From: Christiangramia lutea
GTDB taxonomy: Bacteria; Bacteroidota; Bacteroidia; Flavobacteriales; Flavobacteriaceae
Reading direction: 5' to 3'
Length of the DNA: 64,000 nt
NCBI RefSeq assembly: GCF_022489035.1
Contig: NZ_JAKVTV010000002.1
Location: 186,001 to 250,000, forward strand
Shown here in pieces: positions 1-64,000 of the stretch (the stretch's first letter is position 1; the number at the start of each line of letters is the position of its first letter). The translations under genes were made by a program, and so were the position numbers. A model generated the notes under the pieces. It had not been told where the DNA came from. It saw nothing but the letters and a program-made list of their open reading frames with translations, and made no database searches.

Positions 1-160
1 AAATTCTATTTATCCGGAATCGATGACATCGGTCATAGATGTATATAACATATTCTCTCTAATTTTATATAAAGGCTAAAACTCATGTAAAACACTGTAA
101 AACAGATGTTTGAACTGGTTTGTAATCTGTTTATCTTTAATATGGTAAAACTTCAAAGTA

Positions 161-934
161 GTGGAAAATAACATTTGGTATAAAACCAGGGCATTTTTCG
201 AAGAGGCCGGCGGAATAGTAATTTTCACTGGACGTTTCTTCAGTGAGGTGTTTAAACCGCCATTTGAATTTAAGGAGCTTTTGAGGCAGTGTTACCAGAT
301 GGGAAATAAATCACTACTTCTGGTTGGGGTCACAGGCTTTATACTAGGTTTGGTGTTTACTCTACAATCAAGGCCTACGCTTATGGAGTTTGGTGCCGAA
401 TCCTGGATGCCCTCGATGGTTAGTATTTCTATTGTGAGAGAGATAGGTTCTGTGATCATCGCTCTAATTTGTGCAGGGAAGATTGGTTCAGGGATTGGAG
501 CTGAACTTGGATCTATGAGGGTGACCGAGCAAATAGACGCGATGGAGGTATCTGGTACCAATCCGTTTAAGTACCTGGTGGTAACCAGGATAGTGGCAAC
601 CACCTTAATGCTGCCTTTGCTTGTTTTGATTGGGGATGCCATAGCTTTATTCGGTTCGGCGATCATCGAAAATCTAAAGGGGGAGGTAAGCTTTCTTTTA
701 TATTTCAATCAGGTGTTTGATGCCCTAACTTTTGCAGATTTGATACCTGCAACCATCAAAACTTTCTTTTTCGGTTTTGCCATAGGCCTGGTTGGATGTT
801 ACAAAGGCTATTATTGTTCAAAGGGGACTATGGGGGTAGGAGAGGCTTCAAATTCAGCAGTAGTATATACTTCCATGCTTTTATTTGTTATTGACTTTAT
901 AGCTGTATTCGTAGCTGATATATTTAATGGATGA
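161..934 (+). CDS. mlaE: MlaE-family ABC transporter permease
   Basis: Inner-membrane permease of an Mla/Ttg2-type phospholipid transporter that moves lipids between the inner and outer membranes. The 257-residue protein has the family length, several hydrophobic segments (about 50-75, 145-170, 195-215 and 235-255) and the typical stretch around residues 108-130 with ELGSMRVTEQIDAMEV. The start is the GTG at 161; the ATG at 142 is out of frame and closes after nine codons. The stop codon overlaps the start of the ATPase gene (ATGATGA), so the two are translationally coupled, and mlaD follows. Family assignment is firm. What lipid is carried, and whether the complex still works given the stop codon in the next gene, cannot be read from the sequence. 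Confidence 0.93.
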   Translation: MENNIWYKTRAFFEEAGGIVIFTGRFFSEVFKPPFEFKELLRQCYQMGNKSLLLVGVTGFILGLVFTLQSRPTLMEFGAESWMPSMVSISIVREIGSVIIALICAGKIGSGIGAELGSMRVTEQIDAMEVSGTNPFKYLVVTRIVATTLMLPLLVLIGDAIALFGSAIIENLKGEVSFLLYFNQVFDALTFADLIPATIKTFFFGFAIGLVGCYKGYYCSKGTMGVGEASNSAVVYTSMLLFVIDFIAVFVADIFNG

Positions 935-1686
935 TGACAAAGATCATTAATAGAGAACCCATTCTTGAGATCAAGGATCTAAAAAAATCCTTCGGGGATC
1001 AACATGTCTTGAATGGTTTTAATCTCAAGCTTTTCGAAGGAGAGAATCTTGTGGTTATGGGTAAATAGGGTTCAGGAAAGTCTGTGATGATCAAATGCCT
1101 GGTTGGTTTAATGCAGGCTGACAGTGGTGTTATCCGGATCAAAGACGAAGATATTGAGGTTCTGGGAAGGGCCGAACTTGATCTTTTAAGGACAAACATT
1201 GGATTTTTATTCCAGGGAAGTGCCTTGTATGATTCTATGACGGTAAGGGAAAATCTTGAATTTCCATTAAGAAGACATAAGGAGAAACTCAAGATGAAAG
1301 AAGACAATGAGACTTTGGTTTTGGAAGCTTTGAAGAATGTAGGACTGGAGCATACCGTAGACCTAATGCCATCTGAACTTTCCGGAGGAATGCAGAGAAG
1401 AGTAGCCCTCGCAAGAGCTTTGATTCTTAAACCTGAGATCATATTGTATGATGAACCTACCACAGGGCTAGATCCCATTACTTCAAAGGAAATCATCCAG
1501 CTTACGCGAAATATTCAGGATACTTATAATACATCCTCTCTTATTATAACTCATGATGTGGATTGTGCCAGGGTTATCTCCAACAGGATGATTCTACTCG
1601 TAGATGGTATAAACTATATAGAAGGGTCTTTTGATGAACTTGTAAGGTCTCAGGATCCCAAAGTAAAAGCCTTTTTTAAAAATTAG
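931..1686 (+). pseudogene. mlaF: MlaF-type ABC transporter ATPase interrupted by an in-frame amber codon
   Basis: ATPase subunit that would drive the MlaE permease. Read from ATG 931 (or 934), the frame codes 251 residues of normal MlaF length, but codon 46 at 1066-1068 is TAG. It falls inside the Walker A loop: the frame reads GK-stop-GSGKS, where the family has Ser, so a single TCG to TAG change explains it. Everything downstream is intact: signature LSGGMQRRVALARAL, Walker B ILYDEPTTGLDP and the IITHD switch histidine. A restart at GTG 1084 would lack the Walker A lysine and could not hydrolyse ATP. Alternatives are a recent null mutation, an assembly or base-call error, or suppression. 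The surrounding operon shows no other decay, which favours a recent change or an error. Confidence 0.85.
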
Positions 1687-1691
1687 CGATC

Positions 1692-2678
1692 ATGGAAAAA
1701 ACAACATCTCAAAAAATAAAACTGGGTGTCTTCGTAGTAACAGGCATGCTTATCCTGATAGCGGCACTTTATTTTATCGGGAACCGGCAACATATATTCA
1801 CAAGGAATATCCCGGTATTTGCTGAATTTGAAAATGTAAATGGTTTACAAATTGGAAACAACGTAAGGTATTCGGGAATTAATGTTGGAACTGTAAGTAA
1901 GATCAGGATGCTTGAAGAATCCAGGATTCTGGTCCAGATGATGGTTGAGGAGTCTACTGGCAGTTTCATCAAAAAAGATGCTATTGCCACTATAGGTTCA
2001 GATGGGCTGGTAGGAAGTATGGTCGTTAATATTTTACCTGGAAACCAGAATTTAGCAGCCATAATTCCAGGAGATACCATTGCAACTTATAGTAGGATAG
2101 GAGCCGATGATATGCTTTCAACCCTTAATGTTACTAATGAAAATGCGGCTTTACTAACCTCAGACCTTCTGAAGATCACCAATAAAATTTTAGAGGCTAA
2201 GGGAACTTTGGGTGTCCTGGTGAGTGATTCTTTACTTGCCAAGGACATTAAAATAACTTTGGAAAATCTTAAGGAGACCAGTGCTCAAACAAACCGGGCT
2301 ATGAAAAAGATTAACCGCGAACTTTCAGAAATAAAATTGAATGAAAGTGTTGCAGGAACCTTATTAACCGATACAATTTCAAGGGATAGAATAGAAAATG
2401 TTATTAAGAACCTTGATTCATCTACCAACAGTATTGTTGAGATCATGCGAAACGTGGAATTAATAATAGAGGAAATAAGAGAGGGTGAAGGAGCTTTTAA
2501 TTACCTAACCCAGGATAAGGAGCTAGTTCAGAATTTAGACACCACCATGGTTAATATCAAAGAGTCTTCCATTAAAATGAATGAAAACATGGAGGCGCTA
2601 AGACATAACTGGTTCTTTCGTGGATATTTCAGGAAGTTGGAAAAACAAAAAAGAAAAGAGGAAAAGAAGAATAAGTAA
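1692..2678 (+). CDS. mlaD: MlaD-family MCE domain substrate-binding protein
   Basis: Periplasmic lipid-binding subunit of the Mla transporter, anchored by one N-terminal membrane helix (about residues 10-30). The MCE domain follows at about 38-117, including GNNVRYSGINVGTVSKI and the closing hydrophobic strand GLVGSMVVNILPG. Residues 150-328 are mainly helical and would form the hexameric tunnel or coiled region; the C-terminus is very Lys-rich. It begins six bases after the ATPase stop, completing an mlaE-mlaF-mlaD operon. The protein is intact, in contrast to the interrupted ATPase upstream. Family is secure; the lipid substrate is not known. Confidence 0.92.
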   Translation: MEKTTSQKIKLGVFVVTGMLILIAALYFIGNRQHIFTRNIPVFAEFENVNGLQIGNNVRYSGINVGTVSKIRMLEESRILVQMMVEESTGSFIKKDAIATIGSDGLVGSMVVNILPGNQNLAAIIPGDTIATYSRIGADDMLSTLNVTNENAALLTSDLLKITNKILEAKGTLGVLVSDSLLAKDIKITLENLKETSAQTNRAMKKINRELSEIKLNESVAGTLLTDTISRDRIENVIKNLDSSTNSIVEIMRNVELIIEEIREGEGAFNYLTQDKELVQNLDTTMVNIKESSIKMNENMEALRHNWFFRGYFRKLEKQKRKEEKKNK

Positions 2679-2787
2679 ACGATCTTTTAATTCCTGGTTT
2701 TATAATAGTTTAACAGAGCTTGTTTTATTCTTAACGAATTTGATTCGACATAATATTTATCTTCCGATTAAACCAAAATTATCGATT

Positions 2788-3333
2788 ATGAGGATTGCTA
2801 TTCTTTTTATTTTATTTCCAGTTTTATTAAGTGCACAAAAAGTAGCAGATAAATTCATTTTATCTCCTGCAGGTTTCGAGGATTCTGTGATAAGGGAATA
2901 CCCCGAAAAACCAGATTCTGAATTGTTCCTGGCTGCTAAGAAATGGGCAGATAATATTATTTCTAATCCTGTAGATGCTATAAGCAGGGAGATCGAAAAC
3001 CAGTATCTTGAATATAAAGTATTTGTACCACAGGCATTTTCTATAGAAGACGATGGCAGGACTTATACCTGGGATGCAATGTTTGATCTTTCTTTTAGAT
3101 TTAAAGATGAACTTATTCGTTATGATGTGGAAATTGTAGAACTTTCCAGCCCAGATGCACCAACATTTCAAATTGTTGGAGGAGAAAACGATTGGGCCTT
3201 TTATGCCATTAACAATGAGCCCTACCCCTTAACTTCAGATGCCAGAAAAATAATGGAGGAAACCGTGAATGATTTCATCAGGGGAGTATCAGCATACGTG
3301 AACCGGAATGCCAAAATTCCGGAGAAGAACTAA
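2788..3333 (+). CDS. Secreted protein of unknown function, DUF4468-like
   Basis: A 181-residue protein with a clean signal peptide at its N-terminus (MRIAILFILFPVLLSAQ), so probably periplasmic or surface exposed. The open frame extends upstream to 2620 inside mlaD, but that extension is highly basic and precedes a perfect signal peptide, so ATG 2788 is chosen. The mature part alternates charged and aromatic residues, with a beta-strand-rich middle (about 75-125) resembling the DUF4468 type of TBP-like fold; this likeness is weak. It lies downstream of mlaD and may be cotranscribed. I do not recognise a characterised function. Confidence 0.7.
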   Translation: MRIAILFILFPVLLSAQKVADKFILSPAGFEDSVIREYPEKPDSELFLAAKKWADNIISNPVDAISREIENQYLEYKVFVPQAFSIEDDGRTYTWDAMFDLSFRFKDELIRYDVEIVELSSPDAPTFQIVGGENDWAFYAINNEPYPLTSDARKIMEETVNDFIRGVSAYVNRNAKIPEKN

Positions 3334-3440
3334 AATTCATTTTAATCATATGTGTTACTCAAAAGATAATTAATTGATTTTTATCATATTTTAATAGGAG
3401 AGGAAGCTGTAAATTTACTAGAATCATAAAATTTATAGCC

Positions 3441-4274
3441 ATGAGAAGGATACTTGTTCCCACCGATTTTTCAGAAATTGCTGCTTATGCTTTGAAATAT
3501 GCCGCCAACCTCGCGGGTAATTCTAATGCTGAAATCGTCGCCTTGTACATGATAAACCGGGAGGATGCCTTCCTTAGCAGAAAGGAGGCTATGGAGCTTT
3601 ATGAAAATATCGATTATCACAAACGAATAAATGATTCTTTCGATGAATTCCTGAACCACGATTATTTAGATGGAATTAAGGTAAGCACTGAAATTCGCCG
3701 ACAAGTGGATTTTGAAAAGATAGGTGACCTCACTTCAGAATTAGATATAGATCTTATTGTTATTGGAACACACGGAGCTCAAGGTCTGGGCGGGATGTTA
3801 ATTGGTTCTAATACTGAAAAGGTAGTTAGAACAGCAGAGGTTCCTGTTCTGGTAGTAAAAAATAATCAGTCCTATTTTAAATTGAACAAAGTTATTATGG
3901 CTTGTGATTTCAATATTGAGATGAAAGATGCTTATAAAAAAGCCAGAACCTTTCTAAAGGATAATTCAATGGAGTATGACCTGGTATATATAAATACTCC
4001 AGAAGACTTTATGAGCACAACCATGATCGACGCTGAGGTTAAAAAATTTTATAAAGCTCTGGATATGGCAGATGCTGAAAGTCAGGATGAGGTGAAAATA
4101 TTCAATAATTATAACATTGAAGCAGGAGTTTATAACTATGCAAACAAGGTGAAAGCCGATCTTATTGTACTTCTTACCCATGGTAGAAAAGGTCTTGCCA
4201 GACTTATCTATAGTAGTTACGGAGAAAAAATGGCCAATCACTCAGAAATTCCTGTTCTTACTATTAAGGCCTGA
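3441..4274 (+). CDS. Universal stress protein with two UspA domains
   Basis: A 277-residue tandem UspA protein, cytoplasmic. The first domain (1-140) opens with RRILVPTDFSE and ends in the nucleotide-binding glycine motif GTHGAQGLGGMLIGSNTEKV. The second domain (about 150-277) is divergent at its start but keeps LLTHGRKGLARLIYSSYGEK near the C-terminus. Usp proteins bind ATP or AMP and help survive growth arrest, oxygen and energy stress. It sits directly upstream of a P-type cation ATPase in the same direction, a pairing often seen in Flavobacteria, with a 166-base gap. A joint role in ion or energy stress is an inference from position. Confidence 0.9.
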   Translation: MRRILVPTDFSEIAAYALKYAANLAGNSNAEIVALYMINREDAFLSRKEAMELYENIDYHKRINDSFDEFLNHDYLDGIKVSTEIRRQVDFEKIGDLTSELDIDLIVIGTHGAQGLGGMLIGSNTEKVVRTAEVPVLVVKNNQSYFKLNKVIMACDFNIEMKDAYKKARTFLKDNSMEYDLVYINTPEDFMSTTMIDAEVKKFYKALDMADAESQDEVKIFNNYNIEAGVYNYANKVKADLIVLLTHGRKGLARLIYSSYGEKMANHSEIPVLTIKA

Positions 4275-4285
4275 AATTTTTAGTA

Positions 4286-4304
4286 TAGCTTAAATTTTAA
4301 GCTA
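4286..4304. other. Near-perfect dyad between usp and P-type ATPase genes
   Basis: TAGCTTAAA and TTTAAGCTA form a 19-base dyad with one central base, just after the universal stress gene. No T-run follows on either strand, so it is a poor intrinsic terminator; it could be an mRNA 3' hairpin or an operator for the ATPase gene. Only the symmetry is seen. Confidence 0.4.
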
Positions 4305-4440
4305 CTTATGATTTCTACTAAAGGTTTTTCCTGAAAAACTTTTAATATAATTTTGATATTCAGTGATATGAATGGTTTCGTCAAGGTTTAAAAACGAATT
4401 TTCATTTATACCTGAAGATGCACTGTAGATAATAACAGTA

Positions 4441-7083
4441 ATGCTAAAAAACGCTTACAATCTAAGTGTAAAGGAGGTTATTGACCGCTTACAGTCTGAT
4501 CCTGATAACGGATTAAGCTCTAATGCGGTAAATGAACGTTTAAAAAGATTCGGGGAGAATAAACTAACTCGTAATAAACCAAAAACCGCCTGGCAAATTT
4601 TGCTGGATCAATTCCTAAGTCCTATCGTCTATATTCTGGTAGGTGCAATGTTTCTCGCATTATTCTTCAATGAGATCCTGGAAGCTATCGCCATACTATT
4701 GGTAATAATCATCAATACCGCTATTGGATTTTTTATGGAATTCCAGGCGGTAAAGTCTTTTACTGCCCTAAAGAAAATGGTGCAAACTCGCACTATGGTA
4801 GTTCGTGATGGTGTGACCAAGGAAATGGCTTCAATATCTCTGGTTCCTGGTGATATTATTTTCATTAATGAAGGAGATGTGATTCCAGCAGATGCCCGGT
4901 TGATCGAACAATCTGCCCTTCTTCTCAAAGAATCCATGCTCACAGGTGAAAGTGAAGACGTACCTAAGAACCTGGAGAAGTTGTCTTTGGGTCTTAGAAT
5001 CACTGAACAAAAGAATATGGTTTTCAATGGGACAGTTGTATCCCGTGGGAACGCGAAAGCTATAGTATGTGCAACTGGTGATAAAACAGCGATAGGAGAA
5101 ATAAATATAATGACTCAAAAAGCGGAAGATAGATCAGCTCCACTTCAAAAAAAGCTGACGACCTTAACATACTGGCTTATTATCTTCACCTTGGTCCTGG
5201 CCGCAATAATAGCGGTTTCAGGATTTTTCACTTCGGCAGATACTGAATTAATGCTGAAAACAGCCATCGCCCTGGCAGTAGCGGCTATTCCAGAAGGCCT
5301 TCCCGTGGTCGCAACGATTACCTTAGCCAGGGGAATGGTTAAATTATCTAAACAGCAGGTGGTGATCAAAAACCTCGATTCAGTTCAAACTTTAGGGGAG
5401 ACCAACACGATTTGTACAGATAAAACTGGAACTCTCACCGAGAATAAAATGAAGGTTAGGACTGTTGAGTTTGAAGATCATAAGATTGAATTAGAGAATG
5501 GTATTGAAAGACTCCCAAATAAAACTCGGCATAACGTGTTTGAAGAACTGGTGAGAGTTGCGGTTCTATGTAATTATTCCAATCCTGCTAAGCTAAATAA
5601 ACATGGCGATGTCATAGACCAGGCACTTATGGAATTCACTTCAGAGTTAGGGATTAACGTTGAGAAAATTATAAAAGATCATCCTGAGAGTCATGATTAC
5701 CCTTTTGATGTAGAATTAAAACTTATGGCTACTGTAAATCATCTAAATAAAGAATTTTTAGTTTGTGTTAAAGGTGCCCCGGAAAATGTTCTGCAACATT
5801 GTACTTCCATTATGGTTGATGATAAGGTAGTTCCTTTAACAGACAAGAAATATTGGCTGGATAAGATCGATTTGCTTGCTTCAAAAGGACTGAAAGTACT
5901 TGCCTTTGCCAGGAAGATCATCAAATCTAAAGAAACTAATAAACATTCCTGTATAGATAAACTTACCTTATTGGGAATTGTTGGCTTTCTAGATCCTCCC
6001 AGGGAAGATATCAAACAAACCATTCAGATTTACAGAGAGGCCGGTATAGATGTAAAAATGCTTACCGGAGATCATCCTGGGACCGCTATGAATATTGCTG
6101 AATCAATTGGAATTTTTGAGAATGAAGAACTCGCGAAAAGGGTGATAGTTGGAGCAGACTATTCAGATTTTAATAATATCGATTCAGATGAGAAATCCGG
6201 ATTATTGAGAGCAAATGTCTTTGCCAGAATGCTGCCACAACAAAAACTGCAACTAATCAAATTTTTCCAAAAAAACCAGGGTGTGGTGGGTATGCTGGGT
6301 GATGGTGTTAATGATGCTCCTGCATTAAAGGCGGCCGATATTGGTATTGCAATGGGTATTCGGGGTACAGAAGCGGCTAAGGAAGCAGCCGATGTTATTC
6401 TTTTAGATGATAAATTCACGGCTATAAAACTAGCGATACATCAGGGCAGGGCGATCTTTGAAAATATCAGATATTTCGTAATATTTCTGATCTCCTGCAA
6501 TCTCGCTGAGGTTATATCGGTATCTGTAGCTTCCTTTACTAAATTACCTATGCCATTATTACCTATGCAGATATTGTACCTGAACCTGGTGACAGATATC
6601 TTTCCGGCACTGGCTCTAGGTTTAGGGAAGGGTAGTAAAGGCATTATGAAAAATAAACCAAGACCTCCCGGAGAGGCAATTCTTACCAGGAAGCACTGGA
6701 GTAGCACAGTGATGTATGGAATATCAATTACTTTAAGTGTAATTGGGGTGGTGATTTATGCACACGGATTCATGAAGGCTTCTTTCATGGAGACAAACAA
6801 TATGGCTTTTAATACGCTTGTTTTTGCTCAACTGATTAACGTATTCAATTTGCCGGGCAGAAAAACTTCATTTTGGAAAAATGAGATTACTCAAAATAAA
6901 TGGATATGGATTGCATTAGCCTTATCTGTAATAATCACCTACCTGGGATATAGTATTCCGTTTTTAAGTGATGTTCTATCTCTTGGAGATCTTAGCTTTT
7001 ATCAGGTATATATCTCTATACTTTTTGCTGTTCTCTCATTGGTGATATCTCAAATTCTTAAAAGATCAGGCGTTATAAGTTGA
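4441..7083 (+). CDS. P-type cation-transporting ATPase, P2 (calcium-pump-like) family
   Basis: An 880-residue inner-membrane pump of normal length for P2 ATPases. Order: N-terminal cation-ATPase domain (1-70), membrane helices 1-2, actuator domain with TGES at 168-171, helices 3-4 with the PEGLP bend, phosphorylation motif DKTGTLT with the phospho-aspartate at residue 327, nucleotide-binding domain with KGAPE, hinge GDGVND at 620-625, then helices 5-10. The helix 6 motif NLVTDIFPALALG is typical of calcium or broad cation exporters and there is no N-terminal heavy-metal domain, so this is not a copper or zinc pump. The ion (calcium, manganese, sodium or proton-coupled) is inferred only. A strong terminator follows at 7140. 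Confidence 0.92.
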   Translation: MLKNAYNLSVKEVIDRLQSDPDNGLSSNAVNERLKRFGENKLTRNKPKTAWQILLDQFLSPIVYILVGAMFLALFFNEILEAIAILLVIIINTAIGFFMEFQAVKSFTALKKMVQTRTMVVRDGVTKEMASISLVPGDIIFINEGDVIPADARLIEQSALLLKESMLTGESEDVPKNLEKLSLGLRITEQKNMVFNGTVVSRGNAKAIVCATGDKTAIGEINIMTQKAEDRSAPLQKKLTTLTYWLIIFTLVLAAIIAVSGFFTSADTELMLKTAIALAVAAIPEGLPVVATITLARGMVKLSKQQVVIKNLDSVQTLGETNTICTDKTGTLTENKMKVRTVEFEDHKIELENGIERLPNKTRHNVFEELVRVAVLCNYSNPAKLNKHGDVIDQALMEFTSELGINVEKIIKDHPESHDYPFDVELKLMATVNHLNKEFLVCVKGAPENVLQHCTSIMVDDKVVPLTDKKYWLDKIDLLASKGLKVLAFARKIIKSKETNKHSCIDKLTLLGIVGFLDPPREDIKQTIQIYREAGIDVKMLTGDHPGTAMNIAESIGIFENEELAKRVIVGADYSDFNNIDSDEKSGLLRANVFARMLPQQKLQLIKFFQKNQGVVGMLGDGVNDAPALKAADIGIAMGIRGTEAAKEAADVILLDDKFTAIKLAIHQGRAIFENIRYFVIFLISCNLAEVISVSVASFTKLPMPLLPMQILYLNLVTDIFPALALGLGKGSKGIMKNKPRPPGEAILTRKHWSSTVMYGISITLSVIGVVIYAHGFMKASFMETNNMAFNTLVFAQLINVFNLPGRKTSFWKNEITQNKWIWIALALSVIITYLGYSIPFLSDVLSLGDLSFYQVYISILFAVLSLVISQILKRSGVIS

Positions 7084-7139
7084 AATGAAGATTACAATTT
7101 CTGTGAAAAAGTAAAGAACGTGAATTTATTTCATAAAAA

Positions 7140-7161
7140 AACCCTTCAATTTTGAAGGGTT
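7140..7161. terminator. Bidirectional intrinsic terminator
   Basis: AACCCTTCAA and TTGAAGGGTT pair around two bases, with an A-run before and ten Ts after. It ends the P-type ATPase transcript on + and the tRNA-Met transcript on the other strand. Confidence 0.85.
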
Positions 7162-7170
7162 TTTTTTTTG

Positions 7171-7244
7171 TAGCGAGACCGAGATTTGAACTCGGGACCT
7201 CCGGGTTATGAATCCGACGCTCTAACCAACTGAGCTACCTCGCC
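7171..7244 (-). tRNA. tRNA-Met (CAT anticodon)
   Basis: Read on the minus strand, the 74 bases fold as a tRNA: acceptor GGCGAGG/TCTCGCT with two G-U ends, D-arm GCTC/GAGC, anticodon loop TTCATAA with CAT, and T-arm CCGAG-TTCAAAT-CTCGG. The anticodon stem has an A-C mismatch at its loop-side pair (positions 31-39). The discriminator is A and no CCA is encoded, as is common in Bacteroidota. An elongator methionine tRNA is most likely, since the initiator's three G-C pairs in the anticodon stem are absent; a tRNA-Ile2 precursor (CAT later modified) is a less likely alternative. It stands alone between the ATPase gene and the START-like gene. Confidence 0.93.
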
Positions 7245-7433
7245 ATAGAATTTTCCATTCTTATGAAACCTTGCGATGCCTTGTCATCCAAGGCGTCACG
7301 GCTTTCTGTGAATGCGGGTGCAAATATAAAAACAATTTGTTTTGACACAAACTTTATTTTCTAAAATATTTATTTTGATTTCTTTTAATAATTCATATTA
7401 ATATCTATATTGCCCGAAACTAATTAATCAAAA

Positions 7434-7820
7434 ATGGAAGAAAAGATAAAGTACGAAATGGAGTTTCCAATTCAAGCTTCTCCTTCATTACTGTTTCAAT
7501 ATATTTCAACTCCCTCAGGTCTAAGTGAATGGTATGCCGATAATGTGAATTCCCGGGGGGAATTTTTTACTTTTATATGGGAAGGTAGCGAAGAGAAGGC
7601 AAAGCTCGTTAGTAAGAAGAGTGATGAGCGAATAAAATTCAAATGGATTGACGATGAAGATACTCCTTACTTTTTTGAATTACGTATTCAGGTAGATGAT
7701 ATTACAAAGGATGTTTCCCTTATGATCACCGATTTTGCTGAAGAAGATGAAATTGATGAAGGTAAGATGCTATGGGAAAATATGGTTTCAGACCTTAAAC
7801 AGATTCTGGGATCGGCCTAG
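7434..7820 (+). CDS. START-like (SRPBCC/AHSA1-type) domain protein
   Basis: A 128-residue cytoplasmic protein consisting of one helix-grip domain. It starts with the usual strand and helix (KYEMEFPIQASPSLLFQYIS) and the STPSGLSEWYADNV segment that lines the ligand cavity in this superfamily, followed by WEGSEEKA and an acidic C-terminal helix. The family binds hydrophobic ligands or assists Hsp90-like chaperones; the ligand here is unknown. It is a single gene ended by the hairpin at 7847. The fold call is good, the function open. Confidence 0.8.
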   Translation: MEEKIKYEMEFPIQASPSLLFQYISTPSGLSEWYADNVNSRGEFFTFIWEGSEEKAKLVSKKSDERIKFKWIDDEDTPYFFELRIQVDDITKDVSLMITDFAEEDEIDEGKMLWENMVSDLKQILGSA

Positions 7821-7838
7821 AATTCTTATTATAAATAT

Positions 7839-7846
7839 TACCTTTG
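7839..7846 (+). promoter_or_regulatory. Candidate -7 box TACCTTTG inside a terminator
   Basis: TACCTTTG matches the Bacteroidota TAnnTTTG -7 element and ends one base before the terminator hairpin of the upstream gene. Transcription would begin a few bases into the hairpin and reach ATG 7872 with a leader of about 20 bases. No clear TTG -33 element was confirmed. Confidence 0.5.
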
Positions 7847-7871
7847 CCCCGTTTTTAAACGGGGTTTTTTT
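7847..7871 (+). terminator. Intrinsic terminator abutting the next start codon
   Basis: CCCCGTTT and AAACGGGG pair around two bases, followed by seven Ts. The T-run touches ATG 7872, so the aminotransferase gene has no room for a separate leader between hairpin and start. Confidence 0.8.
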
Positions 7872-8717
7872 ATGATTAATCTAGACGGAAAAATTGTTAA
7901 GGAAGAAGAAGCGAAATTGTCGGTATTAAATCGTGGTTTTGCTTATGGAGATTCAGTATTTGAAACTATTCGTGTTATCAGCGGGAAGATCATGTTCTGG
8001 GAAGATCACTATTTTCGTTTAATGGCTTCAATGAGAATTATGAGAATGGAAATTCCTTCTAATTTTTCACCAGAGTTTCTGGAAGAGGAAATTGGAAATA
8101 TAATTGAAGCCAACGATCTAAATACTTCGCCTGCCAGGATCAGGTTTGCCGTTTACAGGTTGCAGGGTGGATATTATACGCCAGCCACCAGAGATATAGG
8201 TTATGTGATTAGTGTGGAACCTATGGAAGATTCTTTCTACCTTTTCAATGATAAGCCTTATGAAATTGAATTATTTAAGGATCATTATGTAAATAGCGGA
8301 TTGTTATCTTCTATAAAATCCAATAATCGCGCAGTTAATGTGCTTGGTAGTATTTACGCCAGGGAAAACGACTATGATAATTGCCTGCTATTAAACGAAA
8401 AAAAGGGAGTAGTAGAAGCTTTAAATGGGAATGTTTTCTTGGTAAAAGGAAATGTTATTAAAACTCCTCCAATATCTGATGGTGCATTAAACGGGATCAT
8501 TAGAAAACAGATCTTAAATATCCTTAAGAAGACAGAGGACTATCAGCTTGAGGAGACTTCAATTTCTCCTTTCGAATTACAGAAGGCAGATGAACTTTTC
8601 ATCACGAATGTTGCACAGGGAATTCAGCAGGTAAGCAAATACCGAAAAAAGGAATTTAAAAATGTAGTTGCTAAAGACTTGTTGAGCAAGCTGAATGTTA
8701 AGGCACGTCTTGGTTAA
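7872..8717 (+). CDS. Class IV PLP-dependent aminotransferase (BCAT / D-amino acid / ADC lyase type)
   Basis: A 281-residue fold-type IV PLP enzyme. It shows the N-terminal MINLDGKIV strand and NRGFAYGDSVFETIRV, the catalytic lysine at about residue 149 in SSIKSNNRAVNVLGSIYA, the EALNGNVFLVKGN segment that holds PLP, and the conserved C-terminal ELFITNVAQGIQQV. The family includes branched-chain and D-amino acid aminotransferases and 4-amino-4-deoxychorismate lyase (PabC); the sequence alone does not decide between them, though PabC-like use is common for single copies in Bacteroidota. Its start touches the terminator of the previous gene, and its stop overlaps the convergent yqgE stop by four bases. 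Confidence 0.87.
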   Translation: MINLDGKIVKEEEAKLSVLNRGFAYGDSVFETIRVISGKIMFWEDHYFRLMASMRIMRMEIPSNFSPEFLEEEIGNIIEANDLNTSPARIRFAVYRLQGGYYTPATRDIGYVISVEPMEDSFYLFNDKPYEIELFKDHYVNSGLLSSIKSNNRAVNVLGSIYARENDYDNCLLLNEKKGVVEALNGNVFLVKGNVIKTPPISDGALNGIIRKQILNILKKTEDYQLEETSISPFELQKADELFITNVAQGIQQVSKYRKKEFKNVVAKDLLSKLNVKARLG

Positions 8718-9274
8718 TTATATGTAGGATTTTCTGGTGAATTAGACCATAGCATATATTCTCCTCCTAATTCCAGCATTTTATCCTTCCAGAAGGAATT
8801 GTAAGGTTTTTCAAGCAAATCTTTGTTGTCTTCACTTACGGTAACAACCCAAGAATGAGAATTTAATTCATCATCCAATTGATTTGCGTCCCAGCCTGAA
8901 TAACCTAAAAAGAACTTGATCTGTGTATCATCTATAAGTTCTTTGGAGATAAGGTCCATAACTACCTCAAAATTACCTCCCCAGTAAATACCGTGGGCAA
9001 TTTCTATACTATCTGGTATAAGATCAGGAATTTTATGAATAAAATATAGATTGTCCTGTTCTACCGGTCCACCATTGTAGACTTTAAAATCTCCTTCTAT
9101 TTCAGGTATAAGATCTTTTAAGGTAAAATCCAGGATTTTATTCAGGATAAATCCAACCGATCCTTTGTCTGAATGGTCAGCAAGGAGTACCACAGAACGA
9201 TTAAATGAAACATCTCCAATTATGGAGGGTTCTGCGACTAGAAGATGGCCTTTGGTTGGTTTTAACGCGATCAT
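8714..9274 (-). CDS. YqgE/AlgH family protein
   Basis: A 186-residue protein of the UPF0301 (YqgE/AlgH) family. The hallmark N-terminus is present: GHLLVAEPSIIGDVSFNRSV followed by GSVGFILNK, as well as YNGGPVEQDNL and the ending motif GYSGWDANQLDDEL. The family is widespread and its structure is known, but its biochemical role is not settled; AlgH was once thought to regulate alginate. It is convergent with the aminotransferase gene and lies downstream of the HU gene in the same direction, separated by a terminator. Confidence 0.93.
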   Translation of the reverse strand: MIALKPTKGHLLVAEPSIIGDVSFNRSVVLLADHSDKGSVGFILNKILDFTLKDLIPEIEGDFKVYNGGPVEQDNLYFIHKIPDLIPDSIEIAHGIYWGGNFEVVMDLISKELIDDTQIKFFLGYSGWDANQLDDELNSHSWVVTVSEDNKDLLEKPYNSFWKDKMLELGGEYMLWSNSPENPTYN

Positions 9275-9348
9275 TGTAGCAGTCTTTTTATCTAAACTAA
9301 TTATTTCTTAGAAAAAATGCAATACAACAGCAAAAATTTTAAATAAAA

Positions 9349-9372
9349 AAAGCCTTCCCAGTGGAAGGCTTT
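9349..9372 (-). terminator. Intrinsic terminator of the HU gene
   Basis: AAAGCCTTCC and GGAAGGCTTT pair around CAGT. On the minus strand a run of Ts (the A-run at 9344-9350) follows, right after the HU stop codon. Confidence 0.85.
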
Positions 9373-9393
9373 TAAATTTGTTAATACAAATTA

Positions 9394-9666
9394 TTAGTTC
9401 ACAGCTTTTTGTAAATCAGCTCCGGCTTTAAATTTCACTACGTTTTTAGCAGCAATCTTAATGGTTTTTCCGGTTTGTGGGTTTCTTCCTTCACGTGCAG
9501 CTCTTTTAGATACAGACCATGATCCGAATCCTACTAGAGATACTCTATCTCCTTTTTTAAGAGATTTTTCAACGTTTTCAAGGAAAGACTCTAATGCTTT
9601 TTTTGCTGCTGCCTTAGAAATTCCAGCGTTTTCAGCCATTGCATCGATTAAATCTGTTTTGTTCAT
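9394..9666 (-). CDS. hup: HU family DNA-binding protein
   Basis: A 90-residue nucleoid protein that bends DNA as a dimer. It has the complete HU signature: [19 protein letters not shown] at the N-terminus, then [20 protein letters not shown] and the proline-containing arm motif [21 protein letters not shown]. Length and motifs are textbook, so the assignment is secure. It is a monocistronic gene with its own strong promoter (9718-9747) and its own terminator (9349-9372), which fits the high expression expected for HU. Confidence 0.97.
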
Positions 9667-9717
9667 AATTTGAATTTTAAATTAATTGTTGGTTAAACAT
9701 TCTGTTAAACTGGTATA

Positions 9718-9747
9718 CAAATTTATACGGATTTCTTGTTCATGCAA
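9718..9747 (-). promoter_or_regulatory. HU gene promoter, Bacteroidota type
   Basis: On the minus strand TTG (9745-9747) is followed after 19 bases by TAAATTTG (9718-9725), an exact TAnnTTTG -7 element at the expected spacing. It lies about 50 bases upstream of the HU start. Confidence 0.8.
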
Positions 9748-9851
9748 GTAATGACAAGGGAAAAGCCCCTTTTTGTTGATAACTTGGTTGATTTGTTGAT
9801 AAAGATAATTGTTTTTTATTAAAATGCAACGAATTCAGTGTTAATAAGGGT

Positions 9852-10799
9852 TTAGCGCATTTTTGCATCTGGAGCAAAATTGAATCCATTTAAAAGTGCT
9901 TTTGAATCCATTTTTCTTTTACCGGGTAACTGAATCTCCTTAATTATGATATACCCATCTTTAGCTGCTACTTTTATCTGTTTGTCTGTTACCGTAACTG
10001 TTCCATTAGGTAAGTGATGTTCCTGAATAACTTTTTCAATATCATAAATCTTTACTTTTAGTTCTTCTGATGAATTTTCCAGGTAACACCAGGCAGCAGG
10101 ATAGGGATTAAGTCCTCTAATGAGGTTGTATATACGGTTTATTGATTCTTCCCAGTTTATCTTGGTATTCTCGCGGGTAAGCTTCGGGGCTTCTTTCAGG
10201 TCACCTGAATCTGGTTGCGGGGTTGTTTGAACATCACCTTTCTGAATGGCCTCAACCGTTTTTACCACCAAATGAGCACCTTTTTCCATCAAACGATCAT
10301 GTAGTGATGCTACCTTTTCCTTTTCGCCAATTTCAACTTTTTCCTGAAAGATCATAGCTCCCGTGTCAATTTTTTCATCAAGAAAGAAGGTGGATATTCC
10401 GGTTTTCTTTTCTCCATTAATGATAGCCCAGTTAATAGGAGCAGCTCCTCTGTATTGAGGAAGTAGCGAAGCATGTAAGTTGAAGGTGCCAAATTCAGGG
10501 TAGTTCCAAACCTTTTCGGGTAACATGCGAAAAGCGACAACAACCTGAAGGTTTGGGTTTAATTCCATGAGTTGGTCCTGAAATTCCTCAGATTTCAAAT
10601 TTGTCGGTTGTAATACCTTAAGATTTTTTTCTTTTGCAAATTCTTTTACTGCGCTTTCTTTTAATTTTCTACCTCTGCCTGCAGGTCTGTCCGGTGCCGT
10701 TACAACTCCAACCACGTTAAATCCAGCATTTATGATGGCTTCCAGGCTTTTTACAGCAAATTCGGGTGTACCCATAAATACGATTCTTAGGTCTCTCAT
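9852..10799 (-). CDS. fmt: Methionyl-tRNA formyltransferase
   Basis: A 315-residue cytoplasmic enzyme that formylates initiator Met-tRNA with 10-formyltetrahydrofolate. The N-terminal transformylase domain (1-200) carries IVFMGTPEFAVKSLEAI, the folate-binding loop HASLLPQYRGAAPINWAI and the TGISTFFLDEKIDTGAM segment. The C-terminal domain (about 210-315) has the usual PYPAAWCYL and the terminal NGFNFAPDAKMR. Length is normal. Its start overlaps the recQ stop by four bases (ATGA-type coupling), so the two are cotranscribed, an arrangement common in Flavobacteria. Confidence 0.97.
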   Translation of the reverse strand: MRDLRIVFMGTPEFAVKSLEAIINAGFNVVGVVTAPDRPAGRGRKLKESAVKEFAKEKNLKVLQPTNLKSEEFQDQLMELNPNLQVVVAFRMLPEKVWNYPEFGTFNLHASLLPQYRGAAPINWAIINGEKKTGISTFFLDEKIDTGAMIFQEKVEIGEKEKVASLHDRLMEKGAHLVVKTVEAIQKGDVQTTPQPDSGDLKEAPKLTRENTKINWEESINRIYNLIRGLNPYPAAWCYLENSSEELKVKIYDIEKVIQEHHLPNGTVTVTDKQIKVAAKDGYIIIKEIQLPGKRKMDSKALLNGFNFAPDAKMR

Positions 10800-12697
10800 T
10801 TATTTGAAATTTGATATTTGTTATTTGGAGTGCGATCCAGTATCTCTTTCTCGCAAAGCAAACTTAAAATTTTTAATACGTCTTTTTCCTTGTATTCCAT
10901 TTGAGCGATGATCTCCCTCGAATCCCTAGGTCCGTTTTTTAGAATCCTCAAAACCTTTAGGTAGATTTCATTCATATCGTCCCGGTTCAACTCATCGTCT
11001 TTCCGGTTGCATACAGAACATTTACCGCAGGGTGGAGGATCTTTCTCGCCAAAATACTTTAATATTTGAACCTGTTTACAGACTTTATCATTCTGAACAA
11101 AATCCAGAACTGCCGTAATTTTATTTTTCTTGGTCCTGTTGTATTCATTGATGAATGCTGCGACCGGGTTAATAGTCGAATCATCTTCCCTGGGAACTAA
11201 AAAGATAATACTTGCATCGTGTTTCGAAAGATTGAACTCAATGATCTCCTTTGCGTTTAATTCTTCAAATATCTTGATACATTCAGATTCAGAAAGGCCA
11301 GACTTCTCGATAATGGCAGCGAGACTAATGGAGATCAGGTTTTCAAAAACTCCTCCATAATTTCTCAAAATGGTCCTTAGTAAATGCGCATATCTGGGGT
11401 TTTCATCCAGGTAATTATCCAGATGATTTCCAGATAGTAAAATCTGTATCTCAGTTTTTTTCTGATAATTCTGAGAAAGCCTAAGCACACTACATCTATC
11501 CAGGAGTTGCAAAGCGTTATAGGCTTTATGACTATTGAAATGATAATGATGACAGAAATCGGAAAAATTAAAATCATGCACCGTGTTTTCTCCTTCTCCA
11601 AAAGCGATCCTGAAGTATGCATTCAGTTTTCTATATAGCAATTTCACATCTTCTAGAGAGGCGAGGTTATTCAGGAACTGATTTTTTAAAACCGGGATAT
11701 CACTGGCATTGGTTAGGATAATTGCCTTGGCAGGTTTCCCGTCCCTTCCGGCTCTCCCTGCTTCCTGAAAATAACTCTCCAAGCTTTCAGGAAGATCTAT
11801 ATGAATAACAGTTCTTACATCTGGCTTATCTATACCCATTCCGAATGCAGTAGTAGCAACCATTACACTGACCTTATTGGTCAACCATTGTTCAAATTTT
11901 TCAGATTTATCTTCCTTTTTTAAACCACCATGATATGCAGCCGCAGTTATACCCTGTTTGTTCAGGAATTGTGCAATCTCCTGGGTTGCATTCCTGCTTC
12001 TAACGTAAATTATAGCCGAGTCCTTGTTCAGAATCTGGGTTAACCTGAAGTATTTATCCTCAGTTTTGATCACTTCATATTGAAGATTGGATCTTGCAAA
12101 GGATTTCTGATATATCACTGGGTTTTCCAGGGTTAGCTGATCGCAAATATCTTTTACAACTTCTTTTGTTGCTGTTGCGGTAAAGGCAGCGATTGGGACT
12201 TCTGGTAATAAGGACCTGAGATTTGAAATATTCCGATATGCCGGTCTGAAATCATGACCCCATTGAGAAATACAATGAGCTTCGTCTACTGCAATGAGGT
12301 TAATATTCATTTGCTTTAGTCGTTCCTGTACAATATCCTGCTGAAGTCGTTCCGGGGAGAGGTATAAGAACTTAAAATTTCCAAAGATGCAATTATCCAG
12401 ATTACGGTCAAGATCAGAATATGAAATACCACCGGTAATGGCCATTGCCTTAATGTTCTTTTGCTTCAGGGAGTTCACCTGGTCTTCCATTAATGAGATG
12501 AGCGGAGAAACCACGATGCAAATACCTTCCCGAATTAAAGCAGGAACCTGGAAACAAATTGATTTCCCACCGCCGGTAGGGAATAAAGTAAGTGTATCCC
12601 TGGCATCGAGAATGGATTCTATCACTTCCAGTTGCTGTGGTCTGAACTGTCGGAAACCCCAGTATTTCTCTAATATTTTTAAAGCTTCCTCCTGCAA
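10796..12697 (-). CDS. recQ: RecQ-family ATP-dependent DNA helicase
   Basis: A 633-residue 3'-5' helicase. Motifs in order: FRPQQLEVIESIL (motif 0), GGGKSICFQVPAL (Walker A), VVSPLISLMEDQ, DEAHCISQWGHDFRP (Walker B and aromatic loop), AAFTATAT, then helicase domain 2 with AYHGGL, ATTAFGMGIDKPDVR and QEAGRAGRDG. The RecQ zinc-binding region is near 545-560 with the cysteines of CGKCSVC. The C-terminus (570-633) is a short winged-helix-like tail and there is no clear full HRDC domain, as in many Bacteroidota RecQ copies. It is cotranscribed with fmt and the upstream kinase-like gene. Confidence 0.95.
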   Translation of the reverse strand: MQEEALKILEKYWGFRQFRPQQLEVIESILDARDTLTLFPTGGGKSICFQVPALIREGICIVVSPLISLMEDQVNSLKQKNIKAMAITGGISYSDLDRNLDNCIFGNFKFLYLSPERLQQDIVQERLKQMNINLIAVDEAHCISQWGHDFRPAYRNISNLRSLLPEVPIAAFTATATKEVVKDICDQLTLENPVIYQKSFARSNLQYEVIKTEDKYFRLTQILNKDSAIIYVRSRNATQEIAQFLNKQGITAAAYHGGLKKEDKSEKFEQWLTNKVSVMVATTAFGMGIDKPDVRTVIHIDLPESLESYFQEAGRAGRDGKPAKAIILTNASDIPVLKNQFLNNLASLEDVKLLYRKLNAYFRIAFGEGENTVHDFNFSDFCHHYHFNSHKAYNALQLLDRCSVLRLSQNYQKKTEIQILLSGNHLDNYLDENPRYAHLLRTILRNYGGVFENLISISLAAIIEKSGLSESECIKIFEELNAKEIIEFNLSKHDASIIFLVPREDDSTINPVAAFINEYNRTKKNKITAVLDFVQNDKVCKQVQILKYFGEKDPPPCGKCSVCNRKDDELNRDDMNEIYLKVLRILKNGPRDSREIIAQMEYKEKDVLKILSLLCEKEILDRTPNNKYQISNK

Positions 12698-12703
12698 ATT
12701 TCT

Positions 12704-13237
12704 TTAAATCATATCCAGAATGAAATCGGTACGTTCCTCCACAGTAAGTTTTGGGACTTCTATGGGATCGTAACCATACCTTCTATAGGTAGAATAAAGA
12801 TAAGACGAAATTTTTAAGGCTTCCTCAAAACTCTCGTATCGCTCATTATCACTCTTATAAATTTCTTTCCATGGTGGAAGAATAAAAATAAGTTCATAGC
12901 GATGATTAGTGCAGGTATGATCAAATATGTCTGGATAATTTGTGTTGAAATAATCCATATAAGCAACTACATCCGGTAGTCCGCGGTCCATGAAAATATG
13001 ATCTGAGTTTAAAGCATTCGCCTCATGATATTGATTGAGCCTTCCTTCAAGAAGTTTTTCACTGAACAATAATGGATTTTCAAGAAATAGCTGGTCTATA
13101 CCTTCTTTTTGGGCCTCCAGGGTGACCTGGCGCGAAATTTCGTGCAGGCACTTTTCTCCTTTATCTTCCAGTTTATGGATGATAGATGATTTTCCGGTTC
13201 CGGGGCCTCCGGTAATAACAATTTTTTTACTTTTCAC
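12704..13237 (-). CDS. AAA_28-type (NadR-like) P-loop ATPase
   Basis: A 177-residue P-loop protein. Walker A is ITGGPGTGKSSIIHKL at about residues 7-22; a Walker B-like IFMDRGLPDVVAYMDY is near 80-95; FILPPWKEIYKSDNERYESF resembles the lid of NadR ribosylnicotinamide kinase and of thymidylate kinase-like ATPases. No NMN adenylyltransferase domain is attached, so a function in NAD synthesis cannot be claimed. It lies six bases upstream of recQ on the same strand. A small-molecule kinase or phosphohydrolase are both possible. Confidence 0.8.
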   Translation of the reverse strand: MKSKKIVITGGPGTGKSSIIHKLEDKGEKCLHEISRQVTLEAQKEGIDQLFLENPLLFSEKLLEGRLNQYHEANALNSDHIFMDRGLPDVVAYMDYFNTNYPDIFDHTCTNHRYELIFILPPWKEIYKSDNERYESFEEALKISSYLYSTYRRYGYDPIEVPKLTVEERTDFILDMI

Positions 13238-13288
13238 AGGGCAAATTTCGACAATTGAATTTGATTATAAAAATGCTATCATTCCTTG

Positions 13289-13296
13289 TATCTTTG
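13289..13296 (+). promoter_or_regulatory. Candidate -7 box TATCTTTG for the DUF493-DUF4290-murA group
   Basis: TATCTTTG matches TAnnTTTG and lies 24 bases before ATG 13320. The nearest TTG (13261) is 25 bases upstream, longer than ideal, so only the -7 box is well supported. Confidence 0.55.
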
Positions 13297-13319
13297 CATC
13301 AAAACGAAGGAGAGAAATT

Positions 13320-13613
13320 ATGAGTCAATCTAAGAATCCCGAAGAATTTTACGCAAAACTTAAAAAGCAACTTCAGGATACGGCCATGTGGCCATCTGAA
13401 TATTTATATAAATTCATCGTGCCTACTAAAGGCCAGCAAATTGGGCAGGTGGAAGGAATTTTTAATAATATGGGCGCGGTTATAGAGACCAAACAATCTA
13501 AAAAAGGTAAATATACCAGTGTTTCAATAAATGTAAGGATGAAAAATCCAGACCATGTTATTGAAAAATATAAAGAGGTGGCCAATAAAGTAGAAGGAGT
13601 GATATCTCTTTAA
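13320..13613 (+). CDS. DUF493 family protein
   Basis: A 97-residue protein with the DUF493 (YbeD-like) alpha-beta fold: WPSEYLYKFIVPTKGQQIGQVEGIF, then a KGKYTSVSINVRMKNPDHVIEKYKE segment typical of ACT-like small regulators. The open frame reaches back to 13035 through the divergent kinase gene, but ATG 13320 matches the family start and sits 24 bases after a good TATCTTTG box, so it is used. In E. coli the relative YbeD is next to lipB; no lipoate gene is seen here. Its molecular role is not known. Confidence 0.88.
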   Translation: MSQSKNPEEFYAKLKKQLQDTAMWPSEYLYKFIVPTKGQQIGQVEGIFNNMGAVIETKQSKKGKYTSVSINVRMKNPDHVIEKYKEVANKVEGVISL

Positions 13614-13714
13614 TAGCCTTATAAAAGAATCTTTTTTATTGTGGTTCTTTGGTAATATTTAGTATTTTGCGGGCAGGAGTACAACTTCATTAAATACCTA
13701 ATTAAACTTCAATT

Positions 13715-14353
13715 TTGACAAACGCATTAGAATATAACTCTGAAAGGAGTAAACTTATAATTCCCGAATACGGAAGACATCTCCAGAAAATGGTAGAACA
13801 TGCCGTGAGTATAGAAGACGATGCAGAGAGAAACAAGGTTGCCAGATCTATAATATCGGTAATGGGAAATATGAATCCTCATCTTCGCGATGTCCCAGAT
13901 TTTCAGCATAAACTTTGGGATCAACTATTTATAATAAGCGACTTTAAACTTAACGTAGAATCTCCATTTCCGAAACCTACCAGGGAAATGCTGGCCGAAA
14001 GACCGGATATGCTGAAATATCCTGAAAACAATCCAAAGTATCGATTCTATGGTAATAATATCAAGAGAATGATCGATGCAGCTAAAGATATGGAAGAAGG
14101 AGATTTTAAAGAGGCGCTTGTTCTTACCATTGCTAATCATATGAAGAAATCCTACCTGAATTGGAACCGGGATTCTGTAGATGATGAAGTTATTTTCGAC
14201 CACCTTAAAGATCTTAGTAATGGTAAAATTAATCTGAAGAATGCCGACGAGGATCTTACACAAGCTTCAGATCTAATTAGAGGTGGAGGAAATAAGAAAA
14301 AATACTCCAAGAAAAAGAATACAGGCCGTAAAGGAGGCCGCAAACGCCACTAA
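13715..14353 (+). CDS. DUF4290 domain protein
   Basis: A 212-residue cytoplasmic protein found in Bacteroidota. The start appears to be TTG at 13715, since the conserved N-terminus begins immediately (LEYNSERSKLIIPEYGRHLQ). The body is helical with WDQLFIISDF and YPENNPKYRFYGNNIKRMI; the tail (about 190-212) is very basic with KKKYSKKKN and GRKGGRKRH, suggesting nucleic acid or ribosome contact (inference). It ends 15 bases before murA, with which it is probably cotranscribed. No function is established. Confidence 0.85.
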   Translation: MTNALEYNSERSKLIIPEYGRHLQKMVEHAVSIEDDAERNKVARSIISVMGNMNPHLRDVPDFQHKLWDQLFIISDFKLNVESPFPKPTREMLAERPDMLKYPENNPKYRFYGNNIKRMIDAAKDMEEGDFKEALVLTIANHMKKSYLNWNRDSVDDEVIFDHLKDLSNGKINLKNADEDLTQASDLIRGGGNKKKYSKKKNTGRKGGRKRH

Positions 14354-14368
14354 ACTCAATATCTTTTA

Positions 14369-15682
14369 ATGGGAACTTTTCAAATTGAAGGAGGGCATCG
14401 TTTAAGCGGGGAAATTCAGCCCCAGGGAGCAAAAAACGAGGCACTTCAAATCTTATGTGCGGTATTATTAACTGATGAAAAGGTTACAATAAATAATATA
14501 CCAGACATCGTTGATGTAAATAAACTTATCAATCTTTTACGCAATTTGGGCGTGAAAATTGAAAAGTTAGGAAAAGGAAGTTATAGCTTTCAAAGCGATG
14601 ATCTTAATATGGATTATCTCAATAGTGAGCAGTTTAAGATCGACGGTGGCGGACTTAGAGGATCGATCATGATCGTTGGACCTATGCTGGGTAGATTTGG
14701 AAAAGGTTTTATTCCGAAACCTGGAGGTGACAAGATTGGAAGACGAAGACTGGATACCCATTTTGAAGGTTTCATGAAACTTGGAGCCGATTTCCGATAT
14801 AATAAAGAGGAAAGATTTTATGGAGTAGAGGCTCCTAACGGGCTAAAAGGTGATTTTATGCTTCTCGAGGAAGCTTCAGTTACCGGTACAGCTAATATTG
14901 TAATGGCCGCTGTTCTTGCCAAAGGAACTACAACCATCTATAATGCAGCCTGCGAGCCATATTTACAGCAGCTTTGTAAAATGCTGAATTCGATGGGCGC
15001 TAACATTAGCGGAGTAGGTTCTAATTTACTTTCCATTGAAGGTGTTGAAAAGCTTGGTGGATGCGAACATACTGTGCTACCAGATATGATCGAAATCGGA
15101 TCATGGATAGGATTGGCTGCCATGACCAGGAGTGATATCACTATTAAGAATGTGAACTGGGGAATGCTGGGTATTATTCCAACCACTTTTAGAAAACTTG
15201 GGATTACGATAGAGAAAAAGGGAGATGATATTCATATCCCTGCTCATAATGAAGGTTATGAAGTCCAGAGTTTTATTGATGGCTCTATCATGAACATAAG
15301 CGATGCGCCATGGCCAGGGTTTACACCAGACCTTTTGAGTATCATGTTGGTTACTGCGACGCAGGCAAGAGGAAGTGTTCTTATACATCAGAAAATGTTC
15401 GAGAGCAGGCTTTTCTTCGTGGATAAACTCATCGATATGGGGGCTAAGATCATTCTTTGTGATCCTCACAGGGCAACCGTAATTGGTCACGAATTCACTT
15501 CTCAATTGAAAGCGACCACAATGAGTTCCCCAGATATCAGGGCGGGAATATCATTATTGATTGCCGCCTTATCAGCAAAAGGTACTTCCACCATTCATAA
15601 TATCGAACAAATAGACAGAGGCTACGAAAATATTGTTGAGCGACTACAGGGGATTGGTGCAAAGATCACCAGGATTGGTTAA
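14369..15682 (+). CDS. murA: UDP-N-acetylglucosamine 1-carboxyvinyltransferase (Asp-type active site)
   Basis: A 437-residue enzyme that adds enolpyruvate from PEP to UDP-GlcNAc, the first committed step of peptidoglycan synthesis. Substrate residues K22 and N23 are in GAKNEALQ; the C-terminal half has SSPDIRAGISLLIAALSAKG and the ending RGYENIVERLQGIGAKI. The loop that holds the catalytic Cys115 in E. coli reads PGGDKIGRRRLDTH, with Asp at residue 121 in place of Cys. Family knowledge: Asp variants (for example in mycobacteria and chlamydiae) are active and not alkylated by fosfomycin. A strong terminator follows. Confidence 0.95.
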   Translation: MGTFQIEGGHRLSGEIQPQGAKNEALQILCAVLLTDEKVTINNIPDIVDVNKLINLLRNLGVKIEKLGKGSYSFQSDDLNMDYLNSEQFKIDGGGLRGSIMIVGPMLGRFGKGFIPKPGGDKIGRRRLDTHFEGFMKLGADFRYNKEERFYGVEAPNGLKGDFMLLEEASVTGTANIVMAAVLAKGTTTIYNAACEPYLQQLCKMLNSMGANISGVGSNLLSIEGVEKLGGCEHTVLPDMIEIGSWIGLAAMTRSDITIKNVNWGMLGIIPTTFRKLGITIEKKGDDIHIPAHNEGYEVQSFIDGSIMNISDAPWPGFTPDLLSIMLVTATQARGSVLIHQKMFESRLFFVDKLIDMGAKIILCDPHRATVIGHEFTSQLKATTMSSPDIRAGISLLIAALSAKGTSTIHNIEQIDRGYENIVERLQGIGAKITRIG

Positions 15683-15710
15683 GCCGAAATTTCAAAATTT
15701 TATATAAAAA

Positions 15711-15733
15711 AAGCTGTTCGTTTCGAACAGCTT
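15711..15733. terminator. Bidirectional terminator between convergent genes
   Basis: AAGCTGTTCG and CGAACAGCTT pair around TTT, with an A-run before and a T-run after, between murA and the gene ending at 15759. Confidence 0.88.
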
Positions 15734-15758
15734 TTTTTGTAGAACAAAACTTAGAAGA

Positions 15759-17222
15759 TTAAACTTCTTCAGTCTTTGCTTGTTGTTTATGTTCTTTATA
15801 GTGGAAAAGATTCTTTTCCTTGATCATTTTAGTAGTTCTTTCAGGAAGCATTTCTTCCCATCCAGCCTTACCTTCAGTGATCATTTTAAGAACTTCTCTA
15901 GAGTAAATATCCATGATATTTGGATTGTAGTTCTCTATATCCTCAACTCTTCCGTTGTATTTGAAGAACTTGTAAAGCTCCTTCATTCTTGGATGAACTT
16001 TTACGTTCTCGCTAGTAGTAATCTCCCCGGTTTCTGGGTTTTTAAGAGGGTAAAGATAAACCTTAAGATCTTTAAAGAATAGTTTACCAAAGGCTTCAAG
16101 GATACCACCACTTAAGTGACGGTAGTATTTCTCATCAAATACATCTACCAGGTTCTGAACTCCCATGGTAAGACCCATTCGTTGCTTAGAGTATCGAGAG
16201 AAATATTCTACCACACGGTAATATTCCTGAAAATTAGAGATCATTACAGTCTGACCAAGGGAGCAAAGCAATTCGGCTCTGTCCATAAAATCTCTTTCAT
16301 CAATTTCACCTTCTGCCCGAAGGTTGGAGAGGGTGATCTCAAAAATGATCTCGGTGTTCTCTTTATTTACCTTGGTTTCACTGAAGAAAAGTTCTTTAGA
16401 CCGCTCATACATATCCATATTTACCTTGGTAACAGGCCTGAAACTTCCTCGTAAGGCGAGGATATTCTTTTTGTAAAGTAATTTTGCAGGTAAAACGTTA
16501 TTACCATCAGGTCCAAACATTACCGCTTCGGTCATGCCGTTCTTGACAAGCTGAAGACTCATCAGCCTGTTATCTACATTTTCAAATCTTGGTCCGGAGA
16601 AATTAATCGTATCGATCTCAATTTGATCTTTATCTATGTGGTCATAAAGATATCTCAGAAGTTTCTTAGGATTATCATACTTGTAATAGGCGCCGTAAAT
16701 TAGGTTCACCCCAAGTATTCCCAATGTATTTTGCTGGTGTCTAGCATCATTTTCATGGAAACGTACGTGAAGCAGTATCTCATTATAATCTTCACCGGGC
16801 TCTACCTGATATCTTATTCCAACCCATCCATGTCCTTTGTATTTCTTAGCGAAATCTATGGTAGCAACAGTATTTGCGTAGGTGAAGAATAATTTATTAG
16901 GATGTTTTTCCCTGGAGATCCTTTCTTCGATCAACCTGGTCTCATGAGAAAGCATTTTCTTTAATCGTGCTTCAGTAACATATCTGCGGTCATTCTCCAC
17001 ACCATAAATCGCGTCACTAAAGTCTTTATCATAGGCACTCATCGCTTTAGCAATCGTACCTGAGGCACCACCTGCCCGGAAAAAGTTTCGAACCGTTTCC
17101 TGGCCAGCACCAATCTCGGAAAACGTCCCGTAGATATTTTCGTTTAAATTGATGCGAAGGGCTTTACTGTTTATCGAAGGAACATTTTCAAATTCCTTGT
17201 CGCCCATTATGGTAATTGGCAT
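15759..17222 (-). CDS. Conserved protein of unknown function, 487 residues
   Basis: I do not recognise a characterised family. The protein is soluble, with no signal peptide or membrane segment, and is well conserved in character: a glycine-rich opening (FFRAGGASGTIAKAMSAYDKDF), TYANTVATIDFAKKYKGHGW, a beta-rich centre with GILGVNLIYGAYYKYDNPKKLLRYL, and a C-terminal helical region ending in a Lys/Glu-rich tail. The motif FSGPRFENVDNRLMSLQLV and the VMFGPDGNNVLPAKLLYKKNILALRGSFRPV stretch are distinctive. It stands alone between convergent murA and a divergent metallo-hydrolase. Catalytic residues cannot be assigned by eye. Confidence 0.8.
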   Translation of the reverse strand: MPITIMGDKEFENVPSINSKALRINLNENIYGTFSEIGAGQETVRNFFRAGGASGTIAKAMSAYDKDFSDAIYGVENDRRYVTEARLKKMLSHETRLIEERISREKHPNKLFFTYANTVATIDFAKKYKGHGWVGIRYQVEPGEDYNEILLHVRFHENDARHQQNTLGILGVNLIYGAYYKYDNPKKLLRYLYDHIDKDQIEIDTINFSGPRFENVDNRLMSLQLVKNGMTEAVMFGPDGNNVLPAKLLYKKNILALRGSFRPVTKVNMDMYERSKELFFSETKVNKENTEIIFEITLSNLRAEGEIDERDFMDRAELLCSLGQTVMISNFQEYYRVVEYFSRYSKQRMGLTMGVQNLVDVFDEKYYRHLSGGILEAFGKLFFKDLKVYLYPLKNPETGEITTSENVKVHPRMKELYKFFKYNGRVEDIENYNPNIMDIYSREVLKMITEGKAGWEEMLPERTTKMIKEKNLFHYKEHKQQAKTEEV

Positions 17223-17299
17223 AATCTCTCTTTTAAATAAACAATTTCTTTGTGTACTTCAAAAGTACTAAAAGCGGTAGGCATACAAAAAAATATATT

Positions 17300-17307
17300 T
17301 ACTTTTG
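17300..17307 (+). promoter_or_regulatory. Candidate -7 box TACTTTTG
   Basis: TACTTTTG fits TAnnTTTG and lies 18 bases before the TTG start of the metallo-hydrolase gene, leaving a leader of only about a dozen bases. Confidence 0.5.
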
Positions 17308-17325
17308 TGTGAAAAATAACACCTT

Positions 17326-18087
17326 TTGGAAGTAACATTTTTAGGAACGGGAACATCTCAGGGAATACCAATCATAGGGAGCGAACATCCGGTTTGCCTT
17401 AGCGATGACCCAAAAGATAAACGTTTACGAGTATCTATTCTTATTTCCTGGAATAATTACAATATCCTAATAGATTGCGGTCCAGATTTCAGGCAACAGA
17501 TGCTTGCCAATAAAGTTAAGAAGCTTGACGCAATTTTTTATACCCACGAGCATAACGATCATACGGCCGGCCTGGATGATATAAGGCCGTTTTTCTTCCG
17601 TCAGGGTGATATTCCTGTTTATGCTCATGAAAGAGTTTTAAAAGCTCTTAAAAAGAGGTTTGATTATATATTCACCACTGAAAATAAATATCCTGGAGCT
17701 CCGGGAGTAAAGGAAAATGTCATTGAGAACAAACCTTTTAATTTTCATGGATTAACCGTAACCCCGGTTGAGTTTATGCATAACAGGTTACAGGTTTTTG
17801 GTTTCAGGATGGAAGATTTTGCTTATTTAACAGATCTAAAGTCCATTAATGATGAGGAAGTAGAAAAACTGCAGGATCTAAAGGTTCTCGTGGTAAGCGC
17901 TCTTAGAATTGAACCACATCATTCTCATTTTAATCTTAAAGAAGCTCTTGAATTTGTAGAAAAAGTCAAACCTGAAACTACCTATTTAACACATATCAGC
18001 CATATGCTTGGTTTTCATGAGGAAGTAGAGAAGAACCTTCCAAAAAATGTACACCTTGCCTATGATAACTTAAAAATTACCGTTTAG
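17326..18087 (+). CDS. MBL-fold metallo-hydrolase (PhnP/RNase Z-like)
   Basis: A 253-residue metallo-beta-lactamase fold hydrolase. The N-terminal strand VTFLGTGTSQGIP is typical of the PhnP and RNase Z branch; the metal motif is THEHNDHTAGLDDI (HxHxDH), with later ligands in the PHHSHFN and THISHMLG regions. The start is TTG 17326, because the conserved VTFLGTG strand begins at residue 3 and a TACTTTTG box lies just upstream. Substrates of such proteins include cyclic phosphodiesters and tRNA precursors; this one cannot be assigned. It is followed after one base by a small membrane-anchored protein gene. Confidence 0.87.
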   Translation: MEVTFLGTGTSQGIPIIGSEHPVCLSDDPKDKRLRVSILISWNNYNILIDCGPDFRQQMLANKVKKLDAIFYTHEHNDHTAGLDDIRPFFFRQGDIPVYAHERVLKALKKRFDYIFTTENKYPGAPGVKENVIENKPFNFHGLTVTPVEFMHNRLQVFGFRMEDFAYLTDLKSINDEEVEKLQDLKVLVVSALRIEPHHSHFNLKEALEFVEKVKPETTYLTHISHMLGFHEEVEKNLPKNVHLAYDNLKITV

Positions 18088-18088
18088 A

Positions 18089-18586
18089 ATGCGCAATAAG
18101 ATCCTGATGTACCTTTTCATCTTTACTTTGTTATTCACCATTTTCATATATGTGAATGATAAGCGTATACTTGATGCCAAGGAGGAAAGAATTGAAAGCC
18201 TGGAAAATCAGCTTGCAGAGCTGGAAAATGATCCAGGTACAACGGCTGAATCTGAGCTAGCTGAAGATTATTTCAACCTTCAGAATAATGAAGATGCAAT
18301 TACTTACTTTGAGAATAAAAATATAGATCCCAGCGATCTGATCCTGAAGATAGAGGATGCCATCATTAGCAAAAATTCTGCGGAAGAGGACAATCCATTA
18401 GTTCCCCAGGCCGGAATGGAAGGCAATATGCGCATCAACAAGATCAAGATATTAAACCACAAATGGGTCATTGCCGATTTTACCGATGGCACCTACTGGG
18501 GAGAAGTTTTTCTGAGCTATGAAGTTACAGAAGGAGGAGAATTTAAATTCTATCCTGAAAAATCTTTCCTTTATCCTTTGTATTAA
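18089..18586 (+). CDS. Membrane-anchored protein of unknown function
   Basis: A 165-residue protein with one N-terminal hydrophobic helix (residues 4-22, KILMYLFIFTLLFTIFIYV), then a charged coiled-coil-like stretch (about 28-55), and a C-terminal globular part (100-165) with NHKWVIADFTDGTYWGEVF that is compact and beta-rich. It begins one base after the metallo-hydrolase stop, so the two form an operon. Its stop overlaps the convergent esterase stop by four bases. The topology suggests a periplasmic domain tethered to the inner membrane. Function unknown. Confidence 0.8.
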   Translation: MRNKILMYLFIFTLLFTIFIYVNDKRILDAKEERIESLENQLAELENDPGTTAESELAEDYFNLQNNEDAITYFENKNIDPSDLILKIEDAIISKNSAEEDNPLVPQAGMEGNMRINKIKILNHKWVIADFTDGTYWGEVFLSYEVTEGGEFKFYPEKSFLYPLY

Positions 18587-19239
18587 AGCCTTTTCTGGAG
18601 CCATTCTTTGAATTCAAAGAAATTCTGTGGAGCAACACCATGGCCAACAGGAAATTCTGAATATGAGTTTTTTATACCGAGTTCATCCATAAATGGCTTG
18701 GTTTTCCTTGCCCAGTCAACCGGGATCACCTGGTCTACGCTTCCGTGGGAACAATAAAAGTCAAGATTTGAAAAATCGTTTTTTTCATATCCATCCTTCA
18801 GGATACCCTGGTTAATATATCCACTTAAAGCAACTACATTTTTAACCTTTTCGGGGTAGGAGAGTGCCACTGCATAACTTAATATACTTCCCTGGCTAAA
18901 ACCAAGTAGGTTTACATTATCTGGATCTACCGGGTAATTCTGTATTACTTCATCTATGAAGTTCTTTAAGGTTTCCCTGGAGCTTATCGCTTGTAAATCA
19001 TCGCTGAATTTCCCGTCATTATTATCAAAGTGTATAGCATACCAGGCATTTCCATAAGGCTGCATGGAATATGGCGCTTTCGCAGAAATAATAAAAAGAT
19101 CTTCAGGTAATTCCCCAGCGAAAGAAAAAAGGTCATTTTCATCACTGCCATAACCATGAAGCATGATCAAAACAGGTGATTTCTGAGATTTATTTTTTGG
19201 TTCTTGAATTATATGTTGAAGTGAAAATTCTTTTGTCAT
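18583..19239 (-). CDS. Alpha/beta hydrolase, carboxylesterase/phospholipase type
   Basis: A 218-residue serine hydrolase of the YpfH/carboxylesterase 2 group. The oxyanion region is LIMLHGYGSDENDLFSFAG, the nucleophile elbow is GFSQGSIL (Ser near residue 110), the acid is in CSHGSVDQVIP and the histidine in PVGHGVAPQ. No signal peptide, so cytoplasmic. Substrates are probably short acyl esters, not identifiable by eye. It starts at the last base of the upstream membrane protein gene, forming an operon with it and possibly with the dihydroorotase-like gene. Confidence 0.88.
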   Translation of the reverse strand: MTKEFSLQHIIQEPKNKSQKSPVLIMLHGYGSDENDLFSFAGELPEDLFIISAKAPYSMQPYGNAWYAIHFDNNDGKFSDDLQAISSRETLKNFIDEVIQNYPVDPDNVNLLGFSQGSILSYAVALSYPEKVKNVVALSGYINQGILKDGYEKNDFSNLDFYCSHGSVDQVIPVDWARKTKPFMDELGIKNSYSEFPVGHGVAPQNFFEFKEWLQKRL

Positions 19240-19562
19240 TATGAAATTGTACTAAACCATTTTTGAAAAAGAGGTCCAAGAACTGGAACTTCCCGTTCTT
19301 CACCTTTAATTGCCATTAACAGGCCGTAACCCCAAAGGACGATAAAAAATAAATAAAATGCAGCGACAATGATGCCCTGATCAAAAAGTCCCATTAATAT
19401 TCCTATAAGGTAGAAAGTTATGTGTATTCCAAAAGCCTGCCGAATGTGGAAACTAGCCAGCCTGTCCTTAGGTTCCAGATTCATGAAATAAGCGATTATA
19501 GTACCTATAATCGTGATATAGGCAACAATCGCAGTAATTTTTCCCTGTCCTGTGTTTTCCAT
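19239..19562 (-). CDS. DUF4870-like small membrane protein
   Basis: A 107-residue protein with about three membrane segments (10-28, 45-65 and 68-85). The pattern ITAIVAYITIIGTIIAYFMN followed by SFHIRQAFGIHI is the signature of the DUF4870/Tic20-like family, in which a conserved HxRQA motif lies before the second helix. Function unknown; the family has been compared to chloroplast import components without bacterial proof. It lies between the dihydroorotase-like gene and the esterase gene in one co-directional string. Confidence 0.8.
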   Translation of the reverse strand: MENTGQGKITAIVAYITIIGTIIAYFMNLEPKDRLASFHIRQAFGIHITFYLIGILMGLFDQGIIVAAFYLFFIVLWGYGLLMAIKGEEREVPVLGPLFQKWFSTIS

Positions 19563-19574
19563 GATAATATAAAT

Positions 19575-20825
19575 TTAATGGCTTATAAAACCTTTTTGAG
19601 TGATGACACCATAGGCTTTTCCTTTAAGTTCTTTATTCAGAAAAATACTATTTCTCGAGGTTGAAATAATATCATCTTCAGAAAAATTGAACGATTGCCC
19701 GGGAATAAACAAACTCAGATCTGCCGGCTCTCCTTCTTTGATCTCGAAATTATCAATATGAAATCTTTCTTTACCTGCAGAAAGAAGTTTTACAACATCA
19801 GCAGTTTCAAAGATCTTGCTTAAAGCTCCAAAAGCCGATTCTAAACCTATACTTCCAAATAGAGCATTATCAAACTCTACTTTCTTATGCTCCACATCTA
19901 TCGGGTTGTGGTCACTGGTAACCATATCTATAGTGCCATCTTTCAGGCCTTTTATAAGAGCTTTGATATCTTTTTTTGTTCGAAGTGGAGGAAGTACCTT
20001 TGCTTTGGCATCGAAAGATTTCAATTCCTGATCATCCAGAATTAGGTTATGTATTGCTACACTACAGCTTACATCAAGGCCTTTTTTCTTGGCTTCTTTA
20101 ATAAGTTTCACCGATTTTTCTGTAGAGATCGTAGGTATATGTAATTTTCCTCCCGTATATTCCAGCAGGTAAAGGTCGCGGGTTATCTGAAGTTCTTCTG
20201 CAAGGTTTGGGATTCCCTTTAAACCAAGTAATGTGCTGTTCTCATGCTCATTCACCATTCCGTTGCCGGCTATCCTGTTTTCCTGGGGGTAACTTTGAAC
20301 CAGGGCATCGAAATTCTGGGCATATTGCAGGGCTATCTTTAATAGGTTCGGATTTTTAAGTGGTAATTTGTAATCCCCAAAACTAACTGCACCTGCTTCT
20401 TTCATGTCCAGCAATTCTGCCAGATCTATTCCTTCACTTTTCATGGTGAGAGCTGCCACAGGATATAGGTTTACTGGATGACTTGCGGCTTTGGCTTTGA
20501 CCGCGGCTATATTTCCACTATGGTCTAAAACGGGATTTGTATAAGGATTGAGTGCCACCGAGGTGAATCCCGATTTTCCAGCTGTATCCAGGCCATTAGC
20601 TATGGTCTCCCTGTCTTCAAAACCAGGTTCTCCAAAACAAACGCTACTATCAAACCAACCCTTTGAAACGTGGAGATTAGAAACTTTAATTTCCTTCTCA
20701 GCATTTTCCTTAAGATCTTTTCCAATCTTTTTAATTGCTCCGTTTTCAATGAATATATCCTGTTTCTTCTGATGATAAGGCGAATTTTCATCCAGGATCG
20801 TAACCGATTTTAAAAGTAGCTTCAT
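19575..20825 (-). CDS. Dihydroorotase-like amidohydrolase lacking metal ligands
   Basis: A 416-residue protein that aligns by eye with class I dihydroorotases along its whole length: ETIANGLDTAGKSGFTSVALNPYTNP, GIPNLAEELQITRDL, LPPLRTKKDIKALI and DGTIDMVTSDHNPI. The zinc ligands are mostly gone. Where active enzymes have DxHxH, residues 59-63 read DSSVC; the QHxED site reads QSYPQ; the usual HxST site keeps only TIST; and PHHL is IHNL. It is therefore probably catalytically inactive, like the PyrC' proteins that support aspartate carbamoyltransferase in some bacteria. An active pyrC would have to be elsewhere. Its start overlaps the upstream BatA-like gene's stop. Confidence 0.85.
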   Translation of the reverse strand: MKLLLKSVTILDENSPYHQKKQDIFIENGAIKKIGKDLKENAEKEIKVSNLHVSKGWFDSSVCFGEPGFEDRETIANGLDTAGKSGFTSVALNPYTNPVLDHSGNIAAVKAKAASHPVNLYPVAALTMKSEGIDLAELLDMKEAGAVSFGDYKLPLKNPNLLKIALQYAQNFDALVQSYPQENRIAGNGMVNEHENSTLLGLKGIPNLAEELQITRDLYLLEYTGGKLHIPTISTEKSVKLIKEAKKKGLDVSCSVAIHNLILDDQELKSFDAKAKVLPPLRTKKDIKALIKGLKDGTIDMVTSDHNPIDVEHKKVEFDNALFGSIGLESAFGALSKIFETADVVKLLSAGKERFHIDNFEIKEGEPADLSLFIPGQSFNFSEDDIISTSRNSIFLNKELKGKAYGVITQKGFISH

Positions 20826-22741
20826 TTAAAGAATTTTATTAGTAGCATTTCGATACCGAGAAATATTAAGGCAAAAATAGCAAACCATTTCCAAAGTGCA
20901 GTGATTTCGGTGGCTGCATTTGATTCACGAAAGAACTCTTCTACTGAATCGTATACCTTGGAACCTTCAAAATTAGACAGCTCGCTAAATCTAAGATCAC
21001 TCTCGTCTCTTGAATTATTGAAACTAATAGCTCCCTTAGAATTATTGTTATTGGTAATTTGATAATTTCCGGCATTCAATTCTATATTTCCAGTATTGAT
21101 CTCCACCCGGTTGCTGAAGTTCTGTTGTTGTGGAATGATATCGATTTCAGAATTTTTTAAATGTAATACCTGGTCTTTTTCCAGGTTGACAGGAATATCA
21201 ATTTCATTTTCCGTGGTGGTTGAAAAATAAAGCTGGTTCATTTTCAGAGAATTCAATCCTATCTGATAAAACACCGGTACTATAAGTGGTGAATTAATAA
21301 AATTTGAATTACTGGAATTTAGGGGAGCTGTAAATACATAAACAGAATTAGATCCTACTAGAAACGGCCGGTTATCCTGGTAACTTAAAATTGAGTTTGC
21401 AGAATTTAAATTAAAGGATAAAACCACCTTGGGATATTCAAAATTATCGATCCTGTCTTCAAAAACATTTTGAAACAACGGATGATCATAAGTAATACTG
21501 GTAATTAAACGTTCTGAATCGATTCTTTGATCAAAAGAAGAAAATCCAAAACGGTTAAGGATTTCAGCATAAGCCGAGAAATTATCTGCTGGAATTAGAA
21601 CTATGGATGCTCCATTATTTTTAACCGTATTCAGATTATTAAGCAAAGAGGAGGGAAGCTGATCAATTTCATTTAATATGACCAGGTTTGCTGAATTCAG
21701 TGAATTAAAATCTATTTGACCTGGATTGAAACTTTTTAATTGAAATTCAGGCTGGGTATAGATACGGTCCAGAAAATTCGTTTCTGAACTGGAAATATTC
21801 ACCACTTTTATTTCAGGGTTTTCATCCAGGTGAAAATACAGCCGGTTGTCATAATTAAGGCCTGAATCGTCAATTTCAATTATGCCATCTGTTATCGTCT
21901 CATTTTGAAGTCTGAAATTTATTTCGGCAATACTATCACTTTCCAATTGTACCGTGTTTCTGCCCAATAGGTTTTCACCGTTGTAAACAGATACGCTTAG
22001 AGGTTGATCAATGCTCTCATTTGAACTGATCCCGATTTTCAAAGTAACCGTTTCAGGAGTGGTTTCCTCAATAAATGCTGTGTCCAGACTGGCGTTTTGA
22101 ATTTCAGGAGACTTCAGCTTTACGAGATGATAATTAAAATCCTTGTTAGTTATTTCGGCAGGAATATCAATTTTATGCTGAAAGTCTGATATGATAACCA
22201 AATCGTTATCTGAATTCGGGTGATTTTTGAAGTAATTCTGTGCCTTTAACTCGATCTCTCTGAAATTGATCTGCTTTTCGTCAAATTCAATGTCCTGTAG
22301 CTCATCTTTTAATATTGCTGCATTTTTACCGAAATAGTCCTGATTATTAGTGAATACACTGGTGTTATCATTCTCATCAATATTTTCAATCAAAGAATTT
22401 ATAGCTTTGTTTAAAATCGCAGATTGATCTTTCCCAGCCTGCATACTATATGAATTATCCAGATAAATAAGGGTTCTTGATTCTGATAATGCTTTTTCGC
22501 TCGCAGGGATGAATGGTTTCGCAAAAGCCAGTATCAAACAGCCTAGTAGCAAAAGTCTGGTAAAGAGGATAAGGAATTTTTTTAACCGGGAACTCTTTCT
22601 GGTTTCCTGAATCACCTTTTTCAGGAATTTGACATTGGTAAAATCTTCTTTCTGGAACTTTCTCAGGCGAAACAAATGAACGATAATAGGAATTATTAGC
22701 AAAAAGAGGGCATACAGTAATTCCGGCTGTTCAAAATGCAT
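20822..22741 (-). CDS. BatA-like membrane protein with N-terminal aerotolerance domain
   Basis: A 639-residue membrane protein. Residues 1-80 form the BatA N-terminal module with two membrane helices (LLYALFLLIIPIIVHLFRLR and LILFTRLLLLGCLILAFAKP). A VWA-like region follows, with DNSYSMQ near residue 95 as a DxSxS metal site; then a long beta-rich region rich in Asn and Ser, and one C-terminal helix (about 615-635). Such proteins are linked to Bacteroides aerotolerance (bat) loci, but here the gene is not next to a MoxR ATPase or other bat genes. It is cotranscribed with the dihydroorotase-like gene through a four-base overlap. Confidence 0.88.
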   Translation of the reverse strand: MHFEQPELLYALFLLIIPIIVHLFRLRKFQKEDFTNVKFLKKVIQETRKSSRLKKFLILFTRLLLLGCLILAFAKPFIPASEKALSESRTLIYLDNSYSMQAGKDQSAILNKAINSLIENIDENDNTSVFTNNQDYFGKNAAILKDELQDIEFDEKQINFREIELKAQNYFKNHPNSDNDLVIISDFQHKIDIPAEITNKDFNYHLVKLKSPEIQNASLDTAFIEETTPETVTLKIGISSNESIDQPLSVSVYNGENLLGRNTVQLESDSIAEINFRLQNETITDGIIEIDDSGLNYDNRLYFHLDENPEIKVVNISSSETNFLDRIYTQPEFQLKSFNPGQIDFNSLNSANLVILNEIDQLPSSLLNNLNTVKNNGASIVLIPADNFSAYAEILNRFGFSSFDQRIDSERLITSITYDHPLFQNVFEDRIDNFEYPKVVLSFNLNSANSILSYQDNRPFLVGSNSVYVFTAPLNSSNSNFINSPLIVPVFYQIGLNSLKMNQLYFSTTTENEIDIPVNLEKDQVLHLKNSEIDIIPQQQNFSNRVEINTGNIELNAGNYQITNNNNSKGAISFNNSRDESDLRFSELSNFEGSKVYDSVEEFFRESNAATEITALWKWFAIFALIFLGIEMLLIKFFK

Positions 22742-22790
22742 AGTGAGAAATAAGGTTTCTCAAATATAGAAAATGAAATGTGAACTTAAG

Positions 22791-23993
22791 CTAAAACCTT
22801 TTTATGCAGAATTTGAAAACACTACCTTTTCCAACTTCAGATTCAAGGGATATAGATCCACCCATGGATTCTATTAGCTTTTTAACTGTGGCAAGACCTA
22901 TCCCGCTACCCAAGCTTCCTTCGCGGTCGGCAGTATCCAGGGTTGTGAAGAGGTCAAAAATATCTTCATACTTTTCCTTTGGAATACCTTTTCCATTATC
23001 TCTTACTTCAAAAAAGTAGAATTCTTCGTTTTTGCTGAAATCAATATCTACCCTTCTTAGCTCTTTATCATTATACTTTAGGGCGTTGCTTATCAAGTTC
23101 ATGAACACCTGGGAAAGAGCTGCTTTATTCACATTATGAAGCATGATATCATCGGGATAATGGATCTCAATATCATCTGCTACCTGGTAGAGATTAACTA
23201 CTCCCTTCAAAAGCTTTCTTAGGTCTACATTGGTATAATCTTTTTCCATAACGTGATCGCTACGGTAAAAACTAAGAATTCCATCAATGTAATTTCGAAG
23301 GGAATAAGAAGATTCAACGAGGAATTGAAGGTATTGTTCCGTATCCTCATCAAATTTTCCCTGGTTTTCATCCTTAAGTAATTCACTTAATGAAATGATA
23401 TTGGCGAGAGGAGATTTTAGATCGTGAGACACAAGGCTGGCAAATTTTTCCAGTTCCTGGTATTTTTCCTTTAGCTTTTTCTGAACTTTATACAGCTTGT
23501 TTTTCTGTTTCCTGAATTCAAAAAGATTCATGGTTTGCCTTGCTAGAGCCATAAGGCCTTTCAACTGGTGGTCGGTAAGGTCCCTTTCCTCAGTATCGAA
23601 AACACAATATACGGCTATAGCATGTCCCTGTGGGTTATGAAGCGGGATACCGGCGTAGAATGAGAATTCTCGATCATAAATACCTTTTGCGGCTTCAAAA
23701 ATTTCGGGATTTTCACTTCTTTTAATTATGTAAATTGAAGAATCCCTGTGGATGGCCCGGTCGCAGAATGAATTTTCCCGGCCTATTTCCTCAACTTCGG
23801 CACCAAAAACCGATTTGTTCCATATTCTTTGATGATCTACAATGCTTATCTTGGCAACCGGACAATTAGATATAGATGCCCCCAGAAACGTAAGATTATC
23901 ATAATCTTCGTCTGGTCCAGAATTTAAAATATCATATTCCTTCAAAGCTGTTCGCCGTAGCTTTTCATTGAAGGGAATCAGGCTTTCTTGCAT
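22791..23993 (-). CDS. GAF-domain sensor histidine kinase
   Basis: A 400-residue cytoplasmic histidine kinase without membrane helices. A GAF domain (about 20-165) precedes the HisKA helix, with phosphoaccepting His190 in SHDLKSPLANI, and a HATPase_c domain with NALKYN, DNGKGIPKEKYEDIFDLF and GSGIGLATVKKLIESMGG. GAF domains of this type (with FCDRAI and YAGIPL motifs) often sense small ligands or redox state. No response regulator is adjacent, so its partner is elsewhere. The kinase at 24061 is a close paralogue directly upstream, with the same architecture and nearly the same position of the histidine. Confidence 0.92.
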   Translation of the reverse strand: MQESLIPFNEKLRRTALKEYDILNSGPDEDYDNLTFLGASISNCPVAKISIVDHQRIWNKSVFGAEVEEIGRENSFCDRAIHRDSSIYIIKRSENPEIFEAAKGIYDREFSFYAGIPLHNPQGHAIAVYCVFDTEERDLTDHQLKGLMALARQTMNLFEFRKQKNKLYKVQKKLKEKYQELEKFASLVSHDLKSPLANIISLSELLKDENQGKFDEDTEQYLQFLVESSYSLRNYIDGILSFYRSDHVMEKDYTNVDLRKLLKGVVNLYQVADDIEIHYPDDIMLHNVNKAALSQVFMNLISNALKYNDKELRRVDIDFSKNEEFYFFEVRDNGKGIPKEKYEDIFDLFTTLDTADREGSLGSGIGLATVKKLIESMGGSISLESEVGKGSVFKFCIKRF

Positions 23994-24060
23994 TTTTCCG
24001 GTAAAAGGTTGAGCTAAAGTTATTTAAAATTTTCAAACTTTTACCTAAAAAAAACCTAAT

Positions 24061-25272
24061 CTAAATATTATAACGCTTAATACTAAATTCAAAGATAGTT
24101 CCTTCGTTTTCAGAAGAAGTCAGGCGAATATTACCACCAAGACTTTCCACAATCTTTTTTACGGTAGATAATCCAATTCCGTGACCTTTTCTTCCCTGTC
24201 TGTCTTTTTCAGCAACCGTAGTAAAAAGATCGAAAATTCCGGCTTGTTTTTCCTTAGCAATTCCAATACCATTATCGCTTACACTGAAATTGAAAAAATC
24301 TTTATTTTCAGTACAGTCAATTTCAATAATAATCTTTTCCTGGTTATTATATTTTAAGCTATTGCTAATTAGGTTCATAAAGATTTGGCCAATGGCAGAG
24401 GTATTACCTATTATTTTGAGATTATTATCCGGTAAATTGATTTCACAGTTCTCCGCAATTTGTAACAGGTCTATGATATCCTCCAGCATATCATTTAGGA
24501 AGAACTCTTCTACTTTTCCTGTATTTGCACGATTATTCGAATAATGATCAAGGATTCCGTTTATGTAATCGCTTAGAGTAAGGCCGGAATGTTTTAGGTA
24601 ATTTATATAATCCATACCCTCCTTATCTATTTTATTGGAATATTTCACTTTCAGAATGTCAGCCGTAAGGATCATATTTGCCAAAGGCATTTTGAGATCG
24701 TGAGATACGGTGCTGGCAAACTCTTTTAGGATCTTATTATTTTCATCCAGTTCACCTTTCAACTCTTCCAGGATCTTATTCTTTCTTCGCGATTCAAAAA
24801 GTAGTTCTACCTGTTTTGCAAGAGCCTTTAAGGCTTTTTTTTGCTTTTCATCCAATGTGTGTTCATCAAAGTCGTAAACACAAAGTGTACCCAGGGGCAA
24901 TCCCTTATTGTCTAATAATGGAACTCCGGCATAATATCTAATTGGATTTTCGCCTGTAACAAAAGGATTACCTATAAACCGTTCATCTTTAGCTGCATCT
25001 GGAATTTCAAGTAAATTATCGGGTTCTAATATGGTATGGCCACAAAATGATACATCCCTTGGTGAACCGGTTATTTCAGTTCCATATTTAGATTTAAACC
25101 AGTTGTGCTGTGAATCTACAATATTCACTACAGCGATGGGAGTTTTACAAATATAACTGGCCAATTCAGTAATTGTGTCATAGGCCTCTTCTGGCATGGA
25201 ATTAATTATATCCAACTGCCTGAGGGAATTTAGTCTTTCGGCTTCATTTGCGGGAGTAGCAGGAGCGATCAT
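24061..25272 (-). CDS. GAF-domain sensor histidine kinase, paralogue of the downstream gene
   Basis: A 403-residue cytoplasmic kinase when started at ATG 25272; an in-frame ATG at 25347 would add 25 residues but overlaps the upstream coding sequence, so the shorter form is preferred. The GAF domain (about 15-165) contains SFCGHTIL and YAGVPLLDNKG, the phosphoaccepting His191 lies in SHDLKMPLANM, and the ATPase domain has DNGIGIAKEKQAGIFDLFTT and GHGIGLSTVKKIVESLGG. The likeness to the gene at 22791 indicates tandem duplication followed by divergence of the sensor half. No response regulator is nearby. Confidence 0.91.
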   Translation of the reverse strand: MIAPATPANEAERLNSLRQLDIINSMPEEAYDTITELASYICKTPIAVVNIVDSQHNWFKSKYGTEITGSPRDVSFCGHTILEPDNLLEIPDAAKDERFIGNPFVTGENPIRYYAGVPLLDNKGLPLGTLCVYDFDEHTLDEKQKKALKALAKQVELLFESRRKNKILEELKGELDENNKILKEFASTVSHDLKMPLANMILTADILKVKYSNKIDKEGMDYINYLKHSGLTLSDYINGILDHYSNNRANTGKVEEFFLNDMLEDIIDLLQIAENCEINLPDNNLKIIGNTSAIGQIFMNLISNSLKYNNQEKIIIEIDCTENKDFFNFSVSDNGIGIAKEKQAGIFDLFTTVAEKDRQGRKGHGIGLSTVKKIVESLGGNIRLTSSENEGTIFEFSIKRYNI

Positions 25273-25327
25273 TTTAGGAACGTTTAAGTGTGTTAAATAA
25301 AACCAATAATCTCGAGAATCACAACTT

Positions 25328-26104
25328 CTAAAAGCCGTCTTTTTCAAATACTCCTAGGCCAAAAAGCGCGAAGTCATATTTTACCGGATCTACAGGATCT
25401 AATTGCCGCAAATTAGTATCTAATTCTGAAAGTGCTTTGGCATCATTCATTTTTCTTTTCAATATTCCTAACTTTCTGGCTACATTGCCTGAATGCACGT
25501 CTAAAGGACAGGACAGTTTGGACAGGGCAATATCTTTCCAAAGACCAAAATCTACTCCAGAATAGTCATTTCTAACCATCCATCTTAGAAACATGTTTAT
25601 ACGTTTTGCTGCCGAATTTTTAAAGGGATCACTAATGTGTTTTTGTGTCCTTTTCTGATGTGGCAACTCAAAAAATATCGATTTGAATTTATGAATGGCC
25701 GGTTGAAGACTATCATTTGTCGAGTTTACTGTAAAAATGGGTTCCAGTCCCCGGTGATTATCATATATATTCTTCAGGGCTTTAATGAAATAAATAAGGT
25801 CATCTGAATTGAAAGTTCGGTGTACAAATCCGTTTAAGTTTTCCAGATCGCTTTGGTCATGATTCAAAATAAAATCATGCGGACTCCTGTCCATCAAATC
25901 CATTAGTTTGGCTGAATTCTTTAAAATACTTTTCCTGTTCCCCCAGGATATGGTCGCGGTTAAAAATCCTGAAATCTCAATATCCTCTTTTTTCTGAAAT
26001 AAATGAGGAATCTGGATAGGATCTGTTTCTATGAATTCTGGGGTATTATACTTATGAACTTTCGCATCTAAAAATTCCTTTAAATCTTTACGGGATAATT
26101 GCAT
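25328..26104 (-). CDS. TIGR02757 (DUF2400) family protein
   Basis: A 258-residue protein of the TIGR02757 family, common in Bacteroidota. Visible features are the N-terminal LKEFLDAKVHKYN, TATISWGNRKSILKNS, the FKSIFFELPHQKRTQKH segment, NMFLRWMVRNDYSGVDFGLW and the C-terminal CPLDVHSGNVARKLGIL with LRQLDPVDPVKYDFALFGLG. The helical pattern recalls the helix-hairpin-helix DNA glycosylases (VHSGNVARKLG, DPVDPVKYDFAL), so a base-excision role is possible but unproven. It stands alone, upstream of the kinase pair. Confidence 0.85.
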   Translation of the reverse strand: MQLSRKDLKEFLDAKVHKYNTPEFIETDPIQIPHLFQKKEDIEISGFLTATISWGNRKSILKNSAKLMDLMDRSPHDFILNHDQSDLENLNGFVHRTFNSDDLIYFIKALKNIYDNHRGLEPIFTVNSTNDSLQPAIHKFKSIFFELPHQKRTQKHISDPFKNSAAKRINMFLRWMVRNDYSGVDFGLWKDIALSKLSCPLDVHSGNVARKLGILKRKMNDAKALSELDTNLRQLDPVDPVKYDFALFGLGVFEKDGF

Positions 26105-26246
26105 GAATGGCTTGAAAATATAACCTGCAAAGGTATGAATTATAAAACTTCATCAATGAAAAGAGTAACTATTAACTCTTTAGGTAGGAAGGATCTTTAA
26201 GCTATTTAATCTATCAAATTTGCCCAGGTTTATTAAGAATTAAAAA

Positions 26247-26912
26247 TCAATCATTAATAATCTCACCATCAACCATAGTAAGTTTCCTGTCTGCCATATC
26301 TGCCAGTTCCTCATTATGAGTAACAATCACAAAGGTTTGGTGGAATTCTTCTCTCAGCCTGAAAAAGAGTTTGTGCAGGTTTTCAGCCGATTCACTATCC
26401 AGATTTCCTGAGGGTTCATCAGCAAAAATAACGTCAGGATTATTGATAAGACTACGAGCTACGGCAATTCTTTGTTGTTCACCGCCGCTTAATTCACCTG
26501 GTTTATGGGATGCCCTGTGCTCCAGGCCCAGAAAACTCAATAATTCCATCGCTCTTTTTTCAGCTTGTTTTCTCGGGGTTTTATGAATAAATGCAGGAAT
26601 ACAGATGTTTTCCAGTGCCGTAAATTCAGGGAGTAACTGGTGGAACTGAAAAATAAACCCGATATGCCTGTTTCTGAATTTAGAAAGCTCACGGGATTTT
26701 AAACCATAAATGCTTGTACCGTTAATTTCCAGCTTCGAATTCTTCTTTTTTGAAGGTTTGTCCAGAGTGCCCAGGATTTGTAAAAGTGTGGTCTTACCTG
26801 CGCCTGAAGCACCAACGATAGAAACGATCTCGCTTTTTTTAATATGAAGATCTACAGATTTCAATACATGCAAATCTCCGTAGTATTTATTAATGTTTTT
26901 GGCAATTATCAT
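26247..26912 (-). CDS. ABC transporter ATP-binding protein, LolD/MacB type
   Basis: A 221-residue ATPase with Walker [15 protein letters not shown], the LolD-like [20 protein letters not shown], signature [15 protein letters not shown], Walker [14 protein letters not shown] and switch [13 protein letters not shown]. This combination is typical of the ATPase that works with LolC/E-type permeases in lipoprotein release or with MacB-type exporters. No permease gene is adjacent, which is usual for this gene in Flavobacteria, so the partner is elsewhere. Functional assignment to LolD is likely but not proven. Confidence 0.9.
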
Positions 26913-26964
26913 CTGGGAAAAATAAGTGAACCGAAAATAGCCAAATTAGGTAGATTCCCCAAGT

Positions 26965-29403
26965 TTAGCTCTGGAATAAGTTTTTAATATTGTTGTAATC
27001 TATAAAGTATACAATTCGAAGACTTAAATTATGCCTGGCCGGTCTTGCAAATAAATTATCCAGGCTTTCGTTAAAACCAAGATAACTTAGTTTGTCTTCA
27101 TTGAAGATCACGTTTCGGTAGAGCAAAACTGCCTCACTTCCGGGAGCGAACTGCCACCTGTAGCTCAGGTCTAGGTTCCAGATGTTGAAATTCGCATCTG
27201 GGTTATTTTCGGCATTTGCTTCATATTCTATTCCTGTTAAGTCACCATTTTCTTCTAATTTGGAGAATCCATCTTTGGCAAATCTTGCTGTAGACCAGAA
27301 ATGCCTGAAATTTAAATTAAGTCCCTGTTTTGTATTGAAACTGTAATTTCCGTTGAGAGAGTTTTCTATGCTTCTTTGGTCCCGATTTCCGAAAATCACC
27401 ATTTTATCTGACTGGTCCACATAACTCGGTCGGTCCTTCTGATTGGTATACTGAAATTCATAAATAAGCAGAAACCTGTCGCTGAACCTGAATCTAGGCT
27501 TAAGGGTAAGATTGAAAAAACTATGAGTAGAATTGAAATATTCATTATAGCTGCTTCGAATATCATAAGCAAATCTCTTGCGGTAATCTGAAGAAATGAA
27601 AAAACTCATATCCATAAATGGTTGATAAGTAACATAAGAGTTTTCAGCTCGTGGCTCGAAGAAATCCCTGAATTCTGAATTCATTCCTAAAGCACCGCCA
27701 AAGGCGAACCTTTTTGTAGTCATGGCAAAAAAATCACCTCCAAATCCAGTGTTCACAGCAAGATCTGGTTTATACCTTCTTAAATGTTGTCCATAGATGT
27801 TAATCTGGTATCGGTTGTAATTTCCCTCTGGTTCAAATATCTGGTAGGAAGTATTCCAGGAAAAGTTATTGTAATTATTAATAAAGCTAATCCCAAGGTC
27901 ATTAATGTCATAGGTTTCATTCGCAAATTCATGAGCCACTCCATATCTGAAATTTCCTTTAGTCCGGTTTATTGAAAGCTCAGAAGCGAATCCAGTTTCA
28001 TTCTGACCGGGCAGGTTTACATTGCTCATTTTTGCCTGTCCGGCAAAATTGAAGGAGTTAGATCTATTATAAACATCGAAAAGAAATGCAGAAACGTTCC
28101 CGTCCCTGAAATGCCCGCTACGTGTTACGTTGGTATTGATAAGACTAATCGATGAATTCTTATTGAATCGTTGGTCCAAAACCATGATATTATAGTTAGC
28201 GAAAGGCTCTGTGATCCTTTGCCTGGTTTCACCTGAAATAGTATCACGGTAGGTTGCAAATTCTTCATCTGTGATCGCATTAAAGAATCCTATCCCCAGG
28301 CCTCTGTCAGTTCTTCCTGATATTTTAAGCGCGTTCAGAAGATCTGTACGGTCTGGATTTTCAATGATCTCTTCATTTTCAAGTAATTCTGCCTGAGCCT
28401 GATTAAATCCAATAGGAGTGCTTCCAACTCTACGAGAGTAGAAGAGTCCACCTTTATTGAACAACTCGGTACCCTCAGTAAAGAATGCCCTGTTCTCCCC
28501 AAATATCTGTTCAAATGGGCCCAGGTTCAGCTCAACTTCGTCGTATGCAGTTTGCCCAAAGTCCGGGACAAGTGTCATATCTAGGGTAAAAGATTCGTTA
28601 AGGCCATATTTCAGATCCAGACCGGCATTAAAATTAAAATAGGTATGTCCATCAAATTGGTCTACCGCAATCGAAGTGTATGGGTAAAGGCTCAGCCTCA
28701 CCGGAGGATCTATATTAGAAATTCCCTTAAGCAAGCCATTATATTGTCCCGGTTCACCCACAGATTTGTTAATATAGTTCCATACATACGTTGAATTCAA
28801 ATGAGTGATCTCCCGGACAAACTGTATACCCCATATTTGGTCCTGTTTTTCTGGGAATCTTAAAGCCGAATAGGGTATCTTTATCTCTACATACCAGCCG
28901 TTTTCATCCTGAAAAACTTCCGAATCCCAAACCACATTATATCCATAATCTTCGTTATTTCCGGTCATTCGGGCATCTGCCTGAGTACCTGTTGAAGTAA
29001 CTATGAATCGAGTCTGGTTTTCACCATCATCGTAGGTATTTAGATCAACAAGGAAAAATTCAGATTGGTTAAGATTGTCTCTTTGCGTTAGCTGATTCAT
29101 TATCCTTTCGGGATGTTCCTCAAGCATTCTTGCGGCAATATAAATAGCCTGATCATCATAAAGTACTCTAACTTCAGTATCATGAGAAGCAGGAATCGAA
29201 TCTCCATCTCCAGGTTCTACCATCACAAAACCTGACTGTCCTTTAGATTTTTTCCAAATTTCATCATTCAGATGTCCATCGATTTTTGGAGGATTTGAAA
29301 TTTTTATGGCAGTAAGGCTTCTCCTGGTTTTTTCCAGATTCTGTGAGAAGACATTAAGGCAGGATAGAAAGTAAAGGAAAAATAGAAATCTTTGTGGGGG
29401 CAT
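26965..29403 (-). CDS. DUF5916 outer-membrane protein with CBM9-like domain
   Basis: An 812-residue secreted protein when started at ATG 29403, where a signal peptide begins (MPPQRFLFFLYFLSCLNVFS); an in-frame upstream start would bury it. Residues about 30-230 form a CBM9-like domain opening with PPKIDGHLNDEIWKKSKG, and the rest (about 240-812) is a beta-strand-rich DUF5916 region with alternating aromatic ends and a terminal Phe-containing strand, typical of an outer-membrane barrel. Such proteins are common in marine Flavobacteria next to peptidases or glycan genes, but here there is no such neighbour. The ligand is unknown. Confidence 0.85.
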   Translation of the reverse strand: MPPQRFLFFLYFLSCLNVFSQNLEKTRRSLTAIKISNPPKIDGHLNDEIWKKSKGQSGFVMVEPGDGDSIPASHDTEVRVLYDDQAIYIAARMLEEHPERIMNQLTQRDNLNQSEFFLVDLNTYDDGENQTRFIVTSTGTQADARMTGNNEDYGYNVVWDSEVFQDENGWYVEIKIPYSALRFPEKQDQIWGIQFVREITHLNSTYVWNYINKSVGEPGQYNGLLKGISNIDPPVRLSLYPYTSIAVDQFDGHTYFNFNAGLDLKYGLNESFTLDMTLVPDFGQTAYDEVELNLGPFEQIFGENRAFFTEGTELFNKGGLFYSRRVGSTPIGFNQAQAELLENEEIIENPDRTDLLNALKISGRTDRGLGIGFFNAITDEEFATYRDTISGETRQRITEPFANYNIMVLDQRFNKNSSISLINTNVTRSGHFRDGNVSAFLFDVYNRSNSFNFAGQAKMSNVNLPGQNETGFASELSINRTKGNFRYGVAHEFANETYDINDLGISFINNYNNFSWNTSYQIFEPEGNYNRYQINIYGQHLRRYKPDLAVNTGFGGDFFAMTTKRFAFGGALGMNSEFRDFFEPRAENSYVTYQPFMDMSFFISSDYRKRFAYDIRSSYNEYFNSTHSFFNLTLKPRFRFSDRFLLIYEFQYTNQKDRPSYVDQSDKMVIFGNRDQRSIENSLNGNYSFNTKQGLNLNFRHFWSTARFAKDGFSKLEENGDLTGIEYEANAENNPDANFNIWNLDLSYRWQFAPGSEAVLLYRNVIFNEDKLSYLGFNESLDNLFARPARHNLSLRIVYFIDYNNIKNLFQS

Positions 29404-29494
29404 TAAAATAGTATTGGAAAAATAAAAGCGCTCAAAAGTATTACTGTTATTGGGAACAGACAAAGTTTTTCTTTAAAATCAAGTTAAACAGGCG

Positions 29495-29502
29495 TAGTTT
29501 TG
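29495..29502 (+). promoter_or_regulatory. Candidate -7 box TAGTTTTG for msrA-folE
   Basis: TAGTTTTG fits TAnnTTTG and lies 48 bases upstream of the msrA start; no TTG was found at the expected -33 position. Confidence 0.45.
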
Positions 29503-29550
29503 TTTATTTAAAACCTAAATTAGCTAAACAAAACGAATAAAATTTATTTT

Positions 29551-30102
29551 ATGAATAAGATCAGTCTGGAAAAAGCCACTCTGGCCGGCGGCTGTTTCTG
29601 GTGTACAGAGGCTGTTTTTCAAAGACTTGAAGGGGTTGAAAAAGTAACCTCAGGATTTACAGGCGGTAGTATTAAAAATCCTGCCTATCGTGAGATCATT
29701 ACGGGTAGGACAGGACATGCGGAAGCTATTGAGATTGAGTTTGATCCTGCAAAGCTGAAGTATGAAGAGCTATTATTAGTTTTTTTCGCCACTCATGACC
29801 CAACCACCCTCAACAGGCAGCAAAATGATGTAGGAACCCAATATAGAAGTGGAATTTTCTATCATAGCGAGGATCAGAAAAAAATTGCAGAACAGGTAAT
29901 CAAGCTTCTGGAAGAACAAAATACCTTTCAGGACCCAATCGTGACGGAGATCACAGAGGCAACTCCATTTTATATTGCTGAAAAAGAGCATCAGGATTTT
30001 TATAACCAGCATAGGCAGCAACCTTATTGCCAGTATATTATAGACCCAAAGATCACTAAGCTTAAGCAACTATTTTCCGATAAACTGAAACATACCAATT
30101 AA
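29551..30102 (+). CDS. msrA: Peptide-methionine (S)-S-oxide reductase
   Basis: A 183-residue cytoplasmic repair enzyme that reduces methionine-S-sulfoxide. The catalytic Cys is in [17 protein letters not shown] near residue 14; [34 protein letters not shown] and AEKEHQDFY are all typical. A later cysteine in QPYCQYI is a candidate resolving residue. There is no MsrB fusion. It is followed after one base by folE, and the two are probably cotranscribed. Confidence 0.96.
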
Positions 30103-30103
30103 G

Positions 30104-30700
30104 ATGGCTTATAAATATTTTGAAGAATATAACGAGGAGATCACTAATAACCTGCAGGAGAACTTCCTCGATATTATAAAAGGAGTAGGGGAAGACCCAA
30201 AAAGGCAGGGTGTCCTGAAAACTCCCGAAAGAGCGGCAAAAGCAATGCAGTTCCTAACCCAGGGTTATTCCATGAATGCAGAAGAGATCCTCAAAAAAGC
30301 GGTATTCGATGAAACTTATGATGAAATGGTGGTTGTAAAAGACATCGAATTATATTCCCTCTGCGAACACCATATGTTGCCATTCTTCGGTAAGGCTCAT
30401 ATTGCCTACATTCCTAATGGTAAGATTGTAGGATTGAGCAAACTTCCAAGGATTGTGGATGTTTTTGCCAGAAGGTTACAGGTTCAGGAGAGGCTTACCA
30501 GTGATATTCTGGATTGTTTAAATGATACTTTGCAACCTCAGGGGGTTGCTGTGGTAATAGAAGCGGTACATCTGTGTATGATGATGAGGGGGGTGCAAAA
30601 GCAGAATAGTGCCACTACAACTTCCGGTTTTCGAGGACAGTTTAAGGAAATTGAAACTAGAAATGAATTTCTGAAGCTTATCAGCTCTGACCTTAGATAA
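30104..30700 (+). CDS. folE: GTP cyclohydrolase I
   Basis: A 198-residue enzyme that converts GTP to dihydroneopterin triphosphate at the start of folate and pterin synthesis. It has the zinc and substrate motifs [43 protein letters not shown] and [19 protein letters not shown], with the usual length and ending. It begins one base after msrA, an operon arrangement; the methionine-repair and folate genes have no direct biochemical link that I know of. The assignment is secure. Confidence 0.97.
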
Positions 30701-30745
30701 CAAACTGGCACCTTTTTTGATTTCTTTTAACCAAAATCAAAAAAC

Positions 30746-31048
30746 ATGAAACTTTTCAGAAATAAAATTTTTATAAAAGGTCTGGCCTATGACCTTGCCG
30801 GTATGGCTACAGTGGCAATTCCGGTAATTGGGCCTTTCCTGGATCTCCTTTGGGCGCCATATGCAGCGAAGAAAATGAGTGAAATGTATCCCGGAAGAAA
30901 AGGTAAAATAGCTTCAATCCTGGTTTTCCTTGAAGAGATACTGCCAGGTACAGATATAATACCAACTTTTACCTTAATGTACCTTTACACTTACGTATGG
31001 AAGAAGGAGCCTTTAAAAGCTCAGGTAATAGAGGTTGAAAGTTATTAA
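30746..31048 (+). CDS. Small conserved protein of unknown function
   Basis: A 100-residue protein with a moderately hydrophobic middle: GLAYDLAGMATVAIPVIGPFLDLLWAPYAAKKM, then a short basic turn (YPGRKGKIAS) and a second hydrophobic segment with ILPGTDIIPTFTLMYLYTYVW. This could be two membrane helices or a hairpin in the membrane. It lies 46 bases after folE and ends in a terminator shared with the convergent TonB receptor gene. I do not recognise a family. Confidence 0.72.
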   Translation: MKLFRNKIFIKGLAYDLAGMATVAIPVIGPFLDLLWAPYAAKKMSEMYPGRKGKIASILVFLEEILPGTDIIPTFTLMYLYTYVWKKEPLKAQVIEVESY

Positions 31049-31070
31049 TATAGTTTAATTAGTTAAAGAA

Positions 31071-31101
31071 AAAAGGCTATCAGATGTTCTGATAGCCTTT
31101 T
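31071..31101. terminator. Bidirectional terminator between convergent genes
   Basis: A 14-base stem (AAAAGGCTATCAGA with TCTGATAGCCTTTT) around TGT, with A- and T-runs on both sides, between the small protein gene and the TonB receptor gene. Confidence 0.9.
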
Positions 31102-31106
31102 TTAAT

Positions 31107-33407
31107 TTAAAGACTTATAGTAGCGGAAAGCATAATATTTCTACCAATATTCTGGATCCCGTCTGGTTTTAACCTTGACAAATGTGATATGTAGGATTCA
31201 TTTAAAAGATTATTTCCGCTCAATCTTAAATCGAGCATGAATTCATCTAATTTAACTCCTGTTCCAATACCCGCACTTAATAGGGAGTATCCGGGAGTTT
31301 CAGTTTCAAAGCTTCCAGGGTTGTTCTGGTCGAATACAGATCTAAGCCTTATAAAGGAATAACTGGAAACAAGGTTACGGCCTATATTTTCTAATTCTAC
31401 CCTGAATGTATTTGTTAAAGAATTTGCCGGAATAAGAGGTAAATAACCGCCGTTTTCCAATTCTCCGGTTACGGTCTGGAAACTGCTTTCCAGGTGAAGC
31501 CAGTCGAGTGGGTGAGGGTGAATGTGTATGCCCGCTTCACCACCGTATAGCATTGCGTTCTGTTGATCGTACTCGAATACTGCTTCTCCATCGATCTCCT
31601 CGCCTGTAGGGTTAATAAAAATATAGTTTGAAATGGAATTTCGGAAAGCATTTGCAAAAACTTCAAAATGCTGATTCCTGTATTCCAAAGCTAGATCTAC
31701 CTGGAAATTTTGTTCATTATCTAAATCTGGATTTCCAATTTCAAACCGGTTGGCTCCGTGGTGTGTTCCATAGGAAGTTAATTCAGACAGGTTTGGTGCC
31801 CTGAAACCACTGGCAAGATTCAAACGTCCTGTAAATTTTTCTCCAAACTTATATTTTACACCAAAAGCACCGTTCACACTATTAAAGCTTCTATCTATTC
31901 CTTCTATAAGCTGCCCCTCGCTTAATGTTTGTTCTGTTTGAAGATCGCGGTGGTCAAATCTCAAACCTCCCTGGAAATCCCAATTGGAGATATGGTAATG
32001 AGCTGTGGTATAAATTCCAAAATCAAAGGTTTCTGCATTTGGGATAAGAATTTCTTCTCCAAAGTTGTCATTCGTTTGATACATACCCTGTACTCCCGTA
32101 ATGATCTCGAAATTTCCAATTTTCGGAAGATTATATTTCAGGTTATAATTTAAAGTCTCAAGATGCATTTCCAGGGCAGGGCCTTCGTGCTCTTCATGCT
32201 CATGCTCATGGTCCTCATCTTCTTCATGTGTTTCATGTTCTTCCTCATGTTCTTCCCCTTCTTCATGATCTTCCTCGTGCTCATGATGCTCTTCAAATTC
32301 TTTACGATCATTGAACTGGTAGCCAACTCTAAAATCCAGGCTCGAGTTTTTAAAATAGAATTTGTTATCCAGGCTCAGCACATGATTGTCAATTACCTGA
32401 TTTGGTAAAAGTGGTAGCTTACGAGTAGATTGAATTCCTATCTCCTCTGGAATCCCAATTTCACTCCTGTTAAAATTATATCTAAGGTCGGCCTTGTATT
32501 TCTGATCCTGGAACCCAATTCCGGCTTTAAGGTCTTTTTCGCTGAATCTGGTATTGGTGACCCTTTCATAATTTCCGGTTTTGTAATCACTATGCGCAGC
32601 GATGCTACCCCTGGCAAGGAATTTCAGTTTTTCTCCCGAAGTTTTTGCCATTAAACTACTTTGATATCCACGGGTATTGGTGAAATAATCTGTTCTAAGC
32701 TCTCCATTTGTTTCTCCTGAAGAGGCATATAGTTCCGGATTAAGGTAAAGAACTCCTCCAATGGCATCACTTCCGTAAAGAAGAGATGCTGGGCCTTTAA
32801 TAACCTCAACACTTCCAATACCCATGGAGCTTATCCCCAGGCCGTGCTCTTCTCCATATTGTTGGTTTTCCAGCCGAATTCCTTGCGTATAAACTAAAAC
32901 CCGATTGGAACTTAAGCCCCTAATCACGGGTTTTCCTATTCCAGTACCTGTGGTTACGCTTTCTACACCAGCGATCTGGGTAATTCCGTCTGAAAGAGTT
33001 ACGGCTCCGTTTTTGTTCAGTTCAGAAATACTTTCCCTTTCAACTTTCATTACATTCTCACTTTGTAACTGATGAAAAGGAGTAGAAACGATCACTTCTT
33101 CCATCTCAATAGCAGATGGAGTTAGTAGAATTTCAAATTCTTCTGCAGGAATATTAATTTCAGTTGTATAGGAGGTGTAGCCTATAGAGGAGATCACCAG
33201 TTTATAATTACCAGCAGGTAAATTGCCAATTTCAAATCTCCCGTCTTCGCCGGTAATATCTCCTTTTTCTAAAGTGGGGAAATATACATTGGCGCTAAAA
33301 ACAGGCTCTCCATTTTCAGCATCTTTAACTATTCCTGTAAATTGATTTTGGCTATATGATATTGTGTTCACTGCCATGAACAGCAGTACTAGCAAAGTAT
33401 TTCGCAT
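31107..33407 (-). CDS. TonB-dependent receptor with a His/Glu-rich loop, probable metal receptor
   Basis: A 766-residue outer-membrane receptor. Order: signal peptide (1-19), carboxypeptidase-like regulatory domain (about 22-100, FTGIVKDAENGEPVFSANVYF), plug (110-225, with GKPVIRGLSSNRVLVYTQG and VIKGPASLLYGSDAIGG), and a 22-strand-type barrel. Residues about 372-408, in what should be an extracellular loop, are almost entirely His and Glu/Asp. This composition is known from zinc and nickel receptors, so a divalent-metal substrate is inferred. The next gene upstream encodes a small His-rich secreted protein in the same direction, which supports this. Confidence 0.92.
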   Translation of the reverse strand: MRNTLLVLLFMAVNTISYSQNQFTGIVKDAENGEPVFSANVYFPTLEKGDITGEDGRFEIGNLPAGNYKLVISSIGYTSYTTEINIPAEEFEILLTPSAIEMEEVIVSTPFHQLQSENVMKVERESISELNKNGAVTLSDGITQIAGVESVTTGTGIGKPVIRGLSSNRVLVYTQGIRLENQQYGEEHGLGISSMGIGSVEVIKGPASLLYGSDAIGGVLYLNPELYASSGETNGELRTDYFTNTRGYQSSLMAKTSGEKLKFLARGSIAAHSDYKTGNYERVTNTRFSEKDLKAGIGFQDQKYKADLRYNFNRSEIGIPEEIGIQSTRKLPLLPNQVIDNHVLSLDNKFYFKNSSLDFRVGYQFNDRKEFEEHHEHEEDHEEGEEHEEEHETHEEDEDHEHEHEEHEGPALEMHLETLNYNLKYNLPKIGNFEIITGVQGMYQTNDNFGEEILIPNAETFDFGIYTTAHYHISNWDFQGGLRFDHRDLQTEQTLSEGQLIEGIDRSFNSVNGAFGVKYKFGEKFTGRLNLASGFRAPNLSELTSYGTHHGANRFEIGNPDLDNEQNFQVDLALEYRNQHFEVFANAFRNSISNYIFINPTGEEIDGEAVFEYDQQNAMLYGGEAGIHIHPHPLDWLHLESSFQTVTGELENGGYLPLIPANSLTNTFRVELENIGRNLVSSYSFIRLRSVFDQNNPGSFETETPGYSLLSAGIGTGVKLDEFMLDLRLSGNNLLNESYISHLSRLKPDGIQNIGRNIMLSATISL

Positions 33408-33447
33408 TGCTTTGTTTTAAATGATTTGTGATTTGCTTTTTGAGGAA

Positions 33448-33765
33448 TCAGGCAAAATATGGAGGCCCTCTAAGGTCAAAGGGGAGAGCCTCAAAATCAT
33501 TTAAAAACTGGTAATAATCGTAGGTTAATTTTTCTTTGTATTCAAATTCAATAAATGTGAATTCAGGAATATCGAGATGTAATGCCGGATTCTTATGATA
33601 ATCATGAAGATCACAATCTACAGATTTAGTATGGTAATGATGCTCAGCATAATTATCACAAAGATTATGAGAGTGATCTGAAAAGATATGCGAAAAACTT
33701 ATCCCGGATGGCAGCAGAATTAAAACTGCCGTAATCACCATGAATATGTTTTTCAATGCTTTCAT
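33448..33765 (-). CDS. Small secreted His-rich protein
   Basis: A 105-residue protein with a signal peptide (MKALKNIFMVITAVLILLP) and a short mature part in which residues 26-65 hold many histidines, among them DHSHN, EHHYH and LHDYHKN, plus two cysteines. It begins at the base after the stop of the upstream membrane protein gene, and lies 41 bases upstream of the TonB receptor gene with the His-rich loop. A metal-binding chaperone or sensor role in the periplasm is inferred from composition and position. I know no named family. Confidence 0.75.
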   Translation of the reverse strand: MKALKNIFMVITAVLILLPSGISFSHIFSDHSHNLCDNYAEHHYHTKSVDCDLHDYHKNPALHLDIPEFTFIEFEYKEKLTYDYYQFLNDFEALPFDLRGPPYFA

Positions 33766-34071
33766 TTAGTTTTTGAAGACTTTGGCTAAGCCTATTCTAG
33801 TAAGCATTTTCTTTTCGAAGGCCCAGAAAAACTGGAATTGGCCAAAAACCCAACCAAAAAATACAAGGAGAACCTGGTAAATAGGAAAAATCAAAAAGAT
33901 CCTGGCAAACCAGTAAACGGTCCAATGGCTGGTTTCTTGGTTTATTCCAAGTAATTCTACAAAAGGGCTGGCAAGTTTAGCTGCTGTAGACCCGGTAATG
34001 GCAAATACAACGAAAATTATAAAAAGTTGCCAATTGGATTCTATACCCCAGCGTTCTTTTAGTTTTTTCAT
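33766..34071 (-). CDS. Small membrane protein (DUF6787-like)
   Basis: A 101-residue protein with two hydrophobic segments (about 13-35 and 55-80) and the N-terminus MKKLKERWGIESNWQ, typical of a small Bacteroidota membrane family. The open frame begins earlier, at a TTG overlapping the upstream stop, but ATG 34071 matches the usual start. A TATATTTG box at 34076-34083 lies four bases upstream, which would give a leaderless or near-leaderless transcript. It stands upstream of the His-rich protein and the TonB receptor. Confidence 0.75.
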   Translation of the reverse strand: MKKLKERWGIESNWQLFIIFVVFAITGSTAAKLASPFVELLGINQETSHWTVYWFARIFLIFPIYQVLLVFFGWVFGQFQFFWAFEKKMLTRIGLAKVFKN

Positions 34072-34100
34072 GCCGCAAATATAAGGATTTGTATAGAGAA

Positions 34101-34526
34101 TCAAATCCTGGTTGGCACACTAAATCTTTGATTGTAATGACGACTGAAGAATACAAAATAATTATAAAGCAGGTAATTCACCTCATATCCATAATCTATA
34201 TTCGGATCGTAATTGATCTCATTTAGATAAAGGTTAGGATTGAATATCATAGGTTGCCTAACCCTTTGATTGTATTCAGGAACCAGAAATTTATTTTTGT
34301 TCTCAAGATAATTTTGTGAGTAAAATCCCCTCTGGCGGGCAGTTGAGTTTATAAAAAGGTTGAAGCCTGGTTCAATGATTATTATCTCATATTCCAGACT
34401 GTCGTTAGCGATTCGAACCGTATCATTGGTCGCTTCGGCTGTTTTTTCATTGAATTTTCCGCCTCCAGAGGATCCGCAACTGTATATGAACAAAGCGAGT
34501 AGGCCGATATAAAATAAATTCTTCAT
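34101..34526 (-). CDS. Lipoprotein of unknown function (DUF6146-like)
   Basis: A 141-residue lipoprotein: the signal ends in a lipobox-like LFIYSCGSSGG with Cys at residue 17, so it should be lipidated and held in a membrane facing the periplasm. The mature part is short and Asn/Tyr-rich, with EIIIIEPGFNLFINSTARQRGFYS and NYDPNIDYGYEVNYLLYNYF. This resembles the DUF6146 family of Flavobacteria. Its stop overlaps the longer possible start of the next gene. Function unknown. Confidence 0.78.
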   Translation of the reverse strand: MKNLFYIGLLALFIYSCGSSGGGKFNEKTAEATNDTVRIANDSLEYEIIIIEPGFNLFINSTARQRGFYSQNYLENKNKFLVPEYNQRVRQPMIFNPNLYLNEINYDPNIDYGYEVNYLLYNYFVFFSRHYNQRFSVPTRI

Positions 34527-34564
34527 AGTTATGTTTAGTAGGTTAAGCGCAAAAAGTATACCTG

Positions 34565-35188
34565 TTATTTCCCACCGGTGAATCCACCCAGGATACTACC
34601 ACCAGATCTTCCAGACCTGTTTCCTCCCAGGATCATCCCGCCAATATCATCAATAATATTTCCGTCTCCGTCGCGGTCCAGGATAGTTTCTAAAAAAGAA
34701 TTATCATGCTTGGAATTACTTCCAAGTATATTTCCAAGGAGATCATCTAATCCGTCCGCACCAACATTATCTTTTCTTTTCTGGCTTCCCAGGATACTCA
34801 ACAAGATAGGTGCAGCCATTTTTATGATTGCACTTAAATTTTCTGGTTTAATATTAGAAATAGCACTCAGGCTTGAAGAGATATTTTCTTCATTCTCTCC
34901 AAATATGTGACTTACTATCTTCTTGCCTTCATTTTGAAGGTTTTCTGGATCGAGATCATTTAATTGGTTAAATAAGGCACCATTGTGCTTATCCTGGCTA
35001 AGGGCCTCATTCAATTTAGCAGCTCCTTCCGGAGATTTTGAATTATTTTTCATTGCACCTAGAAGCAGGGGAAGGGCCATACCCAGTGCAGAAACTACAT
35101 CCTCCTTTTTTTCTGAAGTTCGATTACTTGCAGTATTTATAAGTGATTGCCCCGCTTGTGTATTTAAGATGTCCAGAATTGATGCCAT
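34565..35188 (-). CDS. DUF937 domain protein
   Basis: A 207-residue protein of the DUF937 family: ASILDILNTQAGQSLINTASNRT at the start, then the repeating VVSALGMALPLLLGAMKNN and ENLSAIIKMAAPILLSILGSQKRK helices. The C-terminus (about 150-207) is Gly/Asn/Asp-rich with DRDGDGNIIDDIGG and GGSILGGF. No signal peptide, so cytoplasmic. The family is of unknown function; in Flavobacteria it is often found downstream of serA and serC, as here. Confidence 0.87.
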   Translation of the reverse strand: MASILDILNTQAGQSLINTASNRTSEKKEDVVSALGMALPLLLGAMKNNSKSPEGAAKLNEALSQDKHNGALFNQLNDLDPENLQNEGKKIVSHIFGENEENISSSLSAISNIKPENLSAIIKMAAPILLSILGSQKRKDNVGADGLDDLLGNILGSNSKHDNSFLETILDRDGDGNIIDDIGGMILGGNRSGRSGGSILGGFTGGK

Positions 35189-35260
35189 AACGTCAAAGTT
35201 TAAATAATTAGATCTTAGAATTTACGAAAAATCTGGAATTTGATTATTCAGTAAAATCCA

Positions 35261-36217
35261 TTAATCTTTCTTCAAAATTGAAATAATCTGCTCGGCAAGC
35301 TCCACGCCAATTCGTTCCTGGGCTTCATTGGTCGAAGCTCCAATATGTGGACTAAGAGAAATGCTTTCGTTCATTAATAATTTTATAGCTGGTGATGGCT
35401 CATTTTCAAAAGTGTCTAATGCCGCAAATGCAACTTTACCAGATTCAATAGCTTCCAGTAAAGCATTTTCATCAAGTACACCACCACGGGCAGCGTTGAT
35501 AATCCCAACTCCATCTTTCATTTTTTCGAACTCTTTTGCGCCAATAACAGGTTTTTCCTGTGCCGGTACATGAAGAGTGATGAAATCTGAATCCTTGATA
35601 AGCATATCAACAGGTTCGGTCTTTATTGGGATTTTAATGGTTTGATGATTATAGAATTCCAGGGTGATCTCAGCTTCTCCAATTGTCTGGTCACTGGCAA
35701 TTACTTTCATCCCAATTCCCAACGCTATTTTGGCTACCTCACGGCCAATTCTTCCGAAACCAATAATTCCGAGAGTTTTACCTCTTAATTCAACTCCGCC
35801 GGCATAAGATTTTTTAAGCTCTTTAAATTTTGAATCACCTTCAAGGGGCATATTTCTATTGGAATCATGAAGTTTTCGTACTCCTCCAAATAAGTGAGCA
35901 AAAACGAGTTCAGCCACCGAACTTGAAGAGGCCGATGGTGTGTTTATTACCGCAACTCCTTTACTTTTGGCGTATTTAACATCAATGTTATCCATTCCAA
36001 CACCTCCACGGCCAATAACCTTAAGGTGTATGCAACTATCAATGATGTCCTTATCTACTTTTGTAGCACTTCTTACCAGAAGAACACTAATGGCATTTTT
36101 GTTCAGGTATTCTTTTAATTGTTCTTGCGCTACTTTTTTTACAATTACTTCAAAACCTGCATTCTTCAGGGTTTCTATTCCACTTTGCGAAATCCCGTCA
36201 TTTGCTAATACTTTCAT
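35261..36217 (-). CDS. serA: D-2-hydroxyacid dehydrogenase, probable 3-phosphoglycerate dehydrogenase
   Basis: A 318-residue NAD-dependent dehydrogenase. The Rossmann motif is GKTLGIIGFGRIGREVAKIAL; catalytic Arg is in NAARGGVLDENALLEAI, the Glu in FENEPSP and the His in LSPHIGASTNEAQ. There is no ACT or extra C-terminal regulatory domain, so it is the short form. Position 22 bases after serC makes the first step of serine synthesis (3-phosphoglycerate to 3-phosphohydroxypyruvate) the likely reaction. Without the serC neighbour, a glyoxylate or other hydroxyacid dehydrogenase could not be excluded. Confidence 0.88.
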   Translation of the reverse strand: MKVLANDGISQSGIETLKNAGFEVIVKKVAQEQLKEYLNKNAISVLLVRSATKVDKDIIDSCIHLKVIGRGGVGMDNIDVKYAKSKGVAVINTPSASSSSVAELVFAHLFGGVRKLHDSNRNMPLEGDSKFKELKKSYAGGVELRGKTLGIIGFGRIGREVAKIALGIGMKVIASDQTIGEAEITLEFYNHQTIKIPIKTEPVDMLIKDSDFITLHVPAQEKPVIGAKEFEKMKDGVGIINAARGGVLDENALLEAIESGKVAFAALDTFENEPSPAIKLLMNESISLSPHIGASTNEAQERIGVELAEQIISILKKD

Positions 36218-36239
36218 TCTGGTAATAATCTATATTGAT

Positions 36240-37304
36240 TTATATCTTTTTTTCGAGTTCTTTCATAAGATCTACAACAACTTGCACACTTTCTATTGGT
36301 AAGGCATTGTACATGGAAGCACGGTATCCACCAACACTTCTGTGTCCGTTTAATCCGTTTACCCCAGCTCCTTTCCACATTTGGTCAAAGGTATCTTTGT
36401 GTGATTCATCAACAAGATTAAAAGTGGCATTCATAACAGAACGATCTTCATTGGCCGCAAAACCTTTGAACAGGGGATTCCTGTCAATTTCATTATAAAT
36501 TAGCTCTGCTTTTTTCTGGTTGCGTTCTTCCATCGCTTTTATTCCTCCATTCGCCTTGATCCATCTTAGAGTTAACATGGAAACATAAACAGCATAAACG
36601 GCAGGCGTATTGAACATACTGTCCTTTCCTATGTGAGTTGAATAGCTCATCATCGAAGGAATCTCTCTTGAAACCTTTCCTAGAATATCTTCTTTTACTA
36701 CGACAAGGGTAGTTCCGGCAGGTCCCATATTCTTCTGAGCTCCCGCATAGATAAGGTCAAATTTTGAAAAATCCAGTTCTCTTGAGAAAATATCACTACT
36801 CATGTCACAAACCAAAGGGCTGGCGGTAGATGGGAACTCTTTCATCTGTGTTCCGAATATGGTATTGTTACTAGTACAGTGAAAATAGTCTACTTCATCT
36901 GGGATGGAGTAGGACTTAGGAATATAATTGAAGTTTTTATCCTTTGATGAAGCTACCTCTTCAATTTCACCAAACAATTTTGCTTCCTTAATCGCTTTAG
37001 TAGACCAGGTACCTGTATTTAAATAGGCTGCTTTTTCCTCAAGTAAATTATAGGCAACCATCAAAAATTGCATACTTGCACCACCTTGCAGAAACAAGGC
37101 TTTATAACCTTTACCCTTTAATCCTAAAAGTTCCAGGGCCAATGCCTGGGCTTCATCCATAACCGCAACAAAATCTGGACTCCGGTGCGATATTTCCAAA
37201 ATTGATAAACCTGAATCATTAAAATCTAAGATTGCCTGTGAAGCTTCCTTAAAAACTTCCTGAGGCAAAATACATGGACCAGCACTAAAATTGTGTTTTT
37301 TCAT
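36240..37304 (-). CDS. serC: 3-phosphoserine / phosphohydroxythreonine aminotransferase
   Basis: A 354-residue PLP enzyme that converts 3-phosphohydroxypyruvate to phosphoserine. It begins with [17 protein letters not shown], carries [19 protein letters not shown], the PLP lysine region [22 protein letters not shown] and ends with the short [21 protein letters not shown]. Length and motifs are those of the SerC family. It lies between acyl-CoA reductase and serA, all on one strand. Confidence 0.96.
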
Positions 37305-37370
37305 AAAGTTATAGTTGGTTAAAGCAAATATGCCAAAAAATGGATGGTTTAGCTGTTAGGGAAATTATAA

Positions 37371-38435
37371 TTAGAGTTTACTTAAAAACTCTATTGTATC
37401 AATATTATCGGCATAATCCCAAAGTTGCGGTTTTTGGGTGTACCCAAACTTAACCTCGTCTTTTCCCGCATTCTCTCTTACAATACACTGGATCTTATCT
37501 TTGTTTTCTTCAAGTTGAGCCTGAAGTTTATTCTCATCCTCATACTTTTCGTAAAAAAGTGTCGCGATAGGCGATCCAAAACTCTCATCTTCCTTAAGCA
37601 TTAAAAAACCGTTATCCAGTAATTTGAATTCGCTCATTAGATAAACCGCCTTGTTATAATCATAATTATTGGCGTATTTATCCTGGTTAATAATTGGATT
37701 CCATTTATACATGGATTTAAAAAATTCATCAAAATCGTAATCCTCTGGCACAAATAGTTTTGAAACATTTCTACATCCCAGGCCATAGTACCTAAACACA
37801 TCCTCACTAAGCTTCTCTAATTCTTCTTTCGTTTCATTCCCTGTAATTATGGCAACGGAATTCCTATTCTTACGGATAATGCTGGGTTTTCCCTTAAAGT
37901 AATACTCGAAATACCTGGCTGTATTATTACTCCCAGTAGCAATAACAGCGTCAAAATCTTCAAGTTTTTCTTCAGTGAACTGGATCCTGTTCTCGTACCT
38001 GCTATCCAGATGCATCAAATAAGAGGCTATAACAGGCAATAACTGCCGGTCGCTTTTTGAAAGCTTAGCCAGCACTTTATGCCCAGAAACGAGGACTGAT
38101 AAAAAGTCATGGAAACCAACCAAAGGTATATTTCCGGCCATAACAATGCCTACTGTTTTATTTTCACTTCCTGACAGGTCATATCGGTCCAGCCATAGCT
38201 TCAGGTTTTCGGAGGTTAGAGCCTTGCTCCATTGCTGGAGTGCGAAAACTATATTTTCACGATTGAACCAGCCATTGTGGTGAATTGCAGAATCTATCTT
38301 ATTATTGAATTCATTAAAAAACCTGTCATTCCCAGGCAGGTTTTCCTCCGGGTTAGATCCAGATTCCTGAAATTGCCCTAGAAATTTACCTAAAGTGATT
38401 AGATGTGATTTATGGTCGTCGATTGTCATCGTCAT
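37371..38435 (-). CDS. Acyl-CoA reductase (LuxC-related)
   Basis: A 354-residue protein of the acyl-CoA reductase family that includes LuxC. The NAD and acyl-binding stretch is GSENKTVGIVMAGNIPLVGFHDFLSVLVSGHKVLAKLSKS, with IRKNRNSVAII and the Cys in YYGLGCRNVSKLFVPEDYDFDEFF as the candidate acyl-enzyme nucleophile. In Bacteroidota this gene sits upstream of serC with a divergent dicluster ferredoxin gene on its other side. Here the integrated element is inserted between them, so the ferredoxin gene is at 48,985. Luminescence is not implied; no luxA or luxB is present. Confidence 0.88.
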   Translation of the reverse strand: MTMTIDDHKSHLITLGKFLGQFQESGSNPEENLPGNDRFFNEFNNKIDSAIHHNGWFNRENIVFALQQWSKALTSENLKLWLDRYDLSGSENKTVGIVMAGNIPLVGFHDFLSVLVSGHKVLAKLSKSDRQLLPVIASYLMHLDSRYENRIQFTEEKLEDFDAVIATGSNNTARYFEYYFKGKPSIIRKNRNSVAIITGNETKEELEKLSEDVFRYYGLGCRNVSKLFVPEDYDFDEFFKSMYKWNPIINQDKYANNYDYNKAVYLMSEFKLLDNGFLMLKEDESFGSPIATLFYEKYEDENKLQAQLEENKDKIQCIVRENAGKDEVKFGYTQKPQLWDYADNIDTIEFLSKL

Positions 38436-38437
38436 AT

Positions 38438-38468
38438 TTGGTTATGAGTATGGCCTATATTAAATTTG
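38438..38468 (+). promoter_or_regulatory. Ferredoxin promoter split by element insertion
   Basis: TTG at 38438-38440 and TAAATTTG at 38461-38468 are spaced by 20 bases, an excellent Bacteroidota promoter, reading right. It overlaps the acyl-CoA reductase start region and its last four bases lie in the 17-bp att core. In an unoccupied chromosome it would lead into the ferredoxin gene now at 48,985. The element separates them by about 10.4 kb. Confidence 0.65.
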
Positions 38469-38481
38469 TGCAGCGAAATTA
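38465..38481. repeat. attL core, 17-bp direct repeat
   Basis: TTTGTGCAGCGAAATTA occurs here and, identically, at 48879-48895. The two copies bound a stretch whose genes are unrelated to the flanks and which carries a tyrosine recombinase at its right end; this is the expected picture of attL and attR after site-specific integration. Confidence 0.85.
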
Positions 38482-38535
38482 TAAATACTTGTGAATCCCT
38501 GTAAATATTGATATTATATTAATTTAATAATTAAA

Positions 38536-38545
38536 TGTGTGGGTT
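38536..38545 (+). repeat. Putative arm-type recombinase site, left end copy 1
   Basis: TGTGTGGGTT; exact copies are at 38690-38699 (minus strand) and 48791-48800, with a variant TGTGTGGGCA at 38581-38590. TTTGTGCGG overlaps the last base (38545-38553) and recurs inverted at 48823-48831. All lie within about 230 bases of an element end, as arm sites of tyrosine recombinases do. Confidence 0.5.
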
Positions 38546-38601
38546 TTGTGCGGCATTTTTAATTATCATTTTCTGCATTATGTGTGGGCAAAGGTATGAA
38601 A

Positions 38602-38859
38602 CTACCCACCAATTATCCACATATAAACATCCTTAACCAACATCATTGCAAGCTGATTGAGAAAGTTGAAACATATGTAAAGAAATCCTAACCCACACAA
38701 TAGAATCAAAATCTTCCACGTGGGTTTTTTCTTCTTTTTATCTAATATGTATTCAATGATCTCAACCATTAACAGTAAAAGTAAAATCAGTCTTTCATTT
38801 AAAGTGTGACATTCAAAAATAGGGTCGGTTTTTTGAACAATTATGTATGCTTTATACAC
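38602..38859 (-). CDS. Small membrane protein of unknown function
   Basis: The frame opens at GTG 38859 (85 residues), but an internal ATG at 38769 would give a 55-residue protein of the same kind as other micro-ORFs in this element. It has a short acidic start (MVEIIEYILD), a lysine cluster (KKKKKP), a hydrophobic helix WKILILLCGLGFLYICFNFL and a second, shorter hydrophobic stretch at the end. Transcription is toward attL. No family is recognised; being AT-rich, the frame could also be fortuitous. Confidence 0.4.
   Translation of the reverse strand: MYKAYIIVQKTDPIFECHTLNERLILLLLLMVEIIEYILDKKKKKPTWKILILLCGLGFLYICFNFLNQLAMMLVKDVYMWIIGG
38690..38699 (-). repeat. Putative arm-type recombinase site, left end copy 2
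   Basis: AACCCACACA on the + strand is the exact reverse complement of the decamer at 38536 and 48791. It lies within the possible small membrane protein gene. Confidence 0.45.
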
Positions 38860-38995
38860 AAATCAACAGCTACTTTTTAAAATACTGATGGACTTTTAGT
38901 CCAAAAATTCGTCTTTACAGTAAAATTATAACGATGGTTTGGAAGGAATAAGCCTTTTTAGGGCATTTCTGCGTAGTTGGCACAGATAAATAAAA

Positions 38996-39020
38996 ACCCC
39001 CAGCTAGGATAGCCAGGGGT
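38996..39020 (-). terminator. Intrinsic terminator for the gene at 39068
   Basis: On the minus strand ACCCCTGGC and GCTGGGGGT pair (with a small internal mismatch) around TATCCTA, followed by a T-run. It lies about 50 bases after the stop of the gene ending at 39068. Confidence 0.7.
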
Positions 39021-39067
39021 AACAAATAAGCAGCATAAATATAAAATCAAATTTATATACTCTTATT

Positions 39068-39400
39068 CTAATATCTAAGTGGAATTGTCATATTTTCATA
39101 GGGGAACACCCAATTTGCAAACTCTACATTTTCCTCAATGGGTTTATAATGATCTGGCATGCGGTGAAAAAAATAACCAGCGATATTTTCAGATTTGTTT
39201 TTATCTGGATTATAGAAGAATGCCAATTTAACTACATTGTTGACCATTATACCTTTCATAATAGCAATGTAAAAACCGTGCTTCTCAACCATTTCTTCTA
39301 GGAAGGCTTCACGTTCCTTTTTATCCCTGCTTATCTCATCCCAAATACCAATAGGTAGGTCCAGGGTTAAGAGTTCATCAATTACTTCCTGTTCACTCAT
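39068..39400 (-). CDS. Hypothetical protein of the integrated element
   Basis: A 110-residue soluble protein without signal peptide. The N-terminal half is acidic and helical (MSEQEVIDELLTLDLPIG, EREAFLEEMVEKHG); the C-terminal half looks beta-rich, with VVKLAFFYNPDK, GYFFHRMPDHYKP and FANWVFPYENMTIPLRY. A matched terminator follows at 38996, which supports a genuine gene. I recognise no family. In accessory elements, small acidic proteins of this sort may be antitoxins, immunity proteins or inhibitors, but nothing here proves it. Confidence 0.65.
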   Translation of the reverse strand: MSEQEVIDELLTLDLPIGIWDEISRDKKEREAFLEEMVEKHGFYIAIMKGIMVNNVVKLAFFYNPDKNKSENIAGYFFHRMPDHYKPIEENVEFANWVFPYENMTIPLRY

Positions 39401-39887
39401 ATATTTATTTTTCGAAATTTTGAATTTAAAGAAACAAAAATTTTTGATAAGCCATAACTCCTAAATTTGGTCATAACCAAACACAAACGGTAATGGATCA
39501 ATTTGATAGACTTAATCCTATTTATAAGTAAGAAAGGTTTTTAAATTGTACATTTTGCTGGTTTTATTAGTGGTATTATGCACTTTTAGTCGTGTTCATG
39601 ACAGTATGAATAGGGGGTATATTAAAATATGCATAGTTGAGACCATGCGCCAGCGTTGAGTACCCTCCTTCCTGGTATCTTACCCCCTCCCTCCCTGGGA
39701 AGGGCTGTATGATCTTGCTTGTGAAGGATACCTAAGTTTTTTAATAGGCAGTATCCGTTCTTTCATTAGATGTTGAATTTTAATTTCACTTGCTAAAACT
39801 TAGTTGGTCCCAAAAAATTTTTTTAAAATTTTCTGGAATATTTATTTCAGGAAGAATTTCTAATACTGGTGTTGTTGAAGTTAAAAT

Positions 39888-39906
39888 AAGGCCCTTTACG
39901 GGCCTT
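39888..39906 (+). terminator. Terminator-like hairpin
   Basis: AAGGCCC and GGGCCTT pair around TTTAC, followed by a weak T-rich tail. No intact gene precedes it on the + strand, so it may end an RNA or a decayed gene. Confidence 0.5.
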
Positions 39907-40097
39907 TCATTATTAGACGGTATAGAGAGGTATGAAAAAGTTGAAAAGATTAGAATTACGTGTTATAATAAGCAGTATGGGATAGTTGAATGTAAGTTAG
40001 GTTGAAATACTTTGATTTTTTTGATTATGTAGTTGAAAGAGAATTCACAGTATTAGGTGATAATTGAAAATCTGATAAGTTTTACATTCTGGTTTGA

Positions 40098-40178
40098 CAG
40101 GAAGATCAGCTTTTTAAATTAAGATATGGTGAATTTTTGGTAGGTACATTAGAAAATACTAATAATTCTACAGGTTAA
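40098..40178 (+). pseudogene. Possible remnant of a decayed coding sequence
   Basis: A stop-to-stop frame without start codon reads DQLFKLRYGEFLVGTLEN and ends shortly after. Its composition is protein-like and unlike the surrounding noncoding DNA. Upstream the frame is closed by TGA. It may be the fragment of a gene broken by mutations; the parent family is not recognised. Confidence 0.3.
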
Positions 40179-40241
40179 GTATTATTTCTTTATAGTATTA
40201 TAGATTTAAAAGTATTACAATGGTATCTCGATATACCAAAT

Positions 40242-40294
40242 CAGGTATTTGAAAATGACCTTAACCAGGTATTTGAAAATGACCTCAACCAGGT
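40242..40294 (+). repeat. Iteron-like tandem repeat, 24-bp unit
   Basis: Two consecutive 24-bp units (40242-40265 and 40266-40289) differ by one base, and a third starts (CAGGT, 40290-40294). Each unit begins with CAGGTATTTGAAAATGACCT, in which AGGT and ACCT are inverted, giving a near-dyad. They lie about 160 bases upstream of a winged-helix protein gene, fitting either replication iterons or autoregulatory operators. Confidence 0.75.
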
Positions 40295-40450
40295 TTGTGT
40301 TCTTAGTTTCTAATATCCATCATCTTCAATTATAAAACGCTGTTTATCAAAATATAACAGGTTTGTTATATGGTTGTTTTTTTTAAATTCTTCTTGTTGA
40401 TAGGATAGGTTAATGGTAATTTTGTCTCAGAAAATATTATTGGAATTGAA

Positions 40451-41230
40451 ATGAAATATCTAAAACTTAGAAAGCTTAATAAAGAACATTGCAATATTGA
40501 AAATAATGATCTGCAATTATGCGTGGTTTTTACAATTGATACGGTTTCTGATTTAAAGCTCTTATTATACATTCTACAATTTGAGAATGGTCAATTTTAC
40601 GCTAGCACTAAAGATATTGCAAGGAAAGTTGGATTAAAGGAAAGTACTATTAAATCTTCCTTCAAGCGGTTAGAAAATATGGGAATTATTAAAAGGAACA
40701 CTGCAAGTAACCAGGATAAGGGTTTTGGTGGTAAAACCAGATATGTGGATGTTGATGAAGATAGATTAATTGCGCTTTATAATGAAAAGAAAACCTTTCA
40801 AAATAATATGAATGACAAGAAAGGCACAGTACCAGTCGAACCTCTTAAGGAAAAAAAGAACCAGTCAGGAAAACTTGAAATAGGGGCCGTGGATATAGAA
40901 GATCATTGTTTTACCAATACATCAAGAAATCTTAATGATGATTGTGATGCTACTATAATTGGTGATAATCAAAAATATTTGAAATTCGATAATCCTAACA
41001 TAAAAGAACTTCTTGGTAATTACGTTGATATTGGTGTTAGGAATAATCAAGATTTAATAACGGTAATTGATCAGGTATGGACAAAACACAGAGTTGATAA
41101 CAACATTCAGTTATTTAACATTATTGATTTCCATACTTACCTTACAAGGTTCAAGGATGACCAATTAATGAATCCGATAATTGAAAAGTTCTCAAATGAT
41201 TTATCAGGAATGCAAAATCTAAAAATTTAA
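40451..41230 (+). CDS. Winged-helix (HTH_36-like) protein, possible replication initiator or regulator
   Basis: A 259-residue protein. Residues about 36-85 form a winged helix-turn-helix of the type seen in phage and plasmid replication proteins (LLLYILQFENGQFYASTKDIARKVG, TIKSSFKRLENMGIIKRN). The middle (110-175) is a charged, low-complexity linker; the C-terminal part (180-259) is helical and of unknown fold, with FDNPNIKELLGNYVDIG. The tandem 24-bp repeats upstream could be its binding sites. There is no helicase-loader or nickase motif, so a role as replication initiator or transcriptional regulator cannot be settled. It belongs to the integrated element. Confidence 0.75.
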   Translation: MKYLKLRKLNKEHCNIENNDLQLCVVFTIDTVSDLKLLLYILQFENGQFYASTKDIARKVGLKESTIKSSFKRLENMGIIKRNTASNQDKGFGGKTRYVDVDEDRLIALYNEKKTFQNNMNDKKGTVPVEPLKEKKNQSGKLEIGAVDIEDHCFTNTSRNLNDDCDATIIGDNQKYLKFDNPNIKELLGNYVDIGVRNNQDLITVIDQVWTKHRVDNNIQLFNIIDFHTYLTRFKDDQLMNPIIEKFSNDLSGMQNLKI

Positions 41231-41697
41231 GTTCATTTCTGTGTCTATGTTGGATCTGTTCTTAGAGTATTTATTCTTTAACTGTGGAGAGAGCAGATTG
41301 AAAAAATATGAATGGATTACTTTTTATTGAATTACGGTGGTTTTAACAATCAACATGTCCTTAACATCACAAGACTCAATTGTTAAACAAGATAATCATT
41401 ACGCCTTCTTATAATGGAATCAGGTAGAGAAAATGATTGAAGCCTAATTGTTGTTGCCAGTAACGCAGATAGCAGAATCTGTTTTTTCAGTAAAACTGGT
41501 GCCAAGATAATTGCTATTCAAAATAAAAATTTTTAATCATTCTTATAGAAATTAAAGAGTTCTCTCTTGGATAATGGTATTTGATAGATTAAATCTATCC
41601 AAATATCTATCTTAACAAATTTTTACTATGTTTAGATAATCAATTTTGTGATCTTTATAGTTGAGCACTAATATATAGCATAACAAAAATTCAAGTC
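41231..41697. other. Noncoding region with a weak terminator and an operator-like dyad
   Basis: No gene found on either strand. A weak hairpin CAGAT-AGCAGA-ATCTG followed by six Ts (41466-41487) could end transcripts from the winged-helix gene. A strong dyad lies at 41583-41599, about 100 bases upstream of the first micro-ORF. Confidence 0.5.
41583..41599. promoter_or_regulatory. Operator-like 17-bp dyad
   Basis: GATAGATT and AATCTATC are perfect inverted arms around a single base. It lies in the only regulatory space upstream of the micro-ORFs at 41698 and 41834, so it may bind the winged-helix protein or another regulator (inference). Confidence 0.45.
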
Positions 41698-41811
41698 ATG
41701 GAAGAAATTTTAAATTTTCTGAAAGCAATTCAGAAACATGCCACAACGATTATTGGTATTTCAGCTACCGTTATTACATTATTGGAACAATTGCATAAAG
41801 CTTTTATGTAA
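41698..41811 (+). CDS. Micro-ORF: 37-residue single-helix peptide
   Basis: ATG 41698 opens a 37-residue frame: MEEILNFLKAIQKHATTIIG, then a hydrophobic stretch TTIIGISATVITLLEQL and a short basic end (HKAF). It would be an amphipathic or membrane-associated peptide. It lies 22 bases upstream of a second short gene, and both end before a perfect terminator at 42016, which argues for a true two-gene transcript. Length and character resemble the other tiny membrane peptides in this element. Function unknown; toxin-like or accessory to a membrane protein are guesses. Confidence 0.5.
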   Translation: MEEILNFLKAIQKHATTIIGISATVITLLEQLHKAFM

Positions 41812-41833
41812 TCAGCAATTACTAAAACTAAGA

Positions 41834-41992
41834 ATGATGAATTATGAAAATTTAAGGGAATATGCTATAGAGAAAGGTGCTAACCCTGAAGATGTAGATG
41901 ATGCAATTGAAACGGCTAGAGCCAATAATGCAACCAGAGAAGAAACAATTAATCAGATCAGAATCCAAACAGGTGTAGATATTGATGATTGA
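41834..41992 (+). CDS. Small acidic protein, 52 residues
   Basis: Starts at ATG 41834 (or 41837); the frame is open from 41738 but overlaps the preceding micro-ORF, so the later start is chosen. The sequence is strongly acidic and helical: NLREYAIEKGANPEDVDDAIETA, then NATREETINQIRIQTGVDIDD. It pairs with the hydrophobic peptide encoded just upstream, an arrangement (hydrophobic plus acidic peptide, shared terminator) reminiscent of toxin-antitoxin or peptide-immunity pairs; this is inference. The perfect terminator 24 bases downstream supports expression. Confidence 0.6.
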   Translation: MMNYENLREYAIEKGANPEDVDDAIETARANNATREETINQIRIQTGVDIDD

Positions 41993-42015
41993 TTTACTCT
42001 AGATCATTAAAAGTT

Positions 42016-42047
42016 AACCCTCGTGTACTATGAAGTATATGAGGGTT
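42016..42047. terminator. Strong intrinsic terminator, 14-bp stem
   Basis: A 14-bp stem (AACCCTCGTGTACT with AGTATATGAGGGTT, including two G-U pairs) around ATGA, then six Ts. It ends the two-gene transcript at 41698-41992; its reverse complement may also help end transcripts from the minus-strand micro-ORFs. Confidence 0.9.
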
Positions 42048-42136
42048 TTTTAATCTCAATATTTCGTGGTTGTGGGAATAATAATAACGCAGCTATAACA
42101 CCAAAGAGTTTTTTATAACGGTGTCGGTTATCGCAC

Positions 42137-42280
42137 TTAGATTTTTTTTGGTATTAAGAGCATACCATGTAAGTCTTTTTTTCTTAGTGTATCAGACAGC
42201 GTTGCATTTTTTTTGAATAGGGAATCATAAGCTTGGAGTCCCAAACTAAGTGTAGCAATAATAATTCCTATCCATTCCAT
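42137..42280 (-). CDS. Micro-ORF: 47-residue peptide with N-terminal membrane helix
   Basis: ATG 42280 on the minus strand opens a 47-residue frame starting MEWIGIIIATLSLGLQAYDSLF, a hydrophobic helix, followed by a basic, soluble tail (KKNATLSDTLRKKD and IPKK). It lies 78 bases downstream of another minus-strand micro-ORF. The architecture (short hydrophobic helix, then basic tail) matches the micro-ORF at 42600 and small membrane toxins of the Ldr/Fst kind, though no sequence homology is claimed. Unsupported by any family. Confidence 0.45.
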   Translation of the reverse strand: MEWIGIIIATLSLGLQAYDSLFKKNATLSDTLRKKDLHGMLLIPKKI

Positions 42281-42358
42281 ACACCAAATGTAATAAATTT
42301 AACTGTTCTAAATAATCCAATTAAACCAGTTAATTTATATTTGTTTTGATGCAAACCT

Positions 42359-42499
42359 TTAAGCCATAAGCAAAAAGCCAATATCATCAAGCCAATCTAA
42401 GGCCATAGAAAAGCAATGTAGTTCATAGAAACTTTCGCACCAATAGGCAAACACAGGCAAAAGAAACAAGGCAAGAATAATAGGCATACACATAAGCAT
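42359..42499 (-). CDS. Micro-ORF: 46-residue hydrophobic peptide
   Basis: ATG 42499 on the minus strand opens a 46-residue frame with MLMCMPIILALFLLPVFAYW at its start, a signal-like or membrane helix, then an aromatic and acidic tail containing WLDDIGFLLMA. It begins at the arm of a long inverted repeat that also borders the divergent micro-ORF at 42600. The + strand of this stretch is very A/C-rich with few Ts, which is a consequence of the coding bias on the minus strand and favours a real gene. No family is recognised. Confidence 0.45.
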   Translation of the reverse strand: MLMCMPIILALFLLPVFAYWCESFYELHCFSMALDWLDDIGFLLMA

Positions 42500-42595
42500 C
42501 TTAAGAATACCAACCTCAAAATTCTTTCATGAAAGGATTTTAACCGAAGATGGTATGCAGAGGTTGGGTACCGTCTTAATCTTTAATTCTTAAGA
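42499..42595. repeat. Nested inverted repeat between two divergent micro-ORFs
   Basis: Three nested dyads: outer arms CTTAAGAAT (42500-42508) and ATTCTTAAG (42586-42594), extended by a T-A pair; middle arms CCAACCTC (42510-42517) and GAGGTTGG (42560-42567); centre palindrome CTTTCATGAAAG (42524-42535). The outer arms touch the start codon of the minus micro-ORF and lie five bases from that of the plus micro-ORF. Confidence 0.75.
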
Positions 42596-42599
42596 AATT

Positions 42600-42716
42600 A
42601 TGGATATCCAAATAATGGATTTACTTGTTCTTATTCTAAGTGCATTAGGAACGGGATTAATTAAAAGAATAGCCAGTGATCTATATGACTGGGTAAAACA
42701 TAAAATCAAGAAATAA
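42600..42716 (+). CDS. Micro-ORF: 38-residue membrane peptide with basic tail
   Basis: ATG 42600 codes MDIQIMDLLVLILSALGTGL followed by a basic amphipathic tail (KRIASDLYDWVKHKIKK). One hydrophobic helix plus a Trp- and Lys-containing tail is the plan of small membrane toxins such as LdrD or Fst. A perfect intrinsic terminator begins six bases after the stop and an elaborate inverted repeat precedes the start, so this is a compact, independently controlled unit. Function unproven; toxin or membrane-protein partner are both possible. Confidence 0.6.
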   Translation: MDIQIMDLLVLILSALGTGLIKRIASDLYDWVKHKIKK

Positions 42717-42722
42717 TTTTTA

Positions 42723-42746
42723 AACCCTAGCAGAAATGCTGGGGTT
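42723..42746 (+). terminator. Intrinsic terminator of the 42600 micro-ORF
   Basis: AACCCTAGCA and TGCTGGGGTT pair (one G-U) around GAAA, followed by a T-run. It begins six bases after the micro-ORF stop. Confidence 0.88.
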
Positions 42747-42829
42747 TTTTCGTATTGATTAATTCACCGCTGTTGACTAAGTGTTGATAAAAACCTCATT
42801 ACAATAAACTTATGTAGCAAACTAACCTA

Positions 42830-42837
42830 TATATTTG
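42830..42837 (+). promoter_or_regulatory. Candidate -7 box TATATTTG for a structured leader RNA
   Basis: TATATTTG matches TAnnTTTG. Transcription from here would give a leader of about 230 bases before the micro-ORF at 43076. The leader holds a short open frame (ATG about 42863, 18 codons) and several hairpins. Confidence 0.55.
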
Positions 42838-43013
42838 TTTTTGAATTTAAAGGTTCTCTTCTCATGGGAATGGAAGAGAATGTGAAAGAACAAATAGTAG
42901 ATTGTTTAGAACCGACTTAAGAACGTGGGTGAGTTACTGAAGAGTAGGTAACAATAGAACACGGGCTTTTATCTAAATAACCCCCTTATTTTCGCAGAAT
43001 TAAAACCAAATTT

Positions 43014-43075
43014 AATATTAGTTGAATTTTGGTTGTAGTCAGGGGGATACAGCCAATATTAATTAGACTAATATT
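43014..43075 (+). promoter_or_regulatory. Leader stem-loop abutting the start codon of the 43076 micro-ORF
   Basis: Outer arms AATATTAG (43014-43021) and CTAATATT (43068-43075) and inner arms TTGGTTGTA (43029-43037) and TACAGCCAA (43048-43056) form a long stem that ends at the base before ATG 43076. The loop contains GGGGG (43042-43046), and CCCCC at 42981-42985 could pair with it instead. This looks like translational control. Confidence 0.55.
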
Positions 43076-43237
43076 ATGTCTTCTGAGGTTTTAGAAATCA
43101 TCTTAGATAATCCCTGGATAGCTATTATAGCTTTAGGTTTTGCTTTCTTATCTTCCTTTATGGTAAAGTTCGGTGCTCGCTTGGCTGAGATTTTAGGTGA
43201 TTTAATTCAGAAAAAAGTAGAAAAATCAGAAAGCTAA
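43076..43237 (+). CDS. Micro-ORF: 53-residue single-pass membrane protein
   Basis: ATG 43076 opens a 53-residue frame: acidic start (SSEVLEIILDNP), one hydrophobic helix WIAIIALGFAFLSSFMVKFG, then an amphipathic charged helix (LAEILGDLIQKKVEKSES). This is a convincing bitopic membrane peptide. Its start is directly behind a long stem-loop in a leader that begins at a good promoter box about 240 bases upstream. It is larger than typical type I toxins. Function unknown. Confidence 0.6.
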   Translation: MSSEVLEIILDNPWIAIIALGFAFLSSFMVKFGARLAEILGDLIQKKVEKSES

Positions 43238-43282
43238 TTCTTGATCAAATCCCGAGCATCAGCACTTATATATTCTCATAAA

Positions 43283-43441
43283 TTACCAATAGCAGCGGGG
43301 GGTAATTAAAAATATAACGGTTACGGTTAATAAGATTGTGAATAAGTAATTTATATCAATTCTAAATAGGAATGTAATTACATTAAATTGCAATTTATTA
43401 GATGATCTTCTAACCAATTTCATCTGATGCTCAAATATCAT
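43283..43441 (-). CDS. Possible micro-ORF on the minus strand, 52 residues
   Basis: ATG 43441 opens a 52-residue frame with a basic start (KLVRRSSNKLQF) and a hydrophobic helix NYLFTILLTVTVIFLIT near the end. No promoter box or terminator was found, and in such AT-rich DNA a frame of this size can arise by chance, so support is low. Confidence 0.25.
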   Translation of the reverse strand: MIFEHQMKLVRRSSNKLQFNVITFLFRIDINYLFTILLTVTVIFLITPRCYW

Positions 43442-43514
43442 TTATTCAATTATGAAACACCAACTAAGTATGAGTAGAAAAGAGAAAATACCGTAGAACT
43501 TAAATTACCTACAT

Positions 43515-43874
43515 ATGATCAATTGGAAGAGCATTACCCCTGCTACCGAAAAAAAGATGAATGAAATCATTGATGCGATTTCTAAAAATGGTAACTATTA
43601 TCCACCTGATGATAATGTGAATACCCATGCCATAACAACCCTTTTCAAATTAGATGTAGTAGATTATTTTCGATATAGCCCTAACGGTTCTTATCTAATT
43701 ATAAAGGGAACTAAATTTCATGAATTCGTATTCTACCACCCAATTGATTATATAAGGAAGAAACAGTTGAAAGAACATCCTAACTGGATTCAGAAAGGAA
43801 TGAACTTGACGAAGCATTATGGTTGGTTTGTTACTTTAGTTGTGGAAGCCTTTAGGGCATTATTATCAAAATAA
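43515..43874 (+). CDS. Winged-helix-like protein with C-terminal membrane segment
   Basis: A 119-residue protein. Residues 9-75 look like a small winged helix: a helix KKMNEIIDAISKNG, a recognition-like segment NVNTHAITTLFKLDVVDYF, and a beta wing SPNGSYLIIKGTKFHEFV. After a basic linker (IRKKQLKEHP), the C-terminus GWFVTLVVEAFRALL is hydrophobic and would be a tail anchor or amphipathic membrane helix. The same plan recurs in the larger gene at 44378, two genes downstream. Unrecognised family; a membrane-tethered sensor or regulator is a hypothesis. Confidence 0.65.
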   Translation: MINWKSITPATEKKMNEIIDAISKNGNYYPPDDNVNTHAITTLFKLDVVDYFRYSPNGSYLIIKGTKFHEFVFYHPIDYIRKKQLKEHPNWIQKGMNLTKHYGWFVTLVVEAFRALLSK

Positions 43875-43971
43875 TATTTAAACGGCAAATTTGACCTTTA
43901 TAAACTTTAGATCATACTCCAAAAGCTGGGGGTGGGAAATAAATTAAAGTATTAATCGTAAAAATTAGAAC

Positions 43972-44292
43972 ATGACTGAACATGACTTTATCACAAAATT
44001 GAATAATATCCTTCAACAGCAGACGAACCATGCAATGGCATTTAAAGATGTTGTATTTGAACATCGAGAAAATCTTGAAGATAGAACCCATAAAATATAT
44101 GAAAAGGTTTACGAATTTAGAGATAAGGATTTACCAGCTAAAACTACGAACCTAATTATTGATGCTTATTCTGATTTAATAAGTTCATACATGGATTTAT
44201 TTGATAAATCATTATATCATATATCACCAGCTATAGAAAATGTAACTGAGTTTACAGAAGTTCTTACAGAGCGAATGAATGCTTTAAGTTAA
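43972..44292 (+). CDS. Helical hypothetical protein, 106 residues
   Basis: A soluble all-helical protein: TEHDFITKLNNILQQQTNHAM, FKDVVFEHRENLEDRTHKIY, then AKTTNLIIDAYSDLISSYMD and a terminal helix TEFTEVLTERMNAL. No signal peptide, membrane helix or known motif. It lies between the two winged-helix membrane proteins on the same strand with gaps below 100 bases, so all three may be one transcript. It could be a coiled-coil partner of them; nothing more can be said. Confidence 0.6.
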   Translation: MTEHDFITKLNNILQQQTNHAMAFKDVVFEHRENLEDRTHKIYEKVYEFRDKDLPAKTTNLIIDAYSDLISSYMDLFDKSLYHISPAIENVTEFTEVLTERMNALS

Positions 44293-44377
44293 GGTAATTT
44301 CAAATGACTACGCAGTCCGATTAAGCTGGTATTTTTAAATTTGCAAGACCTACGATGAGCGAGGGAAAATATTTTAA

Positions 44378-45181
44378 ATGAATAATATAGATTATAGACA
44401 ACCTTTGATTATTGAAGGAATAATGATTTACGAAATATTAGATCATATTTTTATTGATTTTCTTTCCTTAAGATCAAAATTCCCCTTCCATATTACCAAC
44501 TTTAATAGAGCATTAAATGATCTTATCCAATTGGAACTTGTAGAAAAAGATGATGAAGGGGAAGAGATATTATATAGTTTAACAGAAAATGGTTTTACAG
44601 CTTCTAATTTGGGGTTGGAAGCCTATATGAAGAAGATAATATTTCAAAAAGCTAAAGAATATTTATTTACACTAACTAAGTGCAGCACAAAACTTGAAGT
44701 ACATATTACCAACCAATTAGTAGCTGAAGGAAAACTATATAATAATGGCAAAGGATTTAAACCAGTACCGAATCAATCAGTTGATATTAGAGATTATTTG
44801 AAACCAGATGCCAAATACCTGGATTCTATAATAACTGAAGTTAAATATAAGAACATCACAAATAAATATTTTCAGGAACTTTCAAAGGTGGATTATAAAT
44901 TTAGGAATGGTGTGAAGGAATTGAAGGATGGTAAACTGATTGTTAGTGAAAAGGGTAGGTTTATACTAACAGAAAAGGGTAATGAAGTTTTTGATATCGG
45001 TTATCCAAAATGGAAACATGATCAGGATACCCCAGAACCTAAAGAACCTACTACCAAAAAAGAGATTAAAGAAAATTCAAAAAGTTTAATTAAAGAGATA
45101 AGTGATTGGGCTGAGGATCATAAGGGATTGTTGGTTATTATCGGTTTAATTCTTACAATTATTGGAATATTATTTAGTTAA
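44378..45181 (+). CDS. Tandem winged-helix protein with C-terminal membrane anchor
   Basis: A 267-residue protein. Two winged-helix-like units are visible: residues about 27-75 (RSKFPFHITNFNRALNDLIQ, ending in ILYSLTENGF) and about 160-205 (KVDYKFRNGVKELKDGKLIV, ending in RFILTEKGNEVF); the L-T-x-x-G turn is typical of MarR/PadR-like wings. A Pro/Lys/Glu-rich linker (210-235) leads to one C-terminal membrane helix GLLVIIGLILTIIGILF. The protein would therefore sit on the cytoplasmic face of the membrane. Known families with a wing and a tail anchor are rare; I recognise no specific one. Confidence 0.7.
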   Translation: MNNIDYRQPLIIEGIMIYEILDHIFIDFLSLRSKFPFHITNFNRALNDLIQLELVEKDDEGEEILYSLTENGFTASNLGLEAYMKKIIFQKAKEYLFTLTKCSTKLEVHITNQLVAEGKLYNNGKGFKPVPNQSVDIRDYLKPDAKYLDSIITEVKYKNITNKYFQELSKVDYKFRNGVKELKDGKLIVSEKGRFILTEKGNEVFDIGYPKWKHDQDTPEPKEPTTKKEIKENSKSLIKEISDWAEDHKGLLVIIGLILTIIGILFS

Positions 45182-45198
45182 AATAATGAAAATAAGAC

Positions 45199-45229
45199 TA
45201 TAAGCTTACAATCGACCTATATAAGCTTA
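45199..45229. repeat. Paired TATAAGCTTA sites two helical turns apart
   Basis: Two identical decamers containing the palindrome TAAGCTTA, spaced 21 bp start to start. They may be subsites of a resolvase crossover or operator region for the recombinase encoded downstream. Confidence 0.45.
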
Positions 45230-45437
45230 TATCCTTTTGTTTGGATTTCTTCCTTTTGTGATCAGGACCCCCAGATACCGTTAATCTGTTAATTTCCCAT
45301 TCCCACCCAACATTCAGTAGCTCATAAATTTGTGATCTGTATTAAAAATAGGGCATGGCCTAACCGTTATATAGTTTTGTATTTACTACAAACATAATTA
45401 GTGATTCAACATAGTGCTAAATAAACCCACCCTAAAA

Positions 45438-45468
45438 TTGTTACAATTGTAATAATGTTTTATATTTG
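45438..45468 (+). promoter_or_regulatory. Promoter of the serine recombinase with internal palindrome
   Basis: TTG (45438-45440), 20 bases, TATATTTG (45461-45468). The spacer contains TTACAATTGTAA (45441-45452), a 12-bp perfect palindrome where a bound regulator would block RNA polymerase. The recombinase ATG follows at 45506. Confidence 0.65.
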
Positions 45469-45505
45469 AAGTAGTCAAATAATCATTATTTAAATCACTT
45501 ATCCA

Positions 45506-46102
45506 ATGAAAGCAAGATACATTAGAATCTCAACCCCAAACCAAAAACACCAACGCCAATTGGCAGAACAGCATAAAGATGAACAGGTGTATTTAGACGT
45601 TTGCAGTGGTTCAATTCCCTTCAATGAGAGAGAGCAAGGGAAAGGTCTATTGGGTGCAATAGATCAAGGGGAAATAAGTTATTTAAGTGTGCATGCAGTG
45701 GATCGATTGGGTAGGAATTTATTAGATATATTAACCACACTTCAATTACTGGATAAGGCTGGGGTAGTAGTGAAGGTCGATAACCTGGGGATAGAAAGCA
45801 GGATTAAAAATAAATCTAATCCAGCATTTAAATTGATCATATCGGTACTGGCCAATATTTCAGAAATGGAACGTGAAACAATGTTGGAAAGACAACGTGA
45901 GGGGATTGCCATTGCAAAAGCTAAGGGGACATATAAGGGGCGTGAAAAAGGCAGTACTGAAAGTATAGCTGATTTTCTATCTAAATATCCCCAAGTGGTT
46001 AAAGAATTGAAATTAGGTGATAACAGTTTACGCAAGATCGCAAAGCTTTGTGATGTATCACTAGGAACCGTACAGAAGGTGAAGGGGTACATTGAAAATT
46101 AA
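45506..46102 (+). CDS. Serine recombinase, resolvase/invertase family
   Basis: A 198-residue small serine recombinase. The catalytic serine is Ser9 in RYIRISTPNQKHQRQL; the DRLGRNLLDIL arginines are present near residue 70; the long E-helix region is ISEMERETMLERQREGIAIAKAKGTYKGR; and the C-terminal helix-turn-helix is SLRKIAKLCDVSLGTVQKV. This is the standard 180-200-residue resolvase or invertase form, not the large integrase type. Its own promoter carries a palindrome, suggesting autorepression. It may resolve multimers or invert a segment of the element; no invertible segment flanked by hix-like sites was identified. Confidence 0.92.
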   Translation: MKARYIRISTPNQKHQRQLAEQHKDEQVYLDVCSGSIPFNEREQGKGLLGAIDQGEISYLSVHAVDRLGRNLLDILTTLQLLDKAGVVVKVDNLGIESRIKNKSNPAFKLIISVLANISEMERETMLERQREGIAIAKAKGTYKGREKGSTESIADFLSKYPQVVKELKLGDNSLRKIAKLCDVSLGTVQKVKGYIEN

Positions 46103-46116
46103 AAGGGAACCAATAA

Positions 46117-46230
46117 TTAATATTGCTCATAGAAGTTTTTAGCAGCCTTTTTCAAATCTTCAATTTTGTTGGTGTCAATATTACCACCCTCAGTTATTAC
46201 AATAGCGATTGCAGAATTTAAATTTTTCAG
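46117..46230 (-). pseudogene. Remnant of a small coding sequence
   Basis: A minus-strand frame of 37 codons without ATG start reads LKNLNSAIAIVITEGGNIDT, continues KIEDLKKAAKNFYEQ and ends at TAA. It is preceded in frame by TAA. The composition is clearly protein-like, so it appears to be the 3' end of a gene that lost its start, or a gene with an unusual CTG or TTG start. No family is recognised. Confidence 0.35.
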
Positions 46231-46290
46231 GCAATTTTAGGATGGCTAAAAAAGAAATCCAATTCACCCAGAATAGTTAGATTGACTAAA

Positions 46291-46704
46291 TTAATCTATA
46301 TGAAACCTTGTAATTAAAGGTTCTTTTCCTTGATCATTTGTAATAGTCCTGGATATTACATCTATTTTACCTTCATCATTTTCTAGAAAATTCCATTGAG
46401 CATTCACCCGAACACCCTCAAATATCAAGTAGGTTTTACACGATGCCACCAATTTGGATCTACCCAATTGAAGTTTGAACTTATTATCTGCCAAAGACCA
46501 AATTTCGGTATCAGTATCACCTTCAGGTCTAAATGTTCGCAATAGTAACCTATCTTCAAACAAAATGATTTCTCTCTTTATATGTTTAAAAACTTCACCA
46601 TCAGCAGGAGTGGTAACATATTCAGTAATGGGTGAGTGGAATACCTTTTCCTGGCCATGTAAAATTCCCCCCAATAAAAAAACCAATAATAGTAACCGTT
46701 TCAT
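46291..46704 (-). CDS. Secreted hypothetical protein of the element
   Basis: A 137-residue protein when started at ATG 46704, where a clean signal peptide begins (MKRLLLLVFLLGGILHGQ); the longer frame from 46785 overlaps the upstream gene. The mature part has HSPITEYVTTPADGEVFKHI and looks beta-rich, with ILFEDRLLLRTF and VRVNAQWNFLENDEGKIDVI. It would be periplasmic or exported. Being cargo of a mobile element between a recombinase and an integrase, it may be an exported effector or immunity protein; there is no direct evidence. Confidence 0.65.
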   Translation of the reverse strand: MKRLLLLVFLLGGILHGQEKVFHSPITEYVTTPADGEVFKHIKREIILFEDRLLLRTFRPEGDTDTEIWSLADNKFKLQLGRSKLVASCKTYLIFEGVRVNAQWNFLENDEGKIDVISRTITNDQGKEPLITRFHID

Positions 46705-46714
46705 GATTATTAAA

Positions 46715-47161
46715 CTACATGAATTTTTCAAAATCATAGAGGTGAAATTTATCTTCCCGTATATGTAATTTGTCAGTTCCATCAATGCCTAAATAACAAC
46801 CTCCTTGCCTGTAATCATATTTGATAATATGACCTTCCTTTTTGATCTCGAGGTTTTGAAAAATATATTGAACCTTGCCAAAGTCTAATTGTAAGCTTAA
46901 AAGAAAATTAGAGATATCATTATTAATTACTTCTTTCCAGGTTGCATAATGACCACTATGCCTTAAGCGTTTTCCATAATATTTTCCTTCAATATCTTTG
47001 ACAACAACCCATACATTTAAGGATATAATATCAACATCCTTTTCAAACCTTTTAGCCATGAAATAGTAGTCCACCCAAATCTTAGATTGAATTTCTTTGG
47101 GGATCATTTCTCTATCCTTTTTTGTGGTAGTTGGTCCTGAATATTCATTTAATTCTTTCAT
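46715..47161 (-). CDS. Hypothetical soluble protein of the element
   Basis: A 148-residue protein without signal or membrane segment. The first half is charged (TTTKKDREMIPKEIQSKIWVD) and the second half beta-rich with aromatic residues (VQYIFQNLEIKKEGHIIKY, CYLGIDGTDKLHIREDKFHL). It lies ten bases upstream of the secreted protein gene on the same strand, so both form a small operon behind the integrase gene. No family is recognised; a cytoplasmic partner of the secreted protein is conceivable. Confidence 0.6.
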   Translation of the reverse strand: MKELNEYSGPTTTKKDREMIPKEIQSKIWVDYYFMAKRFEKDVDIISLNVWVVVKDIEGKYYGKRLRHSGHYATWKEVINNDISNFLLSLQLDFGKVQYIFQNLEIKKEGHIIKYDYRQGGCYLGIDGTDKLHIREDKFHLYDFEKFM

Positions 47162-47206
47162 GAAATAGGAAAAATTCCAAGCAAAAATAGGAAATAATCC
47201 ATTATT

Positions 47207-48751
47207 TTAATTGATTAAGTTGGATAATCCTTCTGATATTTCATCATTCTTTCTGCTGAACCTACCTCTATACTTTTCGGTTGTGGACAACCACTTATGG
47301 GTAAGGTATTCACCAGCTTGGTGTGCGGTCATACCTTCATCAAACATCATTTGGGATGCGGTATGTCTTGTTATGTGAGAGCTTATTTTTCTATCTACAC
47401 CAGCTTTTTTGGCAATGCGATCAATGTAATCCGAATAGCTATTTATGTTTGATCTCATGGTTTTTAAATCTTTATTTGTCCATTGCTCAGGTGACCTTTC
47501 ACCCCAACAGGATTCATTACCCCAATCCCAAATGTATTCATCTGGATGATTTTTTATAACACCTCGTAAAATATCTTCGACATAGCCTTGTTTCTGTTTG
47601 AATAAGCTTTCAATCTTCTTTTCAAGCTTTTTCAATTTCTTATGAATTGGATGAAATTTTTGATTTGTAATATCTTCTAATGAATATCCTTTTTTCAATA
47701 GATCAATTAAAACATCATTAGGTATTTTATTAACTGGTGGAATACTTTTCTGGGTTCTTTCATACTCCTGTTGGTTATATTCGATTTGCTTATCAAATTC
47801 CCCTAATTTTTGTGTGGTATGGGTAACATATTTGTCCAATTGATTAGCCAATAATAGAATAATAGATGGGGGTAGAGGTCTGTTTATATGATTTTTACCC
47901 TTGGAGGTAAAAAAATCAACATTGATATGATCATCATAGGTAACAAGATTAGACCACTTCAATAACATAATATCCCTTACTCTAAAGGCCCCCCAGAACT
48001 GGAATTTGGACATATTATGGCATAACTTATACTTATGAGGTTTGCGTACATTTTCTGGTAATACAGCCTTTACATAGCATTCAAATTCTTTCTTGGTAAA
48101 GGATTTTGGAGTGGTTGCCGATATTTCCTTATCGTATTTAAATCTATGGAAAGGGTTCTTTTGATGCCCTTTCAAATCAAATGAACAATCAGGATTTTCC
48201 AGGGCATCATTATACATAGCCTGAATGCTTTCAATATATTTCTTAGCGGATGAAGCTTTCAGGTTTGAATTACGCATCCATCTATAGAAGTCATTCATTA
48301 ATGTTCTGGTGATATCACCAAATTGAAGACCAATTAACCCATGAATTTCCAAGAACTTCTTAAGTTTCTTAATAGCATATTGATCATTCACTTTAGTATC
48401 TATATTTCCCCTTCCTTTCATACGCTTTTCAGCATAGTTAAAGAAACTGAGTTTACCACCCGTGATCTTCTTTTCTTTCTGTTGGGTAATTTCTTTTGTG
48501 GTGAATCCTTTTAATTCAGCTTCAATCTGAATCATCAGATCATGAATCTTCTGATTGATTCGTCTGTAATCAGGTTCGGTGGTTTTTACCCAATTCTTTT
48601 TATCACTGGTTCCTTTTTTATTCCAATTTTGTTTCTTTATTTTTACACCCACTGATGGACGTGCTATGGGGTATTTACCACCATCATGAACATTGATAAA
48701 AATATAGAGGTGATCTTTACCTGCACTTCTGGTTTTTGGTGTAATCTCCAT
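47207..48751 (-). CDS. Tyrosine recombinase (phage-integrase family), integrase of the element
   Basis: A 514-residue tyrosine recombinase. N-terminal arm-binding-like part (1-75), SAM-like core-binding domain (about 90-205) and catalytic domain (about 220-514). Catalytic residues: Arg257 in GAFRVRDIMLLKW, a beta-hairpin Lys near TSKGKNH, His459 and Arg462 in SSHITRHTAS, a His in LTHKWLSTTEKY and the nucleophile Tyr494. Between the first Arg and the HxxR box there is a long charged, coiled-coil-like insertion (about residues 300-390). The gene reads inward from attR, 128 bases away, and surely encodes the element's integrase. Confidence 0.93.
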   Translation of the reverse strand: MEITPKTRSAGKDHLYIFINVHDGGKYPIARPSVGVKIKKQNWNKKGTSDKKNWVKTTEPDYRRINQKIHDLMIQIEAELKGFTTKEITQQKEKKITGGKLSFFNYAEKRMKGRGNIDTKVNDQYAIKKLKKFLEIHGLIGLQFGDITRTLMNDFYRWMRNSNLKASSAKKYIESIQAMYNDALENPDCSFDLKGHQKNPFHRFKYDKEISATTPKSFTKKEFECYVKAVLPENVRKPHKYKLCHNMSKFQFWGAFRVRDIMLLKWSNLVTYDDHINVDFFTSKGKNHINRPLPPSIILLLANQLDKYVTHTTQKLGEFDKQIEYNQQEYERTQKSIPPVNKIPNDVLIDLLKKGYSLEDITNQKFHPIHKKLKKLEKKIESLFKQKQGYVEDILRGVIKNHPDEYIWDWGNESCWGERSPEQWTNKDLKTMRSNINSYSDYIDRIAKKAGVDRKISSHITRHTASQMMFDEGMTAHQAGEYLTHKWLSTTEKYRGRFSRKNDEISEGLSNLIN

Positions 48752-48878
48752 CAGATAATTAAATTAATTAAAGAAAAATGTGTGTGTTTGTGTGTGGGTT
48801 AAAGGTAATTTATTGATGGCTACCGCACAAATTAATATTTTAAAGTACTGAAATTAAAGGAGTTTTTGAATAAATTCT
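48752..48878. promoter_or_regulatory. Right-end control region of the element with arm-like sites
   Basis: Contains the decamer TGTGTGGGTT (48791-48800), CCGCACAAA (48823-48831, inverse of the left TTTGTGCGG), and on the minus strand a near-consensus integrase promoter TTTG, 20 bases, TACCTTTA. Recombinase arm sites overlapping the integrase promoter would allow autoregulation. Confidence 0.5.
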
Positions 48879-48895
48879 TTTGTGCAGCGAAATTA
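48879..48895. repeat. attR core, 17-bp direct repeat
   Basis: TTTGTGCAGCGAAATTA, identical to the copy at 38465-38481. Upstream of it the sequence is TAAATTCTTTTG, so the TA of the TAnnTTTG box present at the left end is not rebuilt here. Confidence 0.85.
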
Positions 48896-48984
48896 AAGTT
48901 TCCGCAGCTTAAAACCATAAAATTTCCTAAAAGCTACCGGTCTTTTTTCGTTCAGTTTTTAAATTTACAAATAAAAGAACAGCT

Positions 48985-49335
48985 ATGGCAATTGTAATAA
49001 CCGATGAATGCATAAACTGCGGGGCCTGCGAACCGGAGTGTCCCAATACCGCAATTTATGAAGGTGCAGACGACTGGAGGTATGCCGATGGTACCGACCT
49101 TGAGGGAGAAGTAGTCCTCCCGAATGGTATAGAAGCCGACGCAAACGAAGCTCAGGAACCTATTAGTGATGAAATTTATTATATAGTACCAGACAAATGT
49201 ACAGAGTGTAAAGGTTTTCATGAAGAGCCTCAATGCGCCGCAGTCTGTCCTGTAGATTGTTGTGTTCCAGATGATGATCACGTTGAGAGCGATGAAGAGC
49301 TACTGACAAAACAACGCTTTATGCACGAGGAGTAG
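48985..49335 (+). CDS. Dicluster 4Fe-4S ferredoxin
   Basis: A 116-residue ferredoxin. The first cluster motif is [12 protein letters not shown] and the second, with an insertion between cysteines, is [22 protein letters not shown]. This spacing marks the Alvin/clostridial-like bacterial 8Fe-8S group. It carries electrons in the cytoplasm; the partner enzyme is unknown. Its conserved partner in Bacteroidota, acyl-CoA reductase, is now 10 kb away because of the integrated element, and its promoter appears to be disrupted. A weak TAAATTTA box at 48960-48967 could still drive it. Confidence 0.93.
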
Positions 49336-49357
49336 AAATAATATTTTATAAATAAAT

Positions 49358-49384
49358 AAATCCCGCTAAGTTTTAGCGGGATTT
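49358..49384. terminator. Bidirectional terminator between convergent genes
   Basis: AAATCCCGCTAA and TTAGCGGGATTT pair around three bases, between the ferredoxin gene and the AraC-type regulator gene. Confidence 0.85.
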
Positions 49385-49390
49385 TGTATT

Positions 49391-50278
49391 TCAGGAAACA
49401 CTGAATTTTAATTCGTTTCTATAAACCGAAGGAGACTTTCCGGTAAAGGACTTGAACTGTTTGTTGAAATGACTGAAATTATTAAAGCCACTCTCAAAAC
49501 AAACATCGGTAATACTTATTTGTTTCTCATGAAGTAGTTTGGCAGCATGAGTAAGTCTATATTCATTGACGAATCTGGTGAAGGTTTTACCAGTGATCTT
49601 TTTAAAATATCTGCAGAAGGCTGGAATGGTCATGCTAACTTCCTGGCTTATTTCATCCAGACTAATTGATCTTTTAAATTCTTTTTTAACGAAATTGAAA
49701 ATAATATTTATCCTGTCATTATCCTGAAATGAAGCTTCCAGGATAAAGCCTCCTGCATTCAGGATGGTGTAATTATCAGATTTTTCCAGTTCTTTCAGAA
49801 CCTCAAGCAATCCCATTAATCTGGGAAATGCTTCCTTATTTTTGAGTTCTTCTATCCTGGCGCCAATCTGTCTCTTGGTATTACCGTGAAATACAATCCC
49901 TTTTTTGGCTCTTTCCAGTAGGTTTCTAATTCCAATTAACTCTGGGGATTGGAAAAAATTTTCTCCAAGCAAATCCTGCTTGAATTGAATGACCGATTCG
50001 CATTCATGGCCGGTAAGGCTATCTGTGAATGAACAATGGGGTAGAAGTGATCCAATAAGAATTAGGTCGCCATTACGATAATAAGAAATATGGCTACCTA
50101 TTTGTCTTTTTCCGCAGCCGCCATTTACATAAACAAGTTCGATCTCGGGATGATAATGCCAGAAAGTATTTCTCTTATTATCAGGATTGCTATAATATGT
50201 TCTAAAGGAAAATGAACTGCCAAATTCGGGTTCTATCCTCTCTAGTGTTGGTTTATTTCCAGTATTCATTTGTGGCAT
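49391..50278 (-). CDS. AraC-family transcriptional regulator
   Basis: A 295-residue regulator. The N-terminal cupin-like sensor (about 20-150) has FWHYHPEIELVYVNGGCGKRQIG and GDLILIGSLLPHCSF; the C-terminal AraC domain (about 190-290) has two helix-turn-helices, with SLDEISQEVSMTIPAFCRYFKKITG and FTRFVNEYRLTHAAKLL, then FESGFNNFSHFNKQFKSFTGKSPSVYR. Cupin-AraC regulators of this type usually control carbohydrate-use genes. Divergent to it is a secreted protein gene, which may be its target; this is inference. Confidence 0.93.
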   Translation of the reverse strand: MPQMNTGNKPTLERIEPEFGSSFSFRTYYSNPDNKRNTFWHYHPEIELVYVNGGCGKRQIGSHISYYRNGDLILIGSLLPHCSFTDSLTGHECESVIQFKQDLLGENFFQSPELIGIRNLLERAKKGIVFHGNTKRQIGARIEELKNKEAFPRLMGLLEVLKELEKSDNYTILNAGGFILEASFQDNDRINIIFNFVKKEFKRSISLDEISQEVSMTIPAFCRYFKKITGKTFTRFVNEYRLTHAAKLLHEKQISITDVCFESGFNNFSHFNKQFKSFTGKSPSVYRNELKFSVS

Positions 50279-50319
50279 ATTTTCCTAAAATTAATCTTTG
50301 AGAATAAAGCTGAGTGTAA

Positions 50320-50327
50320 CAAAATTA
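50320..50327 (-). promoter_or_regulatory. Candidate -7 box for the AraC-type gene
   Basis: On the minus strand TAATTTTG fits TAnnTTTG, about 40 bases upstream of the regulator start; no matching -33 element was confirmed. Confidence 0.35.
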
Positions 50328-50435
50328 TCAATAATATGTTCAATATTAACCGAAAACGTTTTCATTATATTCCAGATGGTTAAATAAGAACATAAACCTG
50401 CACATATCCTTCTACTATTCAAGGAGATATTAATC

Positions 50436-50443
50436 TAAGTTTG
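50436..50443 (+). promoter_or_regulatory. Candidate -7 box TAAGTTTG for the secreted protein gene
   Basis: TAAGTTTG fits TAnnTTTG and lies about 40 bases before ATG 50484. No clear -33 element. Confidence 0.4.
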
Positions 50444-50483
50444 GTTAAGCTTTTAATTGAAGTCTAATTTAAAACCTAAGATT

Positions 50484-51068
50484 ATGAAAAAGACATTTAA
50501 AATTTTGACGCTTGCGTTATTTCTATTAGTCAGCTTAAATTCAAGGGCGAACGACGGAATCGATTTAAAAGTAGGTGACCAGCAGTATCTTCTGGTAAGC
50601 CTTTCCAAAGTGGAAAAAGGAGCTTTGCTAAGTCTGTTAGGTGAAAATAAAGAGATCATATATAAAGACCGTATTCTGGAAGAGGATAGTATAACCAGGA
50701 AATTTGATTTCAATGGTCTTCCGGATGGTGAATATACGTTAAAACTAGACCGGGAATTCCATATTTCCACCTCTGTTATCACCAAAATCAAAGATAAATT
50801 GATTATAAATTACAGATCAAACCTTTTGATTTTTAAGCCTTTATATAGAGGTGATGAAGATCAGGTTTCTGTTTATCTGGCAAATCCTGAAAAAAATAGG
50901 GTAGAAATAAAAATATTTGATAAATTTGGCGTGCCTGTTGGGATATTAACCTGTAATGACTTGGTTATTAAGAAGAAGTTAGATTTCTCAGAAGTTCCTC
51001 CCGGTAATTATACTGTTCAGATTAAAACGAAAACCAACAACTTTACGAAGACGTTAGTTGTTGGATAA
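50484..51068 (+). CDS. Secreted protein with T9SS-like C-terminal strand
   Basis: A 194-residue protein when started at ATG 50484, where a signal peptide begins (MKKTFKILTLALFLLVSLN). The mature part consists of beta-sandwich-like units, with FDFNGLPDGEYTLKLDREFH and a C-terminal VEIKIFDKFGVPVGILTCND and LDFSEVPPGNYTVQIKTKT. The last stretch resembles type IX secretion sorting domains, though it is short. It is divergent from the AraC-type regulator. Function unknown. Confidence 0.75.
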   Translation: MKKTFKILTLALFLLVSLNSRANDGIDLKVGDQQYLLVSLSKVEKGALLSLLGENKEIIYKDRILEEDSITRKFDFNGLPDGEYTLKLDREFHISTSVITKIKDKLIINYRSNLLIFKPLYRGDEDQVSVYLANPEKNRVEIKIFDKFGVPVGILTCNDLVIKKKLDFSEVPPGNYTVQIKTKTNNFTKTLVVG

Positions 51069-51095
51069 ATTGAATTTTGGCTAATTCAAATAAAA

Positions 51096-51121
51096 AAACC
51101 CTCACTTTTCAGCGAGGGTTT
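51096..51121. terminator. Bidirectional terminator between convergent genes
   Basis: AAACCCTC and GAGGGTTT pair around ten bases with T-runs both ways, between the secreted protein genes ending at 51068 and 51127. Confidence 0.8.
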
Positions 51122-51126
51122 CTTTT

Positions 51127-52407
51127 TTATTGGTCATCTATTTTTCGTTTGATCTTATCTATCGCATTTTGAATGGATTTCTCCGGTTCTATAATGTTAT
51201 TACTTCCCCAGAATTCGGAATCAGAAAATCCTGAGACATCATCTACCATTACAATATTAGGCTTAATTAGATCTACAGATTTTTTCCAGTCATCACCGGC
51301 ATAAGCCTGCCAGTCGGTTACAACCATCTCACTGTTGATCTTATATTTGGAATTAAATATCTTCCTTTTCCAATTCACGACATATTCCAATTGGGCTTTC
51401 CCATAAGCATAATGCCATTTTCCATCCTCCTGTGCATAATCAACCTGGTAACTTAATTCGGTAGGATATACCTTAGAACCATTAGGTTTCTTTTTAACGA
51501 ACATTTCTGCGGCTGCATTACGGTCGTCCACATTCAAGTGATAGTCTGCTTTAACCAGAGTAGAGGTTTCAGCATCAATAAATAGCTTACCATAGTACCA
51601 AGGATCAGATTCATCTATTTCTTTGAAATCAACTACATAGGTAAAACGGTCGTTGATCTTAGTAGGATCATCAAACCTGTATTCATAACTATCCAGCATT
51701 TCCGGCCTTAACACATATTCGGTATATTTCATCATATCCAGATATAAAGTGTTAAACGGGCCACCTCTTAATTTTAGAGCTACCGTATCTAATTTATCAT
51801 AATCTGTGCTCTTACGAGCTTTATAAATGGAAACAAGGTCCTTTTTTGCAGAATTATACGGGCTCTTAAAGATCTTAACCACTGCTTCGGAAAGGCTTAC
51901 ATTGCTCCATCCTTTTTTAATGGTTTCTCGGTAAAACGAGGTCATAAGGCTTTGATCTGAAAGGTAATTATCATCTTTTTTATCTAACATTTCTCTAACC
52001 AGCAAACGGGGATTGGTAGCTTTATAAAGGCTAACCTCAGTTAATTCCTCAACCGTTTCATCCAATTCTATCCTGGTGTTTGCACTTTCAAAATAGGTTA
52101 ACGGAAGGGTTTTACTTTGAAAGCCAAGCACAGAAATAGTAACTGTTGCTTCTGTTAGATCTTCCGGTACTTTTAAAGAGAATTCACCATCAGAATTGGT
52201 AATAGTAGAGATATTACTATTGTTCAAGGCAAGATAAGCTGAAGAAATCGGCTTTCCATTTCGGGCATTTACTACCTCTCCCTTATACTCAACATATTTA
52301 ATATCTGAAGGCTGAAAAGCAAAACTTTGAACAGCAACAAACAGAAAACTGAAAAGTATTAAAAGGAAGGGAGTCTTCACATTTAAATATGATTCATAGT
52401 GCTTCAT
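51127..52407 (-). CDS. Secreted protein with carboxypeptidase-like regulatory domain
   Basis: A 426-residue exported protein when started at ATG 52407; a signal peptide lies at about residues 10-31 (TPFLLILFSFLFVAVQSFAF). Residues about 38-125 form a carboxypeptidase D regulatory-like domain (YKGEVVNARNGKPISSAYLA, SDGEFSLKVPEDLTEATVTI). The remainder has LLVREMLDKKDDNYLSDQSL, typical of a Bacteroidota protein family that lies at the outer membrane near TonB systems. No TonB receptor is adjacent. Function unknown. Confidence 0.82.
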   Translation of the reverse strand: MKHYESYLNVKTPFLLILFSFLFVAVQSFAFQPSDIKYVEYKGEVVNARNGKPISSAYLALNNSNISTITNSDGEFSLKVPEDLTEATVTISVLGFQSKTLPLTYFESANTRIELDETVEELTEVSLYKATNPRLLVREMLDKKDDNYLSDQSLMTSFYRETIKKGWSNVSLSEAVVKIFKSPYNSAKKDLVSIYKARKSTDYDKLDTVALKLRGGPFNTLYLDMMKYTEYVLRPEMLDSYEYRFDDPTKINDRFTYVVDFKEIDESDPWYYGKLFIDAETSTLVKADYHLNVDDRNAAAEMFVKKKPNGSKVYPTELSYQVDYAQEDGKWHYAYGKAQLEYVVNWKRKIFNSKYKINSEMVVTDWQAYAGDDWKKSVDLIKPNIVMVDDVSGFSDSEFWGSNNIIEPEKSIQNAIDKIKRKIDDQ

Positions 52408-52778
52408 AACAATTGTATTTATGATTGAAATAAACTTATACAATATAAGGAATTTATGGCTTAAAATGATGTGAATAGCCTTGAAATTGAAGTGAACAAT
52501 TGCTAAAATATTATTTTAATAGTGGGTTTGTTGTGATTTTTTAAATTTGGTTTGTAAAAATAGATTAAAGACTTTCCAGATTTATAATGGGGAAAATCAC
52601 ATTTTTGAAACTTTAATTTAATCCGTTAATTTTGATAGAATATAGCGTAAGTTCTCTATTCACTGAATTTTATCCCAAAATGGTAGAAATTTCGGAATTT
52701 TATTTTCGAAGATTGGTGAAATGATAACTTGATTCAAGAAGACCAGTATTTAACATGTAGTGACATGTATTGCCTGAG
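52408..52778. other. Intergenic region without a gene
   Basis: About 370 bases without a supported gene. TAAATTTG at 52542-52549 fits a -7 box reading right, but has no properly spaced -33 element. Near the methyltransferase start ACATGTA occurs twice (around 52753 and 52763), a possible regulatory repeat. Confidence 0.45.
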
Positions 52779-52793
52779 ATGGGAAGTAGGCAT

Positions 52794-53576
52794 ATGAAAA
52801 TTCAGACAGATATTCCTTTTCAGTTTAACAGAAATACATTGAAAGATAATTTTTCACAAGGATCTCAATTTTACTCCGAATACAGACCCGGGTACCCTGA
52901 AGAGGTCTTTAATTTCATTAGGTCTCAACTTTCTGATACTGGTTTTGCATGGGATTGCGGCACTGGAAATGGTCAGGTTGCAGGTAAATTAGCAGAATTT
53001 TTCCATAGGGTGGAGGCTACAGATATTAGTGAAAATCAGTTAGGGAACGCTGTAAAAAAAGAAAATATTCATTACTCTATCCAGCCGGCAGAAAAGACCG
53101 AATTTAATGAAGATTTATTCGATCTAGTTATTTCGGCACAAGCGGTACACTGGTTCGATTTTGAGTCCTTTTTTGCTGAGGTTAAACGATGTATGAAACC
53201 TGACGGACTATTAGTCCTATTGGGTTATGGACTCTTTCAAAGTAATCCAGAAACGAATAAGGTCATTCATTATTTTTATCAGGACATTATAGGTCCGTTT
53301 TGGGATGAGGAAAGAAGGTATCTGGAGGAAAAATACCTTACGATACCATTCCCATTTAAAGAATTGGAAACTCCTGAATTCAGACATAAATATAACTGGA
53401 CAATTGAACATCTACTTGGATACCTTAGAACCTGGTCTGCAGTAAAACATTTTGAAAAAAGTCAGAAAAAAGATCCGGTTTTTATGATAGAGACAGATCT
53501 TAGAAAAGCCTTCGGGGAGAAGAATCAAATTACCTTTCCTATTTTCATGAGATTGGGGAAAATTCAGGTTTTCTGA
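52794..53576 (+). CDS. Class I SAM-dependent methyltransferase
   Basis: A 260-residue methyltransferase. SAM motif I is WDCGTGNGQVAGKLAEFF, followed by VEATDISENQLGNA (motif II) and FDLVISAQAVHWFDFESFFAEVKRCMKPDGLLVLLGYG (motif IV-V region), which places it in the Methyltransf_11/UbiE-like group. The N-terminal DNFSQGSQFYSEYRPGYPEEVF is typical of the Yeast Tmt1-like branch. ATG 52794 is chosen, although ATG 52779 is also in frame. The methyl acceptor is unknown; small acids such as trans-aconitate are possible. The gene is not in an operon. Confidence 0.88.
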   Translation: MKIQTDIPFQFNRNTLKDNFSQGSQFYSEYRPGYPEEVFNFIRSQLSDTGFAWDCGTGNGQVAGKLAEFFHRVEATDISENQLGNAVKKENIHYSIQPAEKTEFNEDLFDLVISAQAVHWFDFESFFAEVKRCMKPDGLLVLLGYGLFQSNPETNKVIHYFYQDIIGPFWDEERRYLEEKYLTIPFPFKELETPEFRHKYNWTIEHLLGYLRTWSAVKHFEKSQKKDPVFMIETDLRKAFGEKNQITFPIFMRLGKIQVF

Positions 53577-53703
53577 CTATTATTTCTACAATAATCTTAG
53601 GCCCTTTAGCCCAGATTGGTACTTACTGCCTTTTTTATTTTGGTGGCATGAAATATGCTCCCTCCTGAAGCGTTAATCAAGTTGACCTAAATCGAAATTA
53701 ATT

Positions 53704-54900
53704 ATGAAGAGAATAATCTTCGCTATATCGGCTGTCTTTTTCAGCTTCAATGAAATGGATGCTCAAATTTATGCCGATAATCAAAATGCTTCAGTAACCG
53801 AACAGGTATTGAAAGAGCTTAATAGAGAACGTAGTTTGTTAAGCCAGAACCTGGAGTTTAGGATCAAGGAAATAGACTCCAAGATCACCAACCTGGATGA
53901 GAGCATTAAGAATTCAAACTCAGCATCAGAAAAAGTAGAGAAATTACTGGAAAGGGTGAAATACCTGGAAGAAAGACAGGAAGAAATAGATAAAAACACG
54001 GTGAGTGTTTATAAGTACAATTATAGTTCTGCTGTATTGAACCTGGCGTCTATGGAGAGGGAAATTAAACCTCTTAACCTGTTCAATACCTCCCGGGAGT
54101 TTTATTCAACTTTGGATGCCGTTGGAAATCCTATGAATTACGAAGGTTACCAGGAATGGTTCGGGAAATTCAAGGAATATATTGCCGAGGAAAAAGAGGA
54201 TGAAGCAAGGCTTCAGGCATTGAACCATATGCTGGAGGTAACTGGAGACCTGGCAAAGGGAACACCTTTTACCGGAATGTTCGCAGGAAGCCTTTTCGAT
54301 GGGATTAGTAGTTTTATAGGCTCACTTAACAGGAGGGATAAGGAATTGAAAGAACAAAGTATGCAAATGCTTAAGTTAACCACCTCGATAGCTCAATTCA
54401 CTCACGATAAAGACCTTATAGAAACCGAATGGGAAGCTATTACCAAAAGTCTTAATGAGCTCAAAGAACTTCAAAATAAGGCGATGGAAGATAACCTGGT
54501 GGAGATCCTGGATATAAAGAAAAAGGATTTCACTGAAAACTTCACGAATGAGACCGACGCAAAAAAGCGTACTCAATATGTCCTTGATATTTCAAAGATC
54601 GCTGAAAATAAGATCGTGGAGGAGCGGAAAACCAATCCTGAAAACTGGAAACAGGAATATCATGATCAAATGCTCGTTGTGCAGAACCTGAAAATTAGGT
54701 TTGGAATGTTGACATTCAGGATTCTTGAGAACCTGGAGAAATATGAAAAACTGATCCATAAATATCAAAAAGATCCTTACTTGAAGGATGAAATGCAAAA
54801 CCTGAAGCTAAAACTGGATATGGTGAGAAATAGTTTTGAATCTACTTTCAATCCCCAGGAATATATCAAAGCTTCTAACGAAATGTATATAGTGGAATAA
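53704..54900 (+). CDS. Secreted coiled-coil protein of unknown function
   Basis: A 398-residue protein with a signal peptide (MKRIIFAISAVFFSFNEMDA) and a long, strongly charged helical body: coiled-coil-like at about 35-100 (KEIDSKITNLDESIKNSNSA, LLERVKYLEERQEEI), a less charged central segment with GDLAKGTPFTGMFAGSLFDG at about 175-195, and more long helices at 210-390. It should be periplasmic or surface attached. I recognise no family; the glycine-containing middle could be a membrane-active or hinge region. It is single and has its own terminator. Confidence 0.75.
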   Translation: MKRIIFAISAVFFSFNEMDAQIYADNQNASVTEQVLKELNRERSLLSQNLEFRIKEIDSKITNLDESIKNSNSASEKVEKLLERVKYLEERQEEIDKNTVSVYKYNYSSAVLNLASMEREIKPLNLFNTSREFYSTLDAVGNPMNYEGYQEWFGKFKEYIAEEKEDEARLQALNHMLEVTGDLAKGTPFTGMFAGSLFDGISSFIGSLNRRDKELKEQSMQMLKLTTSIAQFTHDKDLIETEWEAITKSLNELKELQNKAMEDNLVEILDIKKKDFTENFTNETDAKKRTQYVLDISKIAENKIVEERKTNPENWKQEYHDQMLVVQNLKIRFGMLTFRILENLEKYEKLIHKYQKDPYLKDEMQNLKLKLDMVRNSFESTFNPQEYIKASNEMYIVE

Positions 54901-54906
54901 CACAAG

Positions 54907-54930
54907 TAGAGCCTCAATTTTGAGGCTCTA
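54907..54930. terminator. Bidirectional terminator between convergent genes
   Basis: TAGAGCCTCAA and TTGAGGCTCTA pair around two bases, followed by six Ts; between the coiled-coil protein gene and the trehalose synthase fusion gene. Confidence 0.88.
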
Positions 54931-54951
54931 TTTTTTAAAACTTGTTCAGCT

Positions 54952-57900
54952 CTAATCTTCCTTATTATAGTAACCCAGGATACCTTTAATTCCCCGAATA
55001 GGAATTAAGATCCATTCCCGGCGGTTATCGATTTCATAATTCAACTCAGATAGGGCTTTTTCGAGCAGGAAAGTATGCATGAGAATTTTAAAATCCTCAA
55101 GTTCTTGCGGAATGTAATCTTTACCCTTGGCCTTATCATTATAACCTTTTATATATAAGCGGCTTATGTAATAATGCCAGGTTTCTGCCCATTCCTCCAG
55201 GTTTCCTTCCTTACGCTGTTGATCATATTCCGAAGAAAGGATGTTGCTATAGGCGGCATAATGGAGAGAGCGAATCATAGCCGCCAGGTCGCGCATAGCA
55301 GACCGGCGTATTCTTCTTTCGCTGAATGATTTTGCGGGATCACCTTCGAAACTATTCATGATATATTCCCTGCCTGTCCAGAGGATCTGCCTAAGGTGAT
55401 AATCACCGTGAGTTCTAATTTTCATCACAGGGATCTTATGGTCATAGATGTCTTTAAAACATTTTAATATTTCGTTCTTTAGACCTATCACTTCACCGGC
55501 TTCCCTGGCTGTATCTTCCGGGAGTTCGCTTAAAATTGATTTAAGTTTTTGCAGGCTGGTTCTGGTTAGGGTCTGAAGTCCAGAAAACAGGGACCTTTGG
55601 TAATGGAGGGAAGATTCTTCCTTGTCAAAATCTTTATCTGAAGAATGCTGGGATAAGGCATCATGTAACTCGGCAGTAAATTCACCAAGTTGGTAAATCC
55701 TTTCTGGTAAAATGATCCCTGATAGTTCTTTAAATTCTACAGGGAAGTCTTCATAACTCAATGCCTCGGTAATTCTATTCAAAGGCCTTTTAATTTGAAA
55801 TTCCTTATTAGATGTAAGAACTCTCTCGAAATACCTGTCTAAGGAATCTTTTACATGAGACCATACTTCACCTTGGTTTTCAATCATCTCTTGCATCATA
55901 CCGAAGAAATATGGTTTTCCGGTTTTACGATTAAATTTAATGGCTCCGGCATATCCTGAGATCTTTTCAAAATCGGTTTTTGTTGAAAGGAATTTAATGG
56001 TTTCCACATCTGGATTAAAGGTTTGATCGAGTCGCCTGTAGAGCTTTAAGATCAGTTTATTATCATAGGTAATAATGGTTTGGCGTTTTTCAGTACTCAC
56101 CAGTTCCGATCTTGGTTCTGCGTCCAGGGAATCTAAAATTGTTTTATTTGCTGAAAACTCTAATTCTCCAGAACCTGCTCTGGATTTCTGAGATTTGCGA
56201 AAACTATCGATCAAATGATCTCTAAAATCTTCAGCGTAAACTGAATCAAAAAGATATCCTTCGTCCTTATCAATTTTCAACTTTGCAATAATTCCTCTTT
56301 TCGGAATTTCATTCAGAAGATTTTCGTTTTCCATAGCTGAAAAAGAAACGGGTAGCTGGTATAATTCTGGTAATCCTTCGTTATAAGTAACTTCCAGTAC
56401 CAGGATTCTTGTAGGAAGGTTTTTAATTTTTACTTCAACCGATTCTTTAATTGTAATTTCCTGGATTATTCTACCTGCGCTTTCGAACCATCTTCGGTGG
56501 TCCAGGTAAGGCGGGAGGATCTGCCCTGAAAGTTTCTGAAGGGTTCTGTTTTTCAATAGATTACTCCAGTTATCTATGTTTAAAGCCGGTATCTTGCTTT
56601 TACCCTCAACTCTTTCTCTTTCTTTTTCAAGTACAAACCAGTAATATCCATAAGGGGAAAGAGTAAAAAGGTATGGCCTTTCTGAAATCACAGGAAACCT
56701 GTTATGGCTAAAGACCTCCACAGGAGTGTAACCCTTAAATTCTTCCAGGTCAATCTCGGCGGGTTGGGAGAACCTGGAAAGATTTCCCAGGACAAGAATC
56801 TTTTCATCCTCAAATTTTCTGGTGTAAGCTATGATCTTTGAATTTGCTGGTGAAAGGAATCCTATATCCCCACGGCCGAAAGCCTTATATTTTTTACGCA
56901 TTCCTATGATCCTTTTCATCCACCATAAAAGCGAAGATGAGATCATTTGCTGTGTTTCTACATTTATGGATTCATATTTATATTCAGGGTCTATGATCAA
57001 AGGGAGGTATAATTTCTGAGGGTTTGCAAGTGAAAAACCTGCATTTCTATCGGCTGACCATTGCATTGGTGTACGAACCCCGTCACGGTCACCAAGGTAG
57101 AAGTTGTCTCCCATGCCAATTTCGTCACCGTAATAGATGATGGGTGTTCCTGGAAGGGAAAAAAGTAGCACATTCATCAACTCAATTTTACTTCTATTGT
57201 TTTCCAGTAGTGGAGCCAGCCTGTGCCTAATTCCAACATTGATCTTCGCCTGGGGATCCTTCGTGTATACTTTATACATATAATCCCGTTCTTCATCGGT
57301 CACCATCTCCAGGGTAAGTTCATCATGATTTCTAAGGAAAATTCCCCACTGGCAGTTCTCAGGAATTTCAGGAGTCTGATCTATAATATCAATTATTGGA
57401 TATCGATCTTCCATCTTTACAGCCATGAACATTCGGGGCATAATTGGAAAGTGATAGTTCATGTGACATTCATCCCCGTCTCCGAAATAGGCTGCAGAAT
57501 CCTCAGGCCACATATTGGCTTCAGCAAGTAAAAGCTTATCATCATAATTTTTATCTACATAAGCTCTTAGGTCTTTAAGGAATTCGTGAGTTTGTGGCAG
57601 GTTTTCACAATTGGTGTCTTCTCTTTCGAAAAGGTAGGGTACGGCATCCAGCCTGAACCCATCTACACCCATCTTACACCAGTAGTCCAGGATATCAAAT
57701 ACTTCCTGCTGAACTTGAGGATTGTCAAAATTCAGGTCGGGCTGGTGAGAAAAGAACCTGTGCCAGTAATATGCCTGAGCCTCTGCATCCCAACTCCAGT
57801 TCGATGGTTCAGTATCTGTAAAAATGATCCTGGCGTCCTTATATTTATGGGGATCGTCGCTCCAAACATAATAATTTCTTTCCGGGGAACCTGCGGGGGC

Positions 57901-58269
57901 CTTTCTAGCTCTTTGGAACCATGGGTGCTGGTCTGAAGTGTGATTTATCACTAATTCCGTGATCACCTTTAAACCTCTGCTATGAGCTTCTTCGATGAAC
58001 TTTTTAAAATCTTCTACATTTCCGTAAGATTCATTAATCGAGTAATAATCGGCGATATCATAACCATCATCTCTTAATGGAGAAGGATAAAAGGGTAGTA
58101 GCCAGATCGCAGTGACTCCAAGGTCTTCGAGGTAATCGAGTTTTTGCAATAAGCCCTCAAAATCGCCAATTCCATCATCATTACTATCAAAAAAAGCCTT
58201 TATGTGCAGCTCGTAAATTATTGCGTCCTTGTACCAGAGATTTTCTTTTTCGGTTGATTTTTTAGGCAT
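54952..58269 (-). CDS. treS: Trehalose synthase (maltose glucosyltransferase) fused to maltokinase
   Basis: A 1105-residue bifunctional protein. Residues 1-550 are a GH13 trehalose synthase: YELHIKAFFDSNDDGIGDFEGL, ELVINHTSDQHPWFQ, catalytic Asp in GVDGFRLDAVPYLF, Glu in LLLAEANMWPED and FLRNHDEL. Residues about 640-1105 are an APH-like maltokinase (Pep2) with IRTHGDYHLRQILWTG and NSFEGDPAKSFSERRIRRSA. Together they convert trehalose to maltose and then maltose 1-phosphate for GlgE. Known TreS-Mak fusions usually neighbour glgE and glgB; neither is in this window. Its substrate balance here is not determined. Confidence 0.93.
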   Translation of the reverse strand: MPKKSTEKENLWYKDAIIYELHIKAFFDSNDDGIGDFEGLLQKLDYLEDLGVTAIWLLPFYPSPLRDDGYDIADYYSINESYGNVEDFKKFIEEAHSRGLKVITELVINHTSDQHPWFQRARKAPAGSPERNYYVWSDDPHKYKDARIIFTDTEPSNWSWDAEAQAYYWHRFFSHQPDLNFDNPQVQQEVFDILDYWCKMGVDGFRLDAVPYLFEREDTNCENLPQTHEFLKDLRAYVDKNYDDKLLLAEANMWPEDSAAYFGDGDECHMNYHFPIMPRMFMAVKMEDRYPIIDIIDQTPEIPENCQWGIFLRNHDELTLEMVTDEERDYMYKVYTKDPQAKINVGIRHRLAPLLENNRSKIELMNVLLFSLPGTPIIYYGDEIGMGDNFYLGDRDGVRTPMQWSADRNAGFSLANPQKLYLPLIIDPEYKYESINVETQQMISSSLLWWMKRIIGMRKKYKAFGRGDIGFLSPANSKIIAYTRKFEDEKILVLGNLSRFSQPAEIDLEEFKGYTPVEVFSHNRFPVISERPYLFTLSPYGYYWFVLEKERERVEGKSKIPALNIDNWSNLLKNRTLQKLSGQILPPYLDHRRWFESAGRIIQEITIKESVEVKIKNLPTRILVLEVTYNEGLPELYQLPVSFSAMENENLLNEIPKRGIIAKLKIDKDEGYLFDSVYAEDFRDHLIDSFRKSQKSRAGSGELEFSANKTILDSLDAEPRSELVSTEKRQTIITYDNKLILKLYRRLDQTFNPDVETIKFLSTKTDFEKISGYAGAIKFNRKTGKPYFFGMMQEMIENQGEVWSHVKDSLDRYFERVLTSNKEFQIKRPLNRITEALSYEDFPVEFKELSGIILPERIYQLGEFTAELHDALSQHSSDKDFDKEESSLHYQRSLFSGLQTLTRTSLQKLKSILSELPEDTAREAGEVIGLKNEILKCFKDIYDHKIPVMKIRTHGDYHLRQILWTGREYIMNSFEGDPAKSFSERRIRRSAMRDLAAMIRSLHYAAYSNILSSEYDQQRKEGNLEEWAETWHYYISRLYIKGYNDKAKGKDYIPQELEDFKILMHTFLLEKALSELNYEIDNRREWILIPIRGIKGILGYYNKED

Positions 58270-58528
58270 AAAAAATGTTTAAGTGATTAAGAATCAGGAA
58301 TCAGTCTTCCGTTTAAAATTATAAAAAACTAAAAGCCTCTACAGTTAAAGGAATATTAAACAAAATACAGTTTCAGCCTTAGGATAAAAAAATAAATCTT
58401 TCCTTGAATGTTCGTAACTACCTGTTTTACAGTATTATTTATTATATTTAGACTCCCAGCCTGACCTAAAAGATCCTTCAAAAACATTTTTCGGAATTAA
58501 TAATTAATCAACTAAAACCATTGGAATT
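58270..58528. other. Divergent intergenic region
   Basis: 259 bases between the divergent trehalose synthase fusion gene and the peptidase gene. No gene, clear TAnnTTTG promoter pair or notable repeat was identified; both promoters are presumably here. Confidence 0.4.
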
Positions 58529-60691
58529 ATGAAAAGACATCTGTCCGTTCTATTATTATTGTTGCCTTTTTTAATGGCATCACAGGAAATTGTAAAACCT
58601 GAAAAAGCGAAGCCAAAAAATACGGTAAATGAATACCATGGAATAAAGGTGGAAGATCCCTACCAGTACATGGAGGATCTTAGTGATCCGGAAGTAATCA
58701 ATTGGATGAAGGCAAATACCAAGTATGCTGAATCTGTCCTGAATTCTATTCCAGGAAAGAAGGAAATGATTAGCAAGATGGAAGAAATGGATAGTAGAAC
58801 AGCTTCCAGGATTAGTAATTTAAATATCACCAATAACGATTTATACTATTATTTGAAAACTAGACCAGAGGACCAGACGGGTAAATTGTATTTCCGTAAG
58901 GGTTACGACGGAAAAGAGATATTATTGTTGGATCCAGATAAGTATAAAAATGATTCAGGAAAGACTTACACAATTTCTTCGGTTAATCCGGATAGGCTAG
59001 GAAACAAGGTAGGGGTGATACTTGCCCCAGATGGTTCTGAAAATGGTGAACTTCTGGTATTAGATCAAACCGGTGAACAAATTGGTGAAACCCTGGAACT
59101 TGTTGAGGGTATGAGCTGGACCGCTGGGGATAACTCATTTTATTATCTTAAACTTAATTCTCCAGATATTTCAGATATGGAGAGACAGATGAATTTAAAG
59201 GTATATGAGCATAAATTGGGTACGGCTCAGGCTAATGATAAGGAAGTATTTAGCAGCGCCAAAAACCCTGAATTAAATATCAAACCTGAAGAGATACCAA
59301 TTTTAATTTATGATAAGGAGATGGATAGAAACTTCGGGATTATTGTTACTGTAGACAGGGCTATAAAGTTATATGTAAACGATAAGGATCTGGCCGGAGA
59401 ATGGGAACAGTTAACTTCGCAAGACGATAAGGTAAAGGATTTCAAAACAAGTGAAAATGAAATCTATTATTTAACCTTTAATAATGCTCCTAATTTTAAG
59501 ATTACAAAAGCTTCCAAAGGTAACCTGGCATTTTCAAATTCTAAGGTAGCTATCCCAGAACCTGAGATTGGACCTATAGATAATTTTACTCTTACCCAGG
59601 ATGGTTTGTACTATACCGTAAAATCCAACGGTGTAGAGACTAAATTCTTCTATAAAGCCAATAATAATGATGTGGCTCAGCAAATAAAACTTCCAAAAAC
59701 GGCAGGTTCTGCTTCGATATCATCCAAAGGACCAGACCATGATGATATTTGGGTGACCATTACGGGATGGACTACACCTGGAAAACGATATAAATATGTA
59801 CCGCAATCTAATGAATTTATAGATCAACCTATGTCTTCAGAAGCGGAATATCCAGAACTCAAGGATCTTGTTGTAAAGGAGGTAATGGTGGAGTCGCATG
59901 ACGGAGTGATGGTTCCGGTTTCTATAATCCATAATAAAAATATCAAGCTGGACGGTTCTAATATCACAACTATGTACAGCTATGGATCATATGGAATTTC
60001 TACAGGTCCCTTTTTTAGCCCACTACTATTGATCCATACTTTATATGGAGGAGTATTTGTTGTTCCACATGTGAGAGGTGGAGGAGAGTTAGGTGACAAA
60101 TGGCACCGTGCAGGGCAGAAAACAAATAAGCCGAATACGTGGAAAGATGCTATTGCCACGGCTGAATATTTAATTGAAAAGGGTTATACTCAACCCGAAA
60201 AACTATCTTTTTTTGGAGGTAGTGCCGGCGGAATTCTTGTTGGAAGGGCAGTAACTGAAAGACCAGAACTTTTCTCAGCAGTTTCACCTTTGGTTGGTGC
60301 AATGAATACGGTAAGAATGGAAGAATCTCCAAACGGCCCGGTAAATGCTCCTGAATTTGGAACAGTAAAGGATCCTGTAGAATTCAAAGCTTTGTTGGAA
60401 ATGGATTTTTATCATCATGTAAAAGAGGGTACCGAATATCCAGCTATGCTGGTAACCTCAGGAATGAACGATCCAAGGGTTATTGCCTGGGAACCGGCTA
60501 AATTCGCAGCAAAAGCTCAGGTGGCTAATACCTCTGATGATCCGATATTATTGCTAACCGATTTTGATAGCGGCCATGGCTTGGGGGATACCAAGGCAGA
60601 AAATTTTGAAAAATATGCTAACATTTTTTCCTTTTTTTACTGGCAGGCAGGACATCCTGATTTTCAGCCACTAAAAAATCTTATTGACTAA
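58529..60691 (+). CDS. Prolyl oligopeptidase family serine peptidase (S9A)
   Basis: A 720-residue peptidase with a signal peptide (MKRHLSVLLLLLPFLMAS), so periplasmic. The N-terminal YHGIKVEDPYQYMEDLSDPEVINW is typical of S9A; a beta-propeller occupies about 80-430; the C-terminal alpha/beta-hydrolase domain has the nucleophile in FFGGSAGGILVGRAV, the Asp in SGMNDPRVIAWEPAKF and the His in DSGHGLGDTKAE. It cleaves after proline in short peptides. Exported POP proteins are common in Flavobacteria that feed on proteins. Gene is monocistronic and followed by a terminator. Confidence 0.93.
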   Translation: MKRHLSVLLLLLPFLMASQEIVKPEKAKPKNTVNEYHGIKVEDPYQYMEDLSDPEVINWMKANTKYAESVLNSIPGKKEMISKMEEMDSRTASRISNLNITNNDLYYYLKTRPEDQTGKLYFRKGYDGKEILLLDPDKYKNDSGKTYTISSVNPDRLGNKVGVILAPDGSENGELLVLDQTGEQIGETLELVEGMSWTAGDNSFYYLKLNSPDISDMERQMNLKVYEHKLGTAQANDKEVFSSAKNPELNIKPEEIPILIYDKEMDRNFGIIVTVDRAIKLYVNDKDLAGEWEQLTSQDDKVKDFKTSENEIYYLTFNNAPNFKITKASKGNLAFSNSKVAIPEPEIGPIDNFTLTQDGLYYTVKSNGVETKFFYKANNNDVAQQIKLPKTAGSASISSKGPDHDDIWVTITGWTTPGKRYKYVPQSNEFIDQPMSSEAEYPELKDLVVKEVMVESHDGVMVPVSIIHNKNIKLDGSNITTMYSYGSYGISTGPFFSPLLLIHTLYGGVFVVPHVRGGGELGDKWHRAGQKTNKPNTWKDAIATAEYLIEKGYTQPEKLSFFGGSAGGILVGRAVTERPELFSAVSPLVGAMNTVRMEESPNGPVNAPEFGTVKDPVEFKALLEMDFYHHVKEGTEYPAMLVTSGMNDPRVIAWEPAKFAAKAQVANTSDDPILLLTDFDSGHGLGDTKAENFEKYANIFSFFYWQAGHPDFQPLKNLID

Positions 60692-60716
60692 TCTATCCTA
60701 ATTTGGAAGATTGATG

Positions 60717-60754
60717 ATCCGCAGAAAGTATCTTATTTTCTGCGGATTATTTTT
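60717..60754 (+). terminator. Intrinsic terminator of the peptidase gene
   Basis: ATCCGCAGAAA (60717-60727) and TTTCTGCGGAT (60737-60747) pair, followed by a T-rich tail. Confidence 0.85.
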
Positions 60755-60812
60755 TAAGTCCAAATCCAACTAAGCTTGCAACTAATCCCATTAAATTCTC
60801 ATTTCTAATACC

Positions 60813-60820
60813 TATCTTTG
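60813..60820 (+). promoter_or_regulatory. Candidate -7 box TATCTTTG for ychF
   Basis: TATCTTTG followed by C matches the Bacteroidota consensus and lies 34 bases before the ychF start. A TTG at the expected -33 distance was not found. Confidence 0.55.
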
Positions 60821-60854
60821 CAGCCGCAAAAACAAAGCATCAAAATTATATCAT

Positions 60855-61949
60855 ATGAAAGCTGGAATTGTAGGACTTCCTAACGTTGGTAAATCGACAC
60901 TTTTTAACTGTTTAAGTAATGCCAAGGCTCAAAGTGCAAATTTCCCATTCTGTACTATTGAACCTAACGTGGGAGTGGTGAATGTTCCAGACCAGAGATT
61001 ATTAAAACTTGAAGAACTTGTAAATCCTGAAAAGGTGATCCCTGCAACTGTTGAGATCGTTGATATCGCCGGACTTGTAAAAGGAGCCAGCAAAGGTGAA
61101 GGTTTAGGAAACCAGTTTCTTGGAAATATCAGGGAAACAGATGCCATCCTTCATGTTTTAAGATGTTTTGAAAACGATAATATCGTCCACGTTGATGGTT
61201 CTATAAATCCTATAAGGGATAAGGAAACCATCGATATGGAACTTCAGCTTAAAGACCTTGAAACCGCTGAAAAAAAACTCGATAAGGTAAAAAGAGCAGC
61301 GAAAACCGGGAATAAAGAAGCCCAAAAAGAAGAAGCTGCTTTATTAAAGGTCAAAGCAGGATTGGAAGCTGGAAAATCTGTTCGTGCCATTGAACTTGGT
61401 GATGATGAGAGAAATGAATTTATAAAACCATTACAGTTTATTACAGATAAGCCAGTAATGTATGTTTGTAATGTAGATGAAGGCGCTGCTGTTGATGGTA
61501 ATGACCACGTTGAGAAAGTACGTGAAGCCGTAAAAGAAGAAAACGCTGAGGTGCTAGTACTGGCTGTTGGAACAGAGGCTGATATTACTGAGCTGGATGA
61601 TTTTGAAGAAAGACAGATGTTCCTTCAGGATATAGGTTTAGAGGAGCCAGGATCGGCTAAATTAATTCGAGGAGCATATAATTTACTGGATCTTCAAACA
61701 TATTTTACTGCCGGAGAGAAGGAAGTTAGAGCCTGGACTATCCCGGTAGGAGCTTCTGCGCCACAGGCAGCCGGGGTGATTCATACCGATTTTGAAAAAG
61801 GATTTATCCGCGCCGAGGTAATTGGCTATGATGATTATGTGAGCTTTGGAAGTGAGGCCAAAGTTAAAGAGGCGGGTAAAATGCGCGTAGAAGGAAAAGA
61901 ATATATTGTTAAAGATGGAGATGTTATGCACTTCCGTTTTAACGTGTAA
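60855..61949 (+). CDS. ychF: Redox-regulated ATPase YchF
   Basis: A 364-residue P-loop protein of the Obg-related YchF/OLA1 family, which binds ATP rather than GTP and associates with the ribosome. It opens with [22 protein letters not shown], has [43 protein letters not shown], a coiled-coil arm at about 130-180 ([18 protein letters not shown]) and the C-terminal TGS domain (about 280-364, with [20 protein letters not shown]). Length is standard. Gene stands between the peptidase gene and parE with its own promoter. Confidence 0.97.
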
Positions 61950-62132
61950 CTTATTCTTTTTTTAAGATTCTTTCTAAATTTTTACTGGAATGAACCCGGT
62001 AAAAATCTGCTAACTTTCGATTTTCTAAGCAATTAACATTTATTCTAAAATCTTTGTTAATTACTTTAGTGCTGAACTATTTTAGTTTTTTAGCTATTAC
62101 CTTATATTTAGGGCATAACTCCATTACTACCT

Positions 62133-63995
62133 ATGAGCGAGAATACTAAATATACCGAAGATAATATTCGGTCATTAGACTGGAAAGAACATATTCGTAT
62201 GCGTCCCGGGATGTACATCGGGAAGTTAGGAGATGGTTCCAGTCAGGATGACGGGATTTATATTCTGCTGAAAGAAGTTATAGATAACAGTATCGACGAA
62301 TTCGTGATGGGAGCAGGGAAGACCATTGAGATCTCTGTTCAAAACCAGCGCGTGATCGTTCGTGATTATGGTAGAGGAATTCCACTTGGTAAAGTGGTGG
62401 ATGTTGTATCCAAAATGAATACTGGTGGTAAGTATGATACCCGCGCCTTTAAAAAATCTGTGGGACTTAATGGTGTTGGTACCAAAGCGGTAAATGCGCT
62501 TTCTTCCTATTTCCGAGTGGAATCTTCCCGTGATTCGAAAAGTCATGCTGCCGAATTTGAGCAGGGGGAATTAAAAGATGAAGAACACCTCGAGGAAACA
62601 TCAAGAAGGAGAGGAACAAAAATCACCTTTATACCAGATGAACTTATTTTCAAAAATTATAAGTTCAGAAATGAGTATATCGAAAAGATGCTTAAAAACT
62701 ATGTATACCTGAACCCAGGTTTAACCATAGTTTTTAATGGCGAAAAGTTCTATTCAGAAAATGGACTAAAAGATCTTCTGGGAGATAGCATTCATGAAGA
62801 TGATATGCTTTATCCTATTTTGCACCTTAAAGGGGAGGATATTGAAGTTGCCATTACTCACAGTAGGTCTCAATATAGTGAAGAATACCATTCATTTGTG
62901 AATGGTCAGAATACTTCTCAGGGAGGTACACACCTGGCGGCTTTTAGAGAAGCCATTGTGAAAACCGTGCGTGAGTTCTACGGAAAAAATTATGAAGCCA
63001 GCGATATCAGGAAATCTATAGTCGCGGCGATCAGCATAAAAGTAATGGAACCCGTTTTCGAAAGTCAGACGAAAACAAAGCTTGGTTCTACAGATATGGG
63101 TGGAAAACTGCCAACGGTACGAACCTATATCAATGATTTTGTTAAAAGGAATCTCGATAATTACCTACACAAAAATCCCGAAACTGCTGAAAATCTTCAG
63201 AAGAAGATCCTTCAGGCTGAAAGAGAACGTAAAGATCTTTCCGGAATCAGGAAACTGGCTAAAGACAGGGCAAAAAAAGCCAGTCTGCATAATAAGAAAT
63301 TACGTGATTGCCGGGTACATCTTGGTGATAGCAAACACGAGCGTTGTCTTGAAACTACGCTTTTCATTACCGAGGGAGATTCGGCGAGTGGTTCAATAAC
63401 CAAAAGTAGGGATGTAGTTACACAGGCAGTTTTCAGTTTAAAAGGGAAACCTTTAAACTCTTACGGACTTTCGAAAAAGATCGTTTACGAAAACGAAGAA
63501 TTCAACCTGCTACAGGCCGCCTTGAATATCGAGGAAGGTCTGGAAGACTTGAGGTATCATAATATTGTGATCGCTACAGATGCCGATGTTGATGGTATGC
63601 ACATTCGCTTATTATTGATCACATTCTTCCTGCAGTTCTTCCCTGAACTTATCAAGGAAAACCATCTATATATTTTACAAACTCCACTTTTCAGGGTGCG
63701 TAATAAAAAGGAGACCATTTATTGTTACAGCGAGATGGAACGTAAAGCAGCCATAGAAAAGCTGAAAGGTAAAGTCGAGATTACCCGATTTAAGGGTCTT
63801 GGTGAAATTTCTCCAGATGAGTTTGTTCATTTTATAGGTGAAGATATACGTCTGGATCCTGTAATGCTTGATAAAGATAAATCTATTGAGGAAATGCTTA
63901 GTTTTTATATGGGTAAAAACACTCCAGATCGTCAGGAATTTATCATAGATAACCTGAAAGTTGAACTTGACCTAGTTGAAGAACTTGGAATATGA
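62133..63995 (+). CDS. parE: DNA topoisomerase IV subunit B
   Basis: A 620-residue ATPase subunit of the type II topoisomerase that decatenates daughter chromosomes. GHKL motifs: [47 protein letters not shown] and [20 protein letters not shown] motifs: [13 protein letters not shown] and [20 protein letters not shown]; the terminal ALIDKDKS region is complete. Short length and the absence of the gyrase B insertion favour ParE over GyrB. It ends five bases before the window edge; parC is expected next. Confidence 0.94.
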
Positions 63996-64000
63996 GATTT

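Follow-up and report, generated by a model that had tools for sequence, protein, structure and literature searches.

A predicted tail-anchored winged-helix protein encoded beside a serine resolvase on an integrative element of Christiangramia lutea

Introduction

TubR, one of the plasmid centromere-binding proteins with a winged-helix fold, works with TubZ. AspA of pNOB8, another such protein, works with ParB and ParA according to the account in PMC5120986. At the membrane, ArnR and ArnR1 of Sulfolobus acidocaldarius are described in PMC6396743 as one-component regulators that combine an N-terminal helix-turn-helix (HTH) domain with a C-terminal membrane anchor; for ArnR, the same description lists a putative HAMP domain, a sensing domain and two transmembrane domains. 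ElaB and YqjD of E. coli have a single C-terminal transmembrane helix and no N-terminal signal, and the description in PMC6389858 on which we draw reports no winged helix in them. In the Lamassu defence system, LmuC is encoded beside an SMC-like ATPase. Integrative elements of Bacteroidota that use a tyrosine integrase carry att repeats, the integrase gene, a replication-initiator-like gene and a serine resolvase gene.

In this study, we analyzed a window of 64,000 nucleotides from Christiangramia lutea (contig NZ_JAKVTV010000002.1, positions 186,001 to 250,000, forward strand), which contains an integrative element encoding a 267-residue protein, here called P3. Set side by side by description, P3 resembles ArnR and ArnR1 in its N-terminal HTH domain and predicted C-terminal membrane anchor, and it differs from ArnR in having one tail helix and two to three winged-helix units and in being encoded on a mobile element. 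The first unit shares the winged-helix fold of AspA and TubR; unlike these proteins, P3 is predicted to be tail-anchored, and a scan of ten proteins of the element matched neither a ParB/ParA nor a TubZ partner. With ElaB and YqjD it shares the predicted single C-terminal helix and the lack of an N-terminal signal. A weak profile match (E = 2.9e-4) relates P3 to LmuC, from which it differs in its membrane tail; no SMC-like or other ATPase was matched beside P3 in the same scan. The element has the features of the Bacteroidota elements listed above and differs from them in that no relaxase was matched (ten proteins scanned) and in its cargo of small unassigned proteins.

Results

Three small genes are cargo of an integrative element

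Three open reading frames follow one another on the forward strand: P1 (43515..43874, 119 aa), P2 (43972..44292, 106 aa) and P3 (44378..45181), with intergenic gaps of 97 and 85 bp. By codon usage they seem to be genuine genes; the codon score of each in its own frame exceeded the best of the other five frames (z = 4.6, 3.4 and 6.4 for P1, P2 and P3 against 500 base shuffles), with statistics trained on the host genes in the window. TAnnTTTG is a promoter motif of Bacteroidota. One copy starts at 44336, 42 bp 5′ of P3; because 11 such motifs occur on the forward strand in about 10.6 kb, it is weak evidence of a promoter.

All three genes are cargo of an element that spans 38465..48895 (10,414 bp from repeat to repeat) and is bounded by a 17-bp direct repeat, TTTGTGCAGCGAAATTA, at 38465..38481 and 48879..48895, both on the forward strand and nowhere else in the window. 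All 23 further genomes from the genus have an empty insertion site. Two genes, for an acyl-CoA reductase and a ferredoxin, flank the 10.4 kb in C. lutea; they are 131–137 bp apart in 22 of these congeners and 58 bp apart in one, and the 17-bp core at the empty sites is exact in 13, has 1–2 mismatches in seven and 6–7 mismatches in three. The G+C content of the element is 0.316, compared with 0.385 and 0.369 in its flanks. With direct repeats at both ends, an empty site in relatives and an integrase gene inside the boundaries, this is an ordinary integrative element, here in a marine-type bacterium.

The tyrosine integrase gene (47207..48751, reverse strand; PF00589, E = 1.2e-12; PF13102, E = 7.1e-13) lies near the right end. 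A serine resolvase (45506..46102, forward; PF00239, E = 9.3e-23) follows P3, and a replication-initiator-like HTH protein is encoded at 40451..41230 (forward; HTH_36, E = 6.6e-9; PHROG 428, replication initiation, E = 9.3e-12). Upstream of the latter, at 40239–40294, lie two near-identical, iteron-like 24-bp tandem copies; this repeat, scored as 2.2 copies at 40242–40294, was the only candidate for a partition centromere. A 110-aa protein (39068..39400) and a pair of 148 and 137 aa (46715..47161 and 46291..46704) are encoded on the reverse strand. Among the ten element proteins scanned, none matched a relaxase, nuclease, ATPase or partition partner, and the element DNA from 40400 to 48300 had no match in plasmids and phages. 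One end of the element (38602–39400) encodes a lysine-rich peptide with a single transmembrane segment together with the 110-aa protein.

A sister element in Gramella jeungdoensis

A related element of 12.4 kb (L015:6101-18555), bounded by a 19-bp repeat, is present in G. jeungdoensis. Its site is empty in the C. lutea genome, where the flanking genes adjoin at 17222 and 17326. In both elements, a P3 gene lies directly upstream of a serine resolvase gene on the same strand, separated from it by 324 bp in the window and 272 bp in the sister element. The two elements also have in common the 39068 protein (69% identity), the 46715/46291 pair (43% and 25%) and the resolvase (25%); the first of these was found in 2 of 248 genomes. 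A small membrane ORF beside the 39068 protein was read by eye in both, the counterpart in L015 of this element end lying at about 17830–18372. The integrases are 24% identical, and the initiator-like protein of the window had no significant match to the 896-aa protein of the sister element, which itself matched nothing in Pfam or PHROG. This mix of matching and non-matching genes indicates that some modules are common to the elements and others have been swapped. The stretches between P3 and the resolvase are marginally similar (5 of 500 shuffles score as high). A palindrome at 45441, TTACAATTGTAA, is too common to count. The sister element encodes a second small tail-anchored protein of 128 aa (L015:11849-12235), for which the matches besides itself in 99 relatives (E = 2e-4, with one internal stop, 0.0027 and 0.008) were not convincing.

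Predicted architecture of P3

Residues 11–130 of P3 were modelled by AlphaFold2 with ten-residue mean pLDDT values of 76–89 and include an N-terminal winged helix. VIA-align matched the model to MarR/HxlR-type regulators with Z up to 11.3 (rmsd 2.0, 70 residues aligned), many MarR entries having tied Z values; the alignments mainly span residues 1–79, and families absent from them are therefore not excluded. In Foldseek, AspA was the top match with a best E of 1.1e-3, and no match had E of 1e-3 or less. Among solved structures, those closest to P3 belong to winged-helix DNA-binding proteins and include AspA (profile E = 0.02–0.033) and TubR (profile E = 0.46; VIA-align Z = 10.2). The matches reflect a winged helix of generic type, and those to AspA and TubR therefore carry little weight. 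Further along, near residues 179–205, HTH_45 gives a fainter winged-helix signature (E = 1e-4 for the whole protein and 4.8e-3 for this piece by itself, neither reaching the curated cut-off). It falls within residues 136–229, where AlphaFold2 gave pLDDT below 50. No profile match to a sensing domain was obtained. A 71% DNA repeat within the gene (44580–44613 and 44967–45000) falls at the ends of the two winged-helix units; short two-copy repeats of this kind often arise by chance.

The extreme C-terminus of P3 (about residues 249–267) is a predicted tail anchor. It contains a hydrophobic 18-mer with a Kyte–Doolittle (KD) hydropathy of 2.79, and the tail helix at residues 249–266, with block pLDDT of 66–73, reaches the C-terminus. 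Among the 76 mechanical ORFs of at least 100 aa in the whole window, only four have a tail KD of at least 2.0. A transmembrane segment, as in membrane-bound one-component regulators, is thus predicted by hydropathy, and the tail is kept in all three homologues. The first-pass annotation had described P3 as two wing units with a definite tail anchor. The N-terminal unit and the tail stand, and membrane tethering of a winged-helix protein holds as a prediction for P3; the second unit is a weaker proposal, with its profile match under the cut-off and no AlphaFold2 support.

P3 belongs to a small, rare family

Full-length P3 matched sequences in three of 99 relatives: its own genome, G. jeungdoensis (39% identity over 109 aa) and a third genome, G044 (33% over 135 aa), with identities in the family ranging from 29 to 39% by the two alignments. 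A profile for P3 relatives (A1) found, among 299 family genomes, its own genome, G044 and five matches with E of 0.00185–0.0068 that we took as chance, and among 375 phylum genomes its own genome alone; these scans scored at most eight and six candidates per genome, respectively, and may miss relatives. A contig scan yielded one locus, that of G. jeungdoensis. No relatives were found in plasmid and phage collections or, by exact peptide patterns, in viral contigs, and we noticed no description of the family in literature searches, which is no proof of absence. P3 thus represents a small, rare family for which no name was found in the libraries searched, a modest novelty.

Its three members all have a predicted tail anchor. 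The best 18-mers (KD 2.79, 2.71 and 2.17) stop 0, 2 and 1 residues short of the C-terminus. In the middle unit, G124, K125 and K128 are invariant, and wing 2 is basic in all three homologues (K+R 3, 3 and 4; D+E 0, 1 and 1). Wing 1 is acidic in all three (K+R 1, 1 and 2; D+E 7, 4 and 4). Unit 3, which has no confident model, is present only in the P3 of the window.

The G044 homologue has other neighbours. It ends 27 bp ahead of the HARE-HTH gene of a type I restriction operon, which also encodes HsdM, HsdS and an AAA_13 protein. On the other side, at a distance of 0.2 kb, are candidate defence genes (PDC-M64C, E = 3.1e-9; PDC-M64B, E = 2.6e-5), and this side also holds an HTH_3 gene. A relaxase gene lies about 7 kb away. 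Unlike both element-borne copies, this homologue has no adjoining resolvase.

P1, P2 and the upstream micro-ORFs

P1 is an orphan and possibly a winged-helix protein: a single-sequence model is winged-helix-like at low confidence (mean pLDDT 47.7), and there was no match in Pfam. With a KD of only 0.74 for its best 19-mer and with E and R among the C-terminal residues, the end of P1 is amphipathic and therefore not a transmembrane anchor. By eye, P1 has the same architecture as two other proteins, one of 128 aa from the sister element and one of 108 aa encoded at L070; pairwise alignments among the three were not significant. P2, also an orphan, gave only insignificant or uninformative profile matches. 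Searches of 99 relatives and of 199 genomes of the family, two sets that overlap, gave no convincing homologue of P1 or P2. The non-self matches of P1 were two with E of 7e-4 and 0.009, each with an internal stop, and seven more of 0.012–0.096, and those of P2 had E of 0.0022 and 0.0012 and seven of 0.011–0.083. One weak P1 match (L075, E = 0.05), looked by eye like the frame of a WYL/HTH-type regulator and not like P1.

Small hydrophobic or mixed peptides are encoded upstream of P1 at 41698, 42600 and 43076, with weak to moderate codon support (z = 2.6, 1.3 and 3.3). They are separated by two hairpins, at 42016 (fold z = −5.9) and 42722 (−3.8), that each lead into a run of T; terminator-like sites as a class are not enriched (seven, against 5.7 in shuffles, sd 2.4). 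Two of the leaders fold better than shuffles (z = −3.85 and −3.39); the stretch just before 43076 is not unusual (z = −0.55). Because of the two strong terminator-like hairpins and the folded leaders, the micro-ORFs look like independent small transcription units rather than effectors of P3. The stretch 42500–43237, with its small hydrophobic peptides, folded leaders and terminator-like hairpins, resembles type I toxin units.

The first-pass annotation had proposed a coherent three-gene system acting with these peptides, in which the proteins at 43515 and 44378 would both combine winged helices with a hydrophobic C-terminus. The positions of the three genes and their common strand were confirmed, and the pairing of features applies to P3; for P1 it fails on the low-confidence model, the lack of a Pfam match and the amphipathic end. 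Joint distribution, the check that the first-pass annotation itself had named as able to refute it, did not bear the system out: G. jeungdoensis and G044 each have a P3 homologue and no P1 match at E of 0.1, and the one P2 match (G044, E = 0.044) lies about 1.9 Mb from the P3 homologue. With no convincing P1 or P2 homologue in the 99 relatives and 199 family genomes, we rejected the block from 41.7 to 45.2 kb as a conserved unit. A conserved three-gene system is not supported by these sequence comparisons, and the three-gene framing should be dropped.

Discussion

We tentatively propose, with a probability of roughly one in three (about 0.35), that P3 is a tail-anchored cytoplasmic winged-helix protein that acts on the DNA of its own element as a membrane-bound one-component regulator or tether. 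The C-terminal helix would insert P3 in the inner membrane and leave all winged-helix units in the cytoplasm. Units 2 and 3, with their net basic wings, would contact element DNA, the acidic unit 1 would serve protein contacts or dimerization, and P3, encoded beside the resolvase, would regulate or tether the excised, replicating element. We favour a membrane-bound protein acting on element DNA because the tail is conserved, wing 2 is basic and the place beside the resolvase is kept on two elements, and it is this conserved place that links P3 to element maintenance. The acidic wing 1 speaks against canonical DNA binding by the best-modelled unit. Other explanations stay alive because of this wing, because the fold matches are generic and because the third family member lies in a defence island. 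A bolder version, in which P3 founds a family of tail-anchored multi-winged-helix proteins that, paired with the resolvase, fasten the excised circle to the membrane as a segregation or dimer-resolution device without a ParA-type motor, seems improbable to us.

What links P3 to defence is the restriction island around the G044 homologue, near the PDC-M64C and PDC-M64B candidates. P3 could be a cytoplasmic winged-helix sensor against phages or other invaders, with a membrane tail that brings about or sets off arrest or damage to the membrane once an invader is sensed. Its weak profile matches to NDT_II-A (E = 2.4e-4) and to LmuC and its nature as small, rare, fast-evolving cargo would suit a role in conflict, although the PADLOC hits are weak and cover parts of the sequence that are generic winged helix. 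This island is also only one of three P3 contexts; in the other two, on the elements, P3 has a resolvase as its neighbour, and the scan of element proteins matched neither a nuclease nor an ATPase. We regard a defence role as possible but doubtful. Much the same can be said of the idea that P1, P2 and P3 are unconnected accessory cargo with separate roles, P3 being an ordinary soluble-type regulator, incidentally membrane-bound, that regulates only its neighbour. The promoter-like motif before P3 is consistent with this idea, as are the two homologues of P3 set against none convincing for P1 and P2. However, that every homologue keeps the tail anchor suggests a functional part for the membrane. 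Against the idea also stand the winged-helix-like appearance of both P1 and P3 and the second small tail-anchored protein encoded by the sister element. Quite unlikely, in our view, is an addiction or toxin–antitoxin-like module of P1, P2, P3 and the micro-ORFs, close to the original proposal, with the hydrophobic peptides as toxins and P3 as controller: the small peptides with folded leaders upstream would fit, but terminator-like hairpins lie between them, the leader next to 43076 is not unusually folded, and P3 homologues occur without P1 or P2.

Should P3 regulate or tether the DNA of its element at the membrane, it would be a simple and testable example of how a mobile element can see to its own upkeep with one tail-anchored winged-helix protein. 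If it is a defence protein, it would add a membrane-anchored component that is unnamed in the libraries searched here. In both cases, a well-defined test system is provided by the element as mapped, the empty insertion sites and the sister element.

Small charged proteins with a single C-terminal helix may be enriched near genes of such elements. In 298.5 kb of 15 fetched loci (13 fetched for the 46715 family, L015 and L016) we found four: the two P3 homologues, the 128-aa protein of the sister element and the 108-aa protein adjoining an integrase gene in L070. The same scan found none in 94.9 kb of congener housekeeping loci, and in the window P3 alone. This is a hint and not a rate, most of the 15 loci having been chosen for a gene of the window element. 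The 46715 family itself recurs in the genus and was rejected as a hallmark of the element, being present in 12 of 248 genomes in mixed contexts; of the 13 loci fetched, six (L059–L064) were annotated and L070 was read. In L070 (3826–6215), the 108-aa tail-anchored protein is encoded between a 46715-family gene and a tyrosine integrase gene. The C. lutea genome carries a second copy of the 46715 family at G000:C1:252352.
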